In this document: piece after piece, positions 1-64,000 of the stretch
Layout of the letters: every line of letters starts with the position of its first letter
Position numbering within the stretch: the first letter of the stretch is position 1
From: Burkholderiaceae bacterium
GTDB lineage: Bacteria > Pseudomonadota > Gammaproteobacteria > Burkholderiales > Burkholderiaceae_C
NCBI GenBank assembly: GCA_019234815.1
Contig: JAFALA010000079.1
Coordinates: 1-64,000, forward strand
Direction of reading: 5' to 3'
Length of the DNA stretch: 64,000 nt
Program-made: the position numbers and the translations under genes
The notes under the pieces: model-generated
Databases searched by the model: none
Seen by the model: the letters and a program-made list of their open reading frames with translations, nothing else
What the model was told of the DNA's origin: nothing

Positions 1-1563
1 GCCGATCTCTTCGGCGGCAAACGAAGGACCGATCACCTTGCCCGGCACGGGCTCGCCCGACAGCGTGGAGCCGTCCGAGCCGCCCAGGGTGACCTGGTAC
101 CACTCGCTGCCGTCCTTGTCGACGCCGAGGATGCCGATGTGGCCGCTGTGGTGGTGGCCGCAGGAATTGATGCAGCCGCTGATGTGCAGGTCGATGTCGC
201 CGATGTCGTAGAGCTCGTCGAGGTCCTGGAAACGCTCGGTGATGTCGGCCGCGACAGGCAGCGAGCGGGCATTGGCCAGCGCGCAGAAGTCGCCGCCGGG
301 GCAGGCGATCATGTCGGTCAGCAATCCGATGTTGGGGGTGGCGAAACCCTGCGCCTTGGCAGCGGCAAAGAGCGCGGGCAGGTCGGCTTCGCGCACCCAG
401 GGCAGCAGCAGGTTCTGGTCGTGCGTGACGCGCAGCTCGCCCTGGCTGAACTGGTCGGACAACGCGGCGGCAGCTTCCATCTGCGCGTCGGTCGCGTCGC
501 CGGGCGGCAGGCCGATGCGCTTGAGCGACAGCGTCACCGCACGGTAGCCGCTGACGCGGTGCGCATGCACATTGCGCTGCAGCCAGCGGCGGTAGGCCTG
601 GCTACTGGCGTCCTGCGGCGCCGCAGCGACGATGTCGGTGGCGGCACTGGGTTGCACGCCAGCAGGCACGACGAAGCTGGCCGCCACGCGGTCGAGTTCG
701 GCCTGCGGGATCAGGTGTTCGTGGCCTGCGGGATCGTCCTGCAGGATCTTGCGGAATTCCTCGTCGACGGCATCGAAGAACTTCTGGCCTTCGGCCTTGA
801 CGAGGATCTTGATGCGCGCCTTGTACATGTTGTCGCGACGGCCGTAGCGGTTGTAGACGCGCACGATGGCCTCGATGTAGACGAGGATCTGCTGCCAGGG
901 CAGGAATTCGTTGATGACCTGGCCGATCACCGGCGTGCGGCCCATGCCGCCGCCGACCAGCACCTTGAAGCCGATCTCGCCGGCTTCGTTCTTGATCAGA
1001 TGCAGGCCGATGTCGTGCCAGGCGATCGCGGCGCGGTCTTCCAGCGCGCCGGTGATCGCGATCTTGAACTTGCGCGGCAGGAAGGCGAACTCGGGGTGCA
1101 GCGTGCTCCACTGGCGCAGCACCTCGGCGTAGGGGCGCGGATCGATCAGCTCGTCGGCCGCGATGCCGGCCAGCGCGTCGCTGGTGATGTTGCGTATGCA
1201 GTTGCCGCTGGTCTGGATGCCGTGCATGTCGACGTCGGCGAGCAGGTCCATCACGTCGGCCGACTTGACCAGCGGGATCCAGTTGTACTGCAGGTTCTGG
1301 CGCGTCGTGAAGTGGCCGTAACCGCGGTCGTACTCGCGCGCGATGCGGGCCAGCTGGCGCAGCTGCCGGGAGTCCATCACGCCATAGGGCACGGCCACGC
1401 GAAGCATGGGCGCGTGGCGCTGCACATACCAGCCGTTCTGCAGTCGCAGCGGGCGGAATTCATCGTCGCTCAGGGTGCCAGCGAGGTTGCGCTCCAGCTG
1501 GTCACGGAACTGGGCTGCGCGCGCATGGACGAACTGGCGGTCGAAATCGGTGTACTGGTACAT
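1..1563 (-). CDS. cysI: Sulfite reductase hemoprotein (CysI-like), 3' end outside window
   Basis: Assimilatory sulfite reductase: six-electron reduction of sulfite to sulfide in cysteine synthesis, using siroheme coupled to a 4Fe-4S cluster. 521 residues are visible, starting MYQYTDFDRQF; the C-terminus lies beyond position 1. The four cluster ligands are present as C-x5-C (C421, C427 in CPGGDFC) and C-x3-C (C464, C468 in GCINSCGHHHSG). The HHH after the second pair is typical of the beta-proteobacterial form rather than the enteric NADPH-CysJ partner type. It lies 17 nt downstream of a TauE/SafE permease on the same strand, so the two are probably cotranscribed. A nitrite-reductase-like role is less likely but not excluded. 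Confidence 0.9.
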   Translation of the reverse strand, partial: MYQYTDFDRQFVHARAAQFRDQLERNLAGTLSDDEFRPLRLQNGWYVQRHAPMLRVAVPYGVMDSRQLRQLARIAREYDRGYGHFTTRQNLQYNWIPLVKSADVMDLLADVDMHGIQTSGNCIRNITSDALAGIAADELIDPRPYAEVLRQWSTLHPEFAFLPRKFKIAITGALEDRAAIAWHDIGLHLIKNEAGEIGFKVLVGGGMGRTPVIGQVINEFLPWQQILVYIEAIVRVYNRYGRRDNMYKARIKILVKAEGQKFFDAVDEEFRKILQDDPAGHEHLIPQAELDRVAASFVVPAGVQPSAATDIVAAAPQDASSQAYRRWLQRNVHAHRVSGYRAVTLSLKRIGLPPGDATDAQMEAAAALSDQFSQGELRVTHDQNLLLPWVREADLPALFAAAKAQGFATPNIGLLTDMIACPGGDFCALANARSLPVAADITERFQDLDELYDIGDIDLHISGCINSCGHHHSGHIGILGVDKDGSEWYQVTLGGSDGSTLSGEPVPGKVIGPSFAAEEIG

Positions 1564-1580
1564 GGATAAACAGCGAAGGT

Positions 1581-2348
1581 TCAGTGAATGACTTTCCAGC
1601 CCGCCGTGATCAGGGACAGGCAGAGTAGCGTGCGAATGACCCGGTCGGGCAGGCGTCGGGTCAGGTGGGCGCCCAGCCAGATGCCGGGCAGCGAGCCGAT
1701 GACCAGGGAGGCCAGCAAGGTCCAGTCGACATTGCCCATGGCGGCGTGTCCGATGCCGGCCACCAGCGTCAAGGGCACGGCGTGGGCAATGTCGCTGCCG
1801 ACGATGTAGCGCGACTCCAGGCGCGGATAGATCAGCAGGATCAGCGTGGCGCCGATGGCGCCGGCCCCGATCGATGAAAGTGAAACCAGCACGCCGAGGA
1901 TCAACCCTGACAGCACGGTCAGCGCGGCCTTGCGCGATTCAGGAATCCAGCGCTCGAGCCGCAGGCCGATCCGGTTCCACGATTGCTTGAAGGCTACCAC
2001 CACGGCCGTCAGCAGCAGGGCGATGCCAAGCGAGAAGGTCAGCGTGCCGGAACCGGATTTGTTATACCCGAAGTGCTGCATCAGCAGCACGGTGACGATG
2101 CTGGCGGGGATGCTGCCCGATAGCAGCAAGCGCGTGATGCGCCACTTGACATGGCCATGGCGCGCGTGCGCGACCGACCCCGAAACTTTGGTGAGTGCAG
2201 CAAACCACAGGTCCGTGCCGATCGCGATGGCCGGGTTGAGCTTGTAGACCGTCAGCAGCAGCGGCGTCATCAGCGAGCCTCCACCCACGCCGGTGATCCC
2301 GACGATGGCGCCCACGCCAAATCCACTCCCGATCGCAGTCCAGTCCAC
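1581..2348 (-). CDS. TauE/SafE (TSUP) family membrane permease
   Basis: Predicted inner-membrane transporter of the TSUP family, 255 aa, many members of which move sulfur anions such as sulfite or sulfoacetate. The family signature GITGVGGGSLMTPLL is near the N-terminus (about residues 18-32), and a second VSLSSIGAGAIGATL repeat begins the second half. The start is GTG at 2348, preceded by AAGGGGACGAG. Placement directly upstream of cysI suggests uptake or export of a sulfur intermediate, probably sulfite, to balance sulfite reductase. The substrate is inferred from the neighbour only. Confidence 0.85.
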   Translation of the reverse strand: MDWTAIGSGFGVGAIVGITGVGGGSLMTPLLLTVYKLNPAIAIGTDLWFAALTKVSGSVAHARHGHVKWRITRLLLSGSIPASIVTVLLMQHFGYNKSGSGTLTFSLGIALLLTAVVVAFKQSWNRIGLRLERWIPESRKAALTVLSGLILGVLVSLSSIGAGAIGATLILLIYPRLESRYIVGSDIAHAVPLTLVAGIGHAAMGNVDWTLLASLVIGSLPGIWLGAHLTRRLPDRVIRTLLCLSLITAGWKVIH

Positions 2349-2475
2349 TCTCGTCCCCTTGCTTGCGGCTCCCCTTGGTAGAGACCCTAGGGGATGAACT
2401 TTATGCAGTATTTGTATATGTTAAAACTAATAAATGGTAGGTTGCTTATATTTGAATTTGAATATGCGCGACTCG
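2349..2475 (-). promoter_or_regulatory. AT-rich promoter island upstream of TauE-cysI
   Basis: About 70 bases (2395-2465) are strikingly AT-rich against the GC-rich background, with runs of TTAA, ATATT and AATTTGAATTTG. On the minus strand this lies just upstream of the TauE start and downstream of ybiB. A sulfur-regulated promoter for the permease-cysI unit is the natural reading. CysB sites are degenerate and AT-rich, so no exact site is claimed. Confidence 0.4.
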
Positions 2476-3414
2476 TCAATCGCGGGCCAGCCTGACCAAG
2501 GCCTGGACCTGCTCCTGAATGCGGGGCGGCACCGGTGACTGTCCGGCCAGGATGGCTTTGATGTACTCAGCGTTGGCCTCTGGGGCGCAGGCATCCGACA
2601 GCGGCCAGTCCAGGTCTTCGCCATCGACCGGATGCAAGTCCAGCCGCACGCCGCGGTCAAAGGCGGCCAGGAATGAGCGTCGGCGCAAGTGCGCGTAGGG
2701 CTCGCCTTCGCTGGCGCGCATCAGCAAGGCGCGGCCATGGTCTTGCGTGAGGGGCGCGAGCGCGCTGGCCATGCTGCTGAGGTATTCGGGATGGGTCACG
2801 GCGACGACGCGCACGCTGCGCCCGGGCGCCGGGTCCAATAATTTGGCGATGCTGTGCGCGCTGTTGCGCACCCCTAGGCGTGGGCGCAGGGCCATCAGGG
2901 CGTCCAGCCCGGGGTTGAGTTGCGACAGCGCCAGCACGGCGACGTGGCGCTCACGCAAGTCCTGGCCAGCGAGGAACAAGCTGCCTGCCTGAGATAGCCC
3001 CAGTGCGTCGAGCACGTCGATGGGGTTCTCCCGGGCCTCGAAATCGTGCCGTCCATGGACCAGGACCGGGACCCTTTCGCGCGCCAGCATCAAGGCCACC
3101 AGCGGAACCAGATTGGCCTGCTTGCGCGCGCCGTTGAAGCTGGGCAGGACGACCAGCCTGGGCGTTGCGTCGTCATCGCCCCAACGCAATACCTGAGTGC
3201 GCGCCTGCATGGCCGCGCAGAAGCCCAGGGTCTCTTCAAGACTTTCCCCCTTGATGCGCAGCGACAGCAGGATGGCGCCGAGTTCCAGTGGAGGAACCTG
3301 ACCATCCAGCATGGCACCAAACAGGGATTCCGCCACTTCGCGGGGCAAGCTGCGGGCGCCGCGGGCGCCGCGGCCGATGTCCTTGATCATGGAGGCAAAG
3401 GAGGGCGAGGACAT
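2476..3414 (-). CDS. ybiB: YbiB-like protein (TrpD2 / glycosyltransferase family 3 fold)
   Basis: 312 aa, starting MSSPSFASMIKDIGRGARGA, with AAGAAAC and GGAAAG upstream; an in-frame N-terminal extension to 3672 lacks support. The fold follows anthranilate phosphoribosyltransferase: an N-terminal helical domain with ARSLPREVAESLFGAMLDG, then a domain with LPSFNGARKQANLVPL and RLGVRNSAHSIAKLLDP (about residues 90-220). TrpD's PRPP-binding glycine motif is not kept in standard form. E. coli YbiB, the best-known relative, binds nucleic acid without substrate specificity and is LexA-controlled. It is not part of a trp operon here; it precedes the sulfur genes. Confidence 0.75.
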   Translation of the reverse strand: MSSPSFASMIKDIGRGARGARSLPREVAESLFGAMLDGQVPPLELGAILLSLRIKGESLEETLGFCAAMQARTQVLRWGDDDATPRLVVLPSFNGARKQANLVPLVALMLARERVPVLVHGRHDFEARENPIDVLDALGLSQAGSLFLAGQDLRERHVAVLALSQLNPGLDALMALRPRLGVRNSAHSIAKLLDPAPGRSVRVVAVTHPEYLSSMASALAPLTQDHGRALLMRASEGEPYAHLRRRSFLAAFDRGVRLDLHPVDGEDLDWPLSDACAPEANAEYIKAILAGQSPVPPRIQEQVQALVRLARD

Positions 3415-3787
3415 GAGCGGTTTCTTTCCAAGAAGACTTGAGTTTGTTCGAATATTTTGCGCGCAAGTTTTTTCTTCGGACGTATTGGCTTGAGCGGCCA
3501 TTGGCGCGATGATCCGAATAACAGATTGGGCGACTACCGCATCAACCAGGAGACGCCCCGTCTGTTGACAAAGCGCCGCTGGGACGAGGGCCGATTTTGG
3601 CTTGAACCTCGATTCCATGCGCTTACTTCGGCGGGGTTGTTGGAAGTTCTGATTTGGATTGGAGCGATGCAATGCTGGAGTCGAGGATTGTTGGGATACG
3701 GAGGTCCGTTCAAACGGGAAAGAAGAGCTGTCACGTGGCAGTACACTGCGCAGCGCAGGGAGTTACCAAAGCAGTATTGGGGTACTC
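3415..3787. other. Intergenic region between ybiB and hypothetical gene
   Basis: 373 bases with no convincing gene, holding the divergent control region for ybiB (minus) and the small gene at 3788 (plus). A short palindrome CTGCGC-a-GCGCAG lies at 3746-3758, 30 bases before the plus-strand start. I see no terminator or RNA gene. Confidence 0.5.
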
Positions 3788-4315
3788 ATGAAAAGCAGAG
3801 ATGTTGTCATATATACCGGGGAACAATTCGTTGTTCCGCAAGGCGTACAGCGAATTGACTCGCGCTCTACACATGGGTGGCAGTTGCGATACGGGGGTAC
3901 CAAGTTCTATTCGGACAGCAAGTTCGAGGGCGGCCCGTCGGGCGCCCTGACCGCGGCCAGCAAGGAGCTGGTCAAGCGCATTGCCAAGCTGCCGGCGCCC
4001 ACGCGCCTGAAGCCAGAGCGCAATGCCAACAAGACCAGCGAGTTGCCAGTGGGCATTTCAGGACCTATCGTGCGTCAGCGCCGAGGCGCATTGCGCGACT
4101 GCAGCTTCACGGTCCTGCTGCCCCGCTTCGGTGAGCCGGCACGCCGACGCAGCGTCTACATTGCGTCGGAGACGACCTACACGGTAGAACGTTACACGCA
4201 GGCGCTGGAGAAGGCGATCGAGTTGCGCAACGAGGCCGAAGAGGCCTACAAGCGGGCCGCCACGGCGGCCAAGCGCAAGGCGGCCAAGAGCTGGAAGCAG
4301 GAGCAAGGCCTGTAG
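3788..4315 (+). CDS. Hypothetical protein, AP2-like beta-strand/helix modules
   Basis: 175 aa, starting MKSRDVVIYTGEQFVVPQGV, with TTGGGG six bases upstream. Not a family I can name with certainty. GWQLRYGGTKFYSDSKFEGG followed by an alanine-rich helix (residues about 27-65), and later CSFTVLLPRFGE...SVYIASETTYTVERYTQALEKAIELR, look like two beta-hairpin-plus-helix units resembling AP2/integrase-type DNA-binding modules. The tail is a lysine/alanine-rich helix ending in KRKAAKSWKQEQG. Basic composition favours nucleic-acid binding. No operon partner: ybiB diverges and the next gene is on the other strand. Confidence 0.6.
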   Translation: MKSRDVVIYTGEQFVVPQGVQRIDSRSTHGWQLRYGGTKFYSDSKFEGGPSGALTAASKELVKRIAKLPAPTRLKPERNANKTSELPVGISGPIVRQRRGALRDCSFTVLLPRFGEPARRRSVYIASETTYTVERYTQALEKAIELRNEAEEAYKRAATAAKRKAAKSWKQEQGL

Positions 4316-4378
4316 TCGACGGCGCCGCGGCTGCGGATGCAGCGCCCGGTTGCCCCTCTCGCCATGGCCGCGCTGGCT

Positions 4379-5419
4379 TCAGGCGGCTTGGCGGATCCCT
4401 GCGCTCAGGTTCAGCTGACCGAACAGGTCTTTCGGATTAGCCAGACTTGGCACCAGGCTGATGGACTGCCCCAGATTCAGCGCCTGGGCCTGATCGCGCA
4501 GGAAGCGCAGGACCGAGAAGTCCTCGAGCGCGAATCCCACCGAGTCGAAAACCGTCACCTGCCGGACGTCATCGCGTCCGCCGGAAAGCCCAGCCAGCAC
4601 GCGCCAGAACTCGGTCACGGCAAAGTCAGCCGGCATCTGCTGCACATCGCCTTCGATGCGCGATTGAGGCTCGTACTCCACGAACACTTTGGACATGCCC
4701 AGCACATCGCGGTGCAGTTCGGTCTTGCCCGGGCAATCGCCACCGACGCCGTTGATGTGCATGCCGGGCTCGATCATCTCCGGGGTCAGGATGGTCGCGT
4801 TGGTCTTGTCGGCCGTCACAGTGGTGACGATGTCGGCGCCTTGCACCGCCTCGGCGCAGGAGCGGCAGACCTGGAGGCGCAGGCCGGGCACTTGGCTCAA
4901 ATGGCTGACCAGCTTGTCCGTGGCTTGCGCATCGATGTCGTACAGGCGCAGCTCGTCAATGCCCAGCAGGTGATGGAAAGCCAGTGCCTGGAATTCGCTC
5001 TGAGCGCCGTTGCCGATCAAGGCCATGCTGCGCGAGCCCGGGCGGGCCAGGCGGCGGGCGACCATGGCCGAGGTGGCCGCCGTGCGCATGGCCGTGCTCA
5101 GGGTCAGTTCGGACAGGAACTCGGGCGTGCCCGTGGCCACGCTGGCCAGCAGGCCGAAGGCCATCACGGTGGGCAGACCCACGCGGGTGTTCTTGGGGTG
5201 GCCGTTGACGTACTTGAAGCTGTACAGCTCGGCGTCCGCGATCGGCATCAATTCGATCACGCCGTCGGCCGAGTGGCTGGCCACTCGTGCCGTCTTGTCG
5301 AACTCCGGCCATCGCAGGAAGTCCGATTCCAGGTAGGCCACCAGTTCCGCGTTCAGGCGTGCCATGCCGAGGTGACGGGCAATATGGGCCACGTCGTGGG
5401 TGGTCAGCAGGGTGGTCAT
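4379..5419 (-). CDS. Ornithine cyclodeaminase family protein
   Basis: 346 aa, the full length of the OCD/mu-crystallin family, NAD-dependent enzymes that convert L-ornithine to L-proline and ammonia, or reduce cyclic imino acids. The dinucleotide fold has SMALIGNGAQSEFQALAF (about residues 131-148), and the active-site regions ELMPIADAELYSFKYVNGHPKN and GVGGDCPGKTEL are intact. GGAGAC sits six bases before the ATG. It is divergent from an Lrp/AsnC gene, the usual arrangement when an amino-acid-responsive regulator controls a catabolic enzyme. Substrate (ornithine versus another amino acid) is inferred from the family. Confidence 0.88.
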   Translation of the reverse strand: MTTLLTTHDVAHIARHLGMARLNAELVAYLESDFLRWPEFDKTARVASHSADGVIELMPIADAELYSFKYVNGHPKNTRVGLPTVMAFGLLASVATGTPEFLSELTLSTAMRTAATSAMVARRLARPGSRSMALIGNGAQSEFQALAFHHLLGIDELRLYDIDAQATDKLVSHLSQVPGLRLQVCRSCAEAVQGADIVTTVTADKTNATILTPEMIEPGMHINGVGGDCPGKTELHRDVLGMSKVFVEYEPQSRIEGDVQQMPADFAVTEFWRVLAGLSGGRDDVRQVTVFDSVGFALEDFSVLRFLRDQAQALNLGQSISLVPSLANPKDLFGQLNLSAGIRQAA

Positions 5420-5529
5420 GACAGTCTCCAGATTTGATCTTCAGTTTGGCTCAAGGCCCTTGGACCTGATTCTTCTCAACTGTGATGTCAAGCGGAAGCG
5501 CAATGATTGATTGAAAACTAGTCATAAAC

Positions 5530-5566
5530 TGTCAAAATGGCAATTGAAATTGTCAAAACGTCAATT
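5530..5566. promoter_or_regulatory. Tandem direct repeat in the OCD/Lrp divergent promoter
   Basis: Two copies of TGTCAAAA-N3-CAATT start at 5530 and 5551, exactly 21 bases apart (two helical turns), in the 180-base gap between the cyclodeaminase and the Lrp/AsnC gene. The spacing puts both on one DNA face, as expected for an oligomeric Lrp-type regulator. That the neighbouring Lrp binds it is inferred. Confidence 0.5.
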
Positions 5567-5599
5567 CGTGTGTGAGCAACTTCATAGAAAGCGTCGTTG

Positions 5600-6025
5600 A
5601 TGGACACCTTGGATCAACAGCTGATGGCCTTGCTGCGGCAGGATGCGCGCGCGTCGGTGGCGACCTTGGCGCTCAAGCTCAAGGTGTCGCGCGGCACGGT
5701 GAGCAACCGGATCGCCAGGCTGGAGGACGCCGGCGTGATCGTCGGCTACACGGTCAAGCTGCGCCCGGATGCGGCGCCGAACATGATCACCGCCTGGACC
5801 AGCATCGCCGTCGAGGGCAACAAGACGCGCGAGGTGATCGCCATCCTGCTGGGCGAACCGGGAGTGTCGGCGCTGCATGACACCAACGGCCGCTGGGACC
5901 TGCTGGCCGAACTCAAGGCCGGGTCGCTGAACGAATTGGCCGAGGTGCTGGAGCGCTTGCGTCTGATCAAGGGCATAGGCGCGACCGAGACCAGCATCCA
6001 TCTGCAGACTTACAAATTGTCTTGA
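5600..6025 (+). CDS. Lrp/AsnC family transcriptional regulator
   Basis: 141 aa from ATG at 5600; a TTG lies one codon earlier and cannot be excluded. Domains: N-terminal winged helix-turn-helix (about residues 1-60; ASVATLALKLKVSRGTVSNRIARLEDAGVI) and a C-terminal RAM ligand-binding domain (about 65-140; GRWDLLAELKAGSLNEL and a closing beta strand). It probably regulates the divergent ornithine cyclodeaminase, responding to ornithine or a related amino acid, and itself. A strong terminator begins 76 bases after the stop, inside the next ORF. Confidence 0.88.
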   Translation: MDTLDQQLMALLRQDARASVATLALKLKVSRGTVSNRIARLEDAGVIVGYTVKLRPDAAPNMITAWTSIAVEGNKTREVIAILLGEPGVSALHDTNGRWDLLAELKAGSLNELAEVLERLRLIKGIGATETSIHLQTYKLS

Positions 6026-6068
6026 TCGGCCAGCGGCCTCTCTGCACGCACTCTTTAAAATCCAGCCC

Positions 6069-7082
6069 ATGAGATGTTCATCCGGGATTTGGAATTGCCG
6101 TGCCGACGCCAAGCGTCGGCTTTTTTCTTGCCTCGCCTTGTTCACGGTGCTGAGCCTGGTCGCCTGCGCAAGCGGGCCCCGGCCCGCGGCGCCGCTGGCG
6201 GCGAGCGCAGCCAGCAGCCCGAGTAGCCCGCTCCCGCAAGCCAGCGCGCCGGCCGAAAGTCAGCCGGACAAGGCGGCCGAGCCGCCTGTCGTCAAGGCGC
6301 TTGCACGGCCGCCGCGAATCGGCCTGGCGCTTGGCGGCGGTGCCGCGCGGGGCTTTGCCCACATCGGCGTGATCGAGGTGCTGGAAGAGCAGGGCATCAA
6401 GGTCGACCTGGTGGCGGGCACCTCGGCCGGCAGCTTCGTGGCCTCGCTCTATGCCTCGGGCCGCAATGGCAAGGAGCTGGCGTTGCTGGCCGAGCACATG
6501 GACGAAGGCGCCATCACCGACTGGACCTTTCCCAGTCGCGGTCTGATCCGTGGCGAGGCCCTGGCCCGTTATGTGCGCGAAAAGACCGGCGGCAAGCTGA
6601 TCGAACAGATGAGGGTGCCGCTGGGCATCGTGGCCACCGACCTGGCGGACGGTTCGCCCATCCTGTTCCGCACCGGCGACACGGGAGCCGCGGTGCGCGC
6701 CTCGAGCTCGGTGCCTGCGGTATTCGAACCGGTTCGCATCGGGCAGCACGAGTATGTCGATGGCGGCTTGGTCGCCCCGGTGCCGGTGCGCTTTGCCCGG
6801 CAGATGGGGGCTGAGCTGGTGATCGCGGTGGACATCTCCGAGCCGCCGGATGGCAAGCCACCGGGCGACGCCATGCGCATGCTGCTGCAGACCTTTTCCA
6901 TCATGGGGCGCTCGATCAACAACTTTGAGCTGCGCGACGCCGACGTGGTGATCCGCCCGCGCCTCGAGGGCGTGGGCAGTGCCGACTTTGCGGCGCGCCG
7001 GCGCAGCATCCAGGCGGGGCGCGATGCCGCCACGGCCATGCTGCCGCAGCTCAGGCAGCGGATGGCCGCCTTGTCGCGCTGA
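6069..7082 (+). CDS. Patatin-like phospholipase, predicted lipoprotein
   Basis: 337 aa. A signal peptide with a basic n-region (KRR, residues 15-17) and a lipobox ending at C33 (SLVAC) predicts a lipidated envelope protein; an Ala/Pro/Ser-rich linker spans residues 35-75. The patatin domain has the oxyanion motif GGGAARG (about 90-96), nucleophile elbow GTSAG (S120) and catalytic Asp in DGG (D232), so the Ser-Asp dyad is complete. Family members hydrolyse acyl esters of phospholipids, as in the bacterial RssA/NTE-like group. The start is uncertain: no clear ribosome site, and an intrinsic terminator is embedded just after it. A later TTG at 6138 would remove the basic n-region. Confidence 0.85.
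   Translation: MRCSSGIWNCRADAKRRLFSCLALFTVLSLVACASGPRPAAPLAASAASSPSSPLPQASAPAESQPDKAAEPPVVKALARPPRIGLALGGGAARGFAHIGVIEVLEEQGIKVDLVAGTSAGSFVASLYASGRNGKELALLAEHMDEGAITDWTFPSRGLIRGEALARYVREKTGGKLIEQMRVPLGIVATDLADGSPILFRTGDTGAAVRASSSVPAVFEPVRIGQHEYVDGGLVAPVPVRFARQMGAELVIAVDISEPPDGKPPGDAMRMLLQTFSIMGRSINNFELRDADVVIRPRLEGVGSADFAARRRSIQAGRDAATAMLPQLRQRMAALSR
6102..6126 (+). terminator. Intrinsic terminator inside the 5' end of the patatin ORF
   Basis: Perfect 8-bp stem GCCGACGC / GCGTCGGC with a 3-base loop (CAA), followed at once by six T. It lies 76 bases after the Lrp stop but 33 bases after the predicted ATG of the downstream patatin-like lipoprotein. Confidence 0.75.
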
Positions 7083-7103
7083 ATTTCGCGCTGAAGCAGG
7101 GCA

Positions 7104-7130
7104 GAAAAAAAGCCCGGCAGAGCCGGGCTT
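7104..7130 (-). terminator. Intrinsic terminator of phasin gene
   Basis: Nine-bp stem AAGCCCGGC / GCCGGGCTT with loop AGA. The A run at 7104-7110 is on the side that gives a U tract for minus-strand transcripts, so it terminates phaP. The plus-strand patatin gene has no T run after the stem. Confidence 0.75.
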
Positions 7131-7183
7131 GAAGGGTACTTTGAAGGCCTACGCCTTGACAGGTACCGAGGAGACAATCGGTC

Positions 7184-7741
7184 TTAGGCGGCAGCGCGCT
7201 TGGTGGCGCGGGCAGCGGTCTGGGAGGCCTTGACGGCGGTGTTGGTCACGGCCTGGATGTTGGCTTCGGTCACGTCAGCGGCTTGCTTGGCGGCCTTTTG
7301 CACGGTCTCGTAGGCGTTGTTGGCAGCGGCCAGGGCCGACTTCACCAGGGCCACGGCGTTTTCGGTGCCAGCCGGAGCATTCTTGGCGGCCGAGTCAACG
7401 ACGTTGTTGAACTTCTTTTGCGCGTCAGCGATCTGGGCTTCGGCCAGCTTGGCCACTTCGGCGTTGGTCGAGGTGGCGATGTCGTACAGGTGACGGCTGT
7501 AGGCGGTGGCCTTTTCTGCGCTGGGTTGCAGCAGCGAGGCTTGCAGGGCCAGCAGTTCCTGGGCGTCCTTCACCGACAGGGCGGCGTGCGCCGTTTCAGC
7601 CACTTCACCCAGGGCGGTCTTGGCCACTTGCAGGTTCAGTTCAACCAGCTTTTCCACGCCTTCAAAGGCCTTGTTCGTCAGGCCGAACAGGGTTTCGATA
7701 TTGGCCTTGTGTGCGGCGAGAATTTGTTCAGCAGTCAGCAT
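7184..7741 (-). CDS. phaP: Phasin, PHA granule-associated protein
   Basis: About 185 aa, Ala-rich and almost wholly helical, of the phasin_2 type ([37 protein letters not shown]). Phasins coat polyhydroxyalkanoate granules in the cytoplasm and set granule number and size. Two ATGs are adjacent; the inner one (7741) is six bases from AGGAG, the outer only three, so the inner is preferred. The C-terminus ends in a basic Ala/Lys/Arg tail ([14 protein letters not shown]). The PHA synthesis genes lie 30 kb away at 38.0-41.9 kb. The upstream region has a strong promoter and two palindromes matching the PhaR pattern. Confidence 0.92.
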
Positions 7742-7806
7742 CATGTGCTCCTAGTTACATATGCGGTTGCCCGCGGGGATTCCGAATGGATCTAGTTAAA
7801 GCAATT

Positions 7807-7823
7807 ATGTTGCACTGCAACAT
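7807..7823. promoter_or_regulatory. Palindromic operator candidate O1 upstream of phaP
   Basis: Perfect 8+1+8 palindrome ATGTTGCA-c-TGCAACAT located just downstream of the -10 box, around the likely transcription start of phaP. TTGCA-type dyads are the known recognition pattern of PhaR repressors, which leave DNA for nascent PHA granules. Assignment to PhaR is inference; no phaR gene is in the window. Confidence 0.6.
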
Positions 7824-7830
7824 GATCGCA

Positions 7831-7858
7831 AGTATACGGCGGCTGCCATTGAATGCAA
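7831..7858 (-). promoter_or_regulatory. Sigma-70 promoter of phaP
   Basis: On the minus strand: -35 TTGCAT (7858-7853), 16-base spacer, -10 TATACT (7836-7831). It lies between the two palindromes, about 90 bases before the phaP start. Confidence 0.6.
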
Positions 7859-7863
7859 GCAGT

Positions 7864-7884
7864 TTTTGTTGCGTTGCAGCAAAA
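7864..7884. promoter_or_regulatory. Palindromic operator candidate O2 upstream of phaP
   Basis: Imperfect palindrome TTTTGTTGCG-t-TGCAGCAAAA (8 of 10 positions symmetric), five bases upstream of the -35 box. Its core resembles O1, with centre-to-centre distance 59 bases, flanking the promoter on both sides. Confidence 0.5.
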
Positions 7885-8063
7885 TCCTTGCCCCATCAGG
7901 ATTTTTGATCGCGAAGGCTGTGGATGGACTTTGTCGAATCCCAGCATGGGCCCCCTGCGTGACAGGGGCATGAAAGGGCGCGGTACGATCATCCGTCCGT
8001 TTGTACCCATGTCGCACCCATGTCGGCCGCACCATGCGTGGCTCTTTCAGGAAGGATTGATTT

Positions 8064-8777
8064 GTGAAGCTCTTCGACGCCCCCACACCCGACTACACCG
8101 CTGCGGTGGACGACGCCATCACGAGCCGGCATTCGATGCGCGCCTATCTGCCCAGGGAGGTTTCGCGCGCCGACCTGGAGGGCTTGCTCCAGGTGGCCGC
8201 GCGCGCGCCGTCGGGCACCAACACCCAGCCCTGGCAGGTGCATGTGCTGACGGGCGCCGCCAAGCAGCGACTGGCGGACCGCATCACCGACGCCTATCTG
8301 GACCCCGAGCAGCACGCGGAACACCATGAGGAGTACGCCTACTACCCGAGCGAGTGGGTCTCGCCCTACATCGACAGGCGCCGCAAGGTCGGTTGGGACC
8401 TGTATGGCCTGCTGGGCATCGGCAAGGCCGACAAGCTGCGCATGCAGGCCCAGCACGCGCGCAACTACCAGTTCTTCGATGCGCCCGTGGGCCTGATCTT
8501 CACCATCGACCGCGTGATGGAAAAGGGCAGCTGGCTGGACTACGGCATGTTCCTGCAGAACGTCATGGTGGCGGCGCGTGCTCGCGGCTTGCACACCTGC
8601 CCGCAGGCAGCCTTCACGCAGTTTCACAAGCTGATCGAAGAGGAGCTGCAGCTGAAGCCGGCGCAGATGGTGGTGTGCGGCATGGCGCTGGGCTATGCCG
8701 ACCCTGTCGCAGTCGAGAATTCGCTGGTGACCGAGCGCGCGCCCTTGCAGGATTTCGTGCGCTTCCTCGATCAATGA
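8064..8777 (+). CDS. Nitroreductase family FMN oxidoreductase
   Basis: 237 aa, GTG start at 8064 with GGAAGGA eight bases upstream. The FMN-binding N-terminus is SRHSMRAYLPREVSRADLEGLL followed by AARAPSGTNTQPWQVHVL (about residues 21-60), the classic nitroreductase signature; CGMALGYADP near the C-terminus closes the flavin site. Such enzymes reduce nitro compounds, quinones or enones with NAD(P)H; the physiological substrate is unknown. The next gene follows after 13 bases on the same strand. Confidence 0.88.
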   Translation: MKLFDAPTPDYTAAVDDAITSRHSMRAYLPREVSRADLEGLLQVAARAPSGTNTQPWQVHVLTGAAKQRLADRITDAYLDPEQHAEHHEEYAYYPSEWVSPYIDRRRKVGWDLYGLLGIGKADKLRMQAQHARNYQFFDAPVGLIFTIDRVMEKGSWLDYGMFLQNVMVAARARGLHTCPQAAFTQFHKLIEEELQLKPAQMVVCGMALGYADPVAVENSLVTERAPLQDFVRFLDQ

Positions 8778-8790
8778 ACTGGGCTGCACG

Positions 8791-9783
8791 ATGCCGCTCA
8801 AACCGCAAGTCCTGGTCGCCCGCAAGATCTTTCCGGACGTCGTCGCCCGCCTGCATGCGCATTTCGAGGTGCAGGAGCCGGCCGACGACGAGCCCCTGCC
8901 GCAGCCCGAGCTGATCCGTCGCCTGCAGGGCAAGCAGGGCCTGTTCGCCACCGGCACCGAACAGATCGACGCCGCCTTGCTGGATGCCTGTCCCGATCTG
9001 CGCGCGGTCTGCCTGATGACGGTGGGCTACAACAACGTCGACCTGGACGCCTGCACGGCGCGCGGCGTGATGGTCAGCAACGCCCCCGACGTCTTGACCG
9101 AGACCACCGCCGACTTCGGCTTTGCCCTGATGATGGCGGCCGCGCGCCGCATTGCCGAGGGCGAGCGCTTTCTGCGCCGCGGCGAATGGCGCCAGTGGTC
9201 GGTGGACCTGCTGGCGGGCAGCGATGTCCACGGCGCGACCCTGGGTATCCTGGGCATGGGGCGCATCGGCATGGCGATCGCGCGGCGCGGCGCGCTCGGT
9301 TTCGGCATGCCGGTGATCTATCACAACCGCAGCCGGCTCCCGGCGGAGCAGGAAGCGTCGGTGGACGCGCGCTGGGTCAGCAAGACCGAGCTCCTGCAGC
9401 AAGCCGACCATCTGGTGCTGGTCGTGCCTTATTCGGCCAGTTCGCACCATTTGATCCAGGCGCAGGACCTGGCCCTGATGAAGCGCAGCGCCACGCTGAC
9501 CAATATCGCGCGTGGCGGTGTCGTCGATGATGCCGCGCTGGCGCAGGCCTTGCGCCAGGGGGTGATCGCGGCGGCCGGACTGGACGTGTTCGAGGGCGAG
9601 CCGCAGGTGCATCCGGACCTGTTGGATCTGCCCAATGTGGTCTTGACGCCCCATATTGCCAGCGCCTCGCTGCCGACGCGCCGTGCCATGTGCAATCTGG
9701 CGGTCGACAACCTGATCGCGGCGTTGACGGGCCAGTCGCCGTCCACGCCGCTCAATCCGCAGGTGTTGACGGCACGGCGCTGA
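8791..9783 (+). CDS. D-isomer specific 2-hydroxyacid dehydrogenase (glyoxylate/hydroxypyruvate reductase type)
   Basis: 330 aa. Rossmann motif LGILGMGRIGMAIA (about residues 151-164). The catalytic triad is visible as Arg in NIARGGVVDD, Glu in DVFEGEPQ and His in TPHIASA. The overall length and the GxGxxG environment match GhrB-type reductases of glyoxylate or hydroxypyruvate; phosphoglycerate dehydrogenase is unlikely because no ACT domain is present. It follows the nitroreductase closely and probably shares its transcript. The 3' end overlaps the convergent RlmN-like gene by 32 bases. Confidence 0.88.
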   Translation: MPLKPQVLVARKIFPDVVARLHAHFEVQEPADDEPLPQPELIRRLQGKQGLFATGTEQIDAALLDACPDLRAVCLMTVGYNNVDLDACTARGVMVSNAPDVLTETTADFGFALMMAAARRIAEGERFLRRGEWRQWSVDLLAGSDVHGATLGILGMGRIGMAIARRGALGFGMPVIYHNRSRLPAEQEASVDARWVSKTELLQQADHLVLVVPYSASSHHLIQAQDLALMKRSATLTNIARGGVVDDAALAQALRQGVIAAAGLDVFEGEPQVHPDLLDLPNVVLTPHIASASLPTRRAMCNLAVDNLIAALTGQSPSTPLNPQVLTARR

Positions 9784-10804
9784 AACGCAGAGGTTGATAG
9801 GTCGGCTGCGGCTGGTGGCGCGCGCGGAGCTGTCCGCAGCCGCCGTCCACGTCCTGGCCGGCCGACTGGCGCAGCTTGGTCAGGATGCCGCGCTGGTGCA
9901 GGTGCCTGGCAATGGCGGCGGCTTTTTCCCAGCTGGGCCGCTTGAAGGGCAGCTCGGCCACGCTGTTGTAGGGGATCATGTTGAGCACCCCATAGCGGCC
10001 CTTGAGCAGTCGCACGATGCCGTCGAGCTCGTCGGGACCATCGTTGACGCCCTCGATCAAGGTCCACTGATATTGCACCGGGTAGGCACTGTGGCGGGCG
10101 TAACGTTCGCCGGCCTCGACCAATTCCTCGGGCGTGAGCCGCGGCGCGCGCGGCAGCAGTTCGTTACGCAGGTCTGCCTTGCTGGTGTGCAGCGACAGAG
10201 CCAGGGCCGGCTTGACAGGGCCTTGTGCCAGCCGTTCGAACGCACGCGGGTCGCCGACCGTGGAGAACACCAGGTTCTTGTGCCCGATGTTGCCGGCCGT
10301 GCCCAGCAGCTCGATCGCCTCCATCACGTTGTCCAGGTTGTGCGCGGGCTCGCCCATGCCCATGAAGACGACCTTCTTGACCGTCCGTTGTCGCCGGGCC
10401 AACGCTACCTGCGCAACGATCTCGGCGCTGCCGACCTGGCGCAGCAGGCCGCTGCGCCCCGTCATGCAGAACTGGCAGCCGACCGCGCAGCCCACCTGGG
10501 TGCTGACGCACAGGCCCTCGCGGGGCAGCAGCACGCTTTCCACAGTCTGGCCGTCGCGCAGGCCGATCAGCAGGCGGGCCGAGCCGTCCTCTGCGGGATG
10601 ATTCGACTGCAGCGTCACCAGGCCGGCCAGTTCGGCTTCGATATCTGGCAAAGCGTCGCGCAGGGCTTTGGGCAGGAAGTCCTGCAGGGCGCGGCGGCCA
10701 TGGTCTTGCGGCAGGGCCTGGCTCCACAGCCTCAGGACGCGGTGTTCGTGCTTGGGATTGGCACCGAGCGCGCGCAGGCGCTGGCGGATGTCTTCAATAC
10801 GCAT
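9752..10804 (-). CDS. RlmN/Cfr family radical SAM enzyme
   Basis: 350 aa from ATG at 10804 (MRIEDIRQRLRALG); the longer in-frame extension would cover the rmuC start and is rejected. Radical SAM cluster motif CAVGCQFC, SAM region FMGMGEPAHN, and both mechanistic cysteines of this family are present: one in GLCVSTQVGC and the methyl-carrying one in DVDGGCGQL. It should methylate C2 (or C8) of an adenine in 23S rRNA or tRNA. The sequence diverges from canonical housekeeping RlmN (for example MTGRSGLLRQVG after the cluster), so it may be a second paralogue; the rest of the genome is not visible. Confidence 0.8.
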   Translation of the reverse strand: MRIEDIRQRLRALGANPKHEHRVLRLWSQALPQDHGRRALQDFLPKALRDALPDIEAELAGLVTLQSNHPAEDGSARLLIGLRDGQTVESVLLPREGLCVSTQVGCAVGCQFCMTGRSGLLRQVGSAEIVAQVALARRQRTVKKVVFMGMGEPAHNLDNVMEAIELLGTAGNIGHKNLVFSTVGDPRAFERLAQGPVKPALALSLHTSKADLRNELLPRAPRLTPEELVEAGERYARHSAYPVQYQWTLIEGVNDGPDELDGIVRLLKGRYGVLNMIPYNSVAELPFKRPSWEKAAAIARHLHQRGILTKLRQSAGQDVDGGCGQLRARHQPQPTYQPLRFSAVPSTPAD

Positions 10805-10875
10805 GGCACGCCAGTGTAGGACGGACGTGCAGCATGACTCATGGCGCAACCGGCCCGCCCTGAGACAATCTGCGC

Positions 10876-12330
10876 ATGATGATGGAAATCCTGCTGATTC
10901 TGGTGCTGCTGGGCGTGGTCCTGGTGCTGGTGCTGCAATGGCGAGGGGCTGCGCAGTCCCGGGACGGCCTGGCACCGGCCCTCATGCCCCTGGTGCAGCA
11001 AAACGGCGAACGCCTGGAGCGTGAACTGCGCGATGAACTGAACCGCAGCGCCGCTGCAACGCGGCAAGAACTGCTGGCTGGGTTGGCGCAGTTCCAGCAG
11101 ACCTTGCTGAACCAGGGCAGCACGGCGGCGCGCAGCCAAGGCGAGCACATCGAGGCGTTCCGGCTTCAGTTGACGCAGTTGCAGCAGATGCTGGCGGCGC
11201 AGTCGCTGGCGGCGCGGGAAGCTCAGGACGCGGCGGCGCTGCGCAGCACGCAGGCGCAGACCGAGGCCTCGCAGCGCCTGTCCGATGCCTTGCGCGAGCA
11301 GATGCTGGCCTTGCAGACCAGCAACGAGCAGCGCCTGGCCGAAGTCCGGCACAGCGTCGAGCAGCGCCTGGGCGCCATCCAGCAGGACAACGAGAAGAAG
11401 CTTGAGCAGATGCGCGCCACGGTCGACGAAAAGTTGCACGCCACGCTCGAACAGCGCCTGGGCGAGAGCTTCAAGCAGGTGGCTGAGCGCCTGGAGCAGG
11501 TGCACAAGGGCCTGGGCGAGATGCAGAACCTGGCCCGCGACGTCGGTTCGCTCAACCGCGTGCTGACCAATGTGAAGACGCGCGGCATCTTCGGCGAGGT
11601 GCAGTTGGCGGGCCTGCTGGAGCAGGTCTTCACGCCGGAGCAGTTCGCCGCCAACGTGGAAACCGTACCCGGCAGCAATGCCCGGGTCGAGTTCGCGATC
11701 CGATTGCCCGGCCAGCGCGACGACGGCGCGCCGCTGTGGCTGCCCATAGACGCCAAGTTCCCGCGCGAAGACTACGAGCGCCTGCTGGAGGCGCAGGACC
11801 AGGCCGATGCCGCCGCCGCGGACGCGGCCGGCCGGGCCATCGAGGCGCGCCTGCGCCAGGAGGCTCGGACGATTCGCGAGAAATACGTGTCGCCGCCGCA
11901 CACGACCGACTTCGGCATCCTGTTCGTGCCGACCGAGGGGCTGTATGCCGAGGCGCTGCGCCGGCCCGGCCTGGTCGAGGCGCTGCAGCGCGAGCACAAG
12001 GTCATGCTGGTCGGCCCGACCACGCTCTTGGCGACGCTGACGAGTCTGCAGATGGGCTTTCGAACCCTGGCGCTGGAGAAGCGCTCGGCCGAGGTCTGGG
12101 AGGTACTGGGCGCCGTTAAGACCGAGTTCGGCAAGTTCGGCGAGGTCCTGGCCAAGACCAAGAAGAAGCTCGAGGAGGCCAGCAATACCATTGACGCTGC
12201 CGAGGTGAGAACCCGCGCGATGAGCCGCAAGCTCAAGGGCGTGGAGGCGCTGCCTGACGATGCGTCGCTGCGCCTGCTGTCGCTGGCGGATGGCGCGGGT
12301 GGTTCGGACGCCGAGGACGGCGAAGGATGA
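10876..12330 (+). CDS. rmuC: RmuC family DNA recombination protein
   Basis: 484 aa. An N-terminal membrane anchor (about residues 3-21, LLILVLLGVVLVLVLQW), a long coiled coil (about 35-220) and the RmuC nuclease-like domain with VKTRGIFGEVQLAGLLE, LPIDAKFPREDYERLL and VGPTTLLATLTSLQMGF. RmuC limits inversions at short repeats, probably by nuclease processing of aberrant DNA structures. Three consecutive ATGs begin the ORF. It is divergent from the RlmN-like gene and overlaps the downstream MFS gene by four bases (ATGA), so the two are translationally coupled. Confidence 0.9.
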   Translation: MMMEILLILVLLGVVLVLVLQWRGAAQSRDGLAPALMPLVQQNGERLERELRDELNRSAAATRQELLAGLAQFQQTLLNQGSTAARSQGEHIEAFRLQLTQLQQMLAAQSLAAREAQDAAALRSTQAQTEASQRLSDALREQMLALQTSNEQRLAEVRHSVEQRLGAIQQDNEKKLEQMRATVDEKLHATLEQRLGESFKQVAERLEQVHKGLGEMQNLARDVGSLNRVLTNVKTRGIFGEVQLAGLLEQVFTPEQFAANVETVPGSNARVEFAIRLPGQRDDGAPLWLPIDAKFPREDYERLLEAQDQADAAAADAAGRAIEARLRQEARTIREKYVSPPHTTDFGILFVPTEGLYAEALRRPGLVEALQREHKVMLVGPTTLLATLTSLQMGFRTLALEKRSAEVWEVLGAVKTEFGKFGEVLAKTKKKLEEASNTIDAAEVRTRAMSRKLKGVEALPDDASLRLLSLADGAGGSDAEDGEG

Positions 12331-13517
12331 GCGCCGGATCCGTGCGGGATTTCAGACAGTCACTGCCCTGGGTGATTGCCACCTTGATCGCCGTGCATGC
12401 TTGCATGGCCGTCACACGGGTCACAGCCAGCCTCTGGGTGCTCCACCATGGTTATGGCGAATGGACGGTGGGTGTGCTGCTGAGCCTGTTTGCCGTGGCG
12501 CCCATCGCCCTGTCGCTGTGGGCCGGCCAGGTGGCGGACCGCCATGGTTTCCACCTGCCCGTCGGTCTGGGCGTTTGCATGAGCCTGGTCGGTGCCGTGA
12601 TTGCGCTGCTGGGGTCGGGATTGGCGCCGATCGCCTTCAGCTGCCTGCTCAGCGGCGGCGGCCTGTGCATGTCGGCGGTGGCGATCCAGCGCGAAGCCGG
12701 GCATCTGGCGGAAGACGCCGCGGCCCTCAAGCGCGTCTTCAGTTGGGTGGCGCTGGGGCCGGCCTTGTCGAATTCGATTGCGCCCGTGGTCACCGGTGTG
12801 CTGATCGACCATCTGGGCTTCCATGCTGCCTTTGTATTCGCTGCCGTGCTGCCCTTGCTGGCCTGGCGGCTGGCTCTCAAGGTGCCGCGCGTCGGGGGCC
12901 AGTCGCTTCCCAGCGCTGCGGCGCCGGTCAAGGCCAAGCCGGCCTGGGACCTGCTGCGTCAGGCGCCGCTGCGCAATCTGCTGCTGGTCAATGTGGTGCT
13001 GTCGGCCTGCTGGGATTCCCACAGCTTCGTCGTGCCGGTGGTCGGGCACGCCAAGGGTTTGAGCGCTTCCAGCATCGGACTGGTGCTCGGCTCGTTCGCG
13101 GTGGCGGCAACCGTGGTCCGCCTGGCCATCGTGCGCTGGGCCCATCATCTCGATGAGCTCCAGGCCCTGCGCGGCGCCATGGTGCTGGCGGCGGCAATGC
13201 TGCTGGTCTATGCCTGGCTGCCCGGCACGGCCGGGCTGATGGCGGGTTCGGCGGTGCTCGGCTTGGCGCTGGGATCGGTGCAGCCGATGATCCTGGCCAC
13301 CTTGCACCAAGTGACGCCCAGCGACCGGCACGGCCAGGCCTTGGGCTTGCGCATGCTGATGGTCAATGCCGCCACGGCCAGCATGCCGATGGGATTTGGC
13401 GTGCTGGCCAGCGCCACCGTGGCGGCGGCGCCCATGTGGCTGATGGCCTCCTTGCTGATGCTGGCGCAATGGCCGGCCGCGCATGTGGCGCGTCAGCGGG
13501 GCCTGGAGCCGACCTGA
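12327..13517 (+). CDS. MFS transporter
   Basis: 396 aa with about 12 hydrophobic segments. The loop 2-3 signature appears as WAGQVADRHGFHLPVG (about residues 70-85). No recognisable substrate motif; the family includes efflux and uptake carriers. The ATGA overlap with rmuC is probably a fixed local arrangement rather than functional coupling. Its 3' end overlaps the convergent hydrolase gene by 25 bases. Confidence 0.85.
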   Translation: MSAGSVRDFRQSLPWVIATLIAVHACMAVTRVTASLWVLHHGYGEWTVGVLLSLFAVAPIALSLWAGQVADRHGFHLPVGLGVCMSLVGAVIALLGSGLAPIAFSCLLSGGGLCMSAVAIQREAGHLAEDAAALKRVFSWVALGPALSNSIAPVVTGVLIDHLGFHAAFVFAAVLPLLAWRLALKVPRVGGQSLPSAAAPVKAKPAWDLLRQAPLRNLLLVNVVLSACWDSHSFVVPVVGHAKGLSASSIGLVLGSFAVAATVVRLAIVRWAHHLDELQALRGAMVLAAAMLLVYAWLPGTAGLMAGSAVLGLALGSVQPMILATLHQVTPSDRHGQALGLRMLMVNAATASMPMGFGVLASATVAAAPMWLMASLLMLAQWPAAHVARQRGLEPT

Positions 13518-14707
13518 GCGGCGTTCTGGTGCGCGCCGCTGCCCAGCGAGCGGACTTCGCAGATCAGCTGGGCGTGGTCGCCGTAGTCCAGCGCCTGGAC
13601 CAAGGTGCAGCCTATCCACCCTTTGCTGCCCAGCGGCGGCACGGCCTGGGTTGGGAGGGTGGGCATCCGCTCGAAGAGATGGAGGATGAAATCCTCGCAA
13701 GTACGCAAGACGAGATGGCTTGGCGCGGCCTTGACGATGCTGACCATCAGCATCAACGGCGTCTGCGACACCAAGGCGAAATCGGTGGCGTTCAGCGCCT
13801 GGACCTGGTGCCCGGCGTCCGGCACGCCAATGACCGCGACGCCGTGCCGTTGCGGCCCCAGCAATTGCTGCAGCGCTTGAGGGCTGACCTCGGAGGCCCG
13901 CCCCTGCGAGCGGAAAAAATGCTGCAGATGCGCATTGACCGAGTCGGCATGGCTCAGGCACATCATGTGACGCCCCTGAGGCAGCACCCGCACCGTGCTG
14001 CCCGGCACCAGGCGAGCCATCGCATGGGCCATCCTGGGCGTGGAGTTTGGATCCAGCTCACCGGTCATGAACAGGGTGGGCACCCTGAGCGCGCCCAGGC
14101 GCTCGGCGTGCGCGGCGTCGCAATGGGCGAAGAGTTCGTAGCTGCGCCGGAATCCGACCGGATGCACCTCGTCCAGCGCCTGTCGGATCCATTTGGCGGC
14201 GGCGAGGTCATGGCCGGACATCGGATGGTTGAACCAGCGCGCCAGCGTGGCCGTCAGCGCAGCCTGTCCGCCAATGTCGGATCGGGTCTGGACGCGCGCC
14301 ATGGCCGCGCGCCGCTGCGCCGCGCTGCGTTCGAACACCGGGCACAGCGCGCTGACGCTCAAGCAGCGCTTGGGGTGGCTCAGGGCAAATTCCAGCGCGA
14401 TCATGGCGCCAAGCGAGTGGCCGACCAGATGGGCCTGGTAGATGCCCAATTCATTCATGAGCTCGGCCAGTTGCCGTGCGTAGTCGCAAAGGCGCGGATG
14501 TTCAGGGGGCAGCGTGCTGCGTCCGTGCCCCAGGATGTCGTATGCCAGGACTTGGTAGTGGCGCGCCAGGGGGATTGTCTGTGCCAGCCAGATCGATTTG
14601 TTCATGCCGACGGCGTGAATGAAAATCAGCGTCGTGCCCTGGCCCTGGAGGGTGTAGCTGCTGCCCTGGCTGCTGATGTGTTCGGGTACGGGCGTGGATC
14701 TGGACAA
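13493..14707 (-). CDS. Alpha/beta hydrolase fused to a flavin-reductase-like domain
   Basis: 404 aa in one uninterrupted frame. Residues 1-268 form an alpha/beta hydrolase: oxyanion region IHAVGMNKSIW, nucleophile elbow GHSLG (S98), acid in GELDP (D219) and His in GRHMM (H247). Residues about 272-390 (SEVSPQALQQLLGPQRHGVA, TDFALVSQTPLMLMVSIVK, WIGCTLVQALDYGDHAQLI) read as a divergent flavin-reductase-like FMN-binding split barrel. The hydrolase half resembles enol-lactonase and C-C hydrolase enzymes of aromatic catabolism. A fusion suggests hydrolysis and flavin chemistry on one substrate, but the second domain is weak and could be only a structural relic. Confidence 0.7.
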   Translation of the reverse strand: MSRSTPVPEHISSQGSSYTLQGQGTTLIFIHAVGMNKSIWLAQTIPLARHYQVLAYDILGHGRSTLPPEHPRLCDYARQLAELMNELGIYQAHLVGHSLGAMIALEFALSHPKRCLSVSALCPVFERSAAQRRAAMARVQTRSDIGGQAALTATLARWFNHPMSGHDLAAAKWIRQALDEVHPVGFRRSYELFAHCDAAHAERLGALRVPTLFMTGELDPNSTPRMAHAMARLVPGSTVRVLPQGRHMMCLSHADSVNAHLQHFFRSQGRASEVSPQALQQLLGPQRHGVAVIGVPDAGHQVQALNATDFALVSQTPLMLMVSIVKAAPSHLVLRTCEDFILHLFERMPTLPTQAVPPLGSKGWIGCTLVQALDYGDHAQLICEVRSLGSGAHQNAAQVGSRPR

Positions 14708-14900
14708 GGCTTACAACCGGGGCGTGGATGAAGGACAGCTTGGCAACGCAGGCGCTCGAAATAATTTGCACAATGTAGTCAGGCTGGCCGGACACTTGTG
14801 CGGAGAAATGCTTGCAATGTGCGCTTGCCAACAGCGTCATTCGTGGGCCCGCTAAGCTGCGGCCTTGTCAAACCAGCAAACAACAAAGAGGCGAATCACC

Positions 14901-16100
14901 ATGGACATGCTGCGAGAAATCAAGCGCATCAATGCAGGCCGCGATCCTGAGCGCCTGGCCATGAAGTACGCCAAGATGCGCAGCGATCCCTTTGTGTTCC
15001 TGCGCGGCAGCTGCCACCTGTTCTACGACCGGCTGTCCCGTCGCGGCATCTTCAAGTCGGCACCCCTGACCTGGGTGTGCGGCGATCTGCATTTGGAGAA
15101 TTTCGGCAGCTACAAGGGCGACAACCGCCTGCCGTATTTCGACCTGAACGATTTTGACGAAGCGGCGCTGGCGCCGGCAACCTGGGAGTTGGTGCGCCTG
15201 CTCACCAGTTTGTGGGCAGGCGCGCAGAGCCTGGGCGCCGATGAAGCGGAGTGCGTGACGCTGTGCCAGGCCTATGTCGAGGCCTATGCCGACGCGCTGG
15301 CTTCGGGCAAGGCTTATTGGTTGGAGCCGCAGACGGCGCACGGCCCGATCGGCAGCTTGCTGAACAGCCTGCGCGACCGGCAGCGCGTCGACTTTCTCAA
15401 TTCACGCTCGGTGCTCAAGCGGCGCACGCGCCAGTTGAAGCTGGACGGCAAGCATGCCTTGCCCGTCACGGCCGCGCAGCGTTCGCAGGTGGAGACGTTC
15501 ATGGTGCACTTTGCCGCCGCGCAGCCCGACCCCGCGTTTTACGAGGTGCTGGATGTCGCGCGCCGCATTGCGGGCACCGGCAGCCTGGGGTTAGACCGTT
15601 ACGTGATGCTGGTGCGCGGCAAGGGTTCGCCGGACGGCAACTACTTGCTCGACCTCAAGCAGGCCGCGCCGTCGTCGCTGGTGCCGCACCTGAAGGTGGA
15701 GCAGCCGCGCTGGAAGTCCGAGGCGCACCGGGTGGTGTCCCTGCAGCGCCGCATGCAGGCGGTGTCCATGGCGTTCCTGCAGCCTGTCATGCTGGGTCAG
15801 CGAGGCTTCATCCTGCGCGGGCTGCAGCCTTCGGAGGATCGCGTGACCCTGGATCGCGCGCACCGCTCGGCCGAGGGCCTGAAGAGCGTCCTCACGACCA
15901 TGGGCCGTCTGACCGCGTGGGCGCAGTTGCGCAGCTCTGGGCGCGAGGGCTCGGCCATTGCCGACGAGCTGATCGATTTCGGCCACCGTCGCAAATGGCG
16001 CGCCAAGCTGCTGGACGCCGCGCGTGATTGCGCGAAGCAGTTGGATGCCGACGCGACCTGCTTCGCCCAGGCCTACGACGACGGGGTGTTCAATGTCTGA
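14901..16100 (+). CDS. DUF2252 family protein (kinase-like fold)
   Basis: 399 aa from ATG at 14901 (MDMLREIKRINAGRDPERLA), preceded by AAAGAGGCG; a TTG 12 codons earlier is possible. Characteristic DUF2252 segments: MRSDPFVFLRGSCHLFYDRL, a strong WVCGDLHLENFGSY motif, YFDLNDFDEAALAP, and LDLKQAAPSSL. The HGDLHLxNF / FDxNDFD pair resembles the catalytic and metal-binding loops of aminoglycoside-phosphotransferase-type kinases. Substrate is unknown for the family. The last eight bases overlap the SulP transporter start, implying coupled translation. Confidence 0.8.
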   Translation: MDMLREIKRINAGRDPERLAMKYAKMRSDPFVFLRGSCHLFYDRLSRRGIFKSAPLTWVCGDLHLENFGSYKGDNRLPYFDLNDFDEAALAPATWELVRLLTSLWAGAQSLGADEAECVTLCQAYVEAYADALASGKAYWLEPQTAHGPIGSLLNSLRDRQRVDFLNSRSVLKRRTRQLKLDGKHALPVTAAQRSQVETFMVHFAAAQPDPAFYEVLDVARRIAGTGSLGLDRYVMLVRGKGSPDGNYLLDLKQAAPSSLVPHLKVEQPRWKSEAHRVVSLQRRMQAVSMAFLQPVMLGQRGFILRGLQPSEDRVTLDRAHRSAEGLKSVLTTMGRLTAWAQLRSSGREGSAIADELIDFGHRRKWRAKLLDAARDCAKQLDADATCFAQAYDDGVFNV

Positions 16101-17784
16101 GCGCTCCAGCGCTGCGGTTCTGGTGTCGCATGGGTCAGACGGTCGGTTGGGATGGCGCGCCGACGTCACTGCGGGCCTGTGCGTGGCCGGTATTCTCATG
16201 CCCGAGGCGGTGGCCTATGCGGGCCTGGCACAGCTTCCCGTGGTGCATGCCCTGACCGCCTGCCTGATGGGACTGCTGATCTACGCCCTGCTGGGGGGCA
16301 GCCGGTATGCCGTGGTCGCGCCCACCTCGTCGACCGCGACGCTGGGCGCCGCGGCGGCGCTGGGCCTGGCGGCACGCGGGCCGGACGGGTTGGCGCATTC
16401 CATCGGCTTTGTCCAGGCCTTCATGGCCCTGGTGCTGGCGGCGGGATTGATGCTGATGCTGCTTGGCGCGGCGCGCCAGGGGCAGTTGTCGGCCTATGTG
16501 TCGCGTCCGGTGTTGCGTGGTTTCAGCTTTGCATTGGCCATCACCATCGTGATCAAGCAGTTGCCGGACGCGCTGGGCTTCAAGCTGCCGGCCGCCTCTG
16601 GCGGCGATCCCTTGCACGTGCTGGTTTATACCGCCACGCATGTGGCGCTGTGGCAGCCGGTGGCGGTGCTGGTGGCCCTGGTCGCCGGCGCTGCCATGGC
16701 CTTGCTGCGGCGATGGCCGCAGTGGCCGGCCTCGATGCTGGTGATGGTGGCGGCGATCGCATTGACCCGGCTGCTGGGTCTGCCGGCCTACGGCCTGGAG
16801 GTGGTCGGGCAGGTGGACTTCGCGGGACTGAGTCTGACCGTGCCCAGGCTGAGCCTGGCCGAATGGCTGCAGGTGATCGAGTTGGCGGTGGGCTTGATGG
16901 TGCTGATCTTTGCGGAGTCCTGGGGCAGCATGCGCACGCTGGCGCTGTTGCATGGTGATAGCCTGAACCCCAATCGCGAACTGCTGGTGCTGGGTGCCTG
17001 CAATGTGGGCGCGGCGCTGTGCCAAGGCATGCCGGTGGGCGGCGGGTTTTCCGCCAGCGTGGCCAACAGCGCAGCCGGAGCGCGCAGCCGAATGGCCGGG
17101 GCCGTGGCGCTGGCGATGATGGTGCTCGTGCTGCTGTTTGCCTTGCCGGCCTTGCAAATGCTGCCGCGATCGGTGCTGGCGGTGGTCGTGATCAGTGCGC
17201 TGTGGCATGCCTTGTCGCCCAAGCCCCTGGTGGCCGTGTGGCGCATGCGGCGCGACCGGGTCTTGATTCTGGGCGCGGTGGTGGCTGTGCTGATGCTGGG
17301 CGTCCTGCACGGCATGATGGCCGCGATCGGGCTGTCCCTGGTCGAAGCCATGCGGCGCTTCAGCGAGCCGGTGGTGCATGAACTCGGCGAGCTTGGGGCT
17401 TCACGCAATTTCGTGGCGCTGGACATGCATCCGGACGCGCAGATCCTGCCTCGAACCCTGATCGTGCGGCCCGAGGCGCCGCTGTTCTTTGCCAGCGCCG
17501 AGCGCGTTGGCAGCGCGATCCTGTCGCGCGTGCGCAGCCGCAGCGACATCGACAAGGTTCTGCTCAGCCTGGAGGAAAGCGCCGATCTGGACAGCACCGC
17601 GGTCGAATGCCTGATGGAGTTGAACCAGCGCCTGGCCCGGGACGGGCGCACGCTGATGCTGGTGCGTGTGAAAGATCCGGTGCGGGACTTGCTGCAGCGC
17701 TGCGATCCGCAGGGCCTGGGACAGGCCGAGCGCATGTTCTGGAGTGTGGCGGACGCGGTCCGCCCAAGCGGCATGAGAATTTGA
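16093..17784 (+). CDS. SulP family anion permease with STAS domain
   Basis: 563 aa from ATG at 16093, overlapping the DUF2252 stop. The SulP core has LCVAGILMPEAVAYAGLAQLP at the start and GGFSASVANSAAGARSRMAG in the later half, with 10-14 hydrophobic segments. The C-terminal STAS domain covers about residues 440-555 (LIVRPEAPLFFASAERV, LDSTAVECLMELNQRL). SulP carriers move sulfate, bicarbonate or dicarboxylates; specificity cannot be read here. Coupling to a kinase-fold gene raises the possibility of phospho-control of the STAS domain, which is speculation. Confidence 0.85.
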   Translation: MSERSSAAVLVSHGSDGRLGWRADVTAGLCVAGILMPEAVAYAGLAQLPVVHALTACLMGLLIYALLGGSRYAVVAPTSSTATLGAAAALGLAARGPDGLAHSIGFVQAFMALVLAAGLMLMLLGAARQGQLSAYVSRPVLRGFSFALAITIVIKQLPDALGFKLPAASGGDPLHVLVYTATHVALWQPVAVLVALVAGAAMALLRRWPQWPASMLVMVAAIALTRLLGLPAYGLEVVGQVDFAGLSLTVPRLSLAEWLQVIELAVGLMVLIFAESWGSMRTLALLHGDSLNPNRELLVLGACNVGAALCQGMPVGGGFSASVANSAAGARSRMAGAVALAMMVLVLLFALPALQMLPRSVLAVVVISALWHALSPKPLVAVWRMRRDRVLILGAVVAVLMLGVLHGMMAAIGLSLVEAMRRFSEPVVHELGELGASRNFVALDMHPDAQILPRTLIVRPEAPLFFASAERVGSAILSRVRSRSDIDKVLLSLEESADLDSTAVECLMELNQRLARDGRTLMLVRVKDPVRDLLQRCDPQGLGQAERMFWSVADAVRPSGMRI

Positions 17785-17796
17785 ATGAAAACGTAA

Positions 17797-17822
17797 AAAG
17801 GGCTGGGAAAACCCAGCCCTTT
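17797..17822. terminator. Bidirectional intrinsic terminator
   Basis: Perfect 11-bp stem AAAGGGCTGGG / CCCAGCCCTTT with AAAA loop; A residues precede and T residues follow. It closes the DUF2252-SulP unit and, on the other strand, the small secreted protein gene ending at 17856. Confidence 0.8.
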
Positions 17823-17855
17823 CAATCGCCGTTTTTGGCGAGAAGCCCGATGGAC

Positions 17856-18068
17856 TTACTTGGCTGCCGAGGCGGCGGAAGCTGCGGCTTCGGCCTTCTT
17901 GGCATGGTGATGGTGATGATGCTTGGCGTGGGAAGCGCCTTCGGCAGGGGCCGCAGCGGCTGCGGGAGCAGCCGTGGCGGCAGGTGCGGCAGCAGGGGCA
18001 GCCGTTTGAGCGAAGGAAACAGCGGCCACGGTGGACAGCAGGGCGGCGATAACGAGGGTCTTGGTCAT
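17856..18068 (-). CDS. Small secreted Ala-rich protein with natural His6 tract
   Basis: 70 aa: signal peptide MTKTLVIAALLSTVAAVSFA (cleavage after about residue 20-21), then an Ala/Pro repeat region and a run of six histidines followed by AKKAEAAASAASAAK. GGAGC is eight bases before the ATG; longer in-frame starts lack a signal sequence. Composition resembles enterobacterial acid-shock protein Asr and other short Ala/Lys/His-rich periplasmic proteins, which are highly charged and may bind metals or buffer the periplasm. No functional domain. Bordered by terminators and its own promoter region, so probably monocistronic. Confidence 0.75.
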   Translation of the reverse strand: MTKTLVIAALLSTVAAVSFAQTAAPAAAPAATAAPAAAAAPAEGASHAKHHHHHHAKKAEAAASAASAAK

Positions 18069-18231
18069 GATGGTGCTCCGATTCATTGAGGTTCGAGGGT
18101 GCTCCGACGCTTTCAAGCGGGTCCGGATGGTTGGAAATTGTCCGGACTTGGCATTACAACGCGGCTTGGTCAGAGACCGTTGACGCAGGTTCAAGAAATT
18201 TCAAGAAATTTTTCAATCGGCGCCCGGTGTC

Positions 18232-20256
18232 TCAGGCCATGCCCTGGTGACGCAGCAAGGCGTCGATGCGCGGCTCGCGGCCGCGGAAGGCCTTGAAGTT
18301 TTCCATCGCAGGCCTGGAGCCGCCCATTTCAAGAATGCACTGCAGGTAGCGCTGGCCCGTGGCGGGATTGAACACGCCTTCCTCCTCGAAGGCGCTCCAC
18401 ACGTCGGCGGACAGCACCTCGGCCCATTTGTAGCTGTAGTAGCCGGCCGAATAGCCGCCGGCGAAGATGTGCGAGAAGCTGTGCTGGAAGCGGTTGAAAT
18501 CGGGCGGAATCAGCAGCGCCACTTCTTGGCGCACCTCGTCGAGCAGGCCTTGCACCTTGAGCTCGCTGCCGGGTTCAGCGTGCAGGCGCATGTCGAACAG
18601 CGCGAATTCGATCTGGCGCAGGGTCTGCAGGCCGGCCTGGAAGTTCTTGGCGGCCAGCATTTTGTCGAACAGCGCGCGCGGCAGGGTCTCGCCGCTGTCG
18701 ACATGGTGGCTGAGTTGCCGGACGACATCCCACTCCCAGCAGAAGTTCTCCATGAACTGGCTGGGCAATTCAACGGCGTCCCATTCGACGCCCGAGATGC
18801 CCGACACGCCCATCTCGTTGATTTGCGTCAAGAGGTGATGCAGGCCGTGACCGAACTCGTGAAACAGGGTGGTCAGGTCGTCATGGGTGAGCAGGGCCGG
18901 CTTGTCGCCGGTGGGCGAGGCGAAGTTGCAGACCAGATGCGCCACGGGCAGCTGCTGCTGGCCGTCAGGGCGCGCCCAGCGGCCGCGCACTTCGTCCATC
19001 CAGGCGCCCGGACGCTTGCCCTGGCGGGCGTACAGGTCCAGGTAGAACTGTCCCACCGGTTCGCCATCGCGTTCCATGCGGTAGAAGCGCACGCTGTCGT
19101 GCCAGACCTCGGCCTGGCCTTCATGGATGCGCACCTGGAACAGCCGCTCAATGATGTCGAACAGGCCGGCCAGCACGCGCGGCAGGGTCAGGTATTGCCG
19201 CACTTCCTGGTCGCTGAAGGCATAGCGCGCGAGCTTCAGGCGTTCCGAGACGAAGGGCACGTCCCAGGCCTGCATGTCGGCGAGGCCGCAGGACTCGCGA
19301 GCGAATTCGCGCAGCTCGGCCAGGTCCTTTTCGGCGTAGGGGCGGGCGCGGCTGGCGAGGTCGCGCAGGAAGTTCATGACCTGCGCGCCCGATTCCGCCA
19401 TCTTGGGCACCAGCGACACGTCGGCGAAGTTGGAGTAGCCGAGCAGTTGCGCCTCTTCCTGGCGCAGCGCGAGCAACTCCTGCATCAAGGCGCTGTTGTC
19501 GAGCTCGGACTGGCCCAGTTCGCTGGCACGGGTGGCGTAGGCGCGGTAGAGCGTCTCGCGCAGCGCGCGGTTTTCGCCGTATTGCATCACGGGCATGTAG
19601 CAGGGGAAATGCAGCGTGATCTTGTGGCCCGCCTGGCCTTGCGCCTCGGCGGCGGCCCGGGCAGCGGCCACGACGTCGTCAGGCACCCCTTGCAATTCGT
19701 CGGCGCTGGCGTAGTAGGCGAACAGGTCGGTCGCATCCATCACATGCTCGGAAAACTGCTGGGCCAGCTCGGCGCTGCGCTCCTGGATGGCGGCAAATCG
19801 TTCCCGCGCCTCGCCTTGCAGTTCGGCGCCCGAGAGCACGAAGTCGCGGATCCAGTGCCTGAGCACCTGCTGGCGCACCGGATTCAGCGACGCGGCCTGC
19901 GCCTGGATGGCCTTGTACTTGGCGTAGAGCTTTTCGTCGGCGCCCAGCGCGGTGTAGAACTCCGTGACCGTCGGCAGCATGGCGTTGTAGGCTTCGCGCA
20001 GCTCCGGGGTGTTGGCGACCGCGTTGAGGTGCCCCACCGCACCCCAGGCGACCGACAGGCGCTCGGTCGCCACGCTGAGGGTGTTCGACAGCGTGTCGAA
20101 GTCGGCCGGCGTGGCCTCGGCGGTGGCCGTGCCCAGCGCGGCCCGGGCCTGGTCCAGCAGTTGCGTCATGGCGGGCTGGATGTGTTCCGGCCGGATGCTG
20201 GCAAAGGCGGGCAGCGCCGCCGTGGAGAGCAGGGGGTTGGTGGCGGTCGAGGTCAT
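18232..20256 (-). CDS. prlC: Oligopeptidase A, M3 family metallopeptidase
   Basis: 674 aa, the standard length of PrlC/OpdA. Zinc site HEFGH in TLFHEFGHGLHHLLTQ, with the third ligand Glu further on in GVEWDAVELPSQFMENFCWE. The N-terminal helical domain (IRPEHIQPAMTQLLDQARA) is intact. Cytoplasmic enzyme that clears short peptides, including cleaved signal peptides. It lies 66 bases downstream of folD on the same strand. Confidence 0.93.
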   Translation of the reverse strand: MTSTATNPLLSTAALPAFASIRPEHIQPAMTQLLDQARAALGTATAEATPADFDTLSNTLSVATERLSVAWGAVGHLNAVANTPELREAYNAMLPTVTEFYTALGADEKLYAKYKAIQAQAASLNPVRQQVLRHWIRDFVLSGAELQGEARERFAAIQERSAELAQQFSEHVMDATDLFAYYASADELQGVPDDVVAAARAAAEAQGQAGHKITLHFPCYMPVMQYGENRALRETLYRAYATRASELGQSELDNSALMQELLALRQEEAQLLGYSNFADVSLVPKMAESGAQVMNFLRDLASRARPYAEKDLAELREFARESCGLADMQAWDVPFVSERLKLARYAFSDQEVRQYLTLPRVLAGLFDIIERLFQVRIHEGQAEVWHDSVRFYRMERDGEPVGQFYLDLYARQGKRPGAWMDEVRGRWARPDGQQQLPVAHLVCNFASPTGDKPALLTHDDLTTLFHEFGHGLHHLLTQINEMGVSGISGVEWDAVELPSQFMENFCWEWDVVRQLSHHVDSGETLPRALFDKMLAAKNFQAGLQTLRQIEFALFDMRLHAEPGSELKVQGLLDEVRQEVALLIPPDFNRFQHSFSHIFAGGYSAGYYSYKWAEVLSADVWSAFEEEGVFNPATGQRYLQCILEMGGSRPAMENFKAFRGREPRIDALLRHQGMA

Positions 20257-20322
20257 GGCGGTGCGAGGTGGTTGGACGTGAAAGCGTAGCGCAAGCCGGC
20301 TGACGATGCCGGCCCGTGCAGA

Positions 20323-21177
20323 TCAGCCTGCGGCGCGCTCGGCCGATTCCAGCGTGTTGACCAGCAGCATGGTGATGGTCATGGGGCCGACGCCGCCGGG
20401 CACCGGGGTGATCCAGCCGGCCACCTCCTTCACGCCATCGAAATCGACGTCGCCGCAGAGCTTGCCGGCCTCGTCGCGGTTCATGCCGACGTCGATGACG
20501 ACCGCGCCGGGCTTGACCATGTCGGCGGTCAGCACCTTGCGGCGGCCCACGGCGGCGACGATGACGTCGGCCTGCCGGGTGTGGTGGCCCAGGTCGGCGG
20601 TGCCGCTGTGGCAGACCGTGACGGTGGCGTCGGCTTGCAGCAGCATCATGGCCATGGGCTTGCCGACGATGTTGGAGCGCCCGATCACGACGGCGTGCTT
20701 GCCGCGCAGGCTCTTCAGGCCGATGGATTCGAGCATCTTCATGCAGCCATAGGGCGTGCAGGCCTTGAAGCCGGTTTCACCGACCATCAGGGCGCCGGCC
20801 GAGGCGACGTGGAAGCCGTCGACATCCTTGGCGGGGGCGATGGCCTCGATGACCTTGTGGTCGTCGATATGTTTGGGCAAGGGCAGCTGCACCAGTATGC
20901 CGTGGATGCCGGGGTCGCGGTTGAGCGCATCGATGCGCGCCAGCAGCTCGGCCTCGCTGAGGCTGGCGTCGTATTTTTCGAGCACCGAATGCACGCCGGC
21001 ATCCTCGCAGGCCTTGACCTTGTTGCGCACGTAGACCTGGCTGGCCGGGTTGTCGCCGACCAGGATCACGGCCAGGCCGGGCTTCCTGCCGCGGGCAGCG
21101 AGGGCGGCGGCGCGCTCGGACACTTCGGTGCGGATTTTCTTGGACAGGGCGTTGCCGTCTATCAGTTCAGCGCTCAT
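20323..21177 (-). CDS. folD: Bifunctional methylene-THF dehydrogenase / cyclohydrolase FolD
   Basis: 284 aa. Converts 5,10-methylene-THF to 10-formyl-THF through the methenyl intermediate, feeding purine and formyl-Met synthesis. Signatures: [20 protein letters not shown] (substrate Lys and Tyr, about residues 41-60), [13 protein letters not shown], and the NADP motif [19 protein letters not shown] is seven bases before the ATG. It follows the FixJ-like regulator gene with a terminator-like hairpin between them. Confidence 0.96.
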
Positions 21178-21188
21178 GGGGGCTCCTG

Positions 21189-21222
21189 AAAAGCAAAGAG
21201 GCCGCTGTGCTGCAGCGGCCTC
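21189..21222 (-). terminator. Intrinsic terminator after the FixJ-like regulator
   Basis: Ten-bp stem GAGGCCGCTG / CAGCGGCCTC with a 5-base loop (21198-21222). On the minus strand it is followed by TTTGCTTTTC (21197-21188). It would end sensor/regulator transcripts before folD, or reduce read-through. Confidence 0.6.
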
Positions 21223-21240
21223 GGGATGGATGTGGGGGAA

Positions 21241-21864
21241 TCAAACTTTCGCCGGCGCGCCGAGTGCAATCTTGAGCAGATCGGCTACGGTGTTGGCGTT
21301 GAGCTTTTCCATGATGTTGGCGCGGTGCGCCTCCACCGTCTTGATGCTGATGCCCAGGTCGTCGGCGATCTGCTTGTTCAGGCGGCCGGCGACGATGCGC
21401 TCCAGCACCTGCGCCTCGCGCGTGGTCAGGCGCGACAGCAGGGCGTCGCGACTGGCGGCTTCCTGGTGGCTGGAGAACGCTTCACGGGCCTGTTCCAGCA
21501 TGCGCTCGACCAGGTTCAGCAATTCGTCTTCCTTGAAGGGCTTCTCGATGAAATCCATCGCGCCCTTCTTCATCGATTGCACTGCCATCGGCACGTCGCC
21601 ATGGCCGGTGATGAACACGATCGGCAGCGGCGAGCGCCGTTCGATCAGCCGGTCCTGCAACTCCAGCCCGGTCATGCCTTCCATGCGGATGTCTGCAATC
21701 AGGCAGGCCACTTCGCGGGGGTCATAACGGCTCAGGAAAGACTCGGCGGAATCAAAGCACTTGACCCGGTAGTCCTTGCCCTCCAGCAGCCATTGCAGGG
21801 AGTCTCGTACAGCCTCGTCATCGTCGACAACGTAGACATTACCCTTCTTAGGAATCAGGCTCAT
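21241..21864 (-). CDS. FixJ/NarL-type response regulator (LuxR HTH)
   Basis: 207 aa, starting MSLIPKKGNVYVVDDDEAVR. Receiver domain (residues 8-120) with phospho-acceptor D58 (IADIRMEG), conserved Thr in FITGHGD and Lys in EKPF. Linker, then a LuxR-type HTH (about 145-205; TREAQVLERIVAGRLNKQIADDLGISIKTVEAHRANIM, shown in part). The FixJ-like receiver matches the FixL-like kinase upstream, with which it overlaps four bases (ATGA). Position beside the aceE promoter suggests it controls the PDH operon. Confidence 0.9.
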   Translation of the reverse strand: MSLIPKKGNVYVVDDDEAVRDSLQWLLEGKDYRVKCFDSAESFLSRYDPREVACLIADIRMEGMTGLELQDRLIERRSPLPIVFITGHGDVPMAVQSMKKGAMDFIEKPFKEDELLNLVERMLEQAREAFSSHQEAASRDALLSRLTTREAQVLERIVAGRLNKQIADDLGISIKTVEAHRANIMEKLNANTVADLLKIALGAPAKV

Positions 21865-24410
21865 GGTGTCACAACAGTATTCGCAGCGGACCCCGAGGGC
21901 TCGGGGCGGGGGATATCGACCGGGATGGTGAAGGCGAACCTGCACCCCACAATCGATCCCGCATTGTAGAGGTTCTCGGCCCGGATTCGGCCCTTGTGGG
22001 ACTCGACGATAGACCGGCATAACCCTAGTCCGATGCCCAATCCGTCCGATTTGGTGGAGTAGAAGGCCTCGTACATGCGCTCGATGACCTCTTCCGGCAG
22101 GCCGGGGCCCATGTCGGTGACGCTGAACTCGATGTTGGGGCCCAGGTCCGGCGTGTGCTTGGGGATGACGCGCAGCTCGATGTGGCGCCGCGCGGCCGTC
22201 AGGCCGGCGTTGTCGATGGCCTCGGCCGCGTTCTTCAGCAGGTTCATCAGCACCTGTTCGATCAGGATGGGATCGACCATCAGGGTGGGCAGGCGCTGCG
22301 CCACATAGGTGTGGATGGCCACGCCGCGGCGGCGCAGCTCGATGCCGGCGAGCTCCACCGCGTCCTCGACGATGGCGTGCGCCGTGGACGCCTGGCGCTG
22401 CGGTTCGCTGCGTTTCACGAAATTGCGGATGCGATGGATGATCTGGCCCGCGCGCTGCGCCTGCTTGGCGGTCTTTTCCAGCGCGGCCAGCAGGTCGTCC
22501 TTGCCGATCTGGTCGTTGCGCACGCGCGAGACCATGCCGTTGCAGTAGTTGGTGATCGCGGTCAGCGGCTGGTTCAGTTCGTGTGCCACGCTGGACGCCA
22601 TTTCGCCCATGGTCATCAGCCGGCTGGTGACCTGGACCTTCTCGGCCTGCAGCGCCGCCTGCGCCTCGGCCTTGCGGCGCGCGGTGATGTCGGTGGCGAT
22701 CAGCATCTGGGCCAGGCGGCCGTCGGTCCATTGCAGGTAGCGGGCGCGCACGTCGAACCACATTTCGAGCGAGTCGATGTAGACCTCGCGCGGATCGGAT
22801 CCCACCTCGGTGAGCTGCTGCGAGGGCAGGCCGCTGTAGTCGTCGACCGCCTCATCCACGTCCAGCTCGTCGAGCGCATGGCCCAGAGGACTGCCCGCCA
22901 GCATGGCGTGGCCCTTGGGATCGGCGCCGAACCAGAGCCGGTAGCTGCGGTTGGCAAACAGCAGCTCCTCCTGCTGCACCGACAGCACCGACACCGCCGC
23001 GTCCAGGCCTTCCAGCACGGTGGTGAAACGCTCGTGCGAGGCGGACAGTTGGTCGCGCACGCGCTTGGCCTCGGTGATGTTGGTCATCGAGGTCATCCAG
23101 CCGCTCTGCTTGCCCTTGGGGTCGATCAGCGGCGACACGTACATGCGCGCGTCGAACACGGTGCCGTCCTTGCGCAGCACCTTGACTTCGGCGCCGCCGG
23201 CCGGGCTGCGGCCCTGGATTTCCTGCTGCAGCAGGCGCGTCTGCTCCTCGTAGCGGTCGGGCGGCCAATAGGGGAAGGGCGGCTTGCGGCCTATCAGCTC
23301 GGCCTCGGAAAAGCCCGTCATGGCGCAAAAAGCCGGGTTCACGTAGCTGATGCGCGATTCCATGTCCATGGCGCGCATGCCGGTCAGCATGGAGTTCTCC
23401 ATGGCGCGGCGGAAGTTGGTCTCGTTGGACAGCGCGTTTTGGATCTGCAGGCGCCGCCGCATGTGTTTCCAGGTGCCCAGCAGCATCCAGACCGTCAGCA
23501 TGGACAGCAGCAGCACCATCCAGAACAGGGTGTTGCTGATCAGTCCGATGGAGGTGCGATAGCCCTGGCCGCGCAGCACCAAGCCGTTGAGCGCGGGCGC
23601 CAGCGGCACTTCGTAGTAGATCGTGGGCTTGGATATGCGCCGGCCCGGCATCGGGGTCACGGTGCTGGCGACGACCTGGTCGCGCGCATCCAGTACCGAG
23701 ATGACATGCCGTGAGGCCACTTCGGAAGGCACGTAGTAGCGCAGCAGGCTTTCGGCGCCGTACTCGGCGATCAGCACGCCGGCAAAGCCGCTGCGGTCGA
23801 TCAGGGGCACCTGGACCTGGAACACCGTGGTGTTGTTGCTGTCGGCAAAAGGCGGCGAATAGACCGGCTGGCGCCGGTCTTTCGCGGCCTGGAAGGTTTG
23901 TTCCGGCGCCAAGCGCAGGTTGCCGTTGGGCATGGAAGGGTCATTGCCTGCCAGTGACATCAGGTTGTCGGCCTGCAGCCCGGAGGCGCTCTGGCTGGCG
24001 CGGCGCTCATGGTGCGCGCCCAGCCAGGTCAGGTGGGTGATTTCGGGCCGGTCGCGCGCAAAGCGCAAGGCCTGCGCGTTGAACTCCTGGATGTCGGTGA
24101 CATGGGTTGACAACTCGCGGGCCATGCGCACCAACTGCTCCTGGTTCTCGATCAGGCGCAGGCGTATCTGCTGCTGCGCCGTCTCGGTGTCGCCCTTGAC
24201 CGCCTCGGCGCGCCGTTCGATTTCCTCGTTGCGCAAGTACCAAAACGCGGACACGATGGCGGCCAGGAAGAGCAGCACCGAAATCAGCGGCCCCAAGGTG
24301 GCAAAGCGGTCCTGGCGCGAGGGCGACAGCTGGCGCCACCAGCGCGCGACGGCGCGCTTGACGGGAGAGAGATAGCGCAGGGCGCCTTGAGGATCGAATC
24401 GGGACAGCAT
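21861..24410 (-). CDS. PAS-containing membrane sensor histidine kinase
   Basis: 849 aa. TM1 about residues 40-62, a periplasmic sensing region about 65-290 that looks Cache-like (FAGVLIAEYGAESLLRYYVP, SVLDARDQVVAST), TM2 about 292-312, PAS 1 (NSMLTGMRAMDMESRISYVN), a PAC segment, a degenerate second PAS (LDAAVSVLSVQQEELLFANR), and a FixL/DctB-type kinase core with H610 in SVAHELNQPLTAI plus N, G1 and G2 boxes (NLLKNAAEAI, DMGPGLP, GLGIGLGLCRSI). The periplasmic domain implies sensing of an external small molecule, possibly a carboxylate. The cognate regulator overlaps its 3' end; aceE is divergent. Confidence 0.9.
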   Translation of the reverse strand: MLSRFDPQGALRYLSPVKRAVARWWRQLSPSRQDRFATLGPLISVLLFLAAIVSAFWYLRNEEIERRAEAVKGDTETAQQQIRLRLIENQEQLVRMARELSTHVTDIQEFNAQALRFARDRPEITHLTWLGAHHERRASQSASGLQADNLMSLAGNDPSMPNGNLRLAPEQTFQAAKDRRQPVYSPPFADSNNTTVFQVQVPLIDRSGFAGVLIAEYGAESLLRYYVPSEVASRHVISVLDARDQVVASTVTPMPGRRISKPTIYYEVPLAPALNGLVLRGQGYRTSIGLISNTLFWMVLLLSMLTVWMLLGTWKHMRRRLQIQNALSNETNFRRAMENSMLTGMRAMDMESRISYVNPAFCAMTGFSEAELIGRKPPFPYWPPDRYEEQTRLLQQEIQGRSPAGGAEVKVLRKDGTVFDARMYVSPLIDPKGKQSGWMTSMTNITEAKRVRDQLSASHERFTTVLEGLDAAVSVLSVQQEELLFANRSYRLWFGADPKGHAMLAGSPLGHALDELDVDEAVDDYSGLPSQQLTEVGSDPREVYIDSLEMWFDVRARYLQWTDGRLAQMLIATDITARRKAEAQAALQAEKVQVTSRLMTMGEMASSVAHELNQPLTAITNYCNGMVSRVRNDQIGKDDLLAALEKTAKQAQRAGQIIHRIRNFVKRSEPQRQASTAHAIVEDAVELAGIELRRRGVAIHTYVAQRLPTLMVDPILIEQVLMNLLKNAAEAIDNAGLTAARRHIELRVIPKHTPDLGPNIEFSVTDMGPGLPEEVIERMYEAFYSTKSDGLGIGLGLCRSIVESHKGRIRAENLYNAGSIVGCRFAFTIPVDIPRPEPSGSAANTVVTP

Positions 24411-24485
24411 GGCTCGATTATCCGGGCGAGTGCCGGCGCCGGCGCCGCGTGCATTCCCGCTTCTTTGGGCTTTAATTTCATATTA

Positions 24486-24516
24486 TGGAAACTAATCGCA
24501 CCATTTGGAAAACTAA
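24486..24516. promoter_or_regulatory. Tandem repeat in the sensor kinase/aceE promoter region
   Basis: TGGAAACTAA (24486-24495) and TGGAAAACTAA (24506-24516) lie 20 bases apart in the 168-base gap between the sensor kinase and aceE. The surrounding 60 bases are AT-rich. A direct repeat on one helical face is a plausible binding site for the FixJ-like regulator, or for a PdhR-type repressor; the protein is not determined. Confidence 0.4.
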
Positions 24517-24578
24517 AAATCTTGTGAGACACTTCGCGCCAACATAACCAACACCGGCTCATTCCGATAGGAGACACC

Positions 24579-27287
24579 ATGTCAGCGCAGCCTTTGCCCC
24601 CATCTGCTTCCGCGACCGACGTTGATCAGGTTGAAACCCAGGAATGGCTGGACGCGCTGTCCGCCGTGATCGGGACCGAAGGCGGCCAGCGCGCGCATTT
24701 CCTGCTGGAGACCTTGATCGACCATGCGCGCCAGGCCGGCATCGATCTGCCGTTTTCGGCCAACACCGCCTACGTCAACACCATTCCCCCGGAGCAGGAG
24801 GCGCATTGCCCGGGCAATATCGCGATCGAAAAGCGCCTGCGCGCCTACATGCGCTGGAACGCCATGGCCATGGTGGTGCGCGCCAACCGCCTGAATCCCG
24901 ATGACGGCGGCGATCTGGGCGGCCATATCGGCTCTTTTGCGTCGCTGGCCTCGATGCTGGGCGCCGGTTTCAACCACTTCTGGCATGCCGAGAGCGAAGG
25001 CCACGGCGGCGACCTGCTCTATATCCAGGGCCACAGCGCGCCCGGCATCTACGCCCGCGCGTTTCTTGAAGGCCGCCTGAGCGAGGAGCAGCTCGACAAC
25101 TTCCGCCAGGAAGTGCATGGCAAGGGCCTGTCCAGCTATCCGCACCCTAAGCTGATGCCTCACTTCTGGCAGTTCCCGACCGTCTCGATGGGCCTGGGGC
25201 CCCTGATGGCGATCTACCAGGCGCGCTTCCTCAAGTACCTGCATGCGCGCGGCATCGCCGACACCGCCAACCGCAAGGTCTGGGCCTTCATGGGTGACGG
25301 CGAGATGGACGAGCCCGAATCGCTGGGCGCCATCGGCCTGGCCGCGCGCGAGGGCCTGGACAACCTGGTCTTCGTCGTCAACTGCAACCTGCAGCGCCTG
25401 GACGGCCCGGTGCGCGGCAACGGCAAGATCATCCAGGAGCTGGAGAGCGAGTTCCGCGGCAGCGGCTGGAACGTCATCAAGCTGATCTGGGGCAAGGGCT
25501 GGGACGAGCTGCTGGCCCGCGACAAGAGCGGCAAGCTGCGCCAGCTGATGATGGAAACCTTGGACGGCGACTACCAGGCCATGAAGGCCAACGACGGCGC
25601 CTACGTCCGCAAGCACTTCTTCGGCAAGTACCCCGAGACCGCCAAGCTCGTCGAGCACATGAGCGACGAGGAGGTTTTCGAGCTGCGTCGCGGCGGGCAC
25701 CAGCCCGAGAAGGTCTACGCGGCCTTCCACTCCGCCCACCACAACACGACGGGCCAGCCGACCGTGCTGCTGGTCAAGACCGTCAAGGGCTACGGCATGG
25801 GCAAGGCCGGCGAAGGCCGCAACACCGTGCACCAGACCAAGAAGCTGTCGGACGAAACCATCCGCTACATCCGCGACCGCTTCAACATTCCCGTGCCCGA
25901 CAGCGAGCTGGAGAAGCTGCCCTACTACAAGCCGGCCGACGACACGCCGGAAATGAAGTACCTGCACGAGCGCCGCCAGGCCTTGGGCGGCTACCTGCCG
26001 CATCGCCGCGCCAAGGCGGACGAGAGCTTCACCGTGCCTTCGCTCGAAACCTTCAAGGCCGTGCTGGAGCCCACGGCCGAAGGCCGCGAGATCTCGACGA
26101 CGCAGGCCTATGTCCGCTTCCTGACGCAATTGCTGCGCGACCAGGCCCTGGGCCCGCGCGTGGTGCCCATCCTCGTCGACGAGGCGCGCACTTTCGGCAT
26201 GGAAGGCCTGTTCCGCCAGATCGGCATCTACAACCCCAAGGGCCAGCTGTACACCCCGGTCGACAAGGACCAGGTCATGTACTACCGCGAGGACAAGGCC
26301 GGCCAGATCCTGCAGGAAGGCATCAACGAGGCGGGCGGCATGTCCTCCTGGATCGCCGCGGCCACCAGCTACTCGACGAACAACCGGGTCATGGTCCCGT
26401 TCTACGTCTACTACTCGATGTTCGGCTTCCAGCGCATCGGCGACCTGGCCTGGGCCGCCGGCGACATGCAGGCGCGCGGTTTCCTGCTCGGCGGCACGTC
26501 CGGCCGCACCACGCTGAATGGCGAAGGCCTGCAGCACGAGGACGGCCACAGCCACATCCTGGCCGGCACCATCCCCAACTGCATCAGCTACGACCCGACC
26601 TTCGCGCACGAGGTGGGCGTGATCCTGCACCATGGCCTCAAGCGCATGGTCGAGAAGCAGGACAACGTCTTCTACTACCTGACCCTGCTGAACGAGAACT
26701 ACGCCATGCCGGGCCTGACGGCAGGCACCGAAGATCAGATCATCAAGGGCATGTACCTGCTGGAGCCGGCAGAGCAGGGCAGCGCTCCGAGCGTCAACCT
26801 GCTGGGCAGCGGCACCATCCTGCGCGAGTCGCAGGCGGCGCGCACGCTGCTGGCGCAGGACTGGGGCGTGAACGCCAACGTCTGGAGCTGCCCGAGCTTC
26901 AACGAACTGACCCGCGACGGCCAGGATTGCGCGCGCTGGAACCTGCTGCATCCGCTGGAGGCGGCGCGCGTGCCCTTCGTTGCGCAGCAGCTGGGCCGCA
27001 CCACGGGCCCGGTCGTGGCTTCGACCGACTACATGAAGAACTACGCCGAGCAGATCCGCGCCTTCGTGCCGGCCGGCCGCAGCTACACGGTGCTCGGCAC
27101 GGACGGTTTCGGCCGCAGCGATTTCCGCTCCCGCCTGCGCGAGCATTTCGAGATCAACCGCCATTACATCGTGGTGGCCGCGCTCAAGGCCCTGGCCGAC
27201 GAGGGCAAGCTGCCCGCCGCCAAGGTGGCCGAGGCGATCGTCAAGTACGGCCTGGATGTCGAGAAGATCAATCCCCTGCACGCCTGA
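24579..27287 (+). CDS. aceE: Pyruvate dehydrogenase E1 component, homodimeric
   Basis: 902 aa, the length of the homodimeric AceE class. Thiamine-diphosphate-dependent decarboxylation of pyruvate and acetyl transfer to the E2 lipoyl group. ThDP motif GDGEMDEPES near residue 243, followed by the NCNLQRLDGPVRGN loop; VGMG-type and transketolase C-terminal segments are intact. AGGAGACACC precedes the ATG. First gene of aceE-aceF-lpdA, 39 bases before aceF, and divergent from a two-component pair. Confidence 0.97.
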   Translation: MSAQPLPPSASATDVDQVETQEWLDALSAVIGTEGGQRAHFLLETLIDHARQAGIDLPFSANTAYVNTIPPEQEAHCPGNIAIEKRLRAYMRWNAMAMVVRANRLNPDDGGDLGGHIGSFASLASMLGAGFNHFWHAESEGHGGDLLYIQGHSAPGIYARAFLEGRLSEEQLDNFRQEVHGKGLSSYPHPKLMPHFWQFPTVSMGLGPLMAIYQARFLKYLHARGIADTANRKVWAFMGDGEMDEPESLGAIGLAAREGLDNLVFVVNCNLQRLDGPVRGNGKIIQELESEFRGSGWNVIKLIWGKGWDELLARDKSGKLRQLMMETLDGDYQAMKANDGAYVRKHFFGKYPETAKLVEHMSDEEVFELRRGGHQPEKVYAAFHSAHHNTTGQPTVLLVKTVKGYGMGKAGEGRNTVHQTKKLSDETIRYIRDRFNIPVPDSELEKLPYYKPADDTPEMKYLHERRQALGGYLPHRRAKADESFTVPSLETFKAVLEPTAEGREISTTQAYVRFLTQLLRDQALGPRVVPILVDEARTFGMEGLFRQIGIYNPKGQLYTPVDKDQVMYYREDKAGQILQEGINEAGGMSSWIAAATSYSTNNRVMVPFYVYYSMFGFQRIGDLAWAAGDMQARGFLLGGTSGRTTLNGEGLQHEDGHSHILAGTIPNCISYDPTFAHEVGVILHHGLKRMVEKQDNVFYYLTLLNENYAMPGLTAGTEDQIIKGMYLLEPAEQGSAPSVNLLGSGTILRESQAARTLLAQDWGVNANVWSCPSFNELTRDGQDCARWNLLHPLEAARVPFVAQQLGRTTGPVVASTDYMKNYAEQIRAFVPAGRSYTVLGTDGFGRSDFRSRLREHFEINRHYIVVAALKALADEGKLPAAKVAEAIVKYGLDVEKINPLHA

Positions 27288-27326
27288 TCGGCCTGCAATA
27301 ACGCGACACGCGCGGAGACAACCCCT

Positions 27327-28973
27327 ATGGCAACGGTAGAAGTCAAGGTCCCGGACATCGGCGACTTCAAGGATGTGGCAGTCATCGAGCTGCTGGTCAA
27401 GGTCGGCGATGCGATCAAGCAGGAGCAAAGCCTGGTGACCGTGGAGAGCGACAAGGCCTCGATGGAGATCCCTGCCTCCACGGCGGGCATCGTCAAGGAA
27501 ATCAAGGTGGCGGTGGGCGACAAGGTCAACGAGGGCTCGCTCTTGTTGCTGGTCGAGGCCGAAGGGGCGGCGCAAGCCGTGGCGCCTGCGGCTGCGCCGG
27601 CAACTGCTGCATCGGCGCCTGTTGCTGCTCCTGCGGCGGCGCCCGTCACTGCAGCGCCGGCCGCGTCCAGCGTGGTCGAGGTGCTGGTGCCCGACATCGG
27701 CGACTTTGACGCGGTCTCGGTCATCGAGGTGTTCGTCAAGCCGGGCGACGCGGTCAAGCTGGAACAAAGCCTGATCACGGTCGAGAGCGACAAGGCCTCG
27801 ATGGAGATTCCCTCCAGCCACGCCGGCACCATCAAGGAGCTGAAGGTCAAGCTGGGCGACAAGGTGTCCAAGGGCAGCGTGCTGGCCTTGGTGGAAGTTC
27901 GCGGCGCCGCCGCGCCTGCGCCGACCGTTGCGGCCGCGGCTGCTCCAGCCATTGCTACGGCTCCTGCGCCAGTGCCTGCAGCGACAGCAGTGGCTGTTCC
28001 TGCGCACAACCCGGGCGCGCCGTCAGGTGCGCTGCCCCATGCGTCGCCGAGCATCCGCAAGCAGGCGCGCGAACTGGGCGTGCCGCTGGCGGAGGTCAAG
28101 GGCTCCGGCCCCAAGGGCCGTATCGTCGAAAGCGATTTGCAGAATTTCGTGAAGTCGGTGATGAGCGGCGCCGTGCAGACCCTGGCGCAGAAGGCAGCCG
28201 CACCGGCTACCAGTGCCGGCGGCGCGTTCCCTGGCCTGTTGCCCTGGCCCAAAGTGGACTTCGAGAAGTTCGGACCCATCGAGCGCAAGGATCTTTCCCG
28301 CATCAAGAAGATCTCGGGCGCCAACCTGCATCGCAACTGGGTGCTGATCCCGCACGTCACCAACCACGACGACGCCGACATCACCGAACTCGAAGCCTTC
28401 CGCGTCCAGCTGAACAAGGAAAACGAGAAGAGCGGCATCAAGGTCACCATGCTGGCCTTCATGATCAAGGCGGCGGTCGCGGCGCTCAAGAAGTTCCCCG
28501 AGTTCAACAGCAGCCTCGAGGGCGAGGGCGATGCCCAGAAGCTGGTGATGAAGAACTACTTCCACATCGGCTTCGCCGCCGACACGCCCAATGGCCTGGT
28601 GGTGCCGGTGATCAAGGACGCCGACAAGAAGGGCATCTTCCAGATCAGCCAGGAAATGAGCGAGCTGGCAAAGAAGGCGCGCGACGGCAAGCTGGGCCCG
28701 GCCGACATGAGCGGCGGCTGCTTCTCGATCTCGTCGCTGGGCGGCATAGGCGGGCGTTATTTCACGCCCATCATCAACGCGCCGGAAGTGGCCATCATGG
28801 GCGTGTGCAAGAGCAGCATGGAGCCGCGCTGGGACGGCCAGCAGTTCGCGCCGCGCCTGATCCTGCCGCTGTCGCTGAGCTGGGACCATCGCGTGATCGA
28901 TGGCGCGGCTGCCGCTCGTTTTAATGTCTATTTCGCATCGCTCTTGGCGGACTTCCGCCGGATCGCGTTATGA
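27327..28973 (+). CDS. aceF: Pyruvate dehydrogenase E2, dihydrolipoyl acetyltransferase
   Basis: 548 aa. Two lipoyl domains (about residues 1-80 and 118-195), each with the lipoyl-lysine motif SDKASMEIP, joined by Ala/Pro-rich flexible linkers; a peripheral-subunit-binding domain ([20 protein letters not shown], about 240-275), and the catalytic acyltransferase core with the terminal HR-x3-DG motif ([13 protein letters not shown]). Forms the octahedral core of the complex. The GC-rich repeats of the two lipoyl segments are nearly identical to each other and to that of the downstream lpdA. Confidence 0.96.
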
Positions 28974-28992
28974 CCCACCCCCGAAGCGCTGC

Positions 28993-29015
28993 GCGCCGCC
29001 CCCTCAAGGCGGCGC
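28993..29015. repeat. GC-rich hairpin, possible dispersed intergenic repeat
   Basis: Stem GCGCCGCC / GGCGGCGC with a 7-base loop CCCTCAA in the 135-base gap between aceF and lpdA, with no T run. The flanking CCCACCCCCGAAGCGCTGCG is of a style recurrent in Comamonadaceae intergenic regions. No second full copy is in this window, so the repeat status is inference. Confidence 0.4.
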
Positions 29016-29108
29016 ACCCGATGGACTGGCGGAGCCAGATCCATGGATGCCGCTGGATTGAATCGGGGCGTGCGCAGTATTCGGTCAAAAGAATTCGGAG
29101 ATATGAAT

Positions 29109-30896
29109 ATGGCGATCATTGAAGTGGTGGTGCCGGACATCGGCGATTTCAAGGACGTGGCCATCATCGAGCTGCTGGTCAAGCCGGGCGACCGCGTGGC
29201 CAAGGACCAGAGCCTGATCACGGTGGAGAGCGACAAGGCCTCGATGGAGATTCCGTCCAGCCACGCTGGCGTGGTCAAGGCGCTGGCCGTGAAGGTGGGC
29301 GACAAGGTGAATCAGGGCAGCGTGATCCTGCAACTGGAGGCTGGCGAGGCGGTCGCCGCAGCATCCGTGGCTGCGCCTCCTGTCGCAGCGCCTGCTCCGA
29401 CCGTGGCAGCGCCGCAGGCCGCCAGCCACAGCGGCGGTGCCGACCTGGAGTGCGACGTGCTGGTGCTCGGTGGCGGGCCCGGCGGCTATTCGGCGGCCTT
29501 CCAGGCGGCCGACCTCGGCCTCAAGGTCGTGCTGGTGGAGCGTTATGCGACGCTGGGCGGCGTGTGCCTGAACGTGGGCTGCATTCCGTCCAAGGCGCTG
29601 CTGCACGTGGCCGCCGTGATGGACGAGGTCAGCCACCTGTCCGCGCTGGGTATTGAATTTGGCGCGCCGCAGGTCGATATCGGCAAGCTGCGCGTCCACA
29701 AGGAAAAGGTCGTCAGCAAACTCACCGGCGGTCTGTCCGGCATGGCCAAGCTGCGCAAGGTGCAGGTGCTGCGCGGCTACGGCAGCTTCCTCGATCCGAA
29801 CCATGTGCTGGTCGAGGAAACGCAGGGCGAGGCCCAGGACAAGACCGGCACGAGCAAGACCGTGCGTTTCAAGCGCGCCATTGTCGCGGCCGGCTCGCAG
29901 GCCGTGCGACTGCCCTTCTTGCCGGATGATCCTCGCATCGTCGACTCCACCGGCGCCCTGGCGCTGGCGAGCCAGCCCAAGAAGATGCTCATCGTCGGCG
30001 GCGGCATCATCGGTCTGGAGATGGGCACCGTCTATTCGACGCTGGGTGCGCGCCTCGACGTGGTTGAAATGCTCGACGGCCTGATGCAGGGCGCCGACCG
30101 CGACCTGGTCAAGGTCTGGGAGAAGATGAACAAGCCGCGCTTCGACCGCATCATGCTCAAGACCAAGACGGTCGGCGCAGAGGCGACGCCCGAAGGCATC
30201 AAGGTCCAGTTCGAAGGCCTGGACGGCACGCCCAGCGAAGGCGTCTATGACCTCGTGCTGCAGGCCGTGGGCCGCAGCCCCAACGGCAAGAAGATCGCGG
30301 CCGACAAGGCCGGCGTGGTGGTGGACCAGCGAGGGTTCATTCCGGTGGATCTGCAGATGCGTACCAACGTGCCGCACATCCACGCGATCGGCGACATCGT
30401 CGGCCAGCCCATGCTGGCGCACAAGGCGGTGCATGAAGCGCATGTGGCCGCCGAAGTGGCCGCGGGCGAATTGCTGGGCGATGCCAATCTGGCCAAGTCG
30501 CAATTTGATGCGCGCGTGATCCCGAGTGTGGCCTATACCGATCCCGAGGTGGCCTGGGTGGGCCTGACCGAAGACCAGGCCAAGGCGCAGGGCGTCAAGG
30601 TCAAGAAGGGCCTGTTCCCGTGGACCGCTTCAGGCCGCGCGATTGCCAATGGCCGCGACGAAGGCTTCACCAAGCTGCTGTTCGATGAGGAGACGCACCG
30701 CATCGTCGGCGGCGGCATCGTCGGCACGCATGCGGGCGACATGATCGGCGAGATCGCGCTGGCCATCGAGATGGGCGCCGATGCCGTCGACATCGGCAAG
30801 ACCATCCATCCGCACCCCACGCTGGGCGAGAGCATCGGCATGGCAGCCGAAGTGGCGCATGGTTCGTGCACGGACCTGCCACCGGCGCGCAAGTGA
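29109..30896 (+). CDS. lpdA: Dihydrolipoyl dehydrogenase (E3) with N-terminal lipoyl domain
   Basis: 595 aa from ATG at 29109, eight bases after GGAG; the ATG at 29103 is too close to it and the upstream start at 29043 is unsupported. Residues 1-78 are a lipoyl domain ([14 protein letters not shown]), then an Ala/Pro linker, then E3: FAD motif [17 protein letters not shown], redox disulfide [20 protein letters not shown] motif [12 protein letters not shown] and C-terminal interface HPHPTLGES. Reoxidises dihydrolipoamide of E2. Lipoyl-E3 fusions are common in beta-proteobacterial PDH operons. A 26-base stretch coding the lipoyl site is identical to two in aceF. Confidence 0.96.
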
Positions 30897-30901
30897 GCGG
30901 A

Positions 30902-30929
30902 GCGCGCCAATGGGATGCCATTGGCGCGC
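30902..30929. terminator. 12-bp perfect hairpin between convergent lpdA and DUF1304 genes
   Basis: Stem GCGCGCCAATGG / CCATTGGCGCGC with loop GATG. It lies six bases after the lpdA stop and nine before the DUF1304 stop, in convergent genes. There is no T tract, so it may act as an mRNA 3' stabiliser rather than a true intrinsic terminator. Confidence 0.55.
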
Positions 30930-30937
30930 AGTAGTCG

Positions 30938-31294
30938 TCAGCCCAGCAGGATCAGCGCCAGCCCGACGGCGGCTGGCAGGCCTTGAATGAAGAGGATCTT
31001 GCGGCTGGCGGTTGCCGCGCCGTAGACGCCGGCGATCAGCACGCAGCCGAGAAAGAACAGCTGGACCGGCGTGCCGGCGGTGCCCAGCCAGCTGCCCCAG
31101 AGCAGGCCCGCCGCAAGAAAGCCGTTGTAGAGCCCCTGGTTGGCGGCCAGAACCTTGGTGGCCTCAGCCTGCTCGCGCGTGAGTCCAAAGGCCTTGCGGC
31201 CCGCAGGCCGGGTCCACAGGAACATTTCCAGCACGAGGAAATAGATGTGGAGCAATGCGACCAGGACGATCACGATGTTGGCGGCAAGCGTCAT
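30938..31294 (-). CDS. DUF1304 small membrane protein
   Basis: 118 aa with four predicted membrane spans. Family hallmarks: LVALLHIYFLVLEMFLWT (helix 1), FGLTREQAEATKVLAANQGLYNGFLAAGL (loop and helix 2, shown in part) and FFLGCVLIAGVYGAATASRKILFIQ. Function unknown for DUF1304. The minus-strand genes upstream (GNAT, HDOD) end 46 bases away and may share a transcript. Confidence 0.85.
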   Translation of the reverse strand: MTLAANIVIVLVALLHIYFLVLEMFLWTRPAGRKAFGLTREQAEATKVLAANQGLYNGFLAAGLLWGSWLGTAGTPVQLFFLGCVLIAGVYGAATASRKILFIQGLPAAVGLALILLG

Positions 31295-31340
31295 GCGGAA
31301 CCTCTGAAGTGGCGAAACCCAAGTGTGGATCGGGCGGGGA

Positions 31341-31805
31341 TCACAAAGGATCCACGCGTCGGTTGTAGGCCAGGAAGATATCGTCCCGGACCCAGCCCAG
31401 CGATTCGTACAGCGACTGCGCGGGCGTGTTGCTGCGCGCGGTGGTGAGGTCCATGCGGGCCATGCCGTCCTTGGCGGCCTTCGCTTCCGCTGCCAGCAGC
31501 AGCATCCGGCCCACCCCCTGCTTTCGAGCCGCGGGCAGCACGAAGAGGTCGTAGAGGGCGTAGATGGGCCGTGCCTCGACCGAGCAGAAGCTCGGATAGA
31601 GCTGGCAAAAGCCGAGCAGGCCGCTCGATGCGGACTCGGCCACGAGGATCACGGACTCGTGCCTGGACAGGCGCGCCTCGATGAACTGCCTGGCCAGGGC
31701 CAGGTCCGGCACCTGTTCGTAGAACTGCCGGTAGAGGTCGAACAACTCCGCGACCGCGTGGATGTCGGTGTCCTGCGCCTCCCTGACGGCGATATTCATG
31801 CTCAT
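31341..31805 (-). CDS. GNAT family N-acetyltransferase
   Basis: 154 aa from ATG at 31805. Acetyl-CoA motif A as LFVLPAARKQGVGRMLL (about residues 90-106), and C-terminal TTARSNTPAQSLYESLGWVRDD (motif B). It overlaps the HDOD gene by four bases (ATGA), so the two are coupled. Substrate unknown; a small-molecule amine or a protein N-terminus are both possible. Confidence 0.85.
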   Translation of the reverse strand: MSMNIAVREAQDTDIHAVAELFDLYRQFYEQVPDLALARQFIEARLSRHESVILVAESASSGLLGFCQLYPSFCSVEARPIYALYDLFVLPAARKQGVGRMLLLAAEAKAAKDGMARMDLTTARSNTPAQSLYESLGWVRDDIFLAYNRRVDPL

Positions 31806-32665
31806 ACGGGTTCCATCGCCGCTTCCAGCAGTTCGTCCCACTGGTAGACATCGTCCAGGCTGATCTGCAGCCAGTCCAGCGCTTCCTGGTGGTAGTCGTT
31901 CCAGTCGGCTTCGTCGGGCAAGCCCTCGTGGCGGCGCATCAGGTGATCGGCAATGAGTCCGGCCGCCACCAGGGTGTGCAGCTCGGGCTCGATGTCGGCG
32001 CCGCGCAGCGAAATGAAATCGTGGTGCAGGCGGATGGCGCACATCACCTCGGGGCTCAGGTGCCAGGCCCGCATCAGCAAGGCGCCGACCACGGCATGGT
32101 CCGTTTTGTGATTGGCGTTCTCGGTGGCGATGTAGGGCCGGTCCACGCGGGCGCCGGCTTCGATCATCGTCGAGCCGTAGCCCCTGACGCTTTGCAGCAG
32201 CACGGGAATGCCGACGTGGCTGAACAGTCCGAAGGTGTAGGCGAGGTCGGGCGACAGTCCCGGCAGCTGCTTGGCAATGAAGGCCATGGCCTGCGCGCGT
32301 TTGGTCGAACGCTCCCAGAACCGGGCCAGATGCGAGTTGTTGGCCGGAAAGGCCTTGCGCACCAGGAAGCTGGTCATCAGCGAGGCCGTCTCCTCCAGCC
32401 CGATGCGTGTCATGGCCTGGCCGACGGTGCTGCAAGGCATGCCGTCGGACAGATGCATGGGGCTGTTGGCCACGCGCAGCAAGGTGGCGGACATGGCCAC
32501 GTCGCTGGCGGCAATGCGGGCCACCTCGTTGAGATCGGGTTGGGGCTGCGCCATGGCGTGCTGCAGGCGCGTCAGCAGCTCCGGGCAGGGCGGGATGACG
32601 ATCTGTTTCAGCGGACCGCTGGTGCGGGAACGGTCGATTTCTTGGCGAATTGCTTCGGACTTCAT
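31802..32665 (-). CDS. HDOD domain protein
   Basis: 287 aa from MKSEAIRQEIDRSR; a 59-residue N-terminal extension is rejected as non-coding in style. The HDOD region (about residues 22-225) starts IVIPPCPELLTRLQHAM and contains CSTVGQAMTRIGLEETASLM, the usual serine-glycine rich helix, followed by LFSHVGIPVLL and HHDFISLRG. The metal-binding HD residues of true phosphohydrolases are largely lost, as is normal for HDOD. Relatives act in stress, c-di-GMP or flagellar signalling as adaptors. LapG/LapD lie divergently next to it. Confidence 0.85.
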   Translation of the reverse strand: MKSEAIRQEIDRSRTSGPLKQIVIPPCPELLTRLQHAMAQPQPDLNEVARIAASDVAMSATLLRVANSPMHLSDGMPCSTVGQAMTRIGLEETASLMTSFLVRKAFPANNSHLARFWERSTKRAQAMAFIAKQLPGLSPDLAYTFGLFSHVGIPVLLQSVRGYGSTMIEAGARVDRPYIATENANHKTDHAVVGALLMRAWHLSPEVMCAIRLHHDFISLRGADIEPELHTLVAAGLIADHLMRRHEGLPDEADWNDYHQEALDWLQISLDDVYQWDELLEAAMEPV

Positions 32666-32949
32666 ACGGGAGGTGAGACAGGCAGCAGGAATGAGCGAAT
32701 GCAGGGCAAATCGATGGGTGAATCGGACCAGAACGAATTCTGTGTCCCGATCGGGGTGCGATTGATTATCAATGTCGCATCTGTGGAATCGCTGACGAAT
32801 TCCACCGAAATTGCCTACTCCTTCCGCAAAAAATAGCGGCAAACCGGGATTTTGGGATTTTCAAGGGTTGATACTGCGCAAGTACGCGGATCGGGTCCTT
32901 GTTCCGCGCTCACGGCCCCGATTTCGCTCGACTTTTGTCCAGGAACCCC

Positions 32950-33624
32950 TTGCTGCGCTCCCTGCCCATCCTGTCCAATGCTTGCGTTCGCCACGGCCTG
33001 CGGCTGGGCGTGCTGCTGCTGGGTTTGGGCATTTGCCAGGTCCGGGCCTGGGACGCGAGCCGGGTGATGGAGGCCGCCGCCGCCATGGGCCCCCGGACAT
33101 TGGCGGAGGCCCGTGCCTTGCAAGGGGTCGTCGAGAAGGCGTCCGGCCAGGAGGTTTTGCAGCGGCTGGCATTGATCAACGATTTTTTCAATAAACACAT
33201 CCAATACGGCGAAGATATCGACGTATGGGGACAGATCGACTATTGGGCCGCGCCCCTGGAGGCGCTCGACAAGGGCCGCGGCGATTGCGAGGACTACGCC
33301 ATTGGCAAGTACTTCAGCCTGCTGGCGGCGGGCGTGCCTCAGGCACAGTTGCGCATGGTTTATGTTCGCGCCATGTTTCAGGGGCGATCTCAGGCGCACA
33401 TGGTGCTGGCGTTCTATGAACAGCCTTCGGCAGTGCCCGTGATTCTGGACAATCTGATTCCTGACATCCGCCCGGCATCGCAGCGGCCGGACTTGACGCC
33501 TGTCTTCAGCTTCAATGGCGAAGGCTTGTGGAGCGGGGTGGGGGCGACGTCTGCCGGCAACCCGGTGATGCGGCTTTCACAATGGCGGGACGTGCTGAAC
33601 AAGGCGAAACAGGAAGGTTTTTGA
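32950..33624 (+). CDS. lapG: LapG-like periplasmic cysteine protease (BTLCP)
   Basis: 224 aa from TTG at 32950, five bases after AGGA; a further upstream TTG at 32899 is also open. Hydrophobic signal segment LGVLLLGLGICQVRA. Catalytic triad of the bacterial transglutaminase-like cysteine peptidases is clear: Cys in GRGDCEDYAIGK, His in QAHMVLAF, Asp in VILDNLIPD. LapG cuts the N-terminal site of a LapA-type adhesin retained in the outer membrane, releasing cells from biofilm. It is followed after 29 bases by the c-di-GMP receptor LapD. No adhesin is encoded in the window. Confidence 0.88.
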   Translation: MLRSLPILSNACVRHGLRLGVLLLGLGICQVRAWDASRVMEAAAAMGPRTLAEARALQGVVEKASGQEVLQRLALINDFFNKHIQYGEDIDVWGQIDYWAAPLEALDKGRGDCEDYAIGKYFSLLAAGVPQAQLRMVYVRAMFQGRSQAHMVLAFYEQPSAVPVILDNLIPDIRPASQRPDLTPVFSFNGEGLWSGVGATSAGNPVMRLSQWRDVLNKAKQEGF

Positions 33625-33653
33625 ATGAAAACTACGCGAGAGGAAATTTCATC

Positions 33654-35579
33654 ATGTCGTTGATGCGTCAGGTTTGGATGTTGGTCCTGGGCGTCGTGGT
33701 CTTGTCCCTGATAGGGGGTGTGGCCGTCAGCGCCAACTCCATGCGGCAGTTGGTGCAAACCCAGCTGCAGGTCAAGAACAGCGACAACGCCGCAGCCTTG
33801 GCGCTGGCCATGTCGCAGCAGCACGGCGATGAATCCCTGATGACCTTGCTGATGTCGGCCCAGTTCGATACCGGCTACTACGAGAGCATGCAGTGGCACC
33901 GCGCCGACGGCAGCCTGGCGTTCGAGCGGCACGAGGAGGCGGGACACCCGAGCGAGGCGCCGGCCTGGTTCGTGGCGCTGCTGCCCATCCAGGCGCAGGC
34001 AGGCGCGGCACAGGTGTCGAACGGCTGGAACGCCCTGGGGTCGGTCGAGGTGCGCAGCCACACCGCCTATGCACACGATGCCTTGTGGCATGACACCTTG
34101 CACAACGGCATGCTGCAATTCGGCGTCGGACTGTTGGCCGGGTTGATGGCGGTGCTGGTGCTGAAGCGGGTGCGCAAGCCCATCGACGCCGCCGTTGAGC
34201 AGGCCAATGCGGTCGTGCAGGGCCGCTTCGTGACCGTGTCGGAAGCGAAAGTGCCGGAACTCAAGCCCCTGACCCAGGCCATGAACACCATGGTGCTGCG
34301 CATGAAGGGGCTGTTCGAGGCCCAAGCGGGCCAGTTGCAGGTGCTGCAGCAGCAGACCCTGTGCGACAGCCTGACCGGCCTGAGCCAGCGCAAGCATTTC
34401 CTGGCGGAATTGGAGTCGGCCCTGACGCGCGATGTCGGGCCGGCCCATGCGGGTTTGATCCTGGTGCGGCTGCGCGACTTGGCGACCCTGAACAGCACGC
34501 TCGGCCATGCCCAGGTCGACCAGCTGCTGCTGACGCTGGGCCGGGCCGTCAAGGCCTATCCGGACCGCGTCATGGGGTGTTTGGGCGGGCGCCTGAACGG
34601 CTCGGATTTTGCGCTTTGGCTGCCGGCGCCCGACGTGGTCGCCGAGACCGCGCAGGCCTTGGTGGACGTGCTGGGCTCCAGCCTGGTGGCGTCGTTCAGC
34701 GGCGTGAACGTCGCGGTGGCGGGCGTGGAGCTGCCGCGCCACAGCGCCGTGAGCAACTGGTTCGGCGAGGCCGACGCGGCCCTGGCGCGGGCCGAGCAGG
34801 GGCAGGGCATTTCCCTGTACTGCGCGGTTTCGGCCGCGTCCGAGCGGCCGGCGCAGGGCGAGCGGGTCTGGCGCGCGCAGATCAACGAGGCGCTGCAGCA
34901 GAATCGGCTGCGGCTGCAGCAGTTTCCGCTGGTCGATCAACAGGGCCTGCTGGTGCACCTGGAATGTCCCTTGCAGATGCAGCTGACCGAAGGCGGCGAG
35001 TTCGTCAACGGTGTGAATTGGCTGCCGCTGGCGCAGCGCAGCCGTTTGACCGGCGAAGTGGACCTGCAGGCCGTCGGCCTGGCGCTGGCGCGGATCGGCG
35101 AAGACGGCAAGCGCCGCTGTGTCAATATCGCGCCCAGCTCGCTCACGGAAGGCGCGTTCATTGCCCGCTTGCGCGACCTGGTGTTCAGGTCGCCGCAATC
35201 GGCGCGCAAGCTGGGCCTGGAGCTGCCCGAGGTCGCGGCGATGCAGCACTTCGACGTGCTGCATGAGCTGAGCCGGCAGTTACGTCCGCTGGGCGTGCTG
35301 GTGGGCCTGGAGCATGCCGATGCCGGCCTGGCGCAGGTGGAGCGCCTGTTCCAGGCCGAGCTCGATTACGTCAAGCTCGACAGCTCCGTGGTGTCGGGCG
35401 TGGCGGACGACAACGCCAGGCTGGCTTTCCTGCGTGGCATGGTGATCATGCTGCGCAGCCTGTCGCTGCAGATCTACGCCGAAGGCGTCAGCGACGCGCG
35501 AGACGTGCCGGTCCTGTGGGAGTGCGGCGTGCACGGCGTGACCGGGCCCTGGGCCACGGCGCAGCATCAGGGGGCCTGA
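33654..35579 (+). CDS. lapD: LapD-like inside-out c-di-GMP receptor
   Basis: 641 aa, ATG at 33654 with AGAGGA upstream. TM1 about residues 7-27, periplasmic LapD/MoxY domain 28-152 including GWNALGSVEVRSHTAYAHDALW (W125 matches the LapG-contacting Trp), TM2 154-172, HAMP 172-225, degenerate GGDEF (NGSDF, 315-319) and degenerate EAL (ECPLQ, 437-441). Both enzymatic motifs are broken, as expected for a receptor: c-di-GMP in the EAL pocket makes the periplasmic domain sequester LapG. Paired with lapG upstream. Confidence 0.92.
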   Translation: MSLMRQVWMLVLGVVVLSLIGGVAVSANSMRQLVQTQLQVKNSDNAAALALAMSQQHGDESLMTLLMSAQFDTGYYESMQWHRADGSLAFERHEEAGHPSEAPAWFVALLPIQAQAGAAQVSNGWNALGSVEVRSHTAYAHDALWHDTLHNGMLQFGVGLLAGLMAVLVLKRVRKPIDAAVEQANAVVQGRFVTVSEAKVPELKPLTQAMNTMVLRMKGLFEAQAGQLQVLQQQTLCDSLTGLSQRKHFLAELESALTRDVGPAHAGLILVRLRDLATLNSTLGHAQVDQLLLTLGRAVKAYPDRVMGCLGGRLNGSDFALWLPAPDVVAETAQALVDVLGSSLVASFSGVNVAVAGVELPRHSAVSNWFGEADAALARAEQGQGISLYCAVSAASERPAQGERVWRAQINEALQQNRLRLQQFPLVDQQGLLVHLECPLQMQLTEGGEFVNGVNWLPLAQRSRLTGEVDLQAVGLALARIGEDGKRRCVNIAPSSLTEGAFIARLRDLVFRSPQSARKLGLELPEVAAMQHFDVLHELSRQLRPLGVLVGLEHADAGLAQVERLFQAELDYVKLDSSVVSGVADDNARLAFLRGMVIMLRSLSLQIYAEGVSDARDVPVLWECGVHGVTGPWATAQHQGA

Positions 35580-35588
35580 TGCCTATGC

Positions 35589-36137
35589 TCAGGCAATGTC
35601 GGTGCAGTGCAGCGGATAGTCGCGCCCTGCGCGGCGGTCCGAGAAATAGCAGCTGAGGGTTTCCTTGACCGTGTGGAAGGCCAGTTCGTCCCAGGGGATT
35701 TCGTCCTCGCGGAAGAGCCGGGCCTCAATGGTTTCGGGTCCGGGGCTGAATTGGTCGGACAGGAGGCGGGCACGGTAGTACATGTGGACCTGCCCGATCT
35801 TGACCACGTTGAGCACGCAGTAGAGATTGAGCAGTTCGATCTGGGCGCCGGCTTCCTCGTCGGTTTCGCGGCAGGCGCCGGACGCGGTGCTTTCGCCGAG
35901 TTCCAGGAAGCCGGCGGGCAGGGTCCACAAGCCATAGCGCGGTTCGATGTTGCGCCGGCACAGCAGCACCTGCTCGCCCCAGACGGGCAGGGTGCCCACC
36001 ACGTTGATGGGGTTCTGGTAATGGATTTCGCTGCAGACCGTGCAGACCGCGCGCTCGCGGTTGTCGTCCGGGGGAATCTGGTACAGCACCGGCCCACCGC
36101 AGCTGGGGCAATGCTTGAAACGGCGGTTCAGCAGCAT
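35589..36137 (-). CDS. NUDIX hydrolase with zinc ribbon (NudC-like)
   Basis: 182 aa, starting MLLNRRFKHCPSCGG. Zinc ribbon from two CxxC pairs (CPSC and CTVC, residues 10-35). NUDIX box GFLELGESTASGACRETDEEAG is complete in G-x5-E-x7-REUxEExGU. Probable NADH or ADP-ribose pyrophosphatase. It is convergent with lapD and divergent from the downstream maleylacetoacetate isomerase gene. Confidence 0.88.
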   Translation of the reverse strand: MLLNRRFKHCPSCGGPVLYQIPPDDNRERAVCTVCSEIHYQNPINVVGTLPVWGEQVLLCRRNIEPRYGLWTLPAGFLELGESTASGACRETDEEAGAQIELLNLYCVLNVVKIGQVHMYYRARLLSDQFSPGPETIEARLFREDEIPWDELAFHTVKETLSCYFSDRRAGRDYPLHCTDIA

Positions 36138-36228
36138 GGGAGCCAGTGTAGCGGCTGCGCGCTCGGCCGAATTCCCGGCTGTGGCTCGTGGCATGATGCC
36201 CGCAGCTGAACTTTGCGGTCGCGACATC

Positions 36229-36867
36229 ATGGAACTCTTCAATTACTTCAGGTCTTCAGCGTCTTACCGGGTGCGCATCGCCCTGGCCTTGAAAGGGCTG
36301 GAGTACGACTACCGAGCCGTGCACCTGGCCAAGAACGAGCACTTCCATGAGTCGTACACGGCGGTGGCGTCGTCACGCCTGGTGCCCCTGCTGCGCGACG
36401 GCGAGGCCATCGTGACGCAATCGATGGCCATCGTCGAATACCTGGACGAAACGCATCCCCAGCCGCCCTTGCTGCCCGACAATCCACTGGACCGCGCCTA
36501 TGTCCGGGCGCTGGCGCAGGACATCGCCTGCGAGATCCATCCGCTCAACAACCTGCGCGTGCTGCGCTACCTGGTGCGCGAGATGGGCGTGTCCGAAGAA
36601 GCCAAGGAGCGCTGGTACCGGCACTGGGTCGAGAGCGGCCTGGAGGTGGTGGAGGCGAGGCTGCGCAACGAGAACCGCGCCGGACGCTGCTGTTTTGGCG
36701 ATGCGCCAAGCCTGGCGGATTGCGTGCTGGTGCCGCAGGTCGTCAACGCGCAGCGCTTCAATTGCCGGCTCGATCATGTGCCGGGCGTCATGAAGGTGTT
36801 CGAGCACTGCATGAGCCTGGACGCGTTTGCCAAGACGCAACCTTCGCAGTGCCCTGACGCCGAATAG
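36229..36867 (+). CDS. maiA: Maleylacetoacetate isomerase / zeta-class GST
   Basis: 212 aa from ATG at 36229. Zeta GST N-terminal thioredoxin motif YFRSSASYRVRIALALKG (SSASxR, glutathione-activating Ser) and SMAIVEYLDETHP; C-terminal helical domain with CEIHPLNNLRVLRYL. Isomerises maleylacetoacetate or maleylpyruvate with glutathione in Tyr/Phe or gentisate breakdown. Other pathway genes are not in this window. pgeF follows nine bases later on the same strand. Confidence 0.9.
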   Translation: MELFNYFRSSASYRVRIALALKGLEYDYRAVHLAKNEHFHESYTAVASSRLVPLLRDGEAIVTQSMAIVEYLDETHPQPPLLPDNPLDRAYVRALAQDIACEIHPLNNLRVLRYLVREMGVSEEAKERWYRHWVESGLEVVEARLRNENRAGRCCFGDAPSLADCVLVPQVVNAQRFNCRLDHVPGVMKVFEHCMSLDAFAKTQPSQCPDAE

Positions 36868-36876
36868 CCAGAATCA

Positions 36877-37671
36877 ATGAACGCGCGCATGCCTGTGGTT
36901 CCTTCCGCCTGGCTTCAGCCGGATTGGTCCTTGCCCCATGTCCGGGCCCTGATGAGCACCCGCGCCGGCGGTGTCAGCAGCGGGGCGTACGCGTCCTTGA
37001 ACGTGGGTGATGCGGTCGGCGACGAGCCTGGCCTCGTGGCGCAAAACCGGTGCCGCGTCGGCGATGCGCTGGGTGCCGATCCGGTGTTTTTGCGTCAGGT
37101 GCACGGCAGCGGCGTGGTGCAGCTGCATGCAAGCATGCTCGACGCGTCGGCGCAAGTCCCGCAGGCCGATGCCAGCATCAGCACGACGCCCGGACTGGCC
37201 TGCACCGTCCAGGTGGCCGACTGCCTGCCGGTCTTGTTTGCGGGGCCGTCGGGTGTCGGCGGCGCCCACGCCGGCTGGCGGGGGCTGGCCGCGGGCGTGC
37301 TGGAAAACACGGTCGCGACGCTTTGCGAGGCCAGTCAATGCCGTCCCGACGCGCTGCATGCCTGGCTGGGGGCCTGCATCGGTCCCGAGGCCTTCGAGGT
37401 CGGCGCCGATGTGCTGGGCGCCTTTGCCGTCGAACCCGGCCTTGCGCCGTCCGGTCGTCTGGCGCGTTATTTTTCGTACCGTCCCAATGCACAGGGGGAG
37501 CCGCGCTGGCGGGCCGATCTGGCGGGCCTGGCGCGTGAGCGCCTGCATGACGCGGGCGTTCGCCATCTTTACGGATCTGCGCCTTGCACGCACGCCGATC
37601 CTGCCCGGTTTTTTTCGTTCCGGCGCGATGCGCGCTGTGGCCGCATGGTGGCGGCGATCAGCCTGATTTAA
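36877..37671 (+). CDS. pgeF: Multicopper polyphenol-oxidase/laccase-domain protein (PgeF/YfiH)
   Basis: 264 aa. Family motifs MSTRAGGVSSGAYASLNVGD, LRQVHGSGVV, VQVADCLPVLFAG and the HAGWRGL copper/zinc site are all kept, with YGSAPCTHADPARFFSFRRD at the end. Known activities of this family include purine nucleoside phosphorolysis and editing of peptidoglycan precursors. The 3' end overlaps the convergent membrane-protein gene by four bases. phaC lies 340 bases further on, an arrangement common in related bacteria. Confidence 0.88.
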   Translation: MNARMPVVPSAWLQPDWSLPHVRALMSTRAGGVSSGAYASLNVGDAVGDEPGLVAQNRCRVGDALGADPVFLRQVHGSGVVQLHASMLDASAQVPQADASISTTPGLACTVQVADCLPVLFAGPSGVGGAHAGWRGLAAGVLENTVATLCEASQCRPDALHAWLGACIGPEAFEVGADVLGAFAVEPGLAPSGRLARYFSYRPNAQGEPRWRADLAGLARERLHDAGVRHLYGSAPCTHADPARFFSFRRDARCGRMVAAISLI

Positions 37672-37991
37672 TTTTCGTCCTTGGCTTGGGCCGTCGACCA
37701 TTCAGCCTGCTCGGCCTTTTTCCGGGCGGCGCGGCGCGCCGGCGTGCCCAGCAGGTACAGCACGATGGCCAGCGGGAAAAGGCCATACAGCAGGAACGTG
37801 AAAATGGCGCCCAGCACCGTGCCTTGCGGGTTCATCGCTTCGGCCAGCGCCATCATCAGCGTTACATAAATCCAGGCAATGGCAACCAGGTATATCGTGG
37901 GCGTTCGAATTGCGTCATAAGAAGGTAAGTTTGTCAGGGTACAACAAAGCCCGCGCAGAAAATTCAGGAAGACTTGGGGTATGGTTTGCAT
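37668..37991 (-). CDS. Small membrane protein upstream of phaC, start uncertain
   Basis: Clear membrane part: WIYVTLMMALAEAMNPQGT and FTFLLYGLFPLAIVLYLLGTPARRAARKK, two spans plus a charged tail. The in-frame start at 37991 would need an N-terminal stretch reading across the phaC promoter. An alternative ATG (37919) just upstream, in the next frame, encodes MTQFERPRYTWLPLPG, which then loses frame with the membrane segment. This could be an authentic frameshift, an alternative start, or a sequencing indel. Function unknown. Confidence 0.55.
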   Translation of the reverse strand: MQTIPQVFLNFLRGLCCTLTNLPSYDAIRTPTIYLVAIAWIYVTLMMALAEAMNPQGTVLGAIFTFLLYGLFPLAIVLYLLGTPARRAARKKAEQAEWSTAQAKDEN

Positions 37992-37994
37992 ACC
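37978..37994. promoter_or_regulatory. Inverted repeat just upstream of phaC
   Basis: GGTATG-gtttg-CATACC, five bases before the AGAGGA ribosome site of phaC. It could be an operator or an mRNA hairpin over the leader. It does not match the TTGCA-type dyad found at phaP. Confidence 0.4.
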
Positions 37995-38009
37995 AACCAG
38001 AGGACACAC

Positions 38010-39722
38010 ATGACATCCGACACAAAGTCCAAGCGCGGACTCCATGACATCGATCCCATGCCCTTGAGTTCAGTCGCCGCCGACATAGCCGGTTCCCTGG
38101 GAGACGCCTTCAAGAACTTGTCTGGTTTGCAGATTCCTGTCGAGTCCTGGACCCAGCTCCAAAGCGACTACCTGAAGCAGGCCACCGCGCTCTGGAACGA
38201 TTCCATTGCTGCCTCCGTCCAGGACGCCCCCAAGCTCAAGGACCGCCGTTTCGCCGCCGAAGCCTGGAGCGCCAATCCCGCGTCGAACTTCATAGCGCAG
38301 CTCTACATGCTGAACGCGCAGACCTTGCAGCGCATGGCCGAACAGGTCAAGGGCGACGACAAGACGCGCGCGCGCATCAAGTTCGCCGTGCAGCAGATGG
38401 TCGACGCCTCGGCGCCCAGCAACTATCTGGCGCTCAATCCGGAGGCGCAGAAGCTGGCCCTGCAATCGCAAGGCGAAAGCATTGCCAAGGGCATGCAGAT
38501 GCTGCTGGCTGATTTGCAGCGCGGGCACGTGTCGCAAACCGACGAAACTGCGTTTGAAGTCGGCCACAACGTGGCGACCACGCCGGGCGACGTCGTGTTC
38601 GAGAACGACTTCTTCCAACTGCTCGAATACCGTCCGCTGACCGACCAGGTGTTCGAGCGACCATTCCTGATGGTGCCGCCCTGCATCAACAAGTTCTACA
38701 TCCTGGACCTGCAGCCCGAGAACTCGCTGATCCGCTATGCCGTCGAGCAGGGACACCGCACCTTTGTCATCAGCTGGCGCAACCCGGACGAGTCCTGCGC
38801 CAGTTGGAACTGGGACGACTACATTGCCAATGGTCCGATCAAGGCGATCGAAGTGGTGCGCGAGATCTGCGGCGTCGACACCATCAACGCGCTGGGCTTC
38901 TGCGTCGGCGGCACTATTCTGGCGACGGCCCTGGCCGTGCTTGCGGCGCGTGGCGAGGCGCCGGTGGAGAGCGTCACCTTGCTGACCACCTTGATTGATT
39001 TCTCGAGCAACGGCATTCTCGATGTGTTCATCGACGAACCCTCGGTCCAACTGCGCGAGATGAGCATCGGCCCTGACAGCGCCAAGGGGCCCGGCCTGCT
39101 CAAGGGGCAGGAGCTTGCCACCACCTTCAGTTTCCTGCGCCCGAACGACCTGGTCTGGAACTATGTGGTGGCCAACTACCTGAAGGGCGAGGCGCCGCCT
39201 GCCTTTGACCTGCTGTACTGGAATGGCGACTCGACCAACCTGCCCGGGCCGATGTTCTGCTGGTACCTGCGCCACACCTATTTGCAAAATGAATTGAAGC
39301 TGCCGGGCCGCCTGAAGGTCTGCGGCGAATCGTTGGACCTGGGCCAGGTGAAGGCGCCGCTCTACATCTACGGCTCGCGCGAAGACCACATCGTGCCCTG
39401 GGAGGCCGCCTATCGCAGCACGCAGGTGTTTCCGGGCAAGAAGCGTTTCGTGCTGGGCGCGTCCGGCCACATCGCCGGCGTGATCAATCCGCCGTCCAAG
39501 AACAAGCGCAGCTATTGGACCGGCAAGACGGCCGCCTTGCCTGAAGATGCCGAGCAGTGGCTGGCCAGCGCTGTCGAGAGGCCCGGCAGCTGGTGGACCG
39601 ATTGGTCGCACTGGCTGTCAAGCCATGCCGGCGGCAACGTGCCGGCGCCGCGCTCGCCCGGCAATAGGCAGCACAAGGTGATCGAAGCGGCGCCCGGCCG
39701 CTACGTCCAGCAAAAAGCTTGA
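38010..39722 (+). CDS. phaC: Class I poly(3-hydroxyalkanoate) synthase
   Basis: 570 aa from ATG at 38010. Polymerises (R)-3-hydroxyacyl-CoA to PHA. The catalytic Cys is C298 in the lipase-like box GFCVGG; His in [12 protein letters not shown] and Asp in [11 protein letters not shown] complete the triad. The N-terminal PhaC_N domain and the [20 protein letters not shown] segment are typical of class I (single-subunit) enzymes. phaA and phaB follow on the same strand. Confidence 0.97.
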
Positions 39723-39768
39723 AAAAGGCTTGAACCCCTCACAGGCCAAGCGCCTCTTGGAGATGACG

Positions 39769-40950
39769 ATGAGCACTGACATTGTGATTGTGGCGGCTGC
39801 CCGCACGGCCATTGGCAAGTTTGGCGGAAGCCTGGCCAAGACGCCTGCGTCCGAACTCGGCGCCGTGGTGGTCAAGGATCTTCTGCATCGAACCGGTCTC
39901 GAGGGCGGGCAGATCAGCGAGCTGATTTTGGGACAGGTGCTGCAGGCCGGCTGCGGGCAGAACCCGGCCCGCCAGACCGTGATCCGCTCCGGCCTTCCCA
40001 ATACCGTGCCGGCCATGACGATCAACAAGGTCTGCGGCTCGGGCTTGAAGGCCGTGATGCTGGCGGCTCAGGCCATTCGTGACGGCGATTCCGACATCGT
40101 GATTGCGGGCGGCCAGGAGAACATGAGCCTGTCGCCCCATGTGCTGCAGGGCTCGCGCGAAGGTCAGCGCATGGGCGACTGGAAAATGGTCGACTCGATG
40201 ATTGTTGACGGTCTCTGGGACGTCTACAACCAGTACCACATGGGCATCACAGCCGAGAACGTGGCCCGGCAGTACGACATCAGCCGTGCCGCGCAAGACG
40301 CATTGGCGCTCGCGTCGCAGCAGAAGGCGGCGGCAGCCCAGGATGCGGGCCGCTTCGTCGAGGAAATCGCGCCGGTCAGCATTGCGCAGAAAAAGGGCGA
40401 TCCCATCATTTTTGCGGCGGACGAATTCATCAACCGCAAGACCAGCGAAGAAGGCCTGGCCGGGCTGCGGCCCGCGTTCGACAAGTCCGGCACGGTCACG
40501 GCCGGCAACGCCTCCGGCTTGAACGACGGCGCGGCAGCCTTGATGCTAATGAGTGCCGCCAAGGCCTCCGCGCTGGGCTTGAAGCCGCTGGCGCGGCTGG
40601 TGTCCTATGCCAGCGCAGGCCTGGATCCGGCCATCATGGGCATGGGGCCGGTGCCCGCGGCGCGCAAGGCGCTGGAGCGCGCCGGCTGGAAGCCCCAAGA
40701 CCTGGATTTGCTCGAAATCAACGAAGCCTTTGCCGCGCAGGCCTGCGCCGTGCACCAGCAAATGGGCTGGGACACCAGCAAGGTGAACGTCAACGGCGGG
40801 GCGATTGCCCTGGGGCATCCGATCGGCGCGTCTGGCGCCCGCATTTTGGTGACCTTGCTCCATGAAATGCAACGCCGCGATGTTAAAAAAGGCATTGCCA
40901 GCCTTTGCATTGGCGGCGGCATGGGCGTGGCGCTGACCGTGGAGCGCTGA
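39769..40950 (+). CDS. phaA: Acetyl-CoA C-acetyltransferase (beta-ketothiolase)
   Basis: 393 aa from ATG at 39769, eight bases after GGAG. Condenses two acetyl-CoA to acetoacetyl-CoA. Thiolase residues: nucleophilic Cys in [11 protein letters not shown] (about residue 88), [21 protein letters not shown] with His, and the final [11 protein letters not shown] with Cys. Second gene of phaCAB. Confidence 0.96.
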
Positions 40951-41118
40951 GCTCGTCCACCCCTCTGGGGGAGCTAGGGTCGCCCCCGAGTGGATTCGTC
41001 CCTTCAAGGGATATTCTTTCATCGCGTCTTCTTCGAAAAAATTGTTGTTCCAGGGCAGTGCAAAGGACGCGGCGCTGGCTGGAACTTGAACCGAGCCATG
41101 GAGGCGGAGGAGATTCAA

Positions 41119-41859
41119 ATGAGCCAACAGAAAGTTGCATACGTCACGGGCGGCATGGGTGGCATCGGTACGGCCATGTGCCAACGCCTGCACAAGGGTG
41201 GTTTCAAGGTGATCGCTGGCTGCGGCCCCAGCCGCGATTTCGACAAGTGGCTGTCGGAGCAGTCCGCGCTGGGCTACAAGTTCTACGCTTCGGTCGGCAA
41301 CGTGGCCGATTGGGACTCGACCGTCGAGGCCTTTGCCAAGGTCAAGGCCGAACATGGTCCGGTGGACGTGCTGGTGAACAATGCCGGCATCACCCGCGAC
41401 GGCATGTTCCGCAAGATGACCCGCGCCGACTGGGATGCGGTGATCGACACCAACCTGAACTCGATGTTCAACGTCACCAAGCAGGTGATCGAGGGCATGC
41501 TGGACCGGGGTTGGGGCCGCATCATCAACATCTCGTCGGTCAACGGCGAGAAGGGCCAGTTCGGCCAGACCAACTATTCGGCCGCCAAGGCTGGCATGCA
41601 CGGCTTCACGATGGCGCTGGCGCAGGAAGTGGCCAACAAGGGCGTGACGGTCAACACGGTCAGCCCCGGCTATATCGGCACCGACATGGTGAAGGCTATC
41701 CGCGAGGATGTGCTGGACAAGATCGTCGCGACCATCCCGGTCAAGCGCCTGGGCACGCCGGATGAAATCGCTTCCATCGTGGCTTGGCTGGCGGGCGAGG
41801 ACTCCGGATTCACCACCGGCGCGGACTTCAGCTGCAACGGCGGTCTGCACATGGGTTGA
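41119..41859 (+). CDS. phaB: Acetoacetyl-CoA reductase
   Basis: 246 aa from ATG at 41119, GGAGGAG eight bases upstream. SDR fold: VTGGMGGIGTAMC cofactor loop (residues about 8-20), NNAG at about 88, Ser in INISSVN, and YSAAK catalytic Tyr/Lys. NADPH-dependent reduction of acetoacetyl-CoA to (R)-3-hydroxybutyryl-CoA for PHB. The 168-base gap after phaA has a GC-rich stretch but no gene. Confidence 0.96.
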   Translation: MSQQKVAYVTGGMGGIGTAMCQRLHKGGFKVIAGCGPSRDFDKWLSEQSALGYKFYASVGNVADWDSTVEAFAKVKAEHGPVDVLVNNAGITRDGMFRKMTRADWDAVIDTNLNSMFNVTKQVIEGMLDRGWGRIINISSVNGEKGQFGQTNYSAAKAGMHGFTMALAQEVANKGVTVNTVSPGYIGTDMVKAIREDVLDKIVATIPVKRLGTPDEIASIVAWLAGEDSGFTTGADFSCNGGLHMG

Positions 41860-41879
41860 ATCGCACCCGGCGGAACGAC

Positions 41880-41906
41880 AAAGGGCTGCACGTGCAGCCC
41901 TTTTTT
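41880..41906. terminator. Terminator of the phaCAB operon
   Basis: Perfect palindrome centred on GGGCTGCAC / GTGCAGCCC, preceded by AAA and followed by six T, 20 bases after the phaB stop. The same symmetric hairpin probably serves the convergent IclR gene. Confidence 0.85.
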
Positions 41907-41919
41907 GTGGCTTGCCAGC

Positions 41920-42738
41920 TCAGGATTTCAGTTGCAGCAGGCGTGAAATGGCTGCGGCGGTATGCAGCAGGCGCGGCAAAACCTCGCTGACCATGGCTTC
42001 CGGCGGCCGGCGGTTGACCTGCGTGCCGACATTCAGGGCGGCAATGGTGTGGCCGTGGCGGTCGATGATGGGGGCCGCCAGGGAGGCAAGACCCTCCTCC
42101 AGCTCCTGGTTGATCAGGCACCAGCCCTGGCTTCGTACCGCGTGGATGCGATGACGCAATTCATCCTTGGAGCGCACCGTGCGCGAAGTGAAGGGCACGA
42201 GCTGCAGGCGATGCAGCATGCGTTCCAGTTCGGCCTCGGATTGATCCGCCAGCAGGACGCGGCCCAAGGACGTGCACCAGGCCGGCAACCGGCTTCCCAC
42301 GCCGAGATTGATGCTCATGATCTTGCGCGCGGGGATACGCATCACGTACACCACGTCGGTGCCGTCGAGCACCGCGGCCGAGCAGCTTTCATTCAGTTCG
42401 GCGGCCAGGTCTTGCATCAGGGGTTCGGCCAGATGCCACAGCGGCTGTGACGACAGATAGGCGAATCCCAGGTCCAGAATGCGCGGGCTGAGCGTGAACA
42501 GCCGGCCTTCGCAGCGGACGTAGCCCAGCACCTCCAAGGTCAGCAGGATGCGGCGTGCGCCGGCACGAGTCAGGCCGCAATGCCGGGCGACTTCGGTCAA
42601 GGTCTGCTTGGGCGCCTGGGCGCTGAAAGCGCGGATCACTGCCAGGCCGCGAGCGAAGGACTGCACGTAGCTGTCGCCCGGCTTGGGGGGCGATGCTGGC
42701 GGCGTGGTCACTGCGTCTGAGGCCTGGGCTTCTTTCAT
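41920..42738 (-). CDS. IclR family transcriptional regulator (PcaR/PobR type)
   Basis: 272 aa. N-terminal winged HTH (about residues 25-85; LTEVARHCGLTRAGARRILLTLEVLGYV) and a C-terminal IclR effector domain (about 105-265) with SLGRVLLADQSEAELERML and the closing EEGLASLAAPIIDRHGHTIAALNV. This branch commonly controls aromatic catabolism (protocatechuate or 4-hydroxybenzoate). It could also act on the divergent 42.9 kb operon. Target not known. Confidence 0.88.
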   Translation of the reverse strand: MKEAQASDAVTTPPASPPKPGDSYVQSFARGLAVIRAFSAQAPKQTLTEVARHCGLTRAGARRILLTLEVLGYVRCEGRLFTLSPRILDLGFAYLSSQPLWHLAEPLMQDLAAELNESCSAAVLDGTDVVYVMRIPARKIMSINLGVGSRLPAWCTSLGRVLLADQSEAELERMLHRLQLVPFTSRTVRSKDELRHRIHAVRSQGWCLINQELEEGLASLAAPIIDRHGHTIAALNVGTQVNRRPPEAMVSEVLPRLLHTAAAISRLLQLKS

Positions 42739-42864
42739 GTGTGCGAGTATAGGCAGGGCGGTGTCTGTGACTGGGCCGGCAGGGGGACGGACCGCCCACT
42801 ACACTTGCCCCTGTTGCAGCGACCCGCCGAGCACGGGTCCGGCCTGCGTGATTGAGGATGCCTG

Positions 42865-43938
42865 ATGTCTTGTGAGAAGCGGCGGCTTTGGACCGTCTTT
42901 GTGCCCCTGGTTTTGCTGCTGAGCATCGCTCATCTCTCCATGGCGGGTGGACAACCCAACAAGCGCAGGACGAGCGAAGCCGTGGCGCCGACGCCGACCG
43001 GGAGCGCCGACGGCGCGCCGCATCCGATCTTCGTGTTGAACTCGCTGGAAGCCGATGTCAGCGTCATCGACCCGCAGACCTTCAAGGAGATCAAGCGCAT
43101 TGCGACCGGCAAGGAACCCCACCATCTCTATCTCACGCCGGACGACAAGTCCATGGTGGTGGCCAATGCCTTGAGCGACTCGCTGACTTTTCTGGATCCT
43201 GCTAGCGCGAATATTCAGCGCGTGGTGCAGGGCATCACCGACCCCTATCAACTGCGCTTTTCGCCAGACATGAAATGGTTTGTGACGGCGGGCAATCGGC
43301 TCGATCACGTGGCCCTGTACCGCTGGAGGCCGGAGGACGCCGCCCAGCCCTTCGAGCTCGTCAGGCGGATTCCGGCGCCCAGGACGCCGAGCCACCTCAA
43401 CATCGACAGCAAGAGCACGGTGGTGTATGCCAGCCTGCAGGACAGCGATGAACTGATGGCGATCGATCTGGCCACGCAGGTGCCGCGCTGGAAGATTCCT
43501 GTCGGCAAGACGCCGGCCGACGTGTTCCTGACGCCGGACGACAAGATCCTGCTGCTGGCCCTGACCGGAGACCGTTATGTCGAAGCGTACGACGTCAGCG
43601 GCGCCGCGCCCAGGCTGATCAAGCGGATCGCGACAGGCAGCGGCGCGCACTCGTTCCGTGCCCTGGGTGACCACCGCCATGTGCTGGTGAGCAACCGCGC
43701 GGCCAACAGCATCAGCGTGATCGACACGCTCAATCTGGCGGTCGATCTGACCTTTCCCGCTCCCGGTGGCCCGGACGACATGGAAGTCCTGCCGGACGGC
43801 AGGACCTTGCTCGTCACCTCGCGCTGGGCGCGCAAGCTGACTTTGATCGACTTGCGGACGCATCAGGTCGTCAAGCAGGTCACCGTCGGCAAGTCGCCGC
43901 ACGGCGTCTGGACGCTCGACCACGTGCCAAGGCTGTGA
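42865..43938 (+). CDS. YVTN/40-repeat beta-propeller protein, exported
   Basis: 357 aa, ATG at 42865 eight bases after GAGG. Hydrophobic N-terminal segment FVPLVLLLSIAHLSMA suggests export. Six or seven YVTN-type blades: repeated hydrophobic strands with TPDDKSMVVANALSDSLTFLD, TPDDKILLLALTGDRYVEAYD, LGDHRHVLVSNRAANSISVID. Propellers of this class bind ligands or partners, or act as lactonases; no catalytic site is evident. The stop overlaps the deacetylase start by one base (TGATG), making a three-gene coupled unit. Confidence 0.82.
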   Translation: MSCEKRRLWTVFVPLVLLLSIAHLSMAGGQPNKRRTSEAVAPTPTGSADGAPHPIFVLNSLEADVSVIDPQTFKEIKRIATGKEPHHLYLTPDDKSMVVANALSDSLTFLDPASANIQRVVQGITDPYQLRFSPDMKWFVTAGNRLDHVALYRWRPEDAAQPFELVRRIPAPRTPSHLNIDSKSTVVYASLQDSDELMAIDLATQVPRWKIPVGKTPADVFLTPDDKILLLALTGDRYVEAYDVSGAAPRLIKRIATGSGAHSFRALGDHRHVLVSNRAANSISVIDTLNLAVDLTFPAPGGPDDMEVLPDGRTLLVTSRWARKLTLIDLRTHQVVKQVTVGKSPHGVWTLDHVPRL

Positions 43939-44786
43939 TGAGCTGGCAATGCAGGGCTCGGGCGGGCGCCCGAAGGGTGTACGGATTTGGCATGTTCTCG
44001 TTGGCGCTGATGATGGCCGGCGTCAGCGGCCTGGCCCAGGCCGCCAGTTGTGGCGACAAGCCGGTGTTCCTGAGTTTTGACACGGGCCACATGGGCGTGG
44101 CGCCGCTGGTGGCCGAAACCCTCAGGCGCTACGACGCCAAGGTCACGTTCTTTCTGGCCAACGAGCCCACACTGACCGGCGGAGCTACGCTGGACGAGCA
44201 GTGGGCGCCCTGGTGGCGTGCGCGCGTGGCCGAAGGGCACGATTTCGGCTCCCACACCTGGGACCACGACATCTGGATGGCCGATCTGCCCACGGGCAAT
44301 TTCAAGATGAAGCGCATGGCGGGCAAGGCCAAGCCGGTGCTGCACGAGATGACGCCCCGGCAGTATTGCGAAGATCTGCGCAAGCCGGCGCAGCGCTTTC
44401 GCGAGATGACGGGCCAGGCCATGGCGCCCCTGTTCAGGGCACCCAGCGGCAAGACCTCCGAGGCCTTGATCGCGGCTGCCAAGGCCTGCGGCTTTACCCA
44501 TGTGGGCTGGAGCGCCGCCGGGTATCTCGGCGATGACCTGCCTGACAAGGCCGCGTCCAACGAGGTCCTGCTGCAGCGCGCGCTGCGCGATATCCGGCCT
44601 GGCGACGTGCTCATCGCGCATCTGGGCATTTGGTCGCGCCAGCAGGCCTGGGCGCCCGAGGTACTGGATCCGCTGATGCGAGGGTTGAAGGCCAAAGGCA
44701 TGTGCTTTGCACCCTTGCGTGAACACCCGGTCTACGGCCCCTTGGTCAGGGGTGCGGCGCCTGCGCACCCGGCGAGCGCATCCTGA
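43938..44786 (+). CDS. Polysaccharide deacetylase (NodB fold), exported
   Basis: 282 aa from ATG at 43938. Signal segment FSLALMMAGVSGLAQA. NodB metal motif: Asp in FDTGHMG and His pair in GSHTWDHDI, with FRAPSGKTSEAL and DVLIAHLGIW as later motifs. Family members remove N-acetyl groups from chitin, peptidoglycan or exopolysaccharide in the periplasm or outside. It shares one base with the next gene (TGATG), so the products are probably made in fixed ratio. Confidence 0.85.
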   Translation: MSWQCRARAGARRVYGFGMFSLALMMAGVSGLAQAASCGDKPVFLSFDTGHMGVAPLVAETLRRYDAKVTFFLANEPTLTGGATLDEQWAPWWRARVAEGHDFGSHTWDHDIWMADLPTGNFKMKRMAGKAKPVLHEMTPRQYCEDLRKPAQRFREMTGQAMAPLFRAPSGKTSEALIAAAKACGFTHVGWSAAGYLGDDLPDKAASNEVLLQRALRDIRPGDVLIAHLGIWSRQQAWAPEVLDPLMRGLKAKGMCFAPLREHPVYGPLVRGAAPAHPASAS

Positions 44787-45769
44787 TGGACGCATTGAGG
44801 GACGCATTGAGCGAGGCTTTTGCCTTGGCGCAGCAATGGCTGTTCGAAACGCTGGTGCAGCCGCTGGTGTTCGGTGCGGGCCTGGGCGGTCGTCTGGAAG
44901 AGGCCTTCGATGCCACCGGCTGGCTCCTGATCGGGCTGATCCAGGTGCTGATCATCGTCATATTCATTGGCGCGCTGGAGCGTTGGCGGCCGGTCGAGCC
45001 CGTGCAGGACCGGCAGGCCGTCCGGGTGGACGTGATCTACACGCTGATTCACCAACTGGGCCTGGTGCGCGTGCTGATGTTCTTTGCGCTGGACCCGACG
45101 CTGGACGCCGTCTCGGGCCAGATGCGCCTGGCGGGCCTGCCCACCTTCCAGTTGGATGCCGTCTGGCCTGGCGTCAGCGACCAGCCCTGGGTCAGTTTTG
45201 GCCTGTATCTCGCCGTCTTTGATTTCATCGGCTACGGGCTGCATCGGGCCCAGCACCATTTCAGTTGGTGGTGGGCCCTGCACGCGTTGCATCACAGCCA
45301 GCGCCAGATGACCAAGTGGAGCGACAACCGCAATCACTTGCTGGACGACGTGTTGCTGGCCGCCGCGTTTGCGTTGCTCGCACGATTGATCGGCGTCGGG
45401 CCGCAGCAGTTCGTGGCGCTCGTGGCCCTGCAGCAACTGGTTCAGAATCTTCAGCATGCCAATGCGCGCATCTGGTTCGGCCGCGTGTTCGAGCGGGTGT
45501 TGGTCAGCCCGCGATTCCATCGCCGGCACCACGCCATGGGGACGGGGCACGAGTCCACGGGCAAGGGCAGCTTGGGCGGGCACAATTTCGCGGTACTGTT
45601 CCCGGTCTGGGACATTGTGTTCGGTACCGCCGATTGGCGGCCCCGGTACGACGCCACCGGGATTCGCGATCAACTGCCGCAAGAGGGCGCACGCGATTAC
45701 GGACGCGGTTTCTGGCGCCAGCAATGGCTGGGCCTGCAGCGATTGGTTGGCGGTTTGATGGGGCAATGA
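44786..45769 (+). CDS. Sterol desaturase / fatty acid hydroxylase superfamily membrane protein
   Basis: 327 aa, ATG at 44786 overlapping the deacetylase stop. Four to five membrane spans. Di-iron histidine boxes are complete: HRAQH, HALHHS, and HRRHH with a later GGHN. These enzymes use O2 to hydroxylate or desaturate lipid chains in the membrane. Together with a deacetylase and a propeller the context suggests modification of a surface lipid or glycolipid; not known from the sequence. Confidence 0.85.
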   Translation: MDALRDALSEAFALAQQWLFETLVQPLVFGAGLGGRLEEAFDATGWLLIGLIQVLIIVIFIGALERWRPVEPVQDRQAVRVDVIYTLIHQLGLVRVLMFFALDPTLDAVSGQMRLAGLPTFQLDAVWPGVSDQPWVSFGLYLAVFDFIGYGLHRAQHHFSWWWALHALHHSQRQMTKWSDNRNHLLDDVLLAAAFALLARLIGVGPQQFVALVALQQLVQNLQHANARIWFGRVFERVLVSPRFHRRHHAMGTGHESTGKGSLGGHNFAVLFPVWDIVFGTADWRPRYDATGIRDQLPQEGARDYGRGFWRQQWLGLQRLVGGLMGQ

Positions 45770-45800
45770 TTGCTATGCTCCATTTTCTTGAGGAGCATGA

Positions 45801-46730
45801 ATGAGCAAATCCCTGGGCCGGATCATCAACGCGTTCTGGCGTGCCGCGGCGTATTGCCTGCATCCGCGCGTGATCATGCTGTCGCTGCTGCCCTTGCTGC
45901 TGCTGGGCGGCCTGGCCGGCGTGTTCATGTATTTTTTCTGGGAGTCGGCGGTGTCGGGCGTGCGCGGCACGCTGGAAAGCTGGCAGCTCATCAGCGCCTT
46001 GCTGGATTGGCTCGACAGGCTGGGCGCCAGCGGCTTTCGGACCGTGCTGGCGCCGCTGCTGGTGCTGGCCATCGGCACGCCGATTGTGGTGGTGCTGAGC
46101 CTGCTGCTGGTGGCCCTGCTGATGACGCCGCAGATGGCGCGGCTGGTTGCGCTGCGCCGCTACCCGACGCTGGAGCGCAAGCATGGCGCGAGCTGGTGGG
46201 GCAGCCTGGCTTGGTCGCTCGCGCACGGGGTCGTCGCCTTGTTCCTGCTGCTGATCAGCATGCCGCTGTGGCTGATCCCGCCGCTCGTGCTGTTCGTGCC
46301 GCCGCTGATCTGGGCGTGGCTGGGCTATCGCGTGTTTGCCTATGACGTGCTGGCGGGCTTTGCCTCGGTGGAGGAGCGGCGCCACATCATGCAGGCCAAC
46401 AAGCTTCCGCTGTTCTTCCTGGGGCTGATCACCGGCTACCTGGGCGCGGCGCCGGCCGCCATCTGGGCCTTTGGTGCGCTGTCGGTGATCTTCGCGCCTT
46501 TCCTGGTGCTGGTTTCAGTCTGGCTCTACACCCTGGTGTTCGCGTTCGCGGCGCTGTGGTTCGCGCACTTCTGCTTCCAGGCCCTTTGGGAATTGCGCCA
46601 GCAGCCTGCGCCGGCTGCGTCCATCCTGGATCTTGGCGCCGGACCCGGCCACGCCGCGCGGCCGATCGATGCCCTCGAGCTCGACGATCCGCCCGCGCCA
46701 TCGCGCTTTGTGGAGCAGGACCTGCCATGA
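45801..46730 (+). CDS. EI24 domain membrane protein
   Basis: 309 aa, GAGGAG upstream. Six-span EI24/CysZ-like architecture, with ALLMTPQMARLVALRRYP and LPLFFLGLITGYLGAAPA. E. coli CysZ is a sulfate channel; this branch is of unknown role. The stop overlaps the CinA-like start by four bases. It follows the hydroxylase gene by 31 bases, so it may be part of the same transcript. Confidence 0.8.
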   Translation: MSKSLGRIINAFWRAAAYCLHPRVIMLSLLPLLLLGGLAGVFMYFFWESAVSGVRGTLESWQLISALLDWLDRLGASGFRTVLAPLLVLAIGTPIVVVLSLLLVALLMTPQMARLVALRRYPTLERKHGASWWGSLAWSLAHGVVALFLLLISMPLWLIPPLVLFVPPLIWAWLGYRVFAYDVLAGFASVEERRHIMQANKLPLFFLGLITGYLGAAPAAIWAFGALSVIFAPFLVLVSVWLYTLVFAFAALWFAHFCFQALWELRQQPAPAASILDLGAGPGHAARPIDALELDDPPAPSRFVEQDLP

Positions 46731-47521
46731 AGGTCGGACTCATCATCATCGGCGACGAGATCCTGTCTGGCAAACGCCAGGACCGGCACCTCAGCAAGTG
46801 CATCGAATTGCTGGCCGAGCGCGGCATGAGCCTGAGTTGGGCGCATTACCTCGGCGACGACCGCGAGCAGATCACCGTCGAGCTGCGCCGGGCCTTTGCC
46901 AGCGGCGATCTGGTGTTCAGCTGCGGCGGCATTGGCGCCACGCCGGACGACCATACCCGCCAGGCCGCCGCTGCGGCGCTGGATCAGCCGCTGGCGCTGC
47001 ACGCGCAGGCCAGGGCGCTGATCTGGCAGCGCGTCTGCGAGACGGCGCAGGACACGGGCGTGCAGCCCGACCCCGAGCACCCCGACACCTTGCGCCGCTT
47101 CGAGATGGGCATGTTCCCGGCGGCTGCCGACATCATCCCCAACCCCTACAACAAGATCCCGGGCTTCTTTGTCGGCCACGTGCATTTCGTGCCCGGCTTT
47201 CCCGTCATGGCCCATCCGATGATGGCCTGGGTGCTCGACACGCGCTATGCGGCGCTGCACAGCACCGTGCGGCGGCGCGAGCGCTCCCTGATCGTGCAGG
47301 GTGCCATGGAAGCCAGCCTCACGCCCTTGATGGAGCAGATCGAGCGCAGATTTCCCGGCATCAAGGTGTTCAGCCTGCCTAGCGTCGATCACCCTCAGTG
47401 GGGCCGGCACATCGAGCTCGGCGTCAAGGGTGACGACGCTACGCTCGACGCGGCCTACGCCGAACTCAAGACGGGGCTTTCCCAATTTGGTGCGTACATA
47501 AGCACAGAATTGGTGCGTTAA
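46727..47521 (+). CDS. CinA N-terminal / molybdopterin-binding domain protein
   Basis: 264 aa. MoCF-type fold: LIIIGDEILSGKRQDRHL at the start and FSCGGIGATPDDHTRQAAAAAL as the nucleotide-binding motif. It is the N-terminal half of CinA without the C-terminal deamidase domain. Such stand-alone proteins bind or hydrolyse nucleotides; exact role unknown. Its last codons carry the NtrC-type site that serves the glnA promoter downstream. Confidence 0.83.
   Translation: MKVGLIIIGDEILSGKRQDRHLSKCIELLAERGMSLSWAHYLGDDREQITVELRRAFASGDLVFSCGGIGATPDDHTRQAAAAALDQPLALHAQARALIWQRVCETAQDTGVQPDPEHPDTLRRFEMGMFPAAADIIPNPYNKIPGFFVGHVHFVPGFPVMAHPMMAWVLDTRYAALHSTVRRRERSLIVQGAMEASLTPLMEQIERRFPGIKVFSLPSVDHPQWGRHIELGVKGDDATLDAAYAELKTGLSQFGAYISTELVR
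47502..47516. promoter_or_regulatory. NtrC-binding site (enhancer) upstream of glnA
   Basis: GCACAGAATTGGTGC matches the NtrC dyad GCAC-N5-TGGTGC exactly. It lies inside the last codons of the CinA-like gene, about 185 bases upstream of the -24 element. A nearby half-site TTGGTGCG at 47487-47494 may make it a tandem. Confidence 0.65.
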
Positions 47522-47699
47522 TGAATTTTTTAGTGCATTGCGCCATCCGTCGAACGGTGGATGTGTCCGCTGCCCTGGGTCAAGTTGATTCCAGAATCAT
47601 GTAATCCAGCGCGTTCGGCCATCGCATAATGCGGCGGCGCGTTGTTTGTGGCGGACCTGATGCGGGCCGATCTGTCGATCCGGGCCAGACGCCCAAACT

Positions 47700-47716
47700 T
47701 GGCACGCAAACTGCTT
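47700..47716 (+). promoter_or_regulatory. Sigma-54 promoter of glnA
   Basis: TGGCACG-CAAAC-TGCTT with GG (47701-47702) and GC (47713-47714) separated by ten bases, the obligatory -24/-12 spacing. The transcript would start about 12 bases further on, giving a leader of roughly 110 bases before glnA. Confidence 0.75.
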
Positions 47717-47835
47717 ACAGTTTTGGTGCAGCAGCCCTGGACGAGGTCTTCTTGTTTCGGCGGCATGCCCAAGCCCCGTTTTTGCAAGCTGTTCCGCAAC
47801 CTGTTTCGTTTACCCAGATCCGCTAGGAGTGATTG

Positions 47836-49251
47836 ATGGCCAAGACCGTTGCCGACGTGATGAAGATCGTGAAAGAGAACGAGGTCAAGTTTGTTGACTT
47901 CCGTTTCACGGACACTCGAGGCAAAGAGCAGCACGTGACCGTTCCCGTGTCTGCATTTGATGAAGACAAGTTCGTGTCCGGCCATGCCTTCGACGGCTCG
48001 TCGATCGCCGGCTGGAAGGGCATCGAAGCGTCCGACATGCTGCTGATGCCGGATCCCAACACGGCCAATATCGACCCCTTCTTCGAAGAGCCCACGCTGC
48101 TCTTGAGCTGCGACGTGATCGATCCGGCCGACGGCAAGGCCTACGAGCGCGATCCGCGCTCGCTGGCCAAGCGCGCAGAAGCCTATTTGAAGTCCTCGGG
48201 CCTGGGCGACACCGCCTACTTCGGTCCCGAACCCGAGTTCTTTATTTTCGACTCGGTGCGCTGGGCCAACGACATGTCGGGCTCCTTCTTCAAGATCGAA
48301 TCGGAAGAAGCCGCATGGAATTCCGGCAAGGAATACGAGCACGGCAACTCCGGCTACCGTCCCAGCGTCAAGGGCGGCTATTTCCCCGTGCCTCCGGTCG
48401 ATTCGGCGCAGGACATGCGCTCGGAAATGTGCCTGATCCTCGAATCGCTGGGCATTCCGGTCGAAGTGCATCACCACGAAGTGGCCAACGCCGGCCAGAT
48501 GGAAATCGGCACCAAGTTCAGCTCGCTGGTCGAGCGCGCCGACTGGCTGCAACTGCAGAAGTACGTAATCGTCAACGTGGCCCACGCCTACGGCAAGACT
48601 GCGACCTTCATGCCCAAGCCAATTGTCGGCGACAACGGCTCTGGCATGCACGTGCACCAGTCGGTCTGGAAGGACGGCAAGAACCTGTTCGCAGGCGACG
48701 GCTACGCCGGCCTGAGCGAGTTCGCGCTGTACTACATCGGCGGCATCATCAAGCATGCGCGCGCCCTGAACGCGATCACCAACCCGGGCACGAACTCGTA
48801 CAAGCGCCTGGTGCCCGGCTTCGAAGCTCCGGTTAAGCTGGCTTACTCGGCCAAGAACCGCTCGGCCTCGATCCGCATTCCGTATGTGGCCAACCCCAAG
48901 GGTCGCCGCATCGAGGCGCGATTCCCCGATCCCTCGGCCAACCCCTACCTGGCCTTCTCGGCCCTGCTGATGGCCGGTCTGGACGGCGTGGAAAACAAGA
49001 TCCATCCGGGCGAAGCCGCCACCAAGGACCTGTACCACCTGCCGCCGGAAGAAGACGCCAAGATCCCGACCGTGTGCCACAGCCTGGATCAGGCCCTGGA
49101 GTACCTGGACAAGGACCGTGCCTTCCTGACCAAGGGCGGCGTGTTCACCGATGCCTACCTCGATGCCTACATCGAGCTGAAGATGCAGGAAGTGACGCGT
49201 TTCCGCATGGCCACCCATCCGGTCGAATTCGACATGTACTACGCGCTGTGA
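47836..49251 (+). CDS. glnA: Glutamine synthetase type I
   Basis: 471 aa from ATG at 47836, five to six bases after AGGAG. ATP-dependent synthesis of glutamine from glutamate and ammonia. Signatures: [49 protein letters not shown] and the adenylylation site Tyr in KDLYHLPPE, so the enzyme should be controlled by GlnE. Dodecameric GSI-beta class. A sigma-54 promoter and an NtrC site lie upstream; ntrB-ntrC follow. Confidence 0.98.
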
Positions 49252-49303
49252 GGCCTGGGCGCGAGCTGGAATTGAAGCCAGTTGCGCGCCGCGCCGAGCA
49301 TGG

Positions 49304-49330
49304 AAAAGGACGGCGTGCGCCGTCCTTTTT
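49304..49330 (+). terminator. Intrinsic terminator of glnA
   Basis: AAAAGGACGGC / GCCGTCCTTTT, 11-bp stem with loop GTGC and a T tract, 52 bases after the glnA stop. It separates glnA from the small periplasmic gene and ntrBC, allowing separate control of the regulators. Confidence 0.75.
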
Positions 49331-49380
49331 CTTGTGCGCCACAATATGCGCATCGAATTCGTCAAGGCAATCCTCTGGCC

Positions 49381-49899
49381 ATGCTTATCCAGCCTCATGC
49401 GGTCCATCAAGCTCGACACTTCCTGCTGCCCGGTCTGGCCTTGTTCTTGAGCCTGGGCGCGGCGACGCAGGCCGTGGCGCAGGTGTACCGCTGCCCGGGG
49501 CCGCCGGTGCTGTACACGGACGCCCTGTCGGCCAAAGAGGCGCAGGAAAAGGGCTGCCGCACCATCGAGGGCACGCCCATCACGGTGGTTCAGGCGCCCA
49601 AGGCGCGCGCTGTCGCCAGTGCCGCATCGGGAGCGCGGAGTGCTGACAGCAAGGTCGATCCCGCGCAACAGCGGGCGCGCGACAGCGATCGGCGCCGCGT
49701 CCTGGAGGCTGAGCTTCAGGAAGCCGAGCTGCGCATGGCGCAGCTGCAGAAGGACTACAACGGCGGCCAGCCCGAGCGCAATGGCGACGAGCGCAACTAT
49801 CAGCGTTACCTCGACCGTGTGGCCGACCTCAAGGCCAGCATTGATCGCCAGGATGCCGACATCCAGGCCATCAAGAGGGAAATCAGCAAACTGCCCTGA
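49381..49899 (+). CDS. Small exported coiled-coil protein between glnA and ntrB
   Basis: 172 aa from ATG at 49381. Signal peptide FLLPGLALFLSLGAATQAVAQ, then a DUF4124-like head with VYRCPGPPVLYTDALSAKEAQEKGC (two Cys able to pair) and a charged coiled coil from about residue 90 (RRRVLEAELQEAELRMAQLQK, IDRQDADIQAIKREISKLP). Placement between glnA and ntrB is kept in several beta-proteobacteria. Function unknown. Confidence 0.75.
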   Translation: MLIQPHAVHQARHFLLPGLALFLSLGAATQAVAQVYRCPGPPVLYTDALSAKEAQEKGCRTIEGTPITVVQAPKARAVASAASGARSADSKVDPAQQRARDSDRRRVLEAELQEAELRMAQLQKDYNGGQPERNGDERNYQRYLDRVADLKASIDRQDADIQAIKREISKLP

Positions 49900-49938
49900 G
49901 TCCGCTGCCGCGGCCGGGCAGCTCATCAGGTGCAAGTG

Positions 49939-51018
49939 ATGCAAGCAAACAATCAGACCGGCCAAGGCTTGGACGCACTGGATCTGCTGGCCACCATGGT
50001 GGCGGTGGTCCATCCGGATGGCGAATGCCTGTTCGTCAATACGGCCTTCGAAGCCAGCGTCAGGATGTCGCGGCGGGCCATGGAGCACAGCCACCTCCAG
50101 GACTGGTTTGCCGACGCCGGGCGTCTGCAGGAAGCCCTGGCGGGTGTCGCTCGAAATGCCTACTCCAGCAGCCGCTTCGATGCGCTGCTGCGCCGGGGCC
50201 TGCGCACGCACGAAGAGATCCTGTCGGTGCACGTGATCGTCAGCCAGACGGACAAGCCGGACCGGCTGCTGGTCGAATTGATCGAGAACGAGCAGCAGAC
50301 CCGCCAGGACCGTGAAGAGCGCTCGCTCGATCAGGTGCAGGCCACCAAGGAGCTGATCCGAAATCTCGCCCATGAGATCAAGAATCCGCTGGGCGGCATT
50401 CGGGGCGCGGCACAGTTGCTGGGCCTGGAACTGGACTCGCCGGACCTCGGTGAATACATCCAGGTCATCCTGCACGAGGTGGACCGCCTGCAGAGCCTGG
50501 TCGACCGGCTGCTGGCCCCCCACCGGCGCGCCCAGGTCATGGGCGACGTGAACATCCACGAGATCTGCGAGCGGGTCCGCACGCTGATCCTGGTCGAGTA
50601 TCCCAAGGGCTTGCATGTCGTCCGCGACTACGACACCTCGCTGCCTGACTTCCGTGGCGACCGCGAGCAGCTGCTGCAGGCCTTGCTGAACATCGTGCAG
50701 AACGCCGCGCAGGCCCTGCAGGGCAGGATTCAGGACGGCAGCGCGCAGATCGTCCTGAAGACGCGCATAGGCCGGCAAGTCACCATCGGCAAACAGCGCT
50801 GGCGCCTGGCATTGGAATTGCATATCCAAGACAACGGCCCGGGCGTGCCTCCCGAGATTCGTGACCGCATTTTCTTTCCCCTGGTTTCAGGACGGGATGG
50901 CGGATCGGGTCTGGGGCTCACCTTGTCGCAGACGATTGTGCAACAGCACCAAGGCATGATCGAGTGCGACAGCGAACCCGGACGGACCGATTTCCGAATT
51001 ACTTTGCCGCTGCCCTGA
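49939..51018 (+). CDS. glnL: Nitrogen regulation sensor kinase NtrB
   Basis: About 359 aa from ATG at 49939 with AGG eight bases upstream; GTG at 49930 is an alternative. N-terminal PAS (VVHPDGECLFVNTAFEASV), H-box NLAHEIKNPLGGIRGA (His about residue 145), N-box NIVQNAAQAL, G-boxes DNGPGVP and GGSGLGLTLSQ. It phosphorylates or dephosphorylates NtrC under PII control. ntrC follows after 31 bases. Confidence 0.95.
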   Translation: MQANNQTGQGLDALDLLATMVAVVHPDGECLFVNTAFEASVRMSRRAMEHSHLQDWFADAGRLQEALAGVARNAYSSSRFDALLRRGLRTHEEILSVHVIVSQTDKPDRLLVELIENEQQTRQDREERSLDQVQATKELIRNLAHEIKNPLGGIRGAAQLLGLELDSPDLGEYIQVILHEVDRLQSLVDRLLAPHRRAQVMGDVNIHEICERVRTLILVEYPKGLHVVRDYDTSLPDFRGDREQLLQALLNIVQNAAQALQGRIQDGSAQIVLKTRIGRQVTIGKQRWRLALELHIQDNGPGVPPEIRDRIFFPLVSGRDGGSGLGLTLSQTIVQQHQGMIECDSEPGRTDFRITLPLP

Positions 51019-51049
51019 GTTCACAAGACACAAGGCCTGGAGTTCCTGA

Positions 51050-52564
51050 ATGAAATCCATTTGGATTGTTGACGATGATCACTCGATTCGCTTCGTGCTT
51101 GAAAAGGCGCTGGGGCGGGAGGGGCTGCCGGTGCGCAGCTTCAGTAATGCCAGAGACCTGCTGGCTGCCCTGGACCAGGAGTCGCCGCCGCAGGTGCTGG
51201 TGTCCGACATCCGCATGCCGGGCGGCTCGGGCCTGGAACTGCTGGCCAAGGTCAAGGCCAAGTACCCGAGCCTGCCCGTCATCGTGATGACGGCGTATTC
51301 CGACCTGGACAGCGCCGTGTCGGCGTTCCAGGGCGGGGCGTTCGAATACCTGCCCAAGCCCTTCGACCTGTCGCGCGCGGTCGAGCTGATCCGGCGCGCG
51401 CAGGAGGAGAGCGAGCGCGAGGCCGTCGACCTGGAAGCGTCGGCGCACATGCCCGAGATGCTCGGCCAGGCGCCGGCCATGCAGGACGTGTTCCGTGCCA
51501 TCGGCCGGCTGGCGCAAAGCAATGTGACCGTGCTGATCACCGGTGAATCGGGCTCGGGCAAGGAGCTGGTGGCGCGTGCGCTGCACAAGCACAGTCCGCG
51601 CGCCGAGGGGCCGTTCGTGGCCATCAACACGGCGGCCATCCCCAAGGACCTGCTGGAGTCCGAACTGTTCGGCCACGAGCGCGGCGCCTTCACGGGCGCG
51701 CAGGGCACGCGGCGCGGACGCTTCGAGCAGGCCGAGGGCGGCACCCTGTTCCTGGACGAGATCGGCGATATGCCGCTGGACCTGCAGACGCGGCTGCTGC
51801 GGGTGCTGTCCGACGGGCAGTACTACCGCGTCGGCGGCCACAGCCCCTTGCGCGCCAGCGTGCGCGTGATTGCCGCCACCCACCAGAACCTGGAGGAGCG
51901 GGTGCGCCAGGGCTCGTTCCGGGAAGACCTGTTCCACAGGCTGAACGTGATTCGCCTGCGCCTGCCGCCGCTGCGCGAGCGGCGCGAAGACGTGCCCGTG
52001 CTGGCGCGCTATTTCCTGCAGCGCAGCGCCGTGGAGCTGGGCGTGGAACCCAAGCGCCTGTCGGAGCCCGCGCTGGCGCGGTTGATGCAGTTCGATTTTC
52101 CCGGCAACGTGCGCCAGCTCGAGAACATCTGCCACTGGCTGAGCGTGATGGCGCCCTCGCAGGTCGTGGAAACCAAGGACCTGCCGCAGGAGCTGCTGAG
52201 CGGCGCGCCGCATGCCGTGCCACATGCCATGCCCAATGCCGCGCCGGGTGTCGGCTCGATCGCTGGCGCAAGCGACGGGGCGGACGCCTATGCGGCGGCC
52301 ATGCCGCAGGCCAGTCCGTTCGGCGCCTTCGGCCTTGCGGGATCGGCGGACGATTGGGTTCGCGACATGGCGCGGGAGGCCAAGCGCATGCTGCTGGCCG
52401 GCGAGCCCGAAGTCTGGGAGCTGATGACGCGCCGCTTCGAGGCCGGCCTGATCCAGACCGCGCTCGAAGTGACGCGCGGACGCCGCATCGAGGCGGCGCA
52501 GAAGCTGGGAATCGGGCGCAACACCATCACGCGCAAGATCCAGGAGCTGAAGCTGGACGTTTGA
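51050..52564 (+). CDS. glnG: Nitrogen regulation response regulator NtrC
   Basis: 504 aa. Receiver with D53 (SDIRMPGG), AAA+ sigma-54 activator domain with Walker A GESGSGKE (165-172), the sigma-54 contact loop GAFTGA (212-217), Walker B GTLFLDE (231-237), then a C-terminal Fis-type HTH (AAQKLGIGRNTITRKIQELK). Between AAA+ and HTH is an Ala/Pro/Met/His-rich insert (about residues 382-425) not usual in enteric NtrC. Activates glnA and other sigma-54 promoters in nitrogen limitation. Confidence 0.96.
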   Translation: MKSIWIVDDDHSIRFVLEKALGREGLPVRSFSNARDLLAALDQESPPQVLVSDIRMPGGSGLELLAKVKAKYPSLPVIVMTAYSDLDSAVSAFQGGAFEYLPKPFDLSRAVELIRRAQEESEREAVDLEASAHMPEMLGQAPAMQDVFRAIGRLAQSNVTVLITGESGSGKELVARALHKHSPRAEGPFVAINTAAIPKDLLESELFGHERGAFTGAQGTRRGRFEQAEGGTLFLDEIGDMPLDLQTRLLRVLSDGQYYRVGGHSPLRASVRVIAATHQNLEERVRQGSFREDLFHRLNVIRLRLPPLRERREDVPVLARYFLQRSAVELGVEPKRLSEPALARLMQFDFPGNVRQLENICHWLSVMAPSQVVETKDLPQELLSGAPHAVPHAMPNAAPGVGSIAGASDGADAYAAAMPQASPFGAFGLAGSADDWVRDMAREAKRMLLAGEPEVWELMTRRFEAGLIQTALEVTRGRRIEAAQKLGIGRNTITRKIQELKLDV

Positions 52565-52583
52565 AGCGCCGGTTTCAAACGTC
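52556..52583. terminator. Hairpin spanning the ntrC stop
   Basis: Ten-bp inverted repeat GACGTTTGAA / TTCAAACGTC with an 8-base loop; the ntrC stop codon is in the left arm. There is no T tract. Possible 3' end structure in the gap to the convergent MBL gene. Confidence 0.4.
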
Positions 52584-52587
52584 GGTT

Positions 52588-53568
52588 TCAGGCGCCGCGC
52601 TTGTCCAGCCAGACGGCCAGGCCTTGCGCGTTCAGTACGATGTCCAGCGCCAGCAGATCGGCCATCTGCTGGCGGCTCAGTGCCGAGCCATGGCGGCTGG
52701 CGCGGTCCAGCAGCAGCTCGCGCAGCGCGTCTTCCAGGGCCGTCTGGCGCGCCGCGGGCGTCCATCCGTTGGCATGGATTTGCAGCGATAGGCTCACCAT
52801 CTGATCCACCAGTTCCAGCAGGTTCGCGCCCAGGCGGGCGACGTCCTGCTCGTCGCGGCCGATGCGGCTGAAATGGGTCAGGTACATGGCTTGAGGCCGG
52901 CGCGCCAGCATCTGCCGGACCGACTCGGCCAGGGCGTCGGGCTCGAACTGCACCGGCGTGCTGGTTGGAAACAGCCACGGGCCCCGGGCGCTGTCGAACT
53001 CGCGGTAGGAAAGGCCGAAGGTGTCGCCGGTGAACCATCCCCGGCTGCGCTCGTCCCAGACGCAATGGTGGTGCCGCGCGTGCCCGGGCGTGTCGAGCAG
53101 CCACAGTGGGCGGCCGGCCAGATGCACGGTCATGCCCTCGGGCCCGGCGACGGAGGCGTGCGCGCGTTCAGGGGGGACGGGCAGCAGTTCGCCGTAGGAG
53201 CGCTTCATTTCGGCTTCGCCATAGACTGCCAGGGCGCCTTGCCACAGTGCGCCGGGGTCCAGCATGTGGCGCAGGCCGCGCGGGTGCACCAGCAGCTGCG
53301 CCTGGGGCAGCGCCTGCATCAGCTGGCCGACGCCGCCGGCATGGTCCAGGTGCACGTGGGTCGGGATCACGTAGTCGACCGCGCCGGGGCTCAAGCCCAG
53401 GGCGCCCAGCGCGTCCAGCAGGCGCGGCACGCCGTAGCGGGTGCCCGTGTCGACGAAGGCGGCGCGGCCTTGCTCGACCATCAGGTAGGCGGCGTCGAAA
53501 TGCTCGCGGTGGAAGGCAGTGTCGATGGCGTAGATGCCGTGGCCAAGGTCTTGGATGAAATCCAGCAT
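52588..53568 (-). CDS. MBL-fold metallo-hydrolase
   Basis: 326 aa, start ATG preceded by AGGAGCGC. Metal motif HVHLDHAGG (about residues 70-78), further His in DTPGHARHHH, and Asp in TGDTFGLSYREFD, the glyoxalase-II-like pattern. It has a C-terminal helical part (about 225-326). Substrate unknown; could be a thioesterase, lactonase or glyoxalase. Divergent from def. Confidence 0.85.
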   Translation of the reverse strand: MLDFIQDLGHGIYAIDTAFHREHFDAAYLMVEQGRAAFVDTGTRYGVPRLLDALGALGLSPGAVDYVIPTHVHLDHAGGVGQLMQALPQAQLLVHPRGLRHMLDPGALWQGALAVYGEAEMKRSYGELLPVPPERAHASVAGPEGMTVHLAGRPLWLLDTPGHARHHHCVWDERSRGWFTGDTFGLSYREFDSARGPWLFPTSTPVQFEPDALAESVRQMLARRPQAMYLTHFSRIGRDEQDVARLGANLLELVDQMVSLSLQIHANGWTPAARQTALEDALRELLLDRASRHGSALSRQQMADLLALDIVLNAQGLAVWLDKRGA

Positions 53569-53624
53569 GCGATGCGCTCCTGCTCCTTAGAATGCTTCGG
53601 ACAGGTTAACGCAAAGGGCGGGGC

Positions 53625-54161
53625 ATGGCGGTTCGGGAAATTTTGCGCATGGGAGATCCGCGACTGCTGCGCGTGGCGGCACCGGTGCAGGCGTTCGACA
53701 CGCCCGAGCTGCACGCCTTGCTGCAGGACATGCGCGACACCATGGCGCAGGCGCGCGGCGTGGGCCTGGCGGCGCCGCAGATCGGCGTGGATCAGCAGCT
53801 GGTGATCTTCGGTTTCGAGCACAACGCGCGCTACCCTTCGGCCTCGCCGGTGCCGATGACGGTGCTGATCAACCCGGTCATCACGCCGCTGGACGAGGCC
53901 ATGGAAGACGGCTGGGAAGGCTGCCTGTCGGTGCCGGGCCTGCGCGGCCAGGTGCCGCGCTACCTGCACATCCGCTATCAGGGTTTCAACGAGTTTGGCG
54001 AGGCGATAGACCGCGAGGCGCATGGCTTCCATGCGCGCGTGGTGCAGCACGAATGCGACCACCTGATCGGCCGGCTCTATCCCTCGCGCATCAAGGATTT
54101 CAGCCAGTTCGGCTACACGGCGGTGCTGTTCCCGGACATGGATCCCGCGGCCGACGACTAG
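53625..54161 (+). CDS. def: Peptide deformylase
   Basis: 178 aa. The three deformylase motifs are complete: [19 protein letters not shown] (metal Cys) and QHECDHLIG (HExxH). Removes N-formyl groups from nascent proteins. It is not next to fmt here, so it may be a second deformylase copy; genome context needed. Convergent with the esterase gene. Confidence 0.93.
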
Positions 54162-54170
54162 CGGACGGGG

Positions 54171-54830
54171 TCACATCCAGGGCTTCATCACCCGCCAGAC
54201 GTTGTCGAGCATCAGCGGGTGCGCCTTCGCCAGCGGGTGGATGCGGTCGGCCTGGAACCAGTCCTGCATGTCGGGCCGGTCGGCCACGCCGGCCAGCAGG
54301 AAGGGCACCAGCGCGACCTTTTCGTGCTGCGCCAGCTGCGTGTACATGGCGGCGAAATCGCGCGTGTAGGCGCTGCCGTAGTTGGGCGGCACCTGGATGC
54401 CGATCAGCAGCACCTTGGCGCCGGCCGCCTTGGCGGCCTCGATCATGGCCTGCAGGTTGTCCTGGGTCATGCGCAGGGGCAGGCCGCGCAGGGCGTCGTT
54501 GCCGCCCAGCTCGATCAGCAGGTGGGTGGGGTGCTGGCTCTGCAGCAGGGCCGGCAGGCGCGAGCGGCCGCCAGAGCTGGTGTCGCCGCTGATGCTGGCA
54601 TTCAGCACGGTGGCGGCCATGTGCTGGTCCGCCAGGCGCTGCGTCAGCAGGGCCACCCAGCCGCTGCCGCGCGCCAGGCCGTATTCGGCCGACATGCTGT
54701 CGCCCAGCACGACGATGCGGCGCGCCGGGTTGGGCGCGGCGGCCTGGGCTTGGCCCATGGGCGCGAGCGCCAGCATGGCGCACAGGCTAAAGTGCAGCAT
54801 CCAAGTTCGGCGCCGCAGGTGCATGTTCAT
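54171..54830 (-). CDS. tesA: Arylesterase / lysophospholipase L1-like (TesA), exported
   Basis: 219 aa, ATG at 54830 (or 54824). Signal peptide MLHFSLCAMLALAPMGQAQA. SGNH hydrolase blocks: Ser in VVLGDSMSAEYG, Gly in SGDTSSGG, Asn in GGNDALRG, and DxxH in ADRIHPLAKAHP. E. coli TesA is a periplasmic multifunctional thioesterase/protease/lysophospholipase, and is also divergent from ybbA. The start codon overlaps that of the ABC gene on the other strand. Confidence 0.9.
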   Translation of the reverse strand: MNMHLRRRTWMLHFSLCAMLALAPMGQAQAAAPNPARRIVVLGDSMSAEYGLARGSGWVALLTQRLADQHMAATVLNASISGDTSSGGRSRLPALLQSQHPTHLLIELGGNDALRGLPLRMTQDNLQAMIEAAKAAGAKVLLIGIQVPPNYGSAYTRDFAAMYTQLAQHEKVALVPFLLAGVADRPDMQDWFQADRIHPLAKAHPLMLDNVWRVMKPWM

Positions 54831-55521
54831 GTCCGATACCCTTATTGAAGTCGCCCATGTGTTCAAGCGTGTGCAGGACGCCGCAGGCGAGCTGACGATT
54901 CTGCACGACATCAGCTTTCGCCTGCGGGCCGGCGAGTCGGTGGCCATCGTCGGGGCCTCGGGTTCGGGCAAGAGCACCTTGCTTTCGCTGCTGGCCGGGC
55001 TGGACCTGCCCAGCGACGGGCGCGTCCAGCTGCGCGGACAGGATCTGTTCGCCATTGACGAGGACGCCCGCGCCGCCTTGCGGGCGCGCGAGATCGGATT
55101 CGTGTTCCAGAGCTTCCAGCTGCTGGCGCACCTGACGGCGCTGGAGAACGTGATGCTGCCGCTCGAGCTTCGTGGGGTGCGGGATGCGCGTGCCCAGGCC
55201 ACGCGCATGCTGGAGCGCGTGGGCCTTGGCGGACGCCTGGGCCGCTATCCACGCGTGCTGTCGGGCGGCGAGCAGCAGCGCGTGGCCTTGGCGCGCGCCT
55301 TCGTGCAGCGCCCGGCCTTGCTGCTGGCCGATGAGCCGACCGGCAGCCTGGACTTCGCCACCGGCGCGCAGGTCATGGACCTGATGTTCGAGCTCAACCA
55401 GGAATCTGGCACCACGCTGGTGCTGGTCACGCACGATCCGGCCCTGGCGGCGCGCTGCGAGCGCCAGCTGTGCATTGAAGCGGGGCGGCTGTTCGAATCG
55501 GCCGCCTTGCAGGAGGAATGA
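54829..55521 (+). CDS. ybbA: ABC transporter ATPase (YbbA/LolD type)
   Basis: 230 aa from ATG at 54829, AGGTG upstream. Walker A GASGSGKST, Q-loop FVFQSFQLLAHLTA, signature LSGGEQQRVALARA, Walker B LLLADEPTG, H-loop THDPALA. Belongs to the MacB/LolD/YbbA group that pairs with FtsX-type permeases. The expected permease gene (ybbP) is absent: the next gene is convergent. It may use a permease encoded elsewhere. Confidence 0.9.
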   Translation: MSDTLIEVAHVFKRVQDAAGELTILHDISFRLRAGESVAIVGASGSGKSTLLSLLAGLDLPSDGRVQLRGQDLFAIDEDARAALRAREIGFVFQSFQLLAHLTALENVMLPLELRGVRDARAQATRMLERVGLGGRLGRYPRVLSGGEQQRVALARAFVQRPALLLADEPTGSLDFATGAQVMDLMFELNQESGTTLVLVTHDPALAARCERQLCIEAGRLFESAALQEE

Positions 55522-55536
55522 GCCTGCGCGGGCGCC

Positions 55537-56718
55537 TCAATTGGGGTGGCGGCTCCAGTCGCTGATCCAGTCGGGCAGCTGTTCGGCGGGCATGGGGCGG
55601 GCAATGAAATAGCCCTGCGCGAGGTCGCAGTCGACCTCGCGCAGGAACTGCCAATCGGACTGGTCCTCCACGCCTTCCGCCACGATCTTGAGTCCGATCT
55701 GCCGGCCGATGTTGCAGCTGCCGTCGAAGAAGGTGCGCAGGGACGGGTCCCGCCACGCGCCGTGGACGAAGCTCTGGTCGATCTTGAGTTCGTCGAAGGG
55801 CAGATCGCGCAGCTGTGCCAGCGAGGAAAATCCGGTGCCGAAGTCATCGATGGACAGGCTGATGCCCTTGAGCCGCAGGCGCGTCAGGATGTCCAGCACC
55901 AGCAGGCGGTTGCGCATCAGGCGGCTTTCCGTGACCTCCAGCAACAGGCTGCTGGCCTGTACGCCGGCGTCGCGCGCCGAGTCGGCCAACCAGTCGGGGA
56001 ATTCGAGGTTCACCAGGTTGTCCATGGAGATGTTGACCGCCACCTGGAAGTTCATGCCGGTTTCGCGCCAGGACTTCATTTGCGTCAAGGCCTGCTGCAA
56101 CACCGTTTTCGTCAGCGCGTCGATCAGGCCGTTTTCCTCCGCCGTGGCGATGAATTGGTCGGGCCCCACCAGGCCGTCGGTCGGATGGAGCCAGCGCACC
56201 AGGGTCTCGACCCCGCTGACCGTGCCGCGGCCGACGTCGACCTTGGGCTGGTAGAAGTTGATGAGTTCGTTCTGCTGCAAGGCCCGCTTGACTTGCCCGG
56301 CGTCATAGCTGGGCCTTGGATTGTGATTGCGGCTGGGTACGCGGCTGCTGTGCTGCTCGAGCAGGCGTGTCAGCCGTCGCGGTTCAACGGGCTTGTGAAG
56401 CGCGCCCAGCACGTGCAGCTGGTGCGCATGGGCCAGGCGCTGGGCCGTTTGAAGCACGCGCTCGTCCTCGCCGCTGATGAGCACCAGTCCGCCGGCGAAC
56501 TGGGCCTGGGCCAGGTGGCGCAGCATTTCGATGCCATCCAGGTCGGGCATCTGCAAATCGCAAATGATCACGTCCGGCCTGGCGTCCTCGGCCTGCAGCG
56601 CCGCCAGGGCCTCCCTGGCGTACTCGAAGCCGAAGACACGGTCGAAGCCGGCGTTTCTCAACTGCCGCTGCAGCAGCTTGAGGGAGAACGGTTCGTCGTC
56701 GATGAGCAGGATATTCAT
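55537..56718 (-). CDS. REC-EAL c-di-GMP phosphodiesterase (RocR-like)
   Basis: 393 aa, almost the length of P. aeruginosa RocR (392). Receiver with D54 (ICDLQMPD). EAL domain from about residue 140, with the catalytic set kept: ETLVR (171-175, EAL as ETL), Asn in AVNIS, Glu in LLEVTES, the DDFGTG pair, Lys in ELKIDQSF, Glu in VAEGVED and Gln in AQGYFIARP. It should degrade c-di-GMP when phosphorylated. The start overlaps the hybrid kinase gene by four bases. Confidence 0.9.
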   Translation of the reverse strand: MNILLIDDEPFSLKLLQRQLRNAGFDRVFGFEYAREALAALQAEDARPDVIICDLQMPDLDGIEMLRHLAQAQFAGGLVLISGEDERVLQTAQRLAHAHQLHVLGALHKPVEPRRLTRLLEQHSSRVPSRNHNPRPSYDAGQVKRALQQNELINFYQPKVDVGRGTVSGVETLVRWLHPTDGLVGPDQFIATAEENGLIDALTKTVLQQALTQMKSWRETGMNFQVAVNISMDNLVNLEFPDWLADSARDAGVQASSLLLEVTESRLMRNRLLVLDILTRLRLKGISLSIDDFGTGFSSLAQLRDLPFDELKIDQSFVHGAWRDPSLRTFFDGSCNIGRQIGLKIVAEGVEDQSDWQFLREVDCDLAQGYFIARPMPAEQLPDWISDWSRHPN

Positions 56719-59708
56719 GATGGCGCACTCAGGCTGAAGGTTCCGGTTTCCAGTTCGGCGATGATGAATTGCTCGACGTGCCGCGCGGTGTCGAGGAATT
56801 GATGCAGGAGTTGGCGGATGGCGAGCATGTCGTCGGTCTTGCCGGCGCTTTCCAGGTGGGCGCACAAGTCGCCCAGCGTCAGCGCGCCGACCGAGCGGCA
56901 TGAAGACTTCAGCCGGTGCGCGATGCTTTCGACGCGTTCCGCGTCGGACTGCGCGACAGCCTGGCTCATTTCGTCGCGCAGCGATTGCAGCGAATGCAGG
57001 TAGTCGTGCAGGAAATCGGCCAGCACCTCGGGTTCGGAGCCCACCAGGTCGCGCAGGACGACCAGGTCGACCATCGGGACGGCGGCGTCGGCATCGCGGG
57101 CCAGCGGATCGGACGGGGCGCTCATGGCGGGTTCCGCGGTGGCGCGCGGCATCCACTTTTCAAGGGCACCCTTGAGCACCCGCAGTTGCACGGGCTTGGT
57201 CAGGTAGTCGTCGAAGCCCGATGCACGCACGCGCCGCGCCTCGCCGCGCAGCGCATTCGCGGTCAGCGCCAGGATGGGCATGCGCGTGCGGCCTTGCTCT
57301 TCGTCGCGTATGCGTTCGGCCAGCTCGTAGCCGTCCATGCCGGGCATGTGCAGATCGGACAGCAGCAGCGCGTACTGGCCGCGGCGCCACATGTCCAGCG
57401 CTTCGGCGCCGTGGTGCGCCACTTCGGCGGCGTGGCCGAGCAGCGCCAGCTGCTGCAGGATGACCTTCTGGTTGATCGCATCGTCCTCGGCGACGAGGAT
57501 GAGCTGCCCGCGCACGCGCGCCTCGGTGACGGACGGCGCGCGAAGCGGTTTTTGATGCGCGTCGGGATCCGCGCCGGGGGCGGCGATGGGGGATGCGCGT
57601 CCCGCCGCGACCGCGACGGCCTGCAGCAGGGACTGGCGGCGCAGGATGTCGCCATTGAGTGTGACCACATTGCCTCCGCGTGTCTGGATGTTGTGCGCGT
57701 AGCCGCGCGCGATCAGGACGTGGCGCACCCCGGGCAGGTTGTCGAGCGCGGCGGTCAGGAAGGTCGCTGGATTGCCGTTGCGGGGCACGCCCTGCAGGAT
57801 GATGGCCAGGGGGTGCGCGCGCGCCCAGGCGGCTGCTTCGTCCAGGTCGTGAACGACGGCGACCTGGGCGCCGCCGTGCGCGAGGTAGGCCGCGACGTCC
57901 TCCGCCACCAGGTCGGGGCCGGCCACCACGGCGCACGGCAGTTCGTGCAGTTCGGGCCGGCCCGGCGGGGCGGCCGGGGACGGTGCGGGGGCCGCGGTTT
58001 CCTGCTCGGCGCACTGCAAGGGCAGGCTGACCGTGAATACCGAGCCCTGGCCCGGCACGCTGGCGACATCGATGCGGCCCTCCATGAGGTCGACCAGGCG
58101 CTGGCAGATGGTGAGCCCAAGGCCTGTGCCGCCATACAGGCGCGTGGTCGCCACTTCGGCCTGCGTGAAGGGCTGGAACAGCATGGGAAGAATCTCGGCC
58201 GGGATGCCGATGCCGTTGTCGCTGATGCGGCACACCAGTTGCGGCGCCAGGCCGGGCTCGGCGGAAATCCCCACGCGCAAGGTGACCTGGCCGCGCTGCT
58301 CCGGTCGGCCGGCCGAGAACTTGATGGCATTGCCCATGAGGTTGTAGATGAGCTGGCGCAGCCGCACGTCGTCCGACAGGATGCATGTCGGCACACGGGG
58401 TGAGACGAACAGCGACAGCTCCACGCCGCGTCGGTTGGCCACGGGCACGAGCGAGTTGCACAAGCTCTCGACCAGGTCCGCCACCGCCACCGGCGCATGC
58501 TCGATCTCGAGCCGCCCCGCCTCGATCTTGGAGAAATCGAGGATGTCGTCGATCAGGGTCAGCAGGGTCGTCGCCGATTCGCGGATCGTGCGCACCAGAT
58601 CGCGCTGGTGGTCGTTGAGCCGCGTGTGCGTCAGCACATCGATCAGGCCCACCACGCCATTCATGGGGGTGCGGATCTCGTGGCTGATGGTGGCGAGGAA
58701 GGCGGACTTGGCCCGGTTGGCCTGCTCCGCCGCGTCATGCGCCAGCGTGAGCTCCTGTTCCCGGCCCTGCAGCGCGGCCTTGGCGCGGCGTTCCTCGTCC
58801 ACGGTGTCGACAAGCCGTGCATACAGCTGGCCGTTTTCCAGCAGCAGAATGCTCAGCACGAGAAAGGACGCCAACCAGCCGAAGGCGCGTCCGGCATAAA
58901 AGCCGAGATCGAAGCGGGCGTGCTGGAAAAGGGCCGACAGGGCGAATTCGAGCGTCCACGCGAACAGCACCACGAGCAGCCACAGGTCCAGCACCGAGCG
59001 GCGGTGCCAGCGCCATTGCGCGACAAGGGCGAGCATGCTCAACGCCAATGTCGTGGCGGCGACCCCGTCATAGGGAGGGGCATGTTCGTTGCCCTGCATG
59101 ATCGTCGCCAGCAGGTCCGAACCGGAAGTGGCCAGCAGCGTGAGGCCGAGCACGCCGGCCGTCACGAGCCCCAGGGTCAGCGCCGTGGCGCGCGCGGGAT
59201 GGCGCACGGTCGTGGCGGGCCGGCACAAGGCGTAGGCCATCGCGCATGCAGGAAAGCCTGCATGCCAGAACATGTAGATCCAGGCCGTGCTTTGCGTGGT
59301 GGCGCCCAACAGTCCGGTCGGCGCGAACAGCCCTGGAAAGGTGAGGCCGTGCACCGCGGCCAGCAGTGCCGTCCCGACATAGGCGCTGGCGAGGACCAGC
59401 AAAGGCAGGGTACGCAGAATGTGGAACTGCCCAAACAGCAGCACGGCCGTTACCAGGTCGTTGATGATCACGGCAGATTCGTAGACCGGGATGAAGCCGG
59501 GCACCGCCGGCAGCATGCGCCTGACTTCGGGCAGCAGCACGATGAACACCAGCGCGGCCGCCAGGCCCACGCCCAGCGCGACCCGCCTGTGCATGGCGCT
59601 GGGCGGAGATGTGGCGAGCAGCACCCCCTTGGGCGCCACGGTCTGCTGTTCCCTGACTTGGCTCGGTTCCATCGCCAGCACATCCCCCGCATGCCGCTGG
59701 CCGTGCAT
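56715..59708 (-). CDS. Hybrid sensor kinase with membrane sensor, REC and Hpt (RocS-like)
   Basis: 997 aa; an alternative ATG at 59672 is 12 codons later. The N-terminus (about residues 40-290) is a multi-span membrane sensor, resembling MASE4. Then a short coiled coil, kinase core with H343 (ISHEIRTPMNGV), HATPase (NLMGNAIKFSAG, NGIGIP, GGTGLGLTIC), a degenerate pseudoreceiver (about 590-700), a true receiver (about 740-860; SDLHMPGMDG) and an Hpt domain with H931 (IAHRLKSSCRS). It should feed phosphate to the REC-EAL protein with which it overlaps. Confidence 0.88.
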   Translation of the reverse strand: MHGQRHAGDVLAMEPSQVREQQTVAPKGVLLATSPPSAMHRRVALGVGLAAALVFIVLLPEVRRMLPAVPGFIPVYESAVIINDLVTAVLLFGQFHILRTLPLLVLASAYVGTALLAAVHGLTFPGLFAPTGLLGATTQSTAWIYMFWHAGFPACAMAYALCRPATTVRHPARATALTLGLVTAGVLGLTLLATSGSDLLATIMQGNEHAPPYDGVAATTLALSMLALVAQWRWHRRSVLDLWLLVVLFAWTLEFALSALFQHARFDLGFYAGRAFGWLASFLVLSILLLENGQLYARLVDTVDEERRAKAALQGREQELTLAHDAAEQANRAKSAFLATISHEIRTPMNGVVGLIDVLTHTRLNDHQRDLVRTIRESATTLLTLIDDILDFSKIEAGRLEIEHAPVAVADLVESLCNSLVPVANRRGVELSLFVSPRVPTCILSDDVRLRQLIYNLMGNAIKFSAGRPEQRGQVTLRVGISAEPGLAPQLVCRISDNGIGIPAEILPMLFQPFTQAEVATTRLYGGTGLGLTICQRLVDLMEGRIDVASVPGQGSVFTVSLPLQCAEQETAAPAPSPAAPPGRPELHELPCAVVAGPDLVAEDVAAYLAHGGAQVAVVHDLDEAAAWARAHPLAIILQGVPRNGNPATFLTAALDNLPGVRHVLIARGYAHNIQTRGGNVVTLNGDILRRQSLLQAVAVAAGRASPIAAPGADPDAHQKPLRAPSVTEARVRGQLILVAEDDAINQKVILQQLALLGHAAEVAHHGAEALDMWRRGQYALLLSDLHMPGMDGYELAERIRDEEQGRTRMPILALTANALRGEARRVRASGFDDYLTKPVQLRVLKGALEKWMPRATAEPAMSAPSDPLARDADAAVPMVDLVVLRDLVGSEPEVLADFLHDYLHSLQSLRDEMSQAVAQSDAERVESIAHRLKSSCRSVGALTLGDLCAHLESAGKTDDMLAIRQLLHQFLDTARHVEQFIIAELETGTFSLSAPS

Positions 59709-60174
59709 GGATCCGGACCGCGATCCTGATCGGCACGACCAACCGCTGGACTTGGCCGTGGCGCATCACACAGGGTGATGACGCCACGGCGGTCCAATGA
59801 CAAACCTTTGCAAATCCGAGACAACGCCGAACCCGATCTGCGCAAGAGCGCAGATCAAGGGCATGGAATCGCCTCAGCAGCGAAAGGACTCCCTGGGTCT
59901 CCCCCCTCCCTCGAGGGCGGCGTCGCTTTTGGGTATGTTGTGATTCAGACCAGCATTCAGCGGGGTAATAGTTTTCAGCATGACCCCGTCATCGGCGTTT
60001 TTTTACATTCCCGGACTCTCAAAGTCAACGTCAAGGATGGCGCGCGTCAAGCTGCTAGTGCATGCGGGGCTGAACTTCCATGGCCCTCCATCCTCAATGG
60101 TATGGATAACTCGCCGCAGGGTGTGTCGATCGCGGCGGATTGGCCTAGACTGCTCGCGCAGGGAGGCGAAAAAA
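59709..60174. other. Long intergenic region between hybrid kinase and Wsp-like operon
   Basis: 466 bases without a supported gene, the longest gap in the window. It is less GC-rich than the neighbours and has T runs (60000-60006). It must hold the divergent promoters for the kinase/REC-EAL pair and the cheW operon, plus a hairpin at 59835 and the short leader ORF at 60175. A plus-strand frame open from 59775 to 60251 lacks a ribosome site and looks non-coding. Confidence 0.5.
59835..59856. promoter_or_regulatory. 9-bp perfect hairpin or operator
   Basis: GATCTGCGC / GCGCAGATC with loop AAGA. There is no T tract. It sits in the divergent control region near the kinase start; either a regulator dyad or a leader structure. 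Confidence 0.4.
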
Positions 60175-60246
60175 ATGATCGAAGCGCTGAAGGGCGCGCT
60201 CGATCCAATGCGGCGTCGTCGTCATGGCATCCTGTTGAGGAGTTAG
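60175..60246 (+). CDS. Short leader peptide upstream of cheW
   Basis: 23 codons, MIEALKGALDPMRRRRHG and four more, starting ATG at 60175 with GGGAGG eight bases upstream, the best ribosome site in the region. The stop TAG lies one base before the cheW ATG at 60248, whose own ribosome site GAGGAG lies in its last codons. This is a translational-coupling design. A four-Arg run may make translation sensitive to tRNA or pause. Function as a control peptide is inferred. Confidence 0.45.
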   Translation: MIEALKGALDPMRRRRHGILLRS

Positions 60247-60247
60247 C

Positions 60248-60709
60248 ATGAGGCCGCCATTGGACGATCGTGGCCAGGGTCTTTCGCTGGTGTGCCGCGT
60301 GGGCCAACGGCATCTCTGCGCGCTTCCGCTGCGCTACGTCCAGGAGACCTTGCGGCCGCTGCCGCTGGTGCCCATGTCCGGCGCGCCCAATTTCGTGCTC
60401 GGCCTGTCGCGGATTCGCGGCAATCCTGCGCCTGTCGTGGACTTGGCTCAGCTGTTGAGCGACAAGCCCGGCGTGACGACGCGCTGGATCAGCATGGCCG
60501 TCGAGGGCCGCAGCCTGGCCGTTGCCGCTGAGAGCGTGCTGGGCTTGCAGCCGCTCGATGCCAGCGATGAACACGCGGTGGCGCCCTTGCTGCGCCTGGC
60601 CTGCAAGGAAGCCGTTCGCGCCGTGGCGTCCCTGGATGCCGAGTTGCTGCTGGTCCTGGATGCCACGCGGGTGATCGACCTCGTGCCTTCCGAAAGGAGC
60701 GAGGCATGA
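60248..60709 (+). CDS. CheW-like coupling protein (WspB-type)
   Basis: 153 aa, GAGGAG upstream. CheW fold: LVCRVGQRHLCALPLRYVQET and SRIRGNPAPVVDLAQLL, missing CheA kinase parts. It couples the chemoreceptor to a CheA-type kinase. Its four-base overlap with the next gene (cheR) indicates an operon. WspB-position by order. Confidence 0.85.
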   Translation: MRPPLDDRGQGLSLVCRVGQRHLCALPLRYVQETLRPLPLVPMSGAPNFVLGLSRIRGNPAPVVDLAQLLSDKPGVTTRWISMAVEGRSLAVAAESVLGLQPLDASDEHAVAPLLRLACKEAVRAVASLDAELLLVLDATRVIDLVPSERSEA

Positions 60710-62250
60710 GCGCCACGCCGATGCTGACGCCGAGCGGCCATGACATCGTGCAATTCGCGTCGGCCGTCAAGGACAGGCTGGGCCTGCTCTTTCCCGGGCG
60801 GCAACAGGACTGGCTGCGCGACATCTTCGAGCAGCGCCTGCGCGTCAAGGGCCTGGACGCTGTCGCTTATTTTTCCCAGCTGGATGCCGGCGCGCTGCCT
60901 GAGGAGACCCGTGTGCTCGCTGGCGCGCTCACGGTCGGAGAAACTTTTTTCTTTCGGCACAAGGAGCAGTTCGACGCGCTGCGCAACCATGTGCTGCCGC
61001 GCTTGATCGCCGCCAACCAGGCGACGCGCTCGCTGCGGATCCTGTCAGTCGGCTGTGCGAGCGGGGAGGAGCCTTATTCGATCGCGATGGCTCTGGAGGC
61101 GCTGGGAGGCTTGCCGGGCTGGGACGTGACGATCGTCGGCGTCGACGTCAATCCCAAGGCGATTGAAAAGGCGCGCGCGGCCTCCTACGGCGCATGGAGC
61201 CTGCGTGAAACGGGCGCCGACGAGCGCCAGCGCTGGTTCCGCATGAGCGGATCGAGCTATTTCCTGGCGCCATCGATTCGCGAACGCGTGCAATTCCACG
61301 AACTCAACCTGACGCAGCCGGCGCCGGAATTCTGGCGCAGCCAGCGCTTCGACCTGGTGTTCTGCCGCAATGTGCTGATGTATCTGGACCCTGCCGTCGC
61401 GCGGCAGGCCGTGGCTCGAATCCATCAGGCCACGGTGCCCGGCGCCTATTTGTTCCTGGGCCATGCCGAACACTTGCGCGACCTCAGCCGGGACTTCCAG
61501 CTGTGCCAGTCCCACAGCTGCTTCTACTACCGGCATGGAGATGCGGGCGAGGCCATCGATGTTGCGCGCGTCAGGGATGTCGATCGCGTCGAGGTGCCCA
61601 CTGGATCAGGCGCGGCGGCCGAGGCCGCGGCAGACATGGATTGGTTCGAAGCCATTTGCGGTGCCACGCAGCGGGTCCGCACGCTGGGGCAGCGGCTGCG
61701 AACCAAGGCGGGCTTCAGCAACACCGCATCGGATCCGACCGAACGCGGGTCGGCCATCGCCAAGGCGATGGCCTATTTTCGCCACGACCAGTTCGAGCAG
61801 GCCCTGCGCCTGCTCGGCGACGTCGATCCTTCCTGGTACCGCGACCCGGAGATTCAGCTGCTGCGCATCGTGCTGCTCGCGCATCAAGGCGAGCTGAAGC
61901 AGGCCGAATGCGCCGCCTCGACGCTGGTGTTGCCGCGGCCATGGATGGCCGAGGCCCACCATGCATTGGGTTTGTGCTTTGAAAACAGCGGCGACCATGC
62001 GTCCGCGCAGACGCGCTACAAGATGGCCGCTCAACTCGATCCCTTGTTTGCCATGCCGCGCATGCACCTGGGCCTGATGGCCCGCCGGCAAGGACGCGGG
62101 TTGGACGGCAAGCGCGAACTGGAGGACGCGCTGCTGCTGTTGGACACCGAGCAGGTGCGGCGCATCCAGCTGTTCGGCGGCGGCTTTGATCGCCGCGCGT
62201 TGCACGATGTGTGCCGCGCCGAGCTGCGTGCATTGAGGGCCGGCCCATGA
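60706..62250 (+). CDS. CheR methyltransferase with C-terminal TPR (WspC-type)
   Basis: 514 aa. CheR domain (about residues 12-285): LTVGETFFFRHKEQF, SVGCASGEEPYSIAM (SAM loop), CRNVLMYLD. A linker (about 290-355), then TPR-like repeats to the end (AMAYFRHDQFEQALRLLGDV, AHHALGLCFENSGDHASAQTRYK). WspC of Pseudomonas has the same CheR-TPR layout and methylates WspA. Overlaps both neighbours by four bases. Confidence 0.88.
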   Translation: MSATPMLTPSGHDIVQFASAVKDRLGLLFPGRQQDWLRDIFEQRLRVKGLDAVAYFSQLDAGALPEETRVLAGALTVGETFFFRHKEQFDALRNHVLPRLIAANQATRSLRILSVGCASGEEPYSIAMALEALGGLPGWDVTIVGVDVNPKAIEKARAASYGAWSLRETGADERQRWFRMSGSSYFLAPSIRERVQFHELNLTQPAPEFWRSQRFDLVFCRNVLMYLDPAVARQAVARIHQATVPGAYLFLGHAEHLRDLSRDFQLCQSHSCFYYRHGDAGEAIDVARVRDVDRVEVPTGSGAAAEAAADMDWFEAICGATQRVRTLGQRLRTKAGFSNTASDPTERGSAIAKAMAYFRHDQFEQALRLLGDVDPSWYRDPEIQLLRIVLLAHQGELKQAECAASTLVLPRPWMAEAHHALGLCFENSGDHASAQTRYKMAAQLDPLFAMPRMHLGLMARRQGRGLDGKRELEDALLLLDTEQVRRIQLFGGGFDRRALHDVCRAELRALRAGP

Positions 62251-62777
62251 CACTCCCGCGCGCGCAAGATTCGCTGGGCAAGGTCGAGCAGTGGCGGCAG
62301 AGCTTCGACCTGGGCTTCAGCGAGCCGAGGGCGGAGCTGCGCGCCGGCAGTGCCGACTACCTGGCCGTCCAGGTGGGCGGGCGCGACTTCGCCTTGTGCC
62401 TGAAGCAGATCGCGGCGCTGCATCCCTGGCGCGGAGTGGTTTCCTGCCCGAGTGAATGTGAACCTCTGCTGGGCCTGGGCGACATTGCGAACGTCGTGAT
62501 GCCCGTGTACGCGCTGCCGCGCCTCATGGGGCTTGCCGACGCGGCCTCGCCGGGCTGGCTGGTGGTCATGCAAGCCGCGCCCTGCGCGCTGGCCTTCGAC
62601 GCATTTCAGCAGTTCCTTCGGCTGGGGCCGGAGGCGCGCATCCATGCCCGGGACCCGGCCGAAGGACCGCGCCACGCCTTTGAAATGCTCCAGGTGGGGG
62701 TGTCGCACCGGCCCCTGATCGACTTGAGCTCGGTGCTGGACAGCATTCAAGCCCTGATCCAAGGACCAATCGTGTAG
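62247..62777 (+). CDS. Second CheW-like protein (WspD-type)
   Basis: 176 aa from ATG at 62247, overlapping the cheR stop. An N-terminal extension of about 35 residues precedes the CheW domain (YLAVQVGGRDFALCLKQIAAL, GLGDIANVVMPVYALPRL). In the Wsp order CheW-CheR-CheW-MCP, this is the WspD position. Eleven bases before the receptor gene. Confidence 0.82.
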   Translation: MTLPRAQDSLGKVEQWRQSFDLGFSEPRAELRAGSADYLAVQVGGRDFALCLKQIAALHPWRGVVSCPSECEPLLGLGDIANVVMPVYALPRLMGLADAASPGWLVVMQAAPCALAFDAFQQFLRLGPEARIHARDPAEGPRHAFEMLQVGVSHRPLIDLSSVLDSIQALIQGPIV

Positions 62778-62788
62778 GAGGACGCACC

Positions 62789-64000
62789 ATGTGGACGTTT
62801 GGAAAGAAGATCGCGCTGAGTTTTTCCCTGGCGTTCGCGATGCTGGCGGTCATCGGCATCGTGTCCTACCGCAGCGTTGATGCGCTGACGAAGACCAGCT
62901 ATTCGGTCACGCACACGCACCAGGTCCTGGAGCACGTCTCCAGCGTACTGAGCCAGCTGAAGGACGCCGAAACGGGCCAGAGAGGCTACCTTCTGACGGG
63001 CGATGACAACTACCTGGATCCGTTCCGAACCGGCACGGCCGGCACGCCCAAGCTGTTGCAGGACCTGCGCGAGCTGACCGCCGACAACCCGAACCAGCAG
63101 CGGCGGCTCGACGCCGTGGCGCCCTTGGTGGAGGCCAAGTTCGCCGAGCTGCGCCGTACCGTCGAACTCAGAAGGCAGTCCGGCCTGGATGCGGCCCTCA
63201 AGGTGGTCCTGACCGGCGAGGGCAAGCATGTGATGGACGATATCCGCCAGCTCGCCGATCAAATGGAGCGCGAAGAGCGCGAGCTCCTGAAGCAGCGCGC
63301 CGACGAGGTGGAAAGCGCGGCAGTGAGCGCCCGTGCGACGATTCTCTGGGGCACCTTCGTGTGCCTGCTGGTGACCGCCGCGGCCGGGGCCCTGATCACG
63401 CGTTCGCTGACGCAGCAGATCGCCGGGGCGGTCCAGCATGTCCAGCGCTCGTCCACCGAGCTGCAATCCGCCGCCAACCAGCAGGTGGCCGGCGCGCGCG
63501 AGTCCTCGACGTCGATGACGGAAGTCGCGACCACCATCAACGAACTGCTGGCCACCTCCAAGCAGATCGCCGAGAGCGCCCAGCGGGTCGCCGACATCGC
63601 GGAACAGACGGCCTTGGCGGCGCGCGACGGCGACGGCACCGTGGTCATCGCCAAGGAAACGATTGCCAGCATCCGGCAGCAGGTGGACATGGTGGTGGAC
63701 CACATGCTGGACCTGGGCCGCAAGTCGCAACAGATCGGCGCGGTGCTCGATATCGTCGCCGAGCTGGCCGAGCAGACCAACATCCTGGCCATCAACGCCA
63801 CGATCGAGGCCACCGGGGCGGGCGAGGGTGGCAAGCGCTTCGGCGTGGTGGCGGACGAAATCCGCAAGCTGGCCGACCGTGTCGCCGGATCGACCAAGGA
63901 GATCCGCGTGCTCATCGACGACGTGCGCGGCGCCGTCAATACGACGGTGATGGCGACCGAATCGGGGTCCAAGGCGGTGGACGCCGGCGCGCGGCATTTC
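62789..64000 (+). CDS. CHASE3-type methyl-accepting chemotaxis protein (WspA-like), truncated by window end
   Basis: 404 residues visible, open at the window end. TAGGAGGAC ahead of the ATG. TM1 about residues 7-26, CHASE3 periplasmic domain about 30-180 (QLKDAETGQRGYLLTGDD), TM2 about 188-208 (LWGTFVCLLVTAAAGALI), then the signalling domain. The tip reads AEQTNILAINATIEATGAGEG and RFGVVADEIRKLADRV, like the alternative-cellular-function receptors. It should sense an envelope or surface signal and drive a downstream kinase, expected just beyond the window. Confidence 0.88.
   Translation, partial: MWTFGKKIALSFSLAFAMLAVIGIVSYRSVDALTKTSYSVTHTHQVLEHVSSVLSQLKDAETGQRGYLLTGDDNYLDPFRTGTAGTPKLLQDLRELTADNPNQQRRLDAVAPLVEAKFAELRRTVELRRQSGLDAALKVVLTGEGKHVMDDIRQLADQMEREERELLKQRADEVESAAVSARATILWGTFVCLLVTAAAGALITRSLTQQIAGAVQHVQRSSTELQSAANQQVAGARESSTSMTEVATTINELLATSKQIAESAQRVADIAEQTALAARDGDGTVVIAKETIASIRQQVDMVVDHMLDLGRKSQQIGAVLDIVAELAEQTNILAINATIEATGAGEGGKRFGVVADEIRKLADRVAGSTKEIRVLIDDVRGAVNTTVMATESGSKAVDAGARHF

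Follow-up and report, generated by a model that had tools for sequence, protein, structure and literature searches.

A conserved gene trio in Burkholderiales encoding an exported beta-propeller, a NodB-domain deacetylase and a membrane di-iron hydroxylase

The window, a stretch of 64,000 nucleotides from a Burkholderiaceae bacterium, contains three tightly packed genes for an exported propeller, an exported deacetylase and a membrane hydroxylase, and raises the question whether these genes form one inherited unit and what such a unit might do in the cell envelope. An earlier note, made from the sequence alone, had described a one-base TGATG overlap at both junctions of the trio; the genes lie at the places given there, and stop and start codons share one base at 43936-43940 (PROP-NODB) and at 44784-44788 (NODB-FAH). 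The trio and its neighbours are as follows:

41920..42738, minus strand: IclR-type regulator of the PcaR/PcaU/PobR family, divergent from the trio (TIGR02431, 330.3 bits, cut-off 284.75)
42865..43938, plus strand: PROP, exported seven-bladed YNCE-type beta-propeller, 357 amino acids (PF21783, AF2 model, conservation by face)
43938..44786, plus strand: NODB, exported CE4/NodB-domain deacetylase, 282 amino acids (PF01522, PdaA-type solved relatives, invariant columns)
44786..45769, plus strand: FAH, integral-membrane di-iron hydroxylase of the fatty acid hydroxylase superfamily, 327 amino acids (PF04116, invariant His, AF2 model)
45801..46730, plus strand: EI24/CysZ-like membrane protein, a neighbour outside the conserved unit (PF07264, 96.4 bits)
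46727..47521, plus strand: MoCF/CinA-N domain protein, a neighbour outside the unit (PF00994, 87.2 bits)

The coupling of the genes proposed in that note is supported. In a survey of 120 loci, in which some genomes were entered twice and start codons were picked by a heuristic, the PROP and NODB genes overlap in 95 loci, by exactly one base in 5, and the NODB and FAH genes overlap in 38, lie 0-30 nt apart in 60, show a longer gap in 18 and are uncertain in 4. It is not the exact one-base overlap that is conserved. The order of the trio goes far beyond chance: 41 of the 43 fetched loci share it, as do 79 of the 80 loci from named records, where a contig end truncates the remaining one.

All three genes are present in 41 of 60 genera of the family, two genera have propeller and hydroxylase without NodB, and 17 have none of the three. 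Propeller and hydroxylase thus co-occur perfectly (43 genera with both, 17 with neither), and NodB accompanies them in 41 of the 43. Across the order, the full trio is found in 59 of the 61 genomes that have this deacetylase, so that the togetherness elsewhere on which the earlier note had staked its reading is indeed conserved. The trio-bearing genomes of the order span 14 families and include genomes of 1.5-2.1 Mb; a single genome (G482, locus L267) shows PROP-NODB without FAH alongside. The trio behaves as one unit, and we found no description of this gene combination in the open-access literature searched.

In many genomes, the trio or the duo precedes EI24-MoCF-glnA, and the conserved order might be the neutral result of a slowly rearranging housekeeping region (EI24-MoCF-glnA-ntrBC). 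We regard this as highly improbable: the trio persists in differing chromosomal settings, as in the Achromobacter, Bordetella, Pigmentiphaga, Limnohabitans and Rhizobacter loci, as well as on a plasmid of the alphaproteobacterial Acetobacteraceae, a different class, and all three genes are missing together in 17 genera that retain MoCF. Inheritance with a stable region as the whole explanation is rejected in view of the other settings and the plasmid copy. EI24 and the CinA-like gene, named in the earlier note as following closely, were rejected as members of the set. The latter (MoCF) occurs in 59 of 60 genomes of the family, including all 17 without the trio, and is therefore independent of it; EI24 is not found next to the trio in 16 of the 66 named loci that reach 4.5 kb or more downstream and was dropped as a member on gene-neighbourhood data around trio loci only. 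The IclR-type regulator is not a conserved neighbour of the trio either, as one is encoded somewhere on the fetched sequence in 5 of 43 loci and in 9 of 80 named loci.

The family assignments of all three products are secure. PROP matches the YNCE-like beta-propeller family PF21783 with 443.2 bits (cut-off 27.1), and its AF2 model (pLDDT 88.9) shows seven blades by strand order. Export of propeller and deacetylase, as noted earlier, agrees with the signal-like N-termini of both products. Twin-arginine export would apply to only some of the propellers: a loose pattern for it is present in 17 of the 118 propeller N-termini assessed, four further N-termini without the anchor motif being outside these 118, and is clear in a divergent branch. 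Among 238 propellers, 15 of the 59 loop positions of the top face reach a conservation of at least 97%, compared to 1 of 69 on the bottom face. Over the loop and inner-strand-end positions examined, all 12 near-invariant polar residues (5 His, 3 Arg, 2 Asp, Tyr and Gln) lie on the top face at the channel mouth, the ring geometry being taken from strand order and not from measured distances. In PROP, these residues are H86, H87, D126, Y128, R145, H177, Q192, H262, R278, D304, R320 and H346, with a His where the inner strand begins in four of the blades.

These features bear on the role of docking partner that the earlier note had given to the propeller. Propellers often mediate interactions, the N-termini of propeller and NodB are both signal-like, and the two genes overlap or lie almost end to end, which would suit a scaffold holding deacetylase and hydroxylase on a lipid-linked glycan. 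The near-invariant polar residues, however, all lie on one face, and because of this active site-like His/Arg/Asp constellation the docking idea is disfavoured; moreover, the propeller occurs with FAH but without NodB, in 9 of 50 loci with no hydroxylase detected close by, and in some loci without either. We consider the scaffold quite unlikely for these reasons. Judged from its conserved residues, the propeller resembles an enzyme more than a simple docking partner, and it may well be catalytic and metal-binding, although a conserved pocket alone proves neither catalysis nor a metal.

Seven blades, export and PF21783 are shared by PROP with the YncE/YVTN-lactonase propellers (E. coli YncE, PpgL, 6-phosphogluconolactonase), from which it differs by its own His/Arg/Asp ring and, in the family surveyed, by the FAH gene alongside. 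Its score against the YncE equivalog NF052280 (39.4 of 400 bits) stays below the cut-off. Of the remote YVTN controls, L224 is without the ring, and L225 has Pro-His repeats of its own and aligns out of register, so that it does not serve as a clean control. A second comparison concerns NosZ and thiocyanate dehydrogenase, which resemble PROP in the seven-bladed fold, in structural Z-scores of 30-32 (31.7 and 30.3, respectively, among the matches listed) and in the His at inner-strand starts. Propellers of other types score like NosZ against PROP (WD40 protein mLST8, Z 32.1; a designed propeller, 31.2), the score against the L-NosZ family NF052460 is below the cut-off (89 of 700 bits), and homology to NosZ by profile alignment was rejected, the hhalign probability being 33% over the whole length and 27% at the blade level. 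This blade-level match aligns P85-H86 of PROP with a Pro-His of NosZ, the spacing of which would suit a CuZ ligand. The near-invariant polar residues of PROP lie at the channel mouth, where thiocyanate dehydrogenase and NosZ hold copper. CuZ is bound by seven His, compared to the ring HH-Y-H-(D/G)-H-D-H of PROP, and NosZ carries an additional cupredoxin (CuA) domain; no cupredoxin family is among the Pfam matches of the 357 residues of PROP. For thiocyanate dehydrogenase, the published account places copper in the central tunnel (PMC9456337).

Additional evidence on a metal comes from gene neighbourhoods. MntH or CDF metal transporters are encoded near 9 of 25 NodB-less copies off the ancestral locus, compared to 0 of 25 ancestral copies. 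The linkage was first suspected at L136, L137, L292, L294 and L326, ahead of the survey, and three of these loci also supplied the query proteins. In the loci fetched after the idea (L381-L420), MntH is nearby in 5 of 18 non-ancestral and 0 of 22 ancestral copies (Fisher p 0.013, a value that ignores relatedness, for loci chosen mainly from two-copy genomes). On the tree, copies with this linkage occupy four or five positions, so that the effective number is small. No metal-transporter linkage was found in 157 control loci, nearly all of them trios, and the linkage may therefore belong only to the NodB-less branch.

High structural similarity also connects PROP to the lactonases 6nau (Z 34.6) and PpgL 6igb (Z 33.3) among the matches listed, the muconate lactonizing enzyme 1jof (Z 32.2), the corrinoid binder BtuG2 8bai (Z 30.3) and, by Foldseek, the heme d1 proteins NirN/NirF. 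Accordingly, the propeller could be a lactonase- or isomerase-type enzyme or a tetrapyrrole or corrinoid binder instead of a holder of bare metal, with the Arg residues binding an anionic substrate or propionates. A metal site would account at least equally well for the inner-strand His and for the metal transporters near some copies, and we think the lactonase or cofactor-binding alternative unlikely.

FAH was described earlier as a di-iron membrane enzyme, and its PF04116 score (94.8 bits, cut-off 31) and kept His boxes agree with that. The His residues are H153xxxH157, H166xxHH170, H184, H224 and H245xxHH249, and the box His are invariant in alignments of 27 and 33 sequences. The AF2 model (pLDDT 90.2) aligns to the hydroxylase domain of Scs7p with Z 6.0 and an rmsd of 4.6 over 173 aligned residues, which is weak for a helical protein, and Foldseek returned no significant match for FAH. 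Counts of Lys and Arg place the His-box side inside; FAH would act on a lipid, probably on the cytoplasmic side. The PF04116 di-iron His-box architecture is common to FAH, OlsE and the Scs7/FA2H hydroxylases, and OlsE, according to PMC3972451, hydroxylates the ornithine part of ornithine lipids. OlsE (NF052566) is the only NCBIfam match of FAH, and 60 of 65 trio- or duo-bearing genomes have a strong OlsB-type PF13444 match (E<1e-10), compared to 10 of 14 genomes without trio or duo (Fisher p 0.047, rising to 0.10 when matches of any strength are included). That FAH hydroxylates ornithine lipids, as part of a cassette for tailoring them, is nevertheless quite unlikely in our view: FAH reaches 62.7 bits, far under the OlsE cut-off of 475, four trio genomes (G016, G045, G335 and G416) lack any match to PF13444, and the majority of trio-less genomes have one. 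Ornithine-lipid synthesis is thus no clear predictor of the trio, the association being weak at most.

NODB matches PF01522 with 69.5 bits (cut-off 23.1) and keeps the catalytic Asp48 together with H106, H110, R167 and H228; D48, H106 and H110 are invariant in alignments of 23 and 32 sequences. In the alignment with 2j13, the counterpart of D48 is the first motif Asp. At the metal-Asp position of the DD motif, NODB has an invariant Thr49 in place of the canonical Asp, where 2j13 has Asn. The best solved relatives are PdaA-type, and the score against PdaA itself (TIGR02884) is below the cut-off (55.2 bits, cut-off 298). NODB has the NodB fold in common with the CE4 peptidoglycan deacetylases or cyclase PdaA, MdaA and SwsB, from which it differs by having Thr, not Asn or Cys, and by being encoded with propeller and hydroxylase. 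An unusual residue at the metal-Asp position is also reported for MdaA of Agrobacterium, in which Cys replaces this Asp and which acts on anhydroMurNAc (PMC10838918); SwsB is reported to lack the catalytic base Asp that NODB keeps. The PdaA-type relatives, the precedent of MdaA and the duo branch without NodB are all compatible with NODB being a deacetylase of peptidoglycan (MurNAc or anhydroMurNAc), the other two proteins acting in an envelope process of their own that is regulated together with it. The other two genes are present in 41 of 41 genomes of the family with NodB, which is tighter than co-regulated unrelated functions need, and we do not favour this explanation, although it keeps some plausibility.

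Gene order, spacing, co-occurrence and the plasmid unit are matters of observation, as is the retention of the residues that each enzyme family needs, and we infer that the three products work on the same or linked substrates. The reading that we prefer, with roughly even confidence, is an envelope-modification cassette of a propeller enzyme (or a cofactor- or metal-binding redox protein), a di-iron lipid hydroxylase and, in most lineages, a PdaA/MdaA-like deacetylase. As one inherited cassette, the trio would alter a component of the cell envelope. In its core, the periplasmic propeller would act through the His/Arg/Asp site at the mouth of its central channel, and the inner-membrane hydroxylase would oxidise a lipid, probably at the cytoplasmic side of the membrane. 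In most lineages, this core would be joined by a periplasmic N-deacetylase, its active site resembling those of PdaA and MdaA, which would strip an acyl group from an amino-sugar. Since NodB is dispensable while propeller and hydroxylase persist, a single linear glycolipid pathway using all three proteins is not required. A bolder version, which we put forward as speculative and rather unlikely, makes the propeller the founding member of a novel class of periplasmic metallo-propeller oxidoreductases, its channel metal site resembling that of NosZ and thiocyanate dehydrogenase, and has it working in series with the hydroxylase that oxidises an envelope lipid whose amino-sugar is uncovered by NODB; the result would be a lipid-oxidation pathway not described before, which is widespread in Burkholderiales and has a link to metal homeostasis.

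The 12 near-invariant residues on one face of the propeller are a clear target and make its function directly testable. Were the propeller a metalloenzyme, the chemistry of an envelope lipid or glycan would gain a periplasmic step that is oxidative or metal-dependent. Fourteen families of one order keep the cassette intact, even in genomes of 1.5-2 Mb, which indicates that it does something useful for these bacteria.

Examination of the window bore out the description of three coupled genes in the earlier note with regard to coordinates, gene families and the one-base overlap (stop/next start) at each junction:

42865-43938, + strand: PROP, YNCE-type beta-propeller (PF21783, 443 bits)
43938-44786, + strand: NODB, NodB/CE4 deacetylase (PF01522, 69.5 bits)
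44786-45769, + strand: FAH, di-iron membrane hydroxylase of the fatty acid hydroxylase family (PF04116, 94.8 bits)

The trio is flanked by EI24 and MoCF/CinA-N genes and by the gene for an IclR-type regulator (PcaR/PcaU/PobR family), and the genome holds one further NodB-domain match. The conserved-neighbourhood check proposed in the earlier note showed that the gene order is kept in many genomes of Burkholderiaceae_C and of the order Burkholderiales; the observation is real and conserved. In a survey of 60 family genomes, one per genus and including that of the window, orthologues of PROP (E <1e-70) and FAH (E <1e-95), weak paralogues being left out, were detected in the identical 43 genomes, 41 of which also had NODB (E <1e-50), and all three genes were absent from the remaining 17. 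The two genomes lacking NODB (G048 and G065) have PROP and FAH adjacent. The order PROP-NODB-FAH was found in 41 of 43 fetched loci (40 from the family and 3 from other families); by match coordinates, the trio is also present in G008 and in G009, where a contig end splits it within NODB. Among the best 80 of 579 loci from named records, 79 carried the complete ordered trio, and in the remaining one the contig ends just past the propeller. At the level of the order, the NODB subfamily occurred in 61 of 300 genomes spread over 14 families, with the full trio in 30/30 of the first and 29/31 of the later loci; of the two exceptions, L276 meets a contig end and L267 has no adjoining FAH. Propeller and FAH are rare outside the order: the propeller (E <=1e-30) was found in 5 of 229 genomes sampled from the class, namely two of the same family, one with a PROP-FAH duo and two with generic YVTN proteins, and FAH (1e-45) in 18 of 349 genomes sampled from the phylum, the two beyond the order (G778 and G894) having no propeller adjoining FAH. 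A plasmid of Pseudoroseomonas cervicalis carries the complete trio, and duos were found on one Paraburkholderia and one Caballeronia plasmid.

The spacing was surveyed in 120 loci from two sets, with some genomes counted in both. PROP and NODB overlap in 95 loci, are 0-30 nt apart in 13 and further apart in 12; the respective numbers for NODB and FAH are 38, 60 and 18, with the NODB end or FAH start uncertain in 4. The MoCF gene was present in 59/60 family genomes, among them all 17 without the trio, the sole exception being G008 (65% complete). In the 66 named loci offering 4.5 kb or more of downstream sequence, the trio was followed by EI24 in 50 and by MoCF in 51 cases, and the neighbours differed in the inspected Achromobacter, Bordetella, Pigmentiphaga, Limnohabitans and Rhizobacter loci. 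Since MoCF is independent of the trio, its and EI24's adjacency is incomplete and the neighbours vary, the three genes alone make up the unit, and PROP-FAH forms its core. Individual loci showed further features. In Piscinibacter sakaiensis (L106/L155; L106 9603-10598, oriented), NODB and FAH are separated by an additional ORF, and in two Roseateles loci (L168, L175) FAH and EI24 lie 2.6 and 1.2 kb apart. G033 has another NodB-like gene some 3 kb away from its trio (L139 13324-14040, - strand), which looks ArnD-like by eye. A FabA-like gene (by eye) is close to the trio in two Pigmentiphaga loci, on a different side in each (L186 8761-9276, L199 4114-4635), and an exosortase-like pair (by eye; L321 4938-6163) is divergent from a PROP-NODB pair without FAH.

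The model of PROP (pLDDT 88.9), judged from its strand order, has seven four-stranded blades, with N-terminal strands closing the ring. We mapped conservation among 238 non-identical propellers, taken from loci with a trio, a duo or a lone propeller, onto its strands. At least 97% conservation was found at 15/59 top-face compared to 1/69 bottom-face loop positions. When these loops were considered together with the three residues at either end of each inner strand, the charged or polar residues conserved at this level were H86, H87, D126, Y128, R145, H177, Q192, H262, R278, D304, R320 and H346 on the top side and none on the bottom side; N277, Y152 and D329 reach it inside other strands. The first inner-strand residues form a ring, HH-Y-H-(D/G)-H-D-H, in which H87, Y128, H177, H262, D304 and H346 are retained in 235-237 and H86 in 231 of the 238 propellers (Ser in five duo copies), and position 219 carries Asp in 118 propellers and Gly in 119. 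These top-face residues make up an enzyme- or cofactor-like site.

The VIA-align ranking of the model against known structures includes a YVTN surface protein (Z 37.1) and lactonases (34.6, 33.3), followed by a muconate lactonizing enzyme (32.2), the WD40 protein mLST8 (32.1), NosZ (Z 31.7, with 298 residues aligned at rmsd 2.6), a designed propeller (31.2) and, with 301 residues aligned at rmsd 2.9, thiocyanate dehydrogenase (Z 30.3); as such diverse types rank high, the fold alone points to no one function. CuZ of NosZ sits in the central channel. Profile comparison with eight NosZ proteins gave a weak whole-length match (probability 33%), and in a blade-level match (probability 27%) P85-H86 of PROP falls on a Pro-His kept in 7/8 NosZ proteins, whose spacing would be about that of a CuZ ligand, judged against His mutants named in PDB titles. 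Thiocyanate dehydrogenase binds three copper ions in its central tunnel (PMC9456337). By analogy, the likeness to these sites would make a metal in PROP plausible.

The propeller was present in 89/120 genomes of the related family f198. We compared 50 loci, comprising f198 loci chosen for fetching and loci from the preceding surveys. Half of them (25, including two trios) occupy the ancestral place ahead of EI24-MoCF-glnA; the other 25 lie elsewhere, none with NODB. Within the fetched stretch, a metal transporter was found for 9/25 non-ancestral copies (MntH in 7 and/or a CDF exporter in 3) compared to 0/25 at the ancestral place. The idea of this link arose from five of these same loci; among the 40 loci fetched thereafter, the numbers were 5/18 non-ancestral versus 0/22 ancestral. 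In 157 further loci, nearly all of them trios, no MntH or CDF gene was found, the sole matches in that scan being the duos L136 and L137. The NodB-less copies near MntH (NRAMP)/CDF are L136, L137, L294, L326, L392, L394, L403, L407 and L416, and L292 has heavy-metal two-component genes nearby. In a FastTree tree, the metal-linked copies fall in four or five places, and most NodB-less copies form one clade, which is consistent with a single loss of NODB, with a divergent group of five apart. Clear twin-arginine signals (SRRxxL) in a divergent propeller branch (L294, L410, L414, L416) suggest that its propellers may be exported folded; L294 and L416 have Ser for H86. No hydroxylase was found near the propeller in 9/50 loci, among them L394, inside an apparent copper/heavy-metal resistance island, and L400, adjoining cytochrome c (both by eye). 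In L381, L383 and L385, the propeller precedes EI24-MoCF with no hydroxylase found at that place, and the genomes have a propeller-hydroxylase pair elsewhere.

The nearest solved relatives of NODB are PdaA-type enzymes. D48, H106, H110, R167, W191 and H228 are invariant, as is Thr49, which replaces the second Asp of the DD motif. MdaA also departs from this Asp, having Cys, yet is active and deacetylates anhydroMurNAc (PMC10838918). SwsB turned into a cyclase with the loss of its base Asp (PMC12444981); because NODB, unlike SwsB, keeps this Asp, a deacetylase is the better guess from its residues.

The His-box residues of FAH are invariant. Over 27 sequences, the segments on the His-box side had a mean K+R of 2.7, 2.1 and 13.1, the last value coming from a tail of 104 residues, versus 0.1, 0.2 and 0.0 for those on the other, so that by the positive-inside rule the di-iron site would face the cytoplasm. 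Among the structural matches listed, the Scs7p hydroxylase domain was the sole plausible one (Z 6.0). FAH did not reach the curated cut-off for OlsE. In 79 hand-picked genomes among those already surveyed, a strong match to PF13444 (OlsB-type domain) occurred in 60/65 with trio or duo versus 10/14 without (p 0.047; p 0.10 with any match counted), and four trio genomes had no match; the association between this domain and the trio is at most a weak one. A separate FAH subfamily (L311, L312, L315-L320), sharing 37-44% identity with the closest FAH of a trio or duo, has no adjoining propeller; its L319 copy adjoins TonB-receptor-like and PepSY-like genes (by eye).

No paper on the PROP-NODB-FAH gene set was found in the open-access literature searched. 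Our best reading is that the trio is an envelope-modification cassette of two or three enzymes, with the propeller among them.
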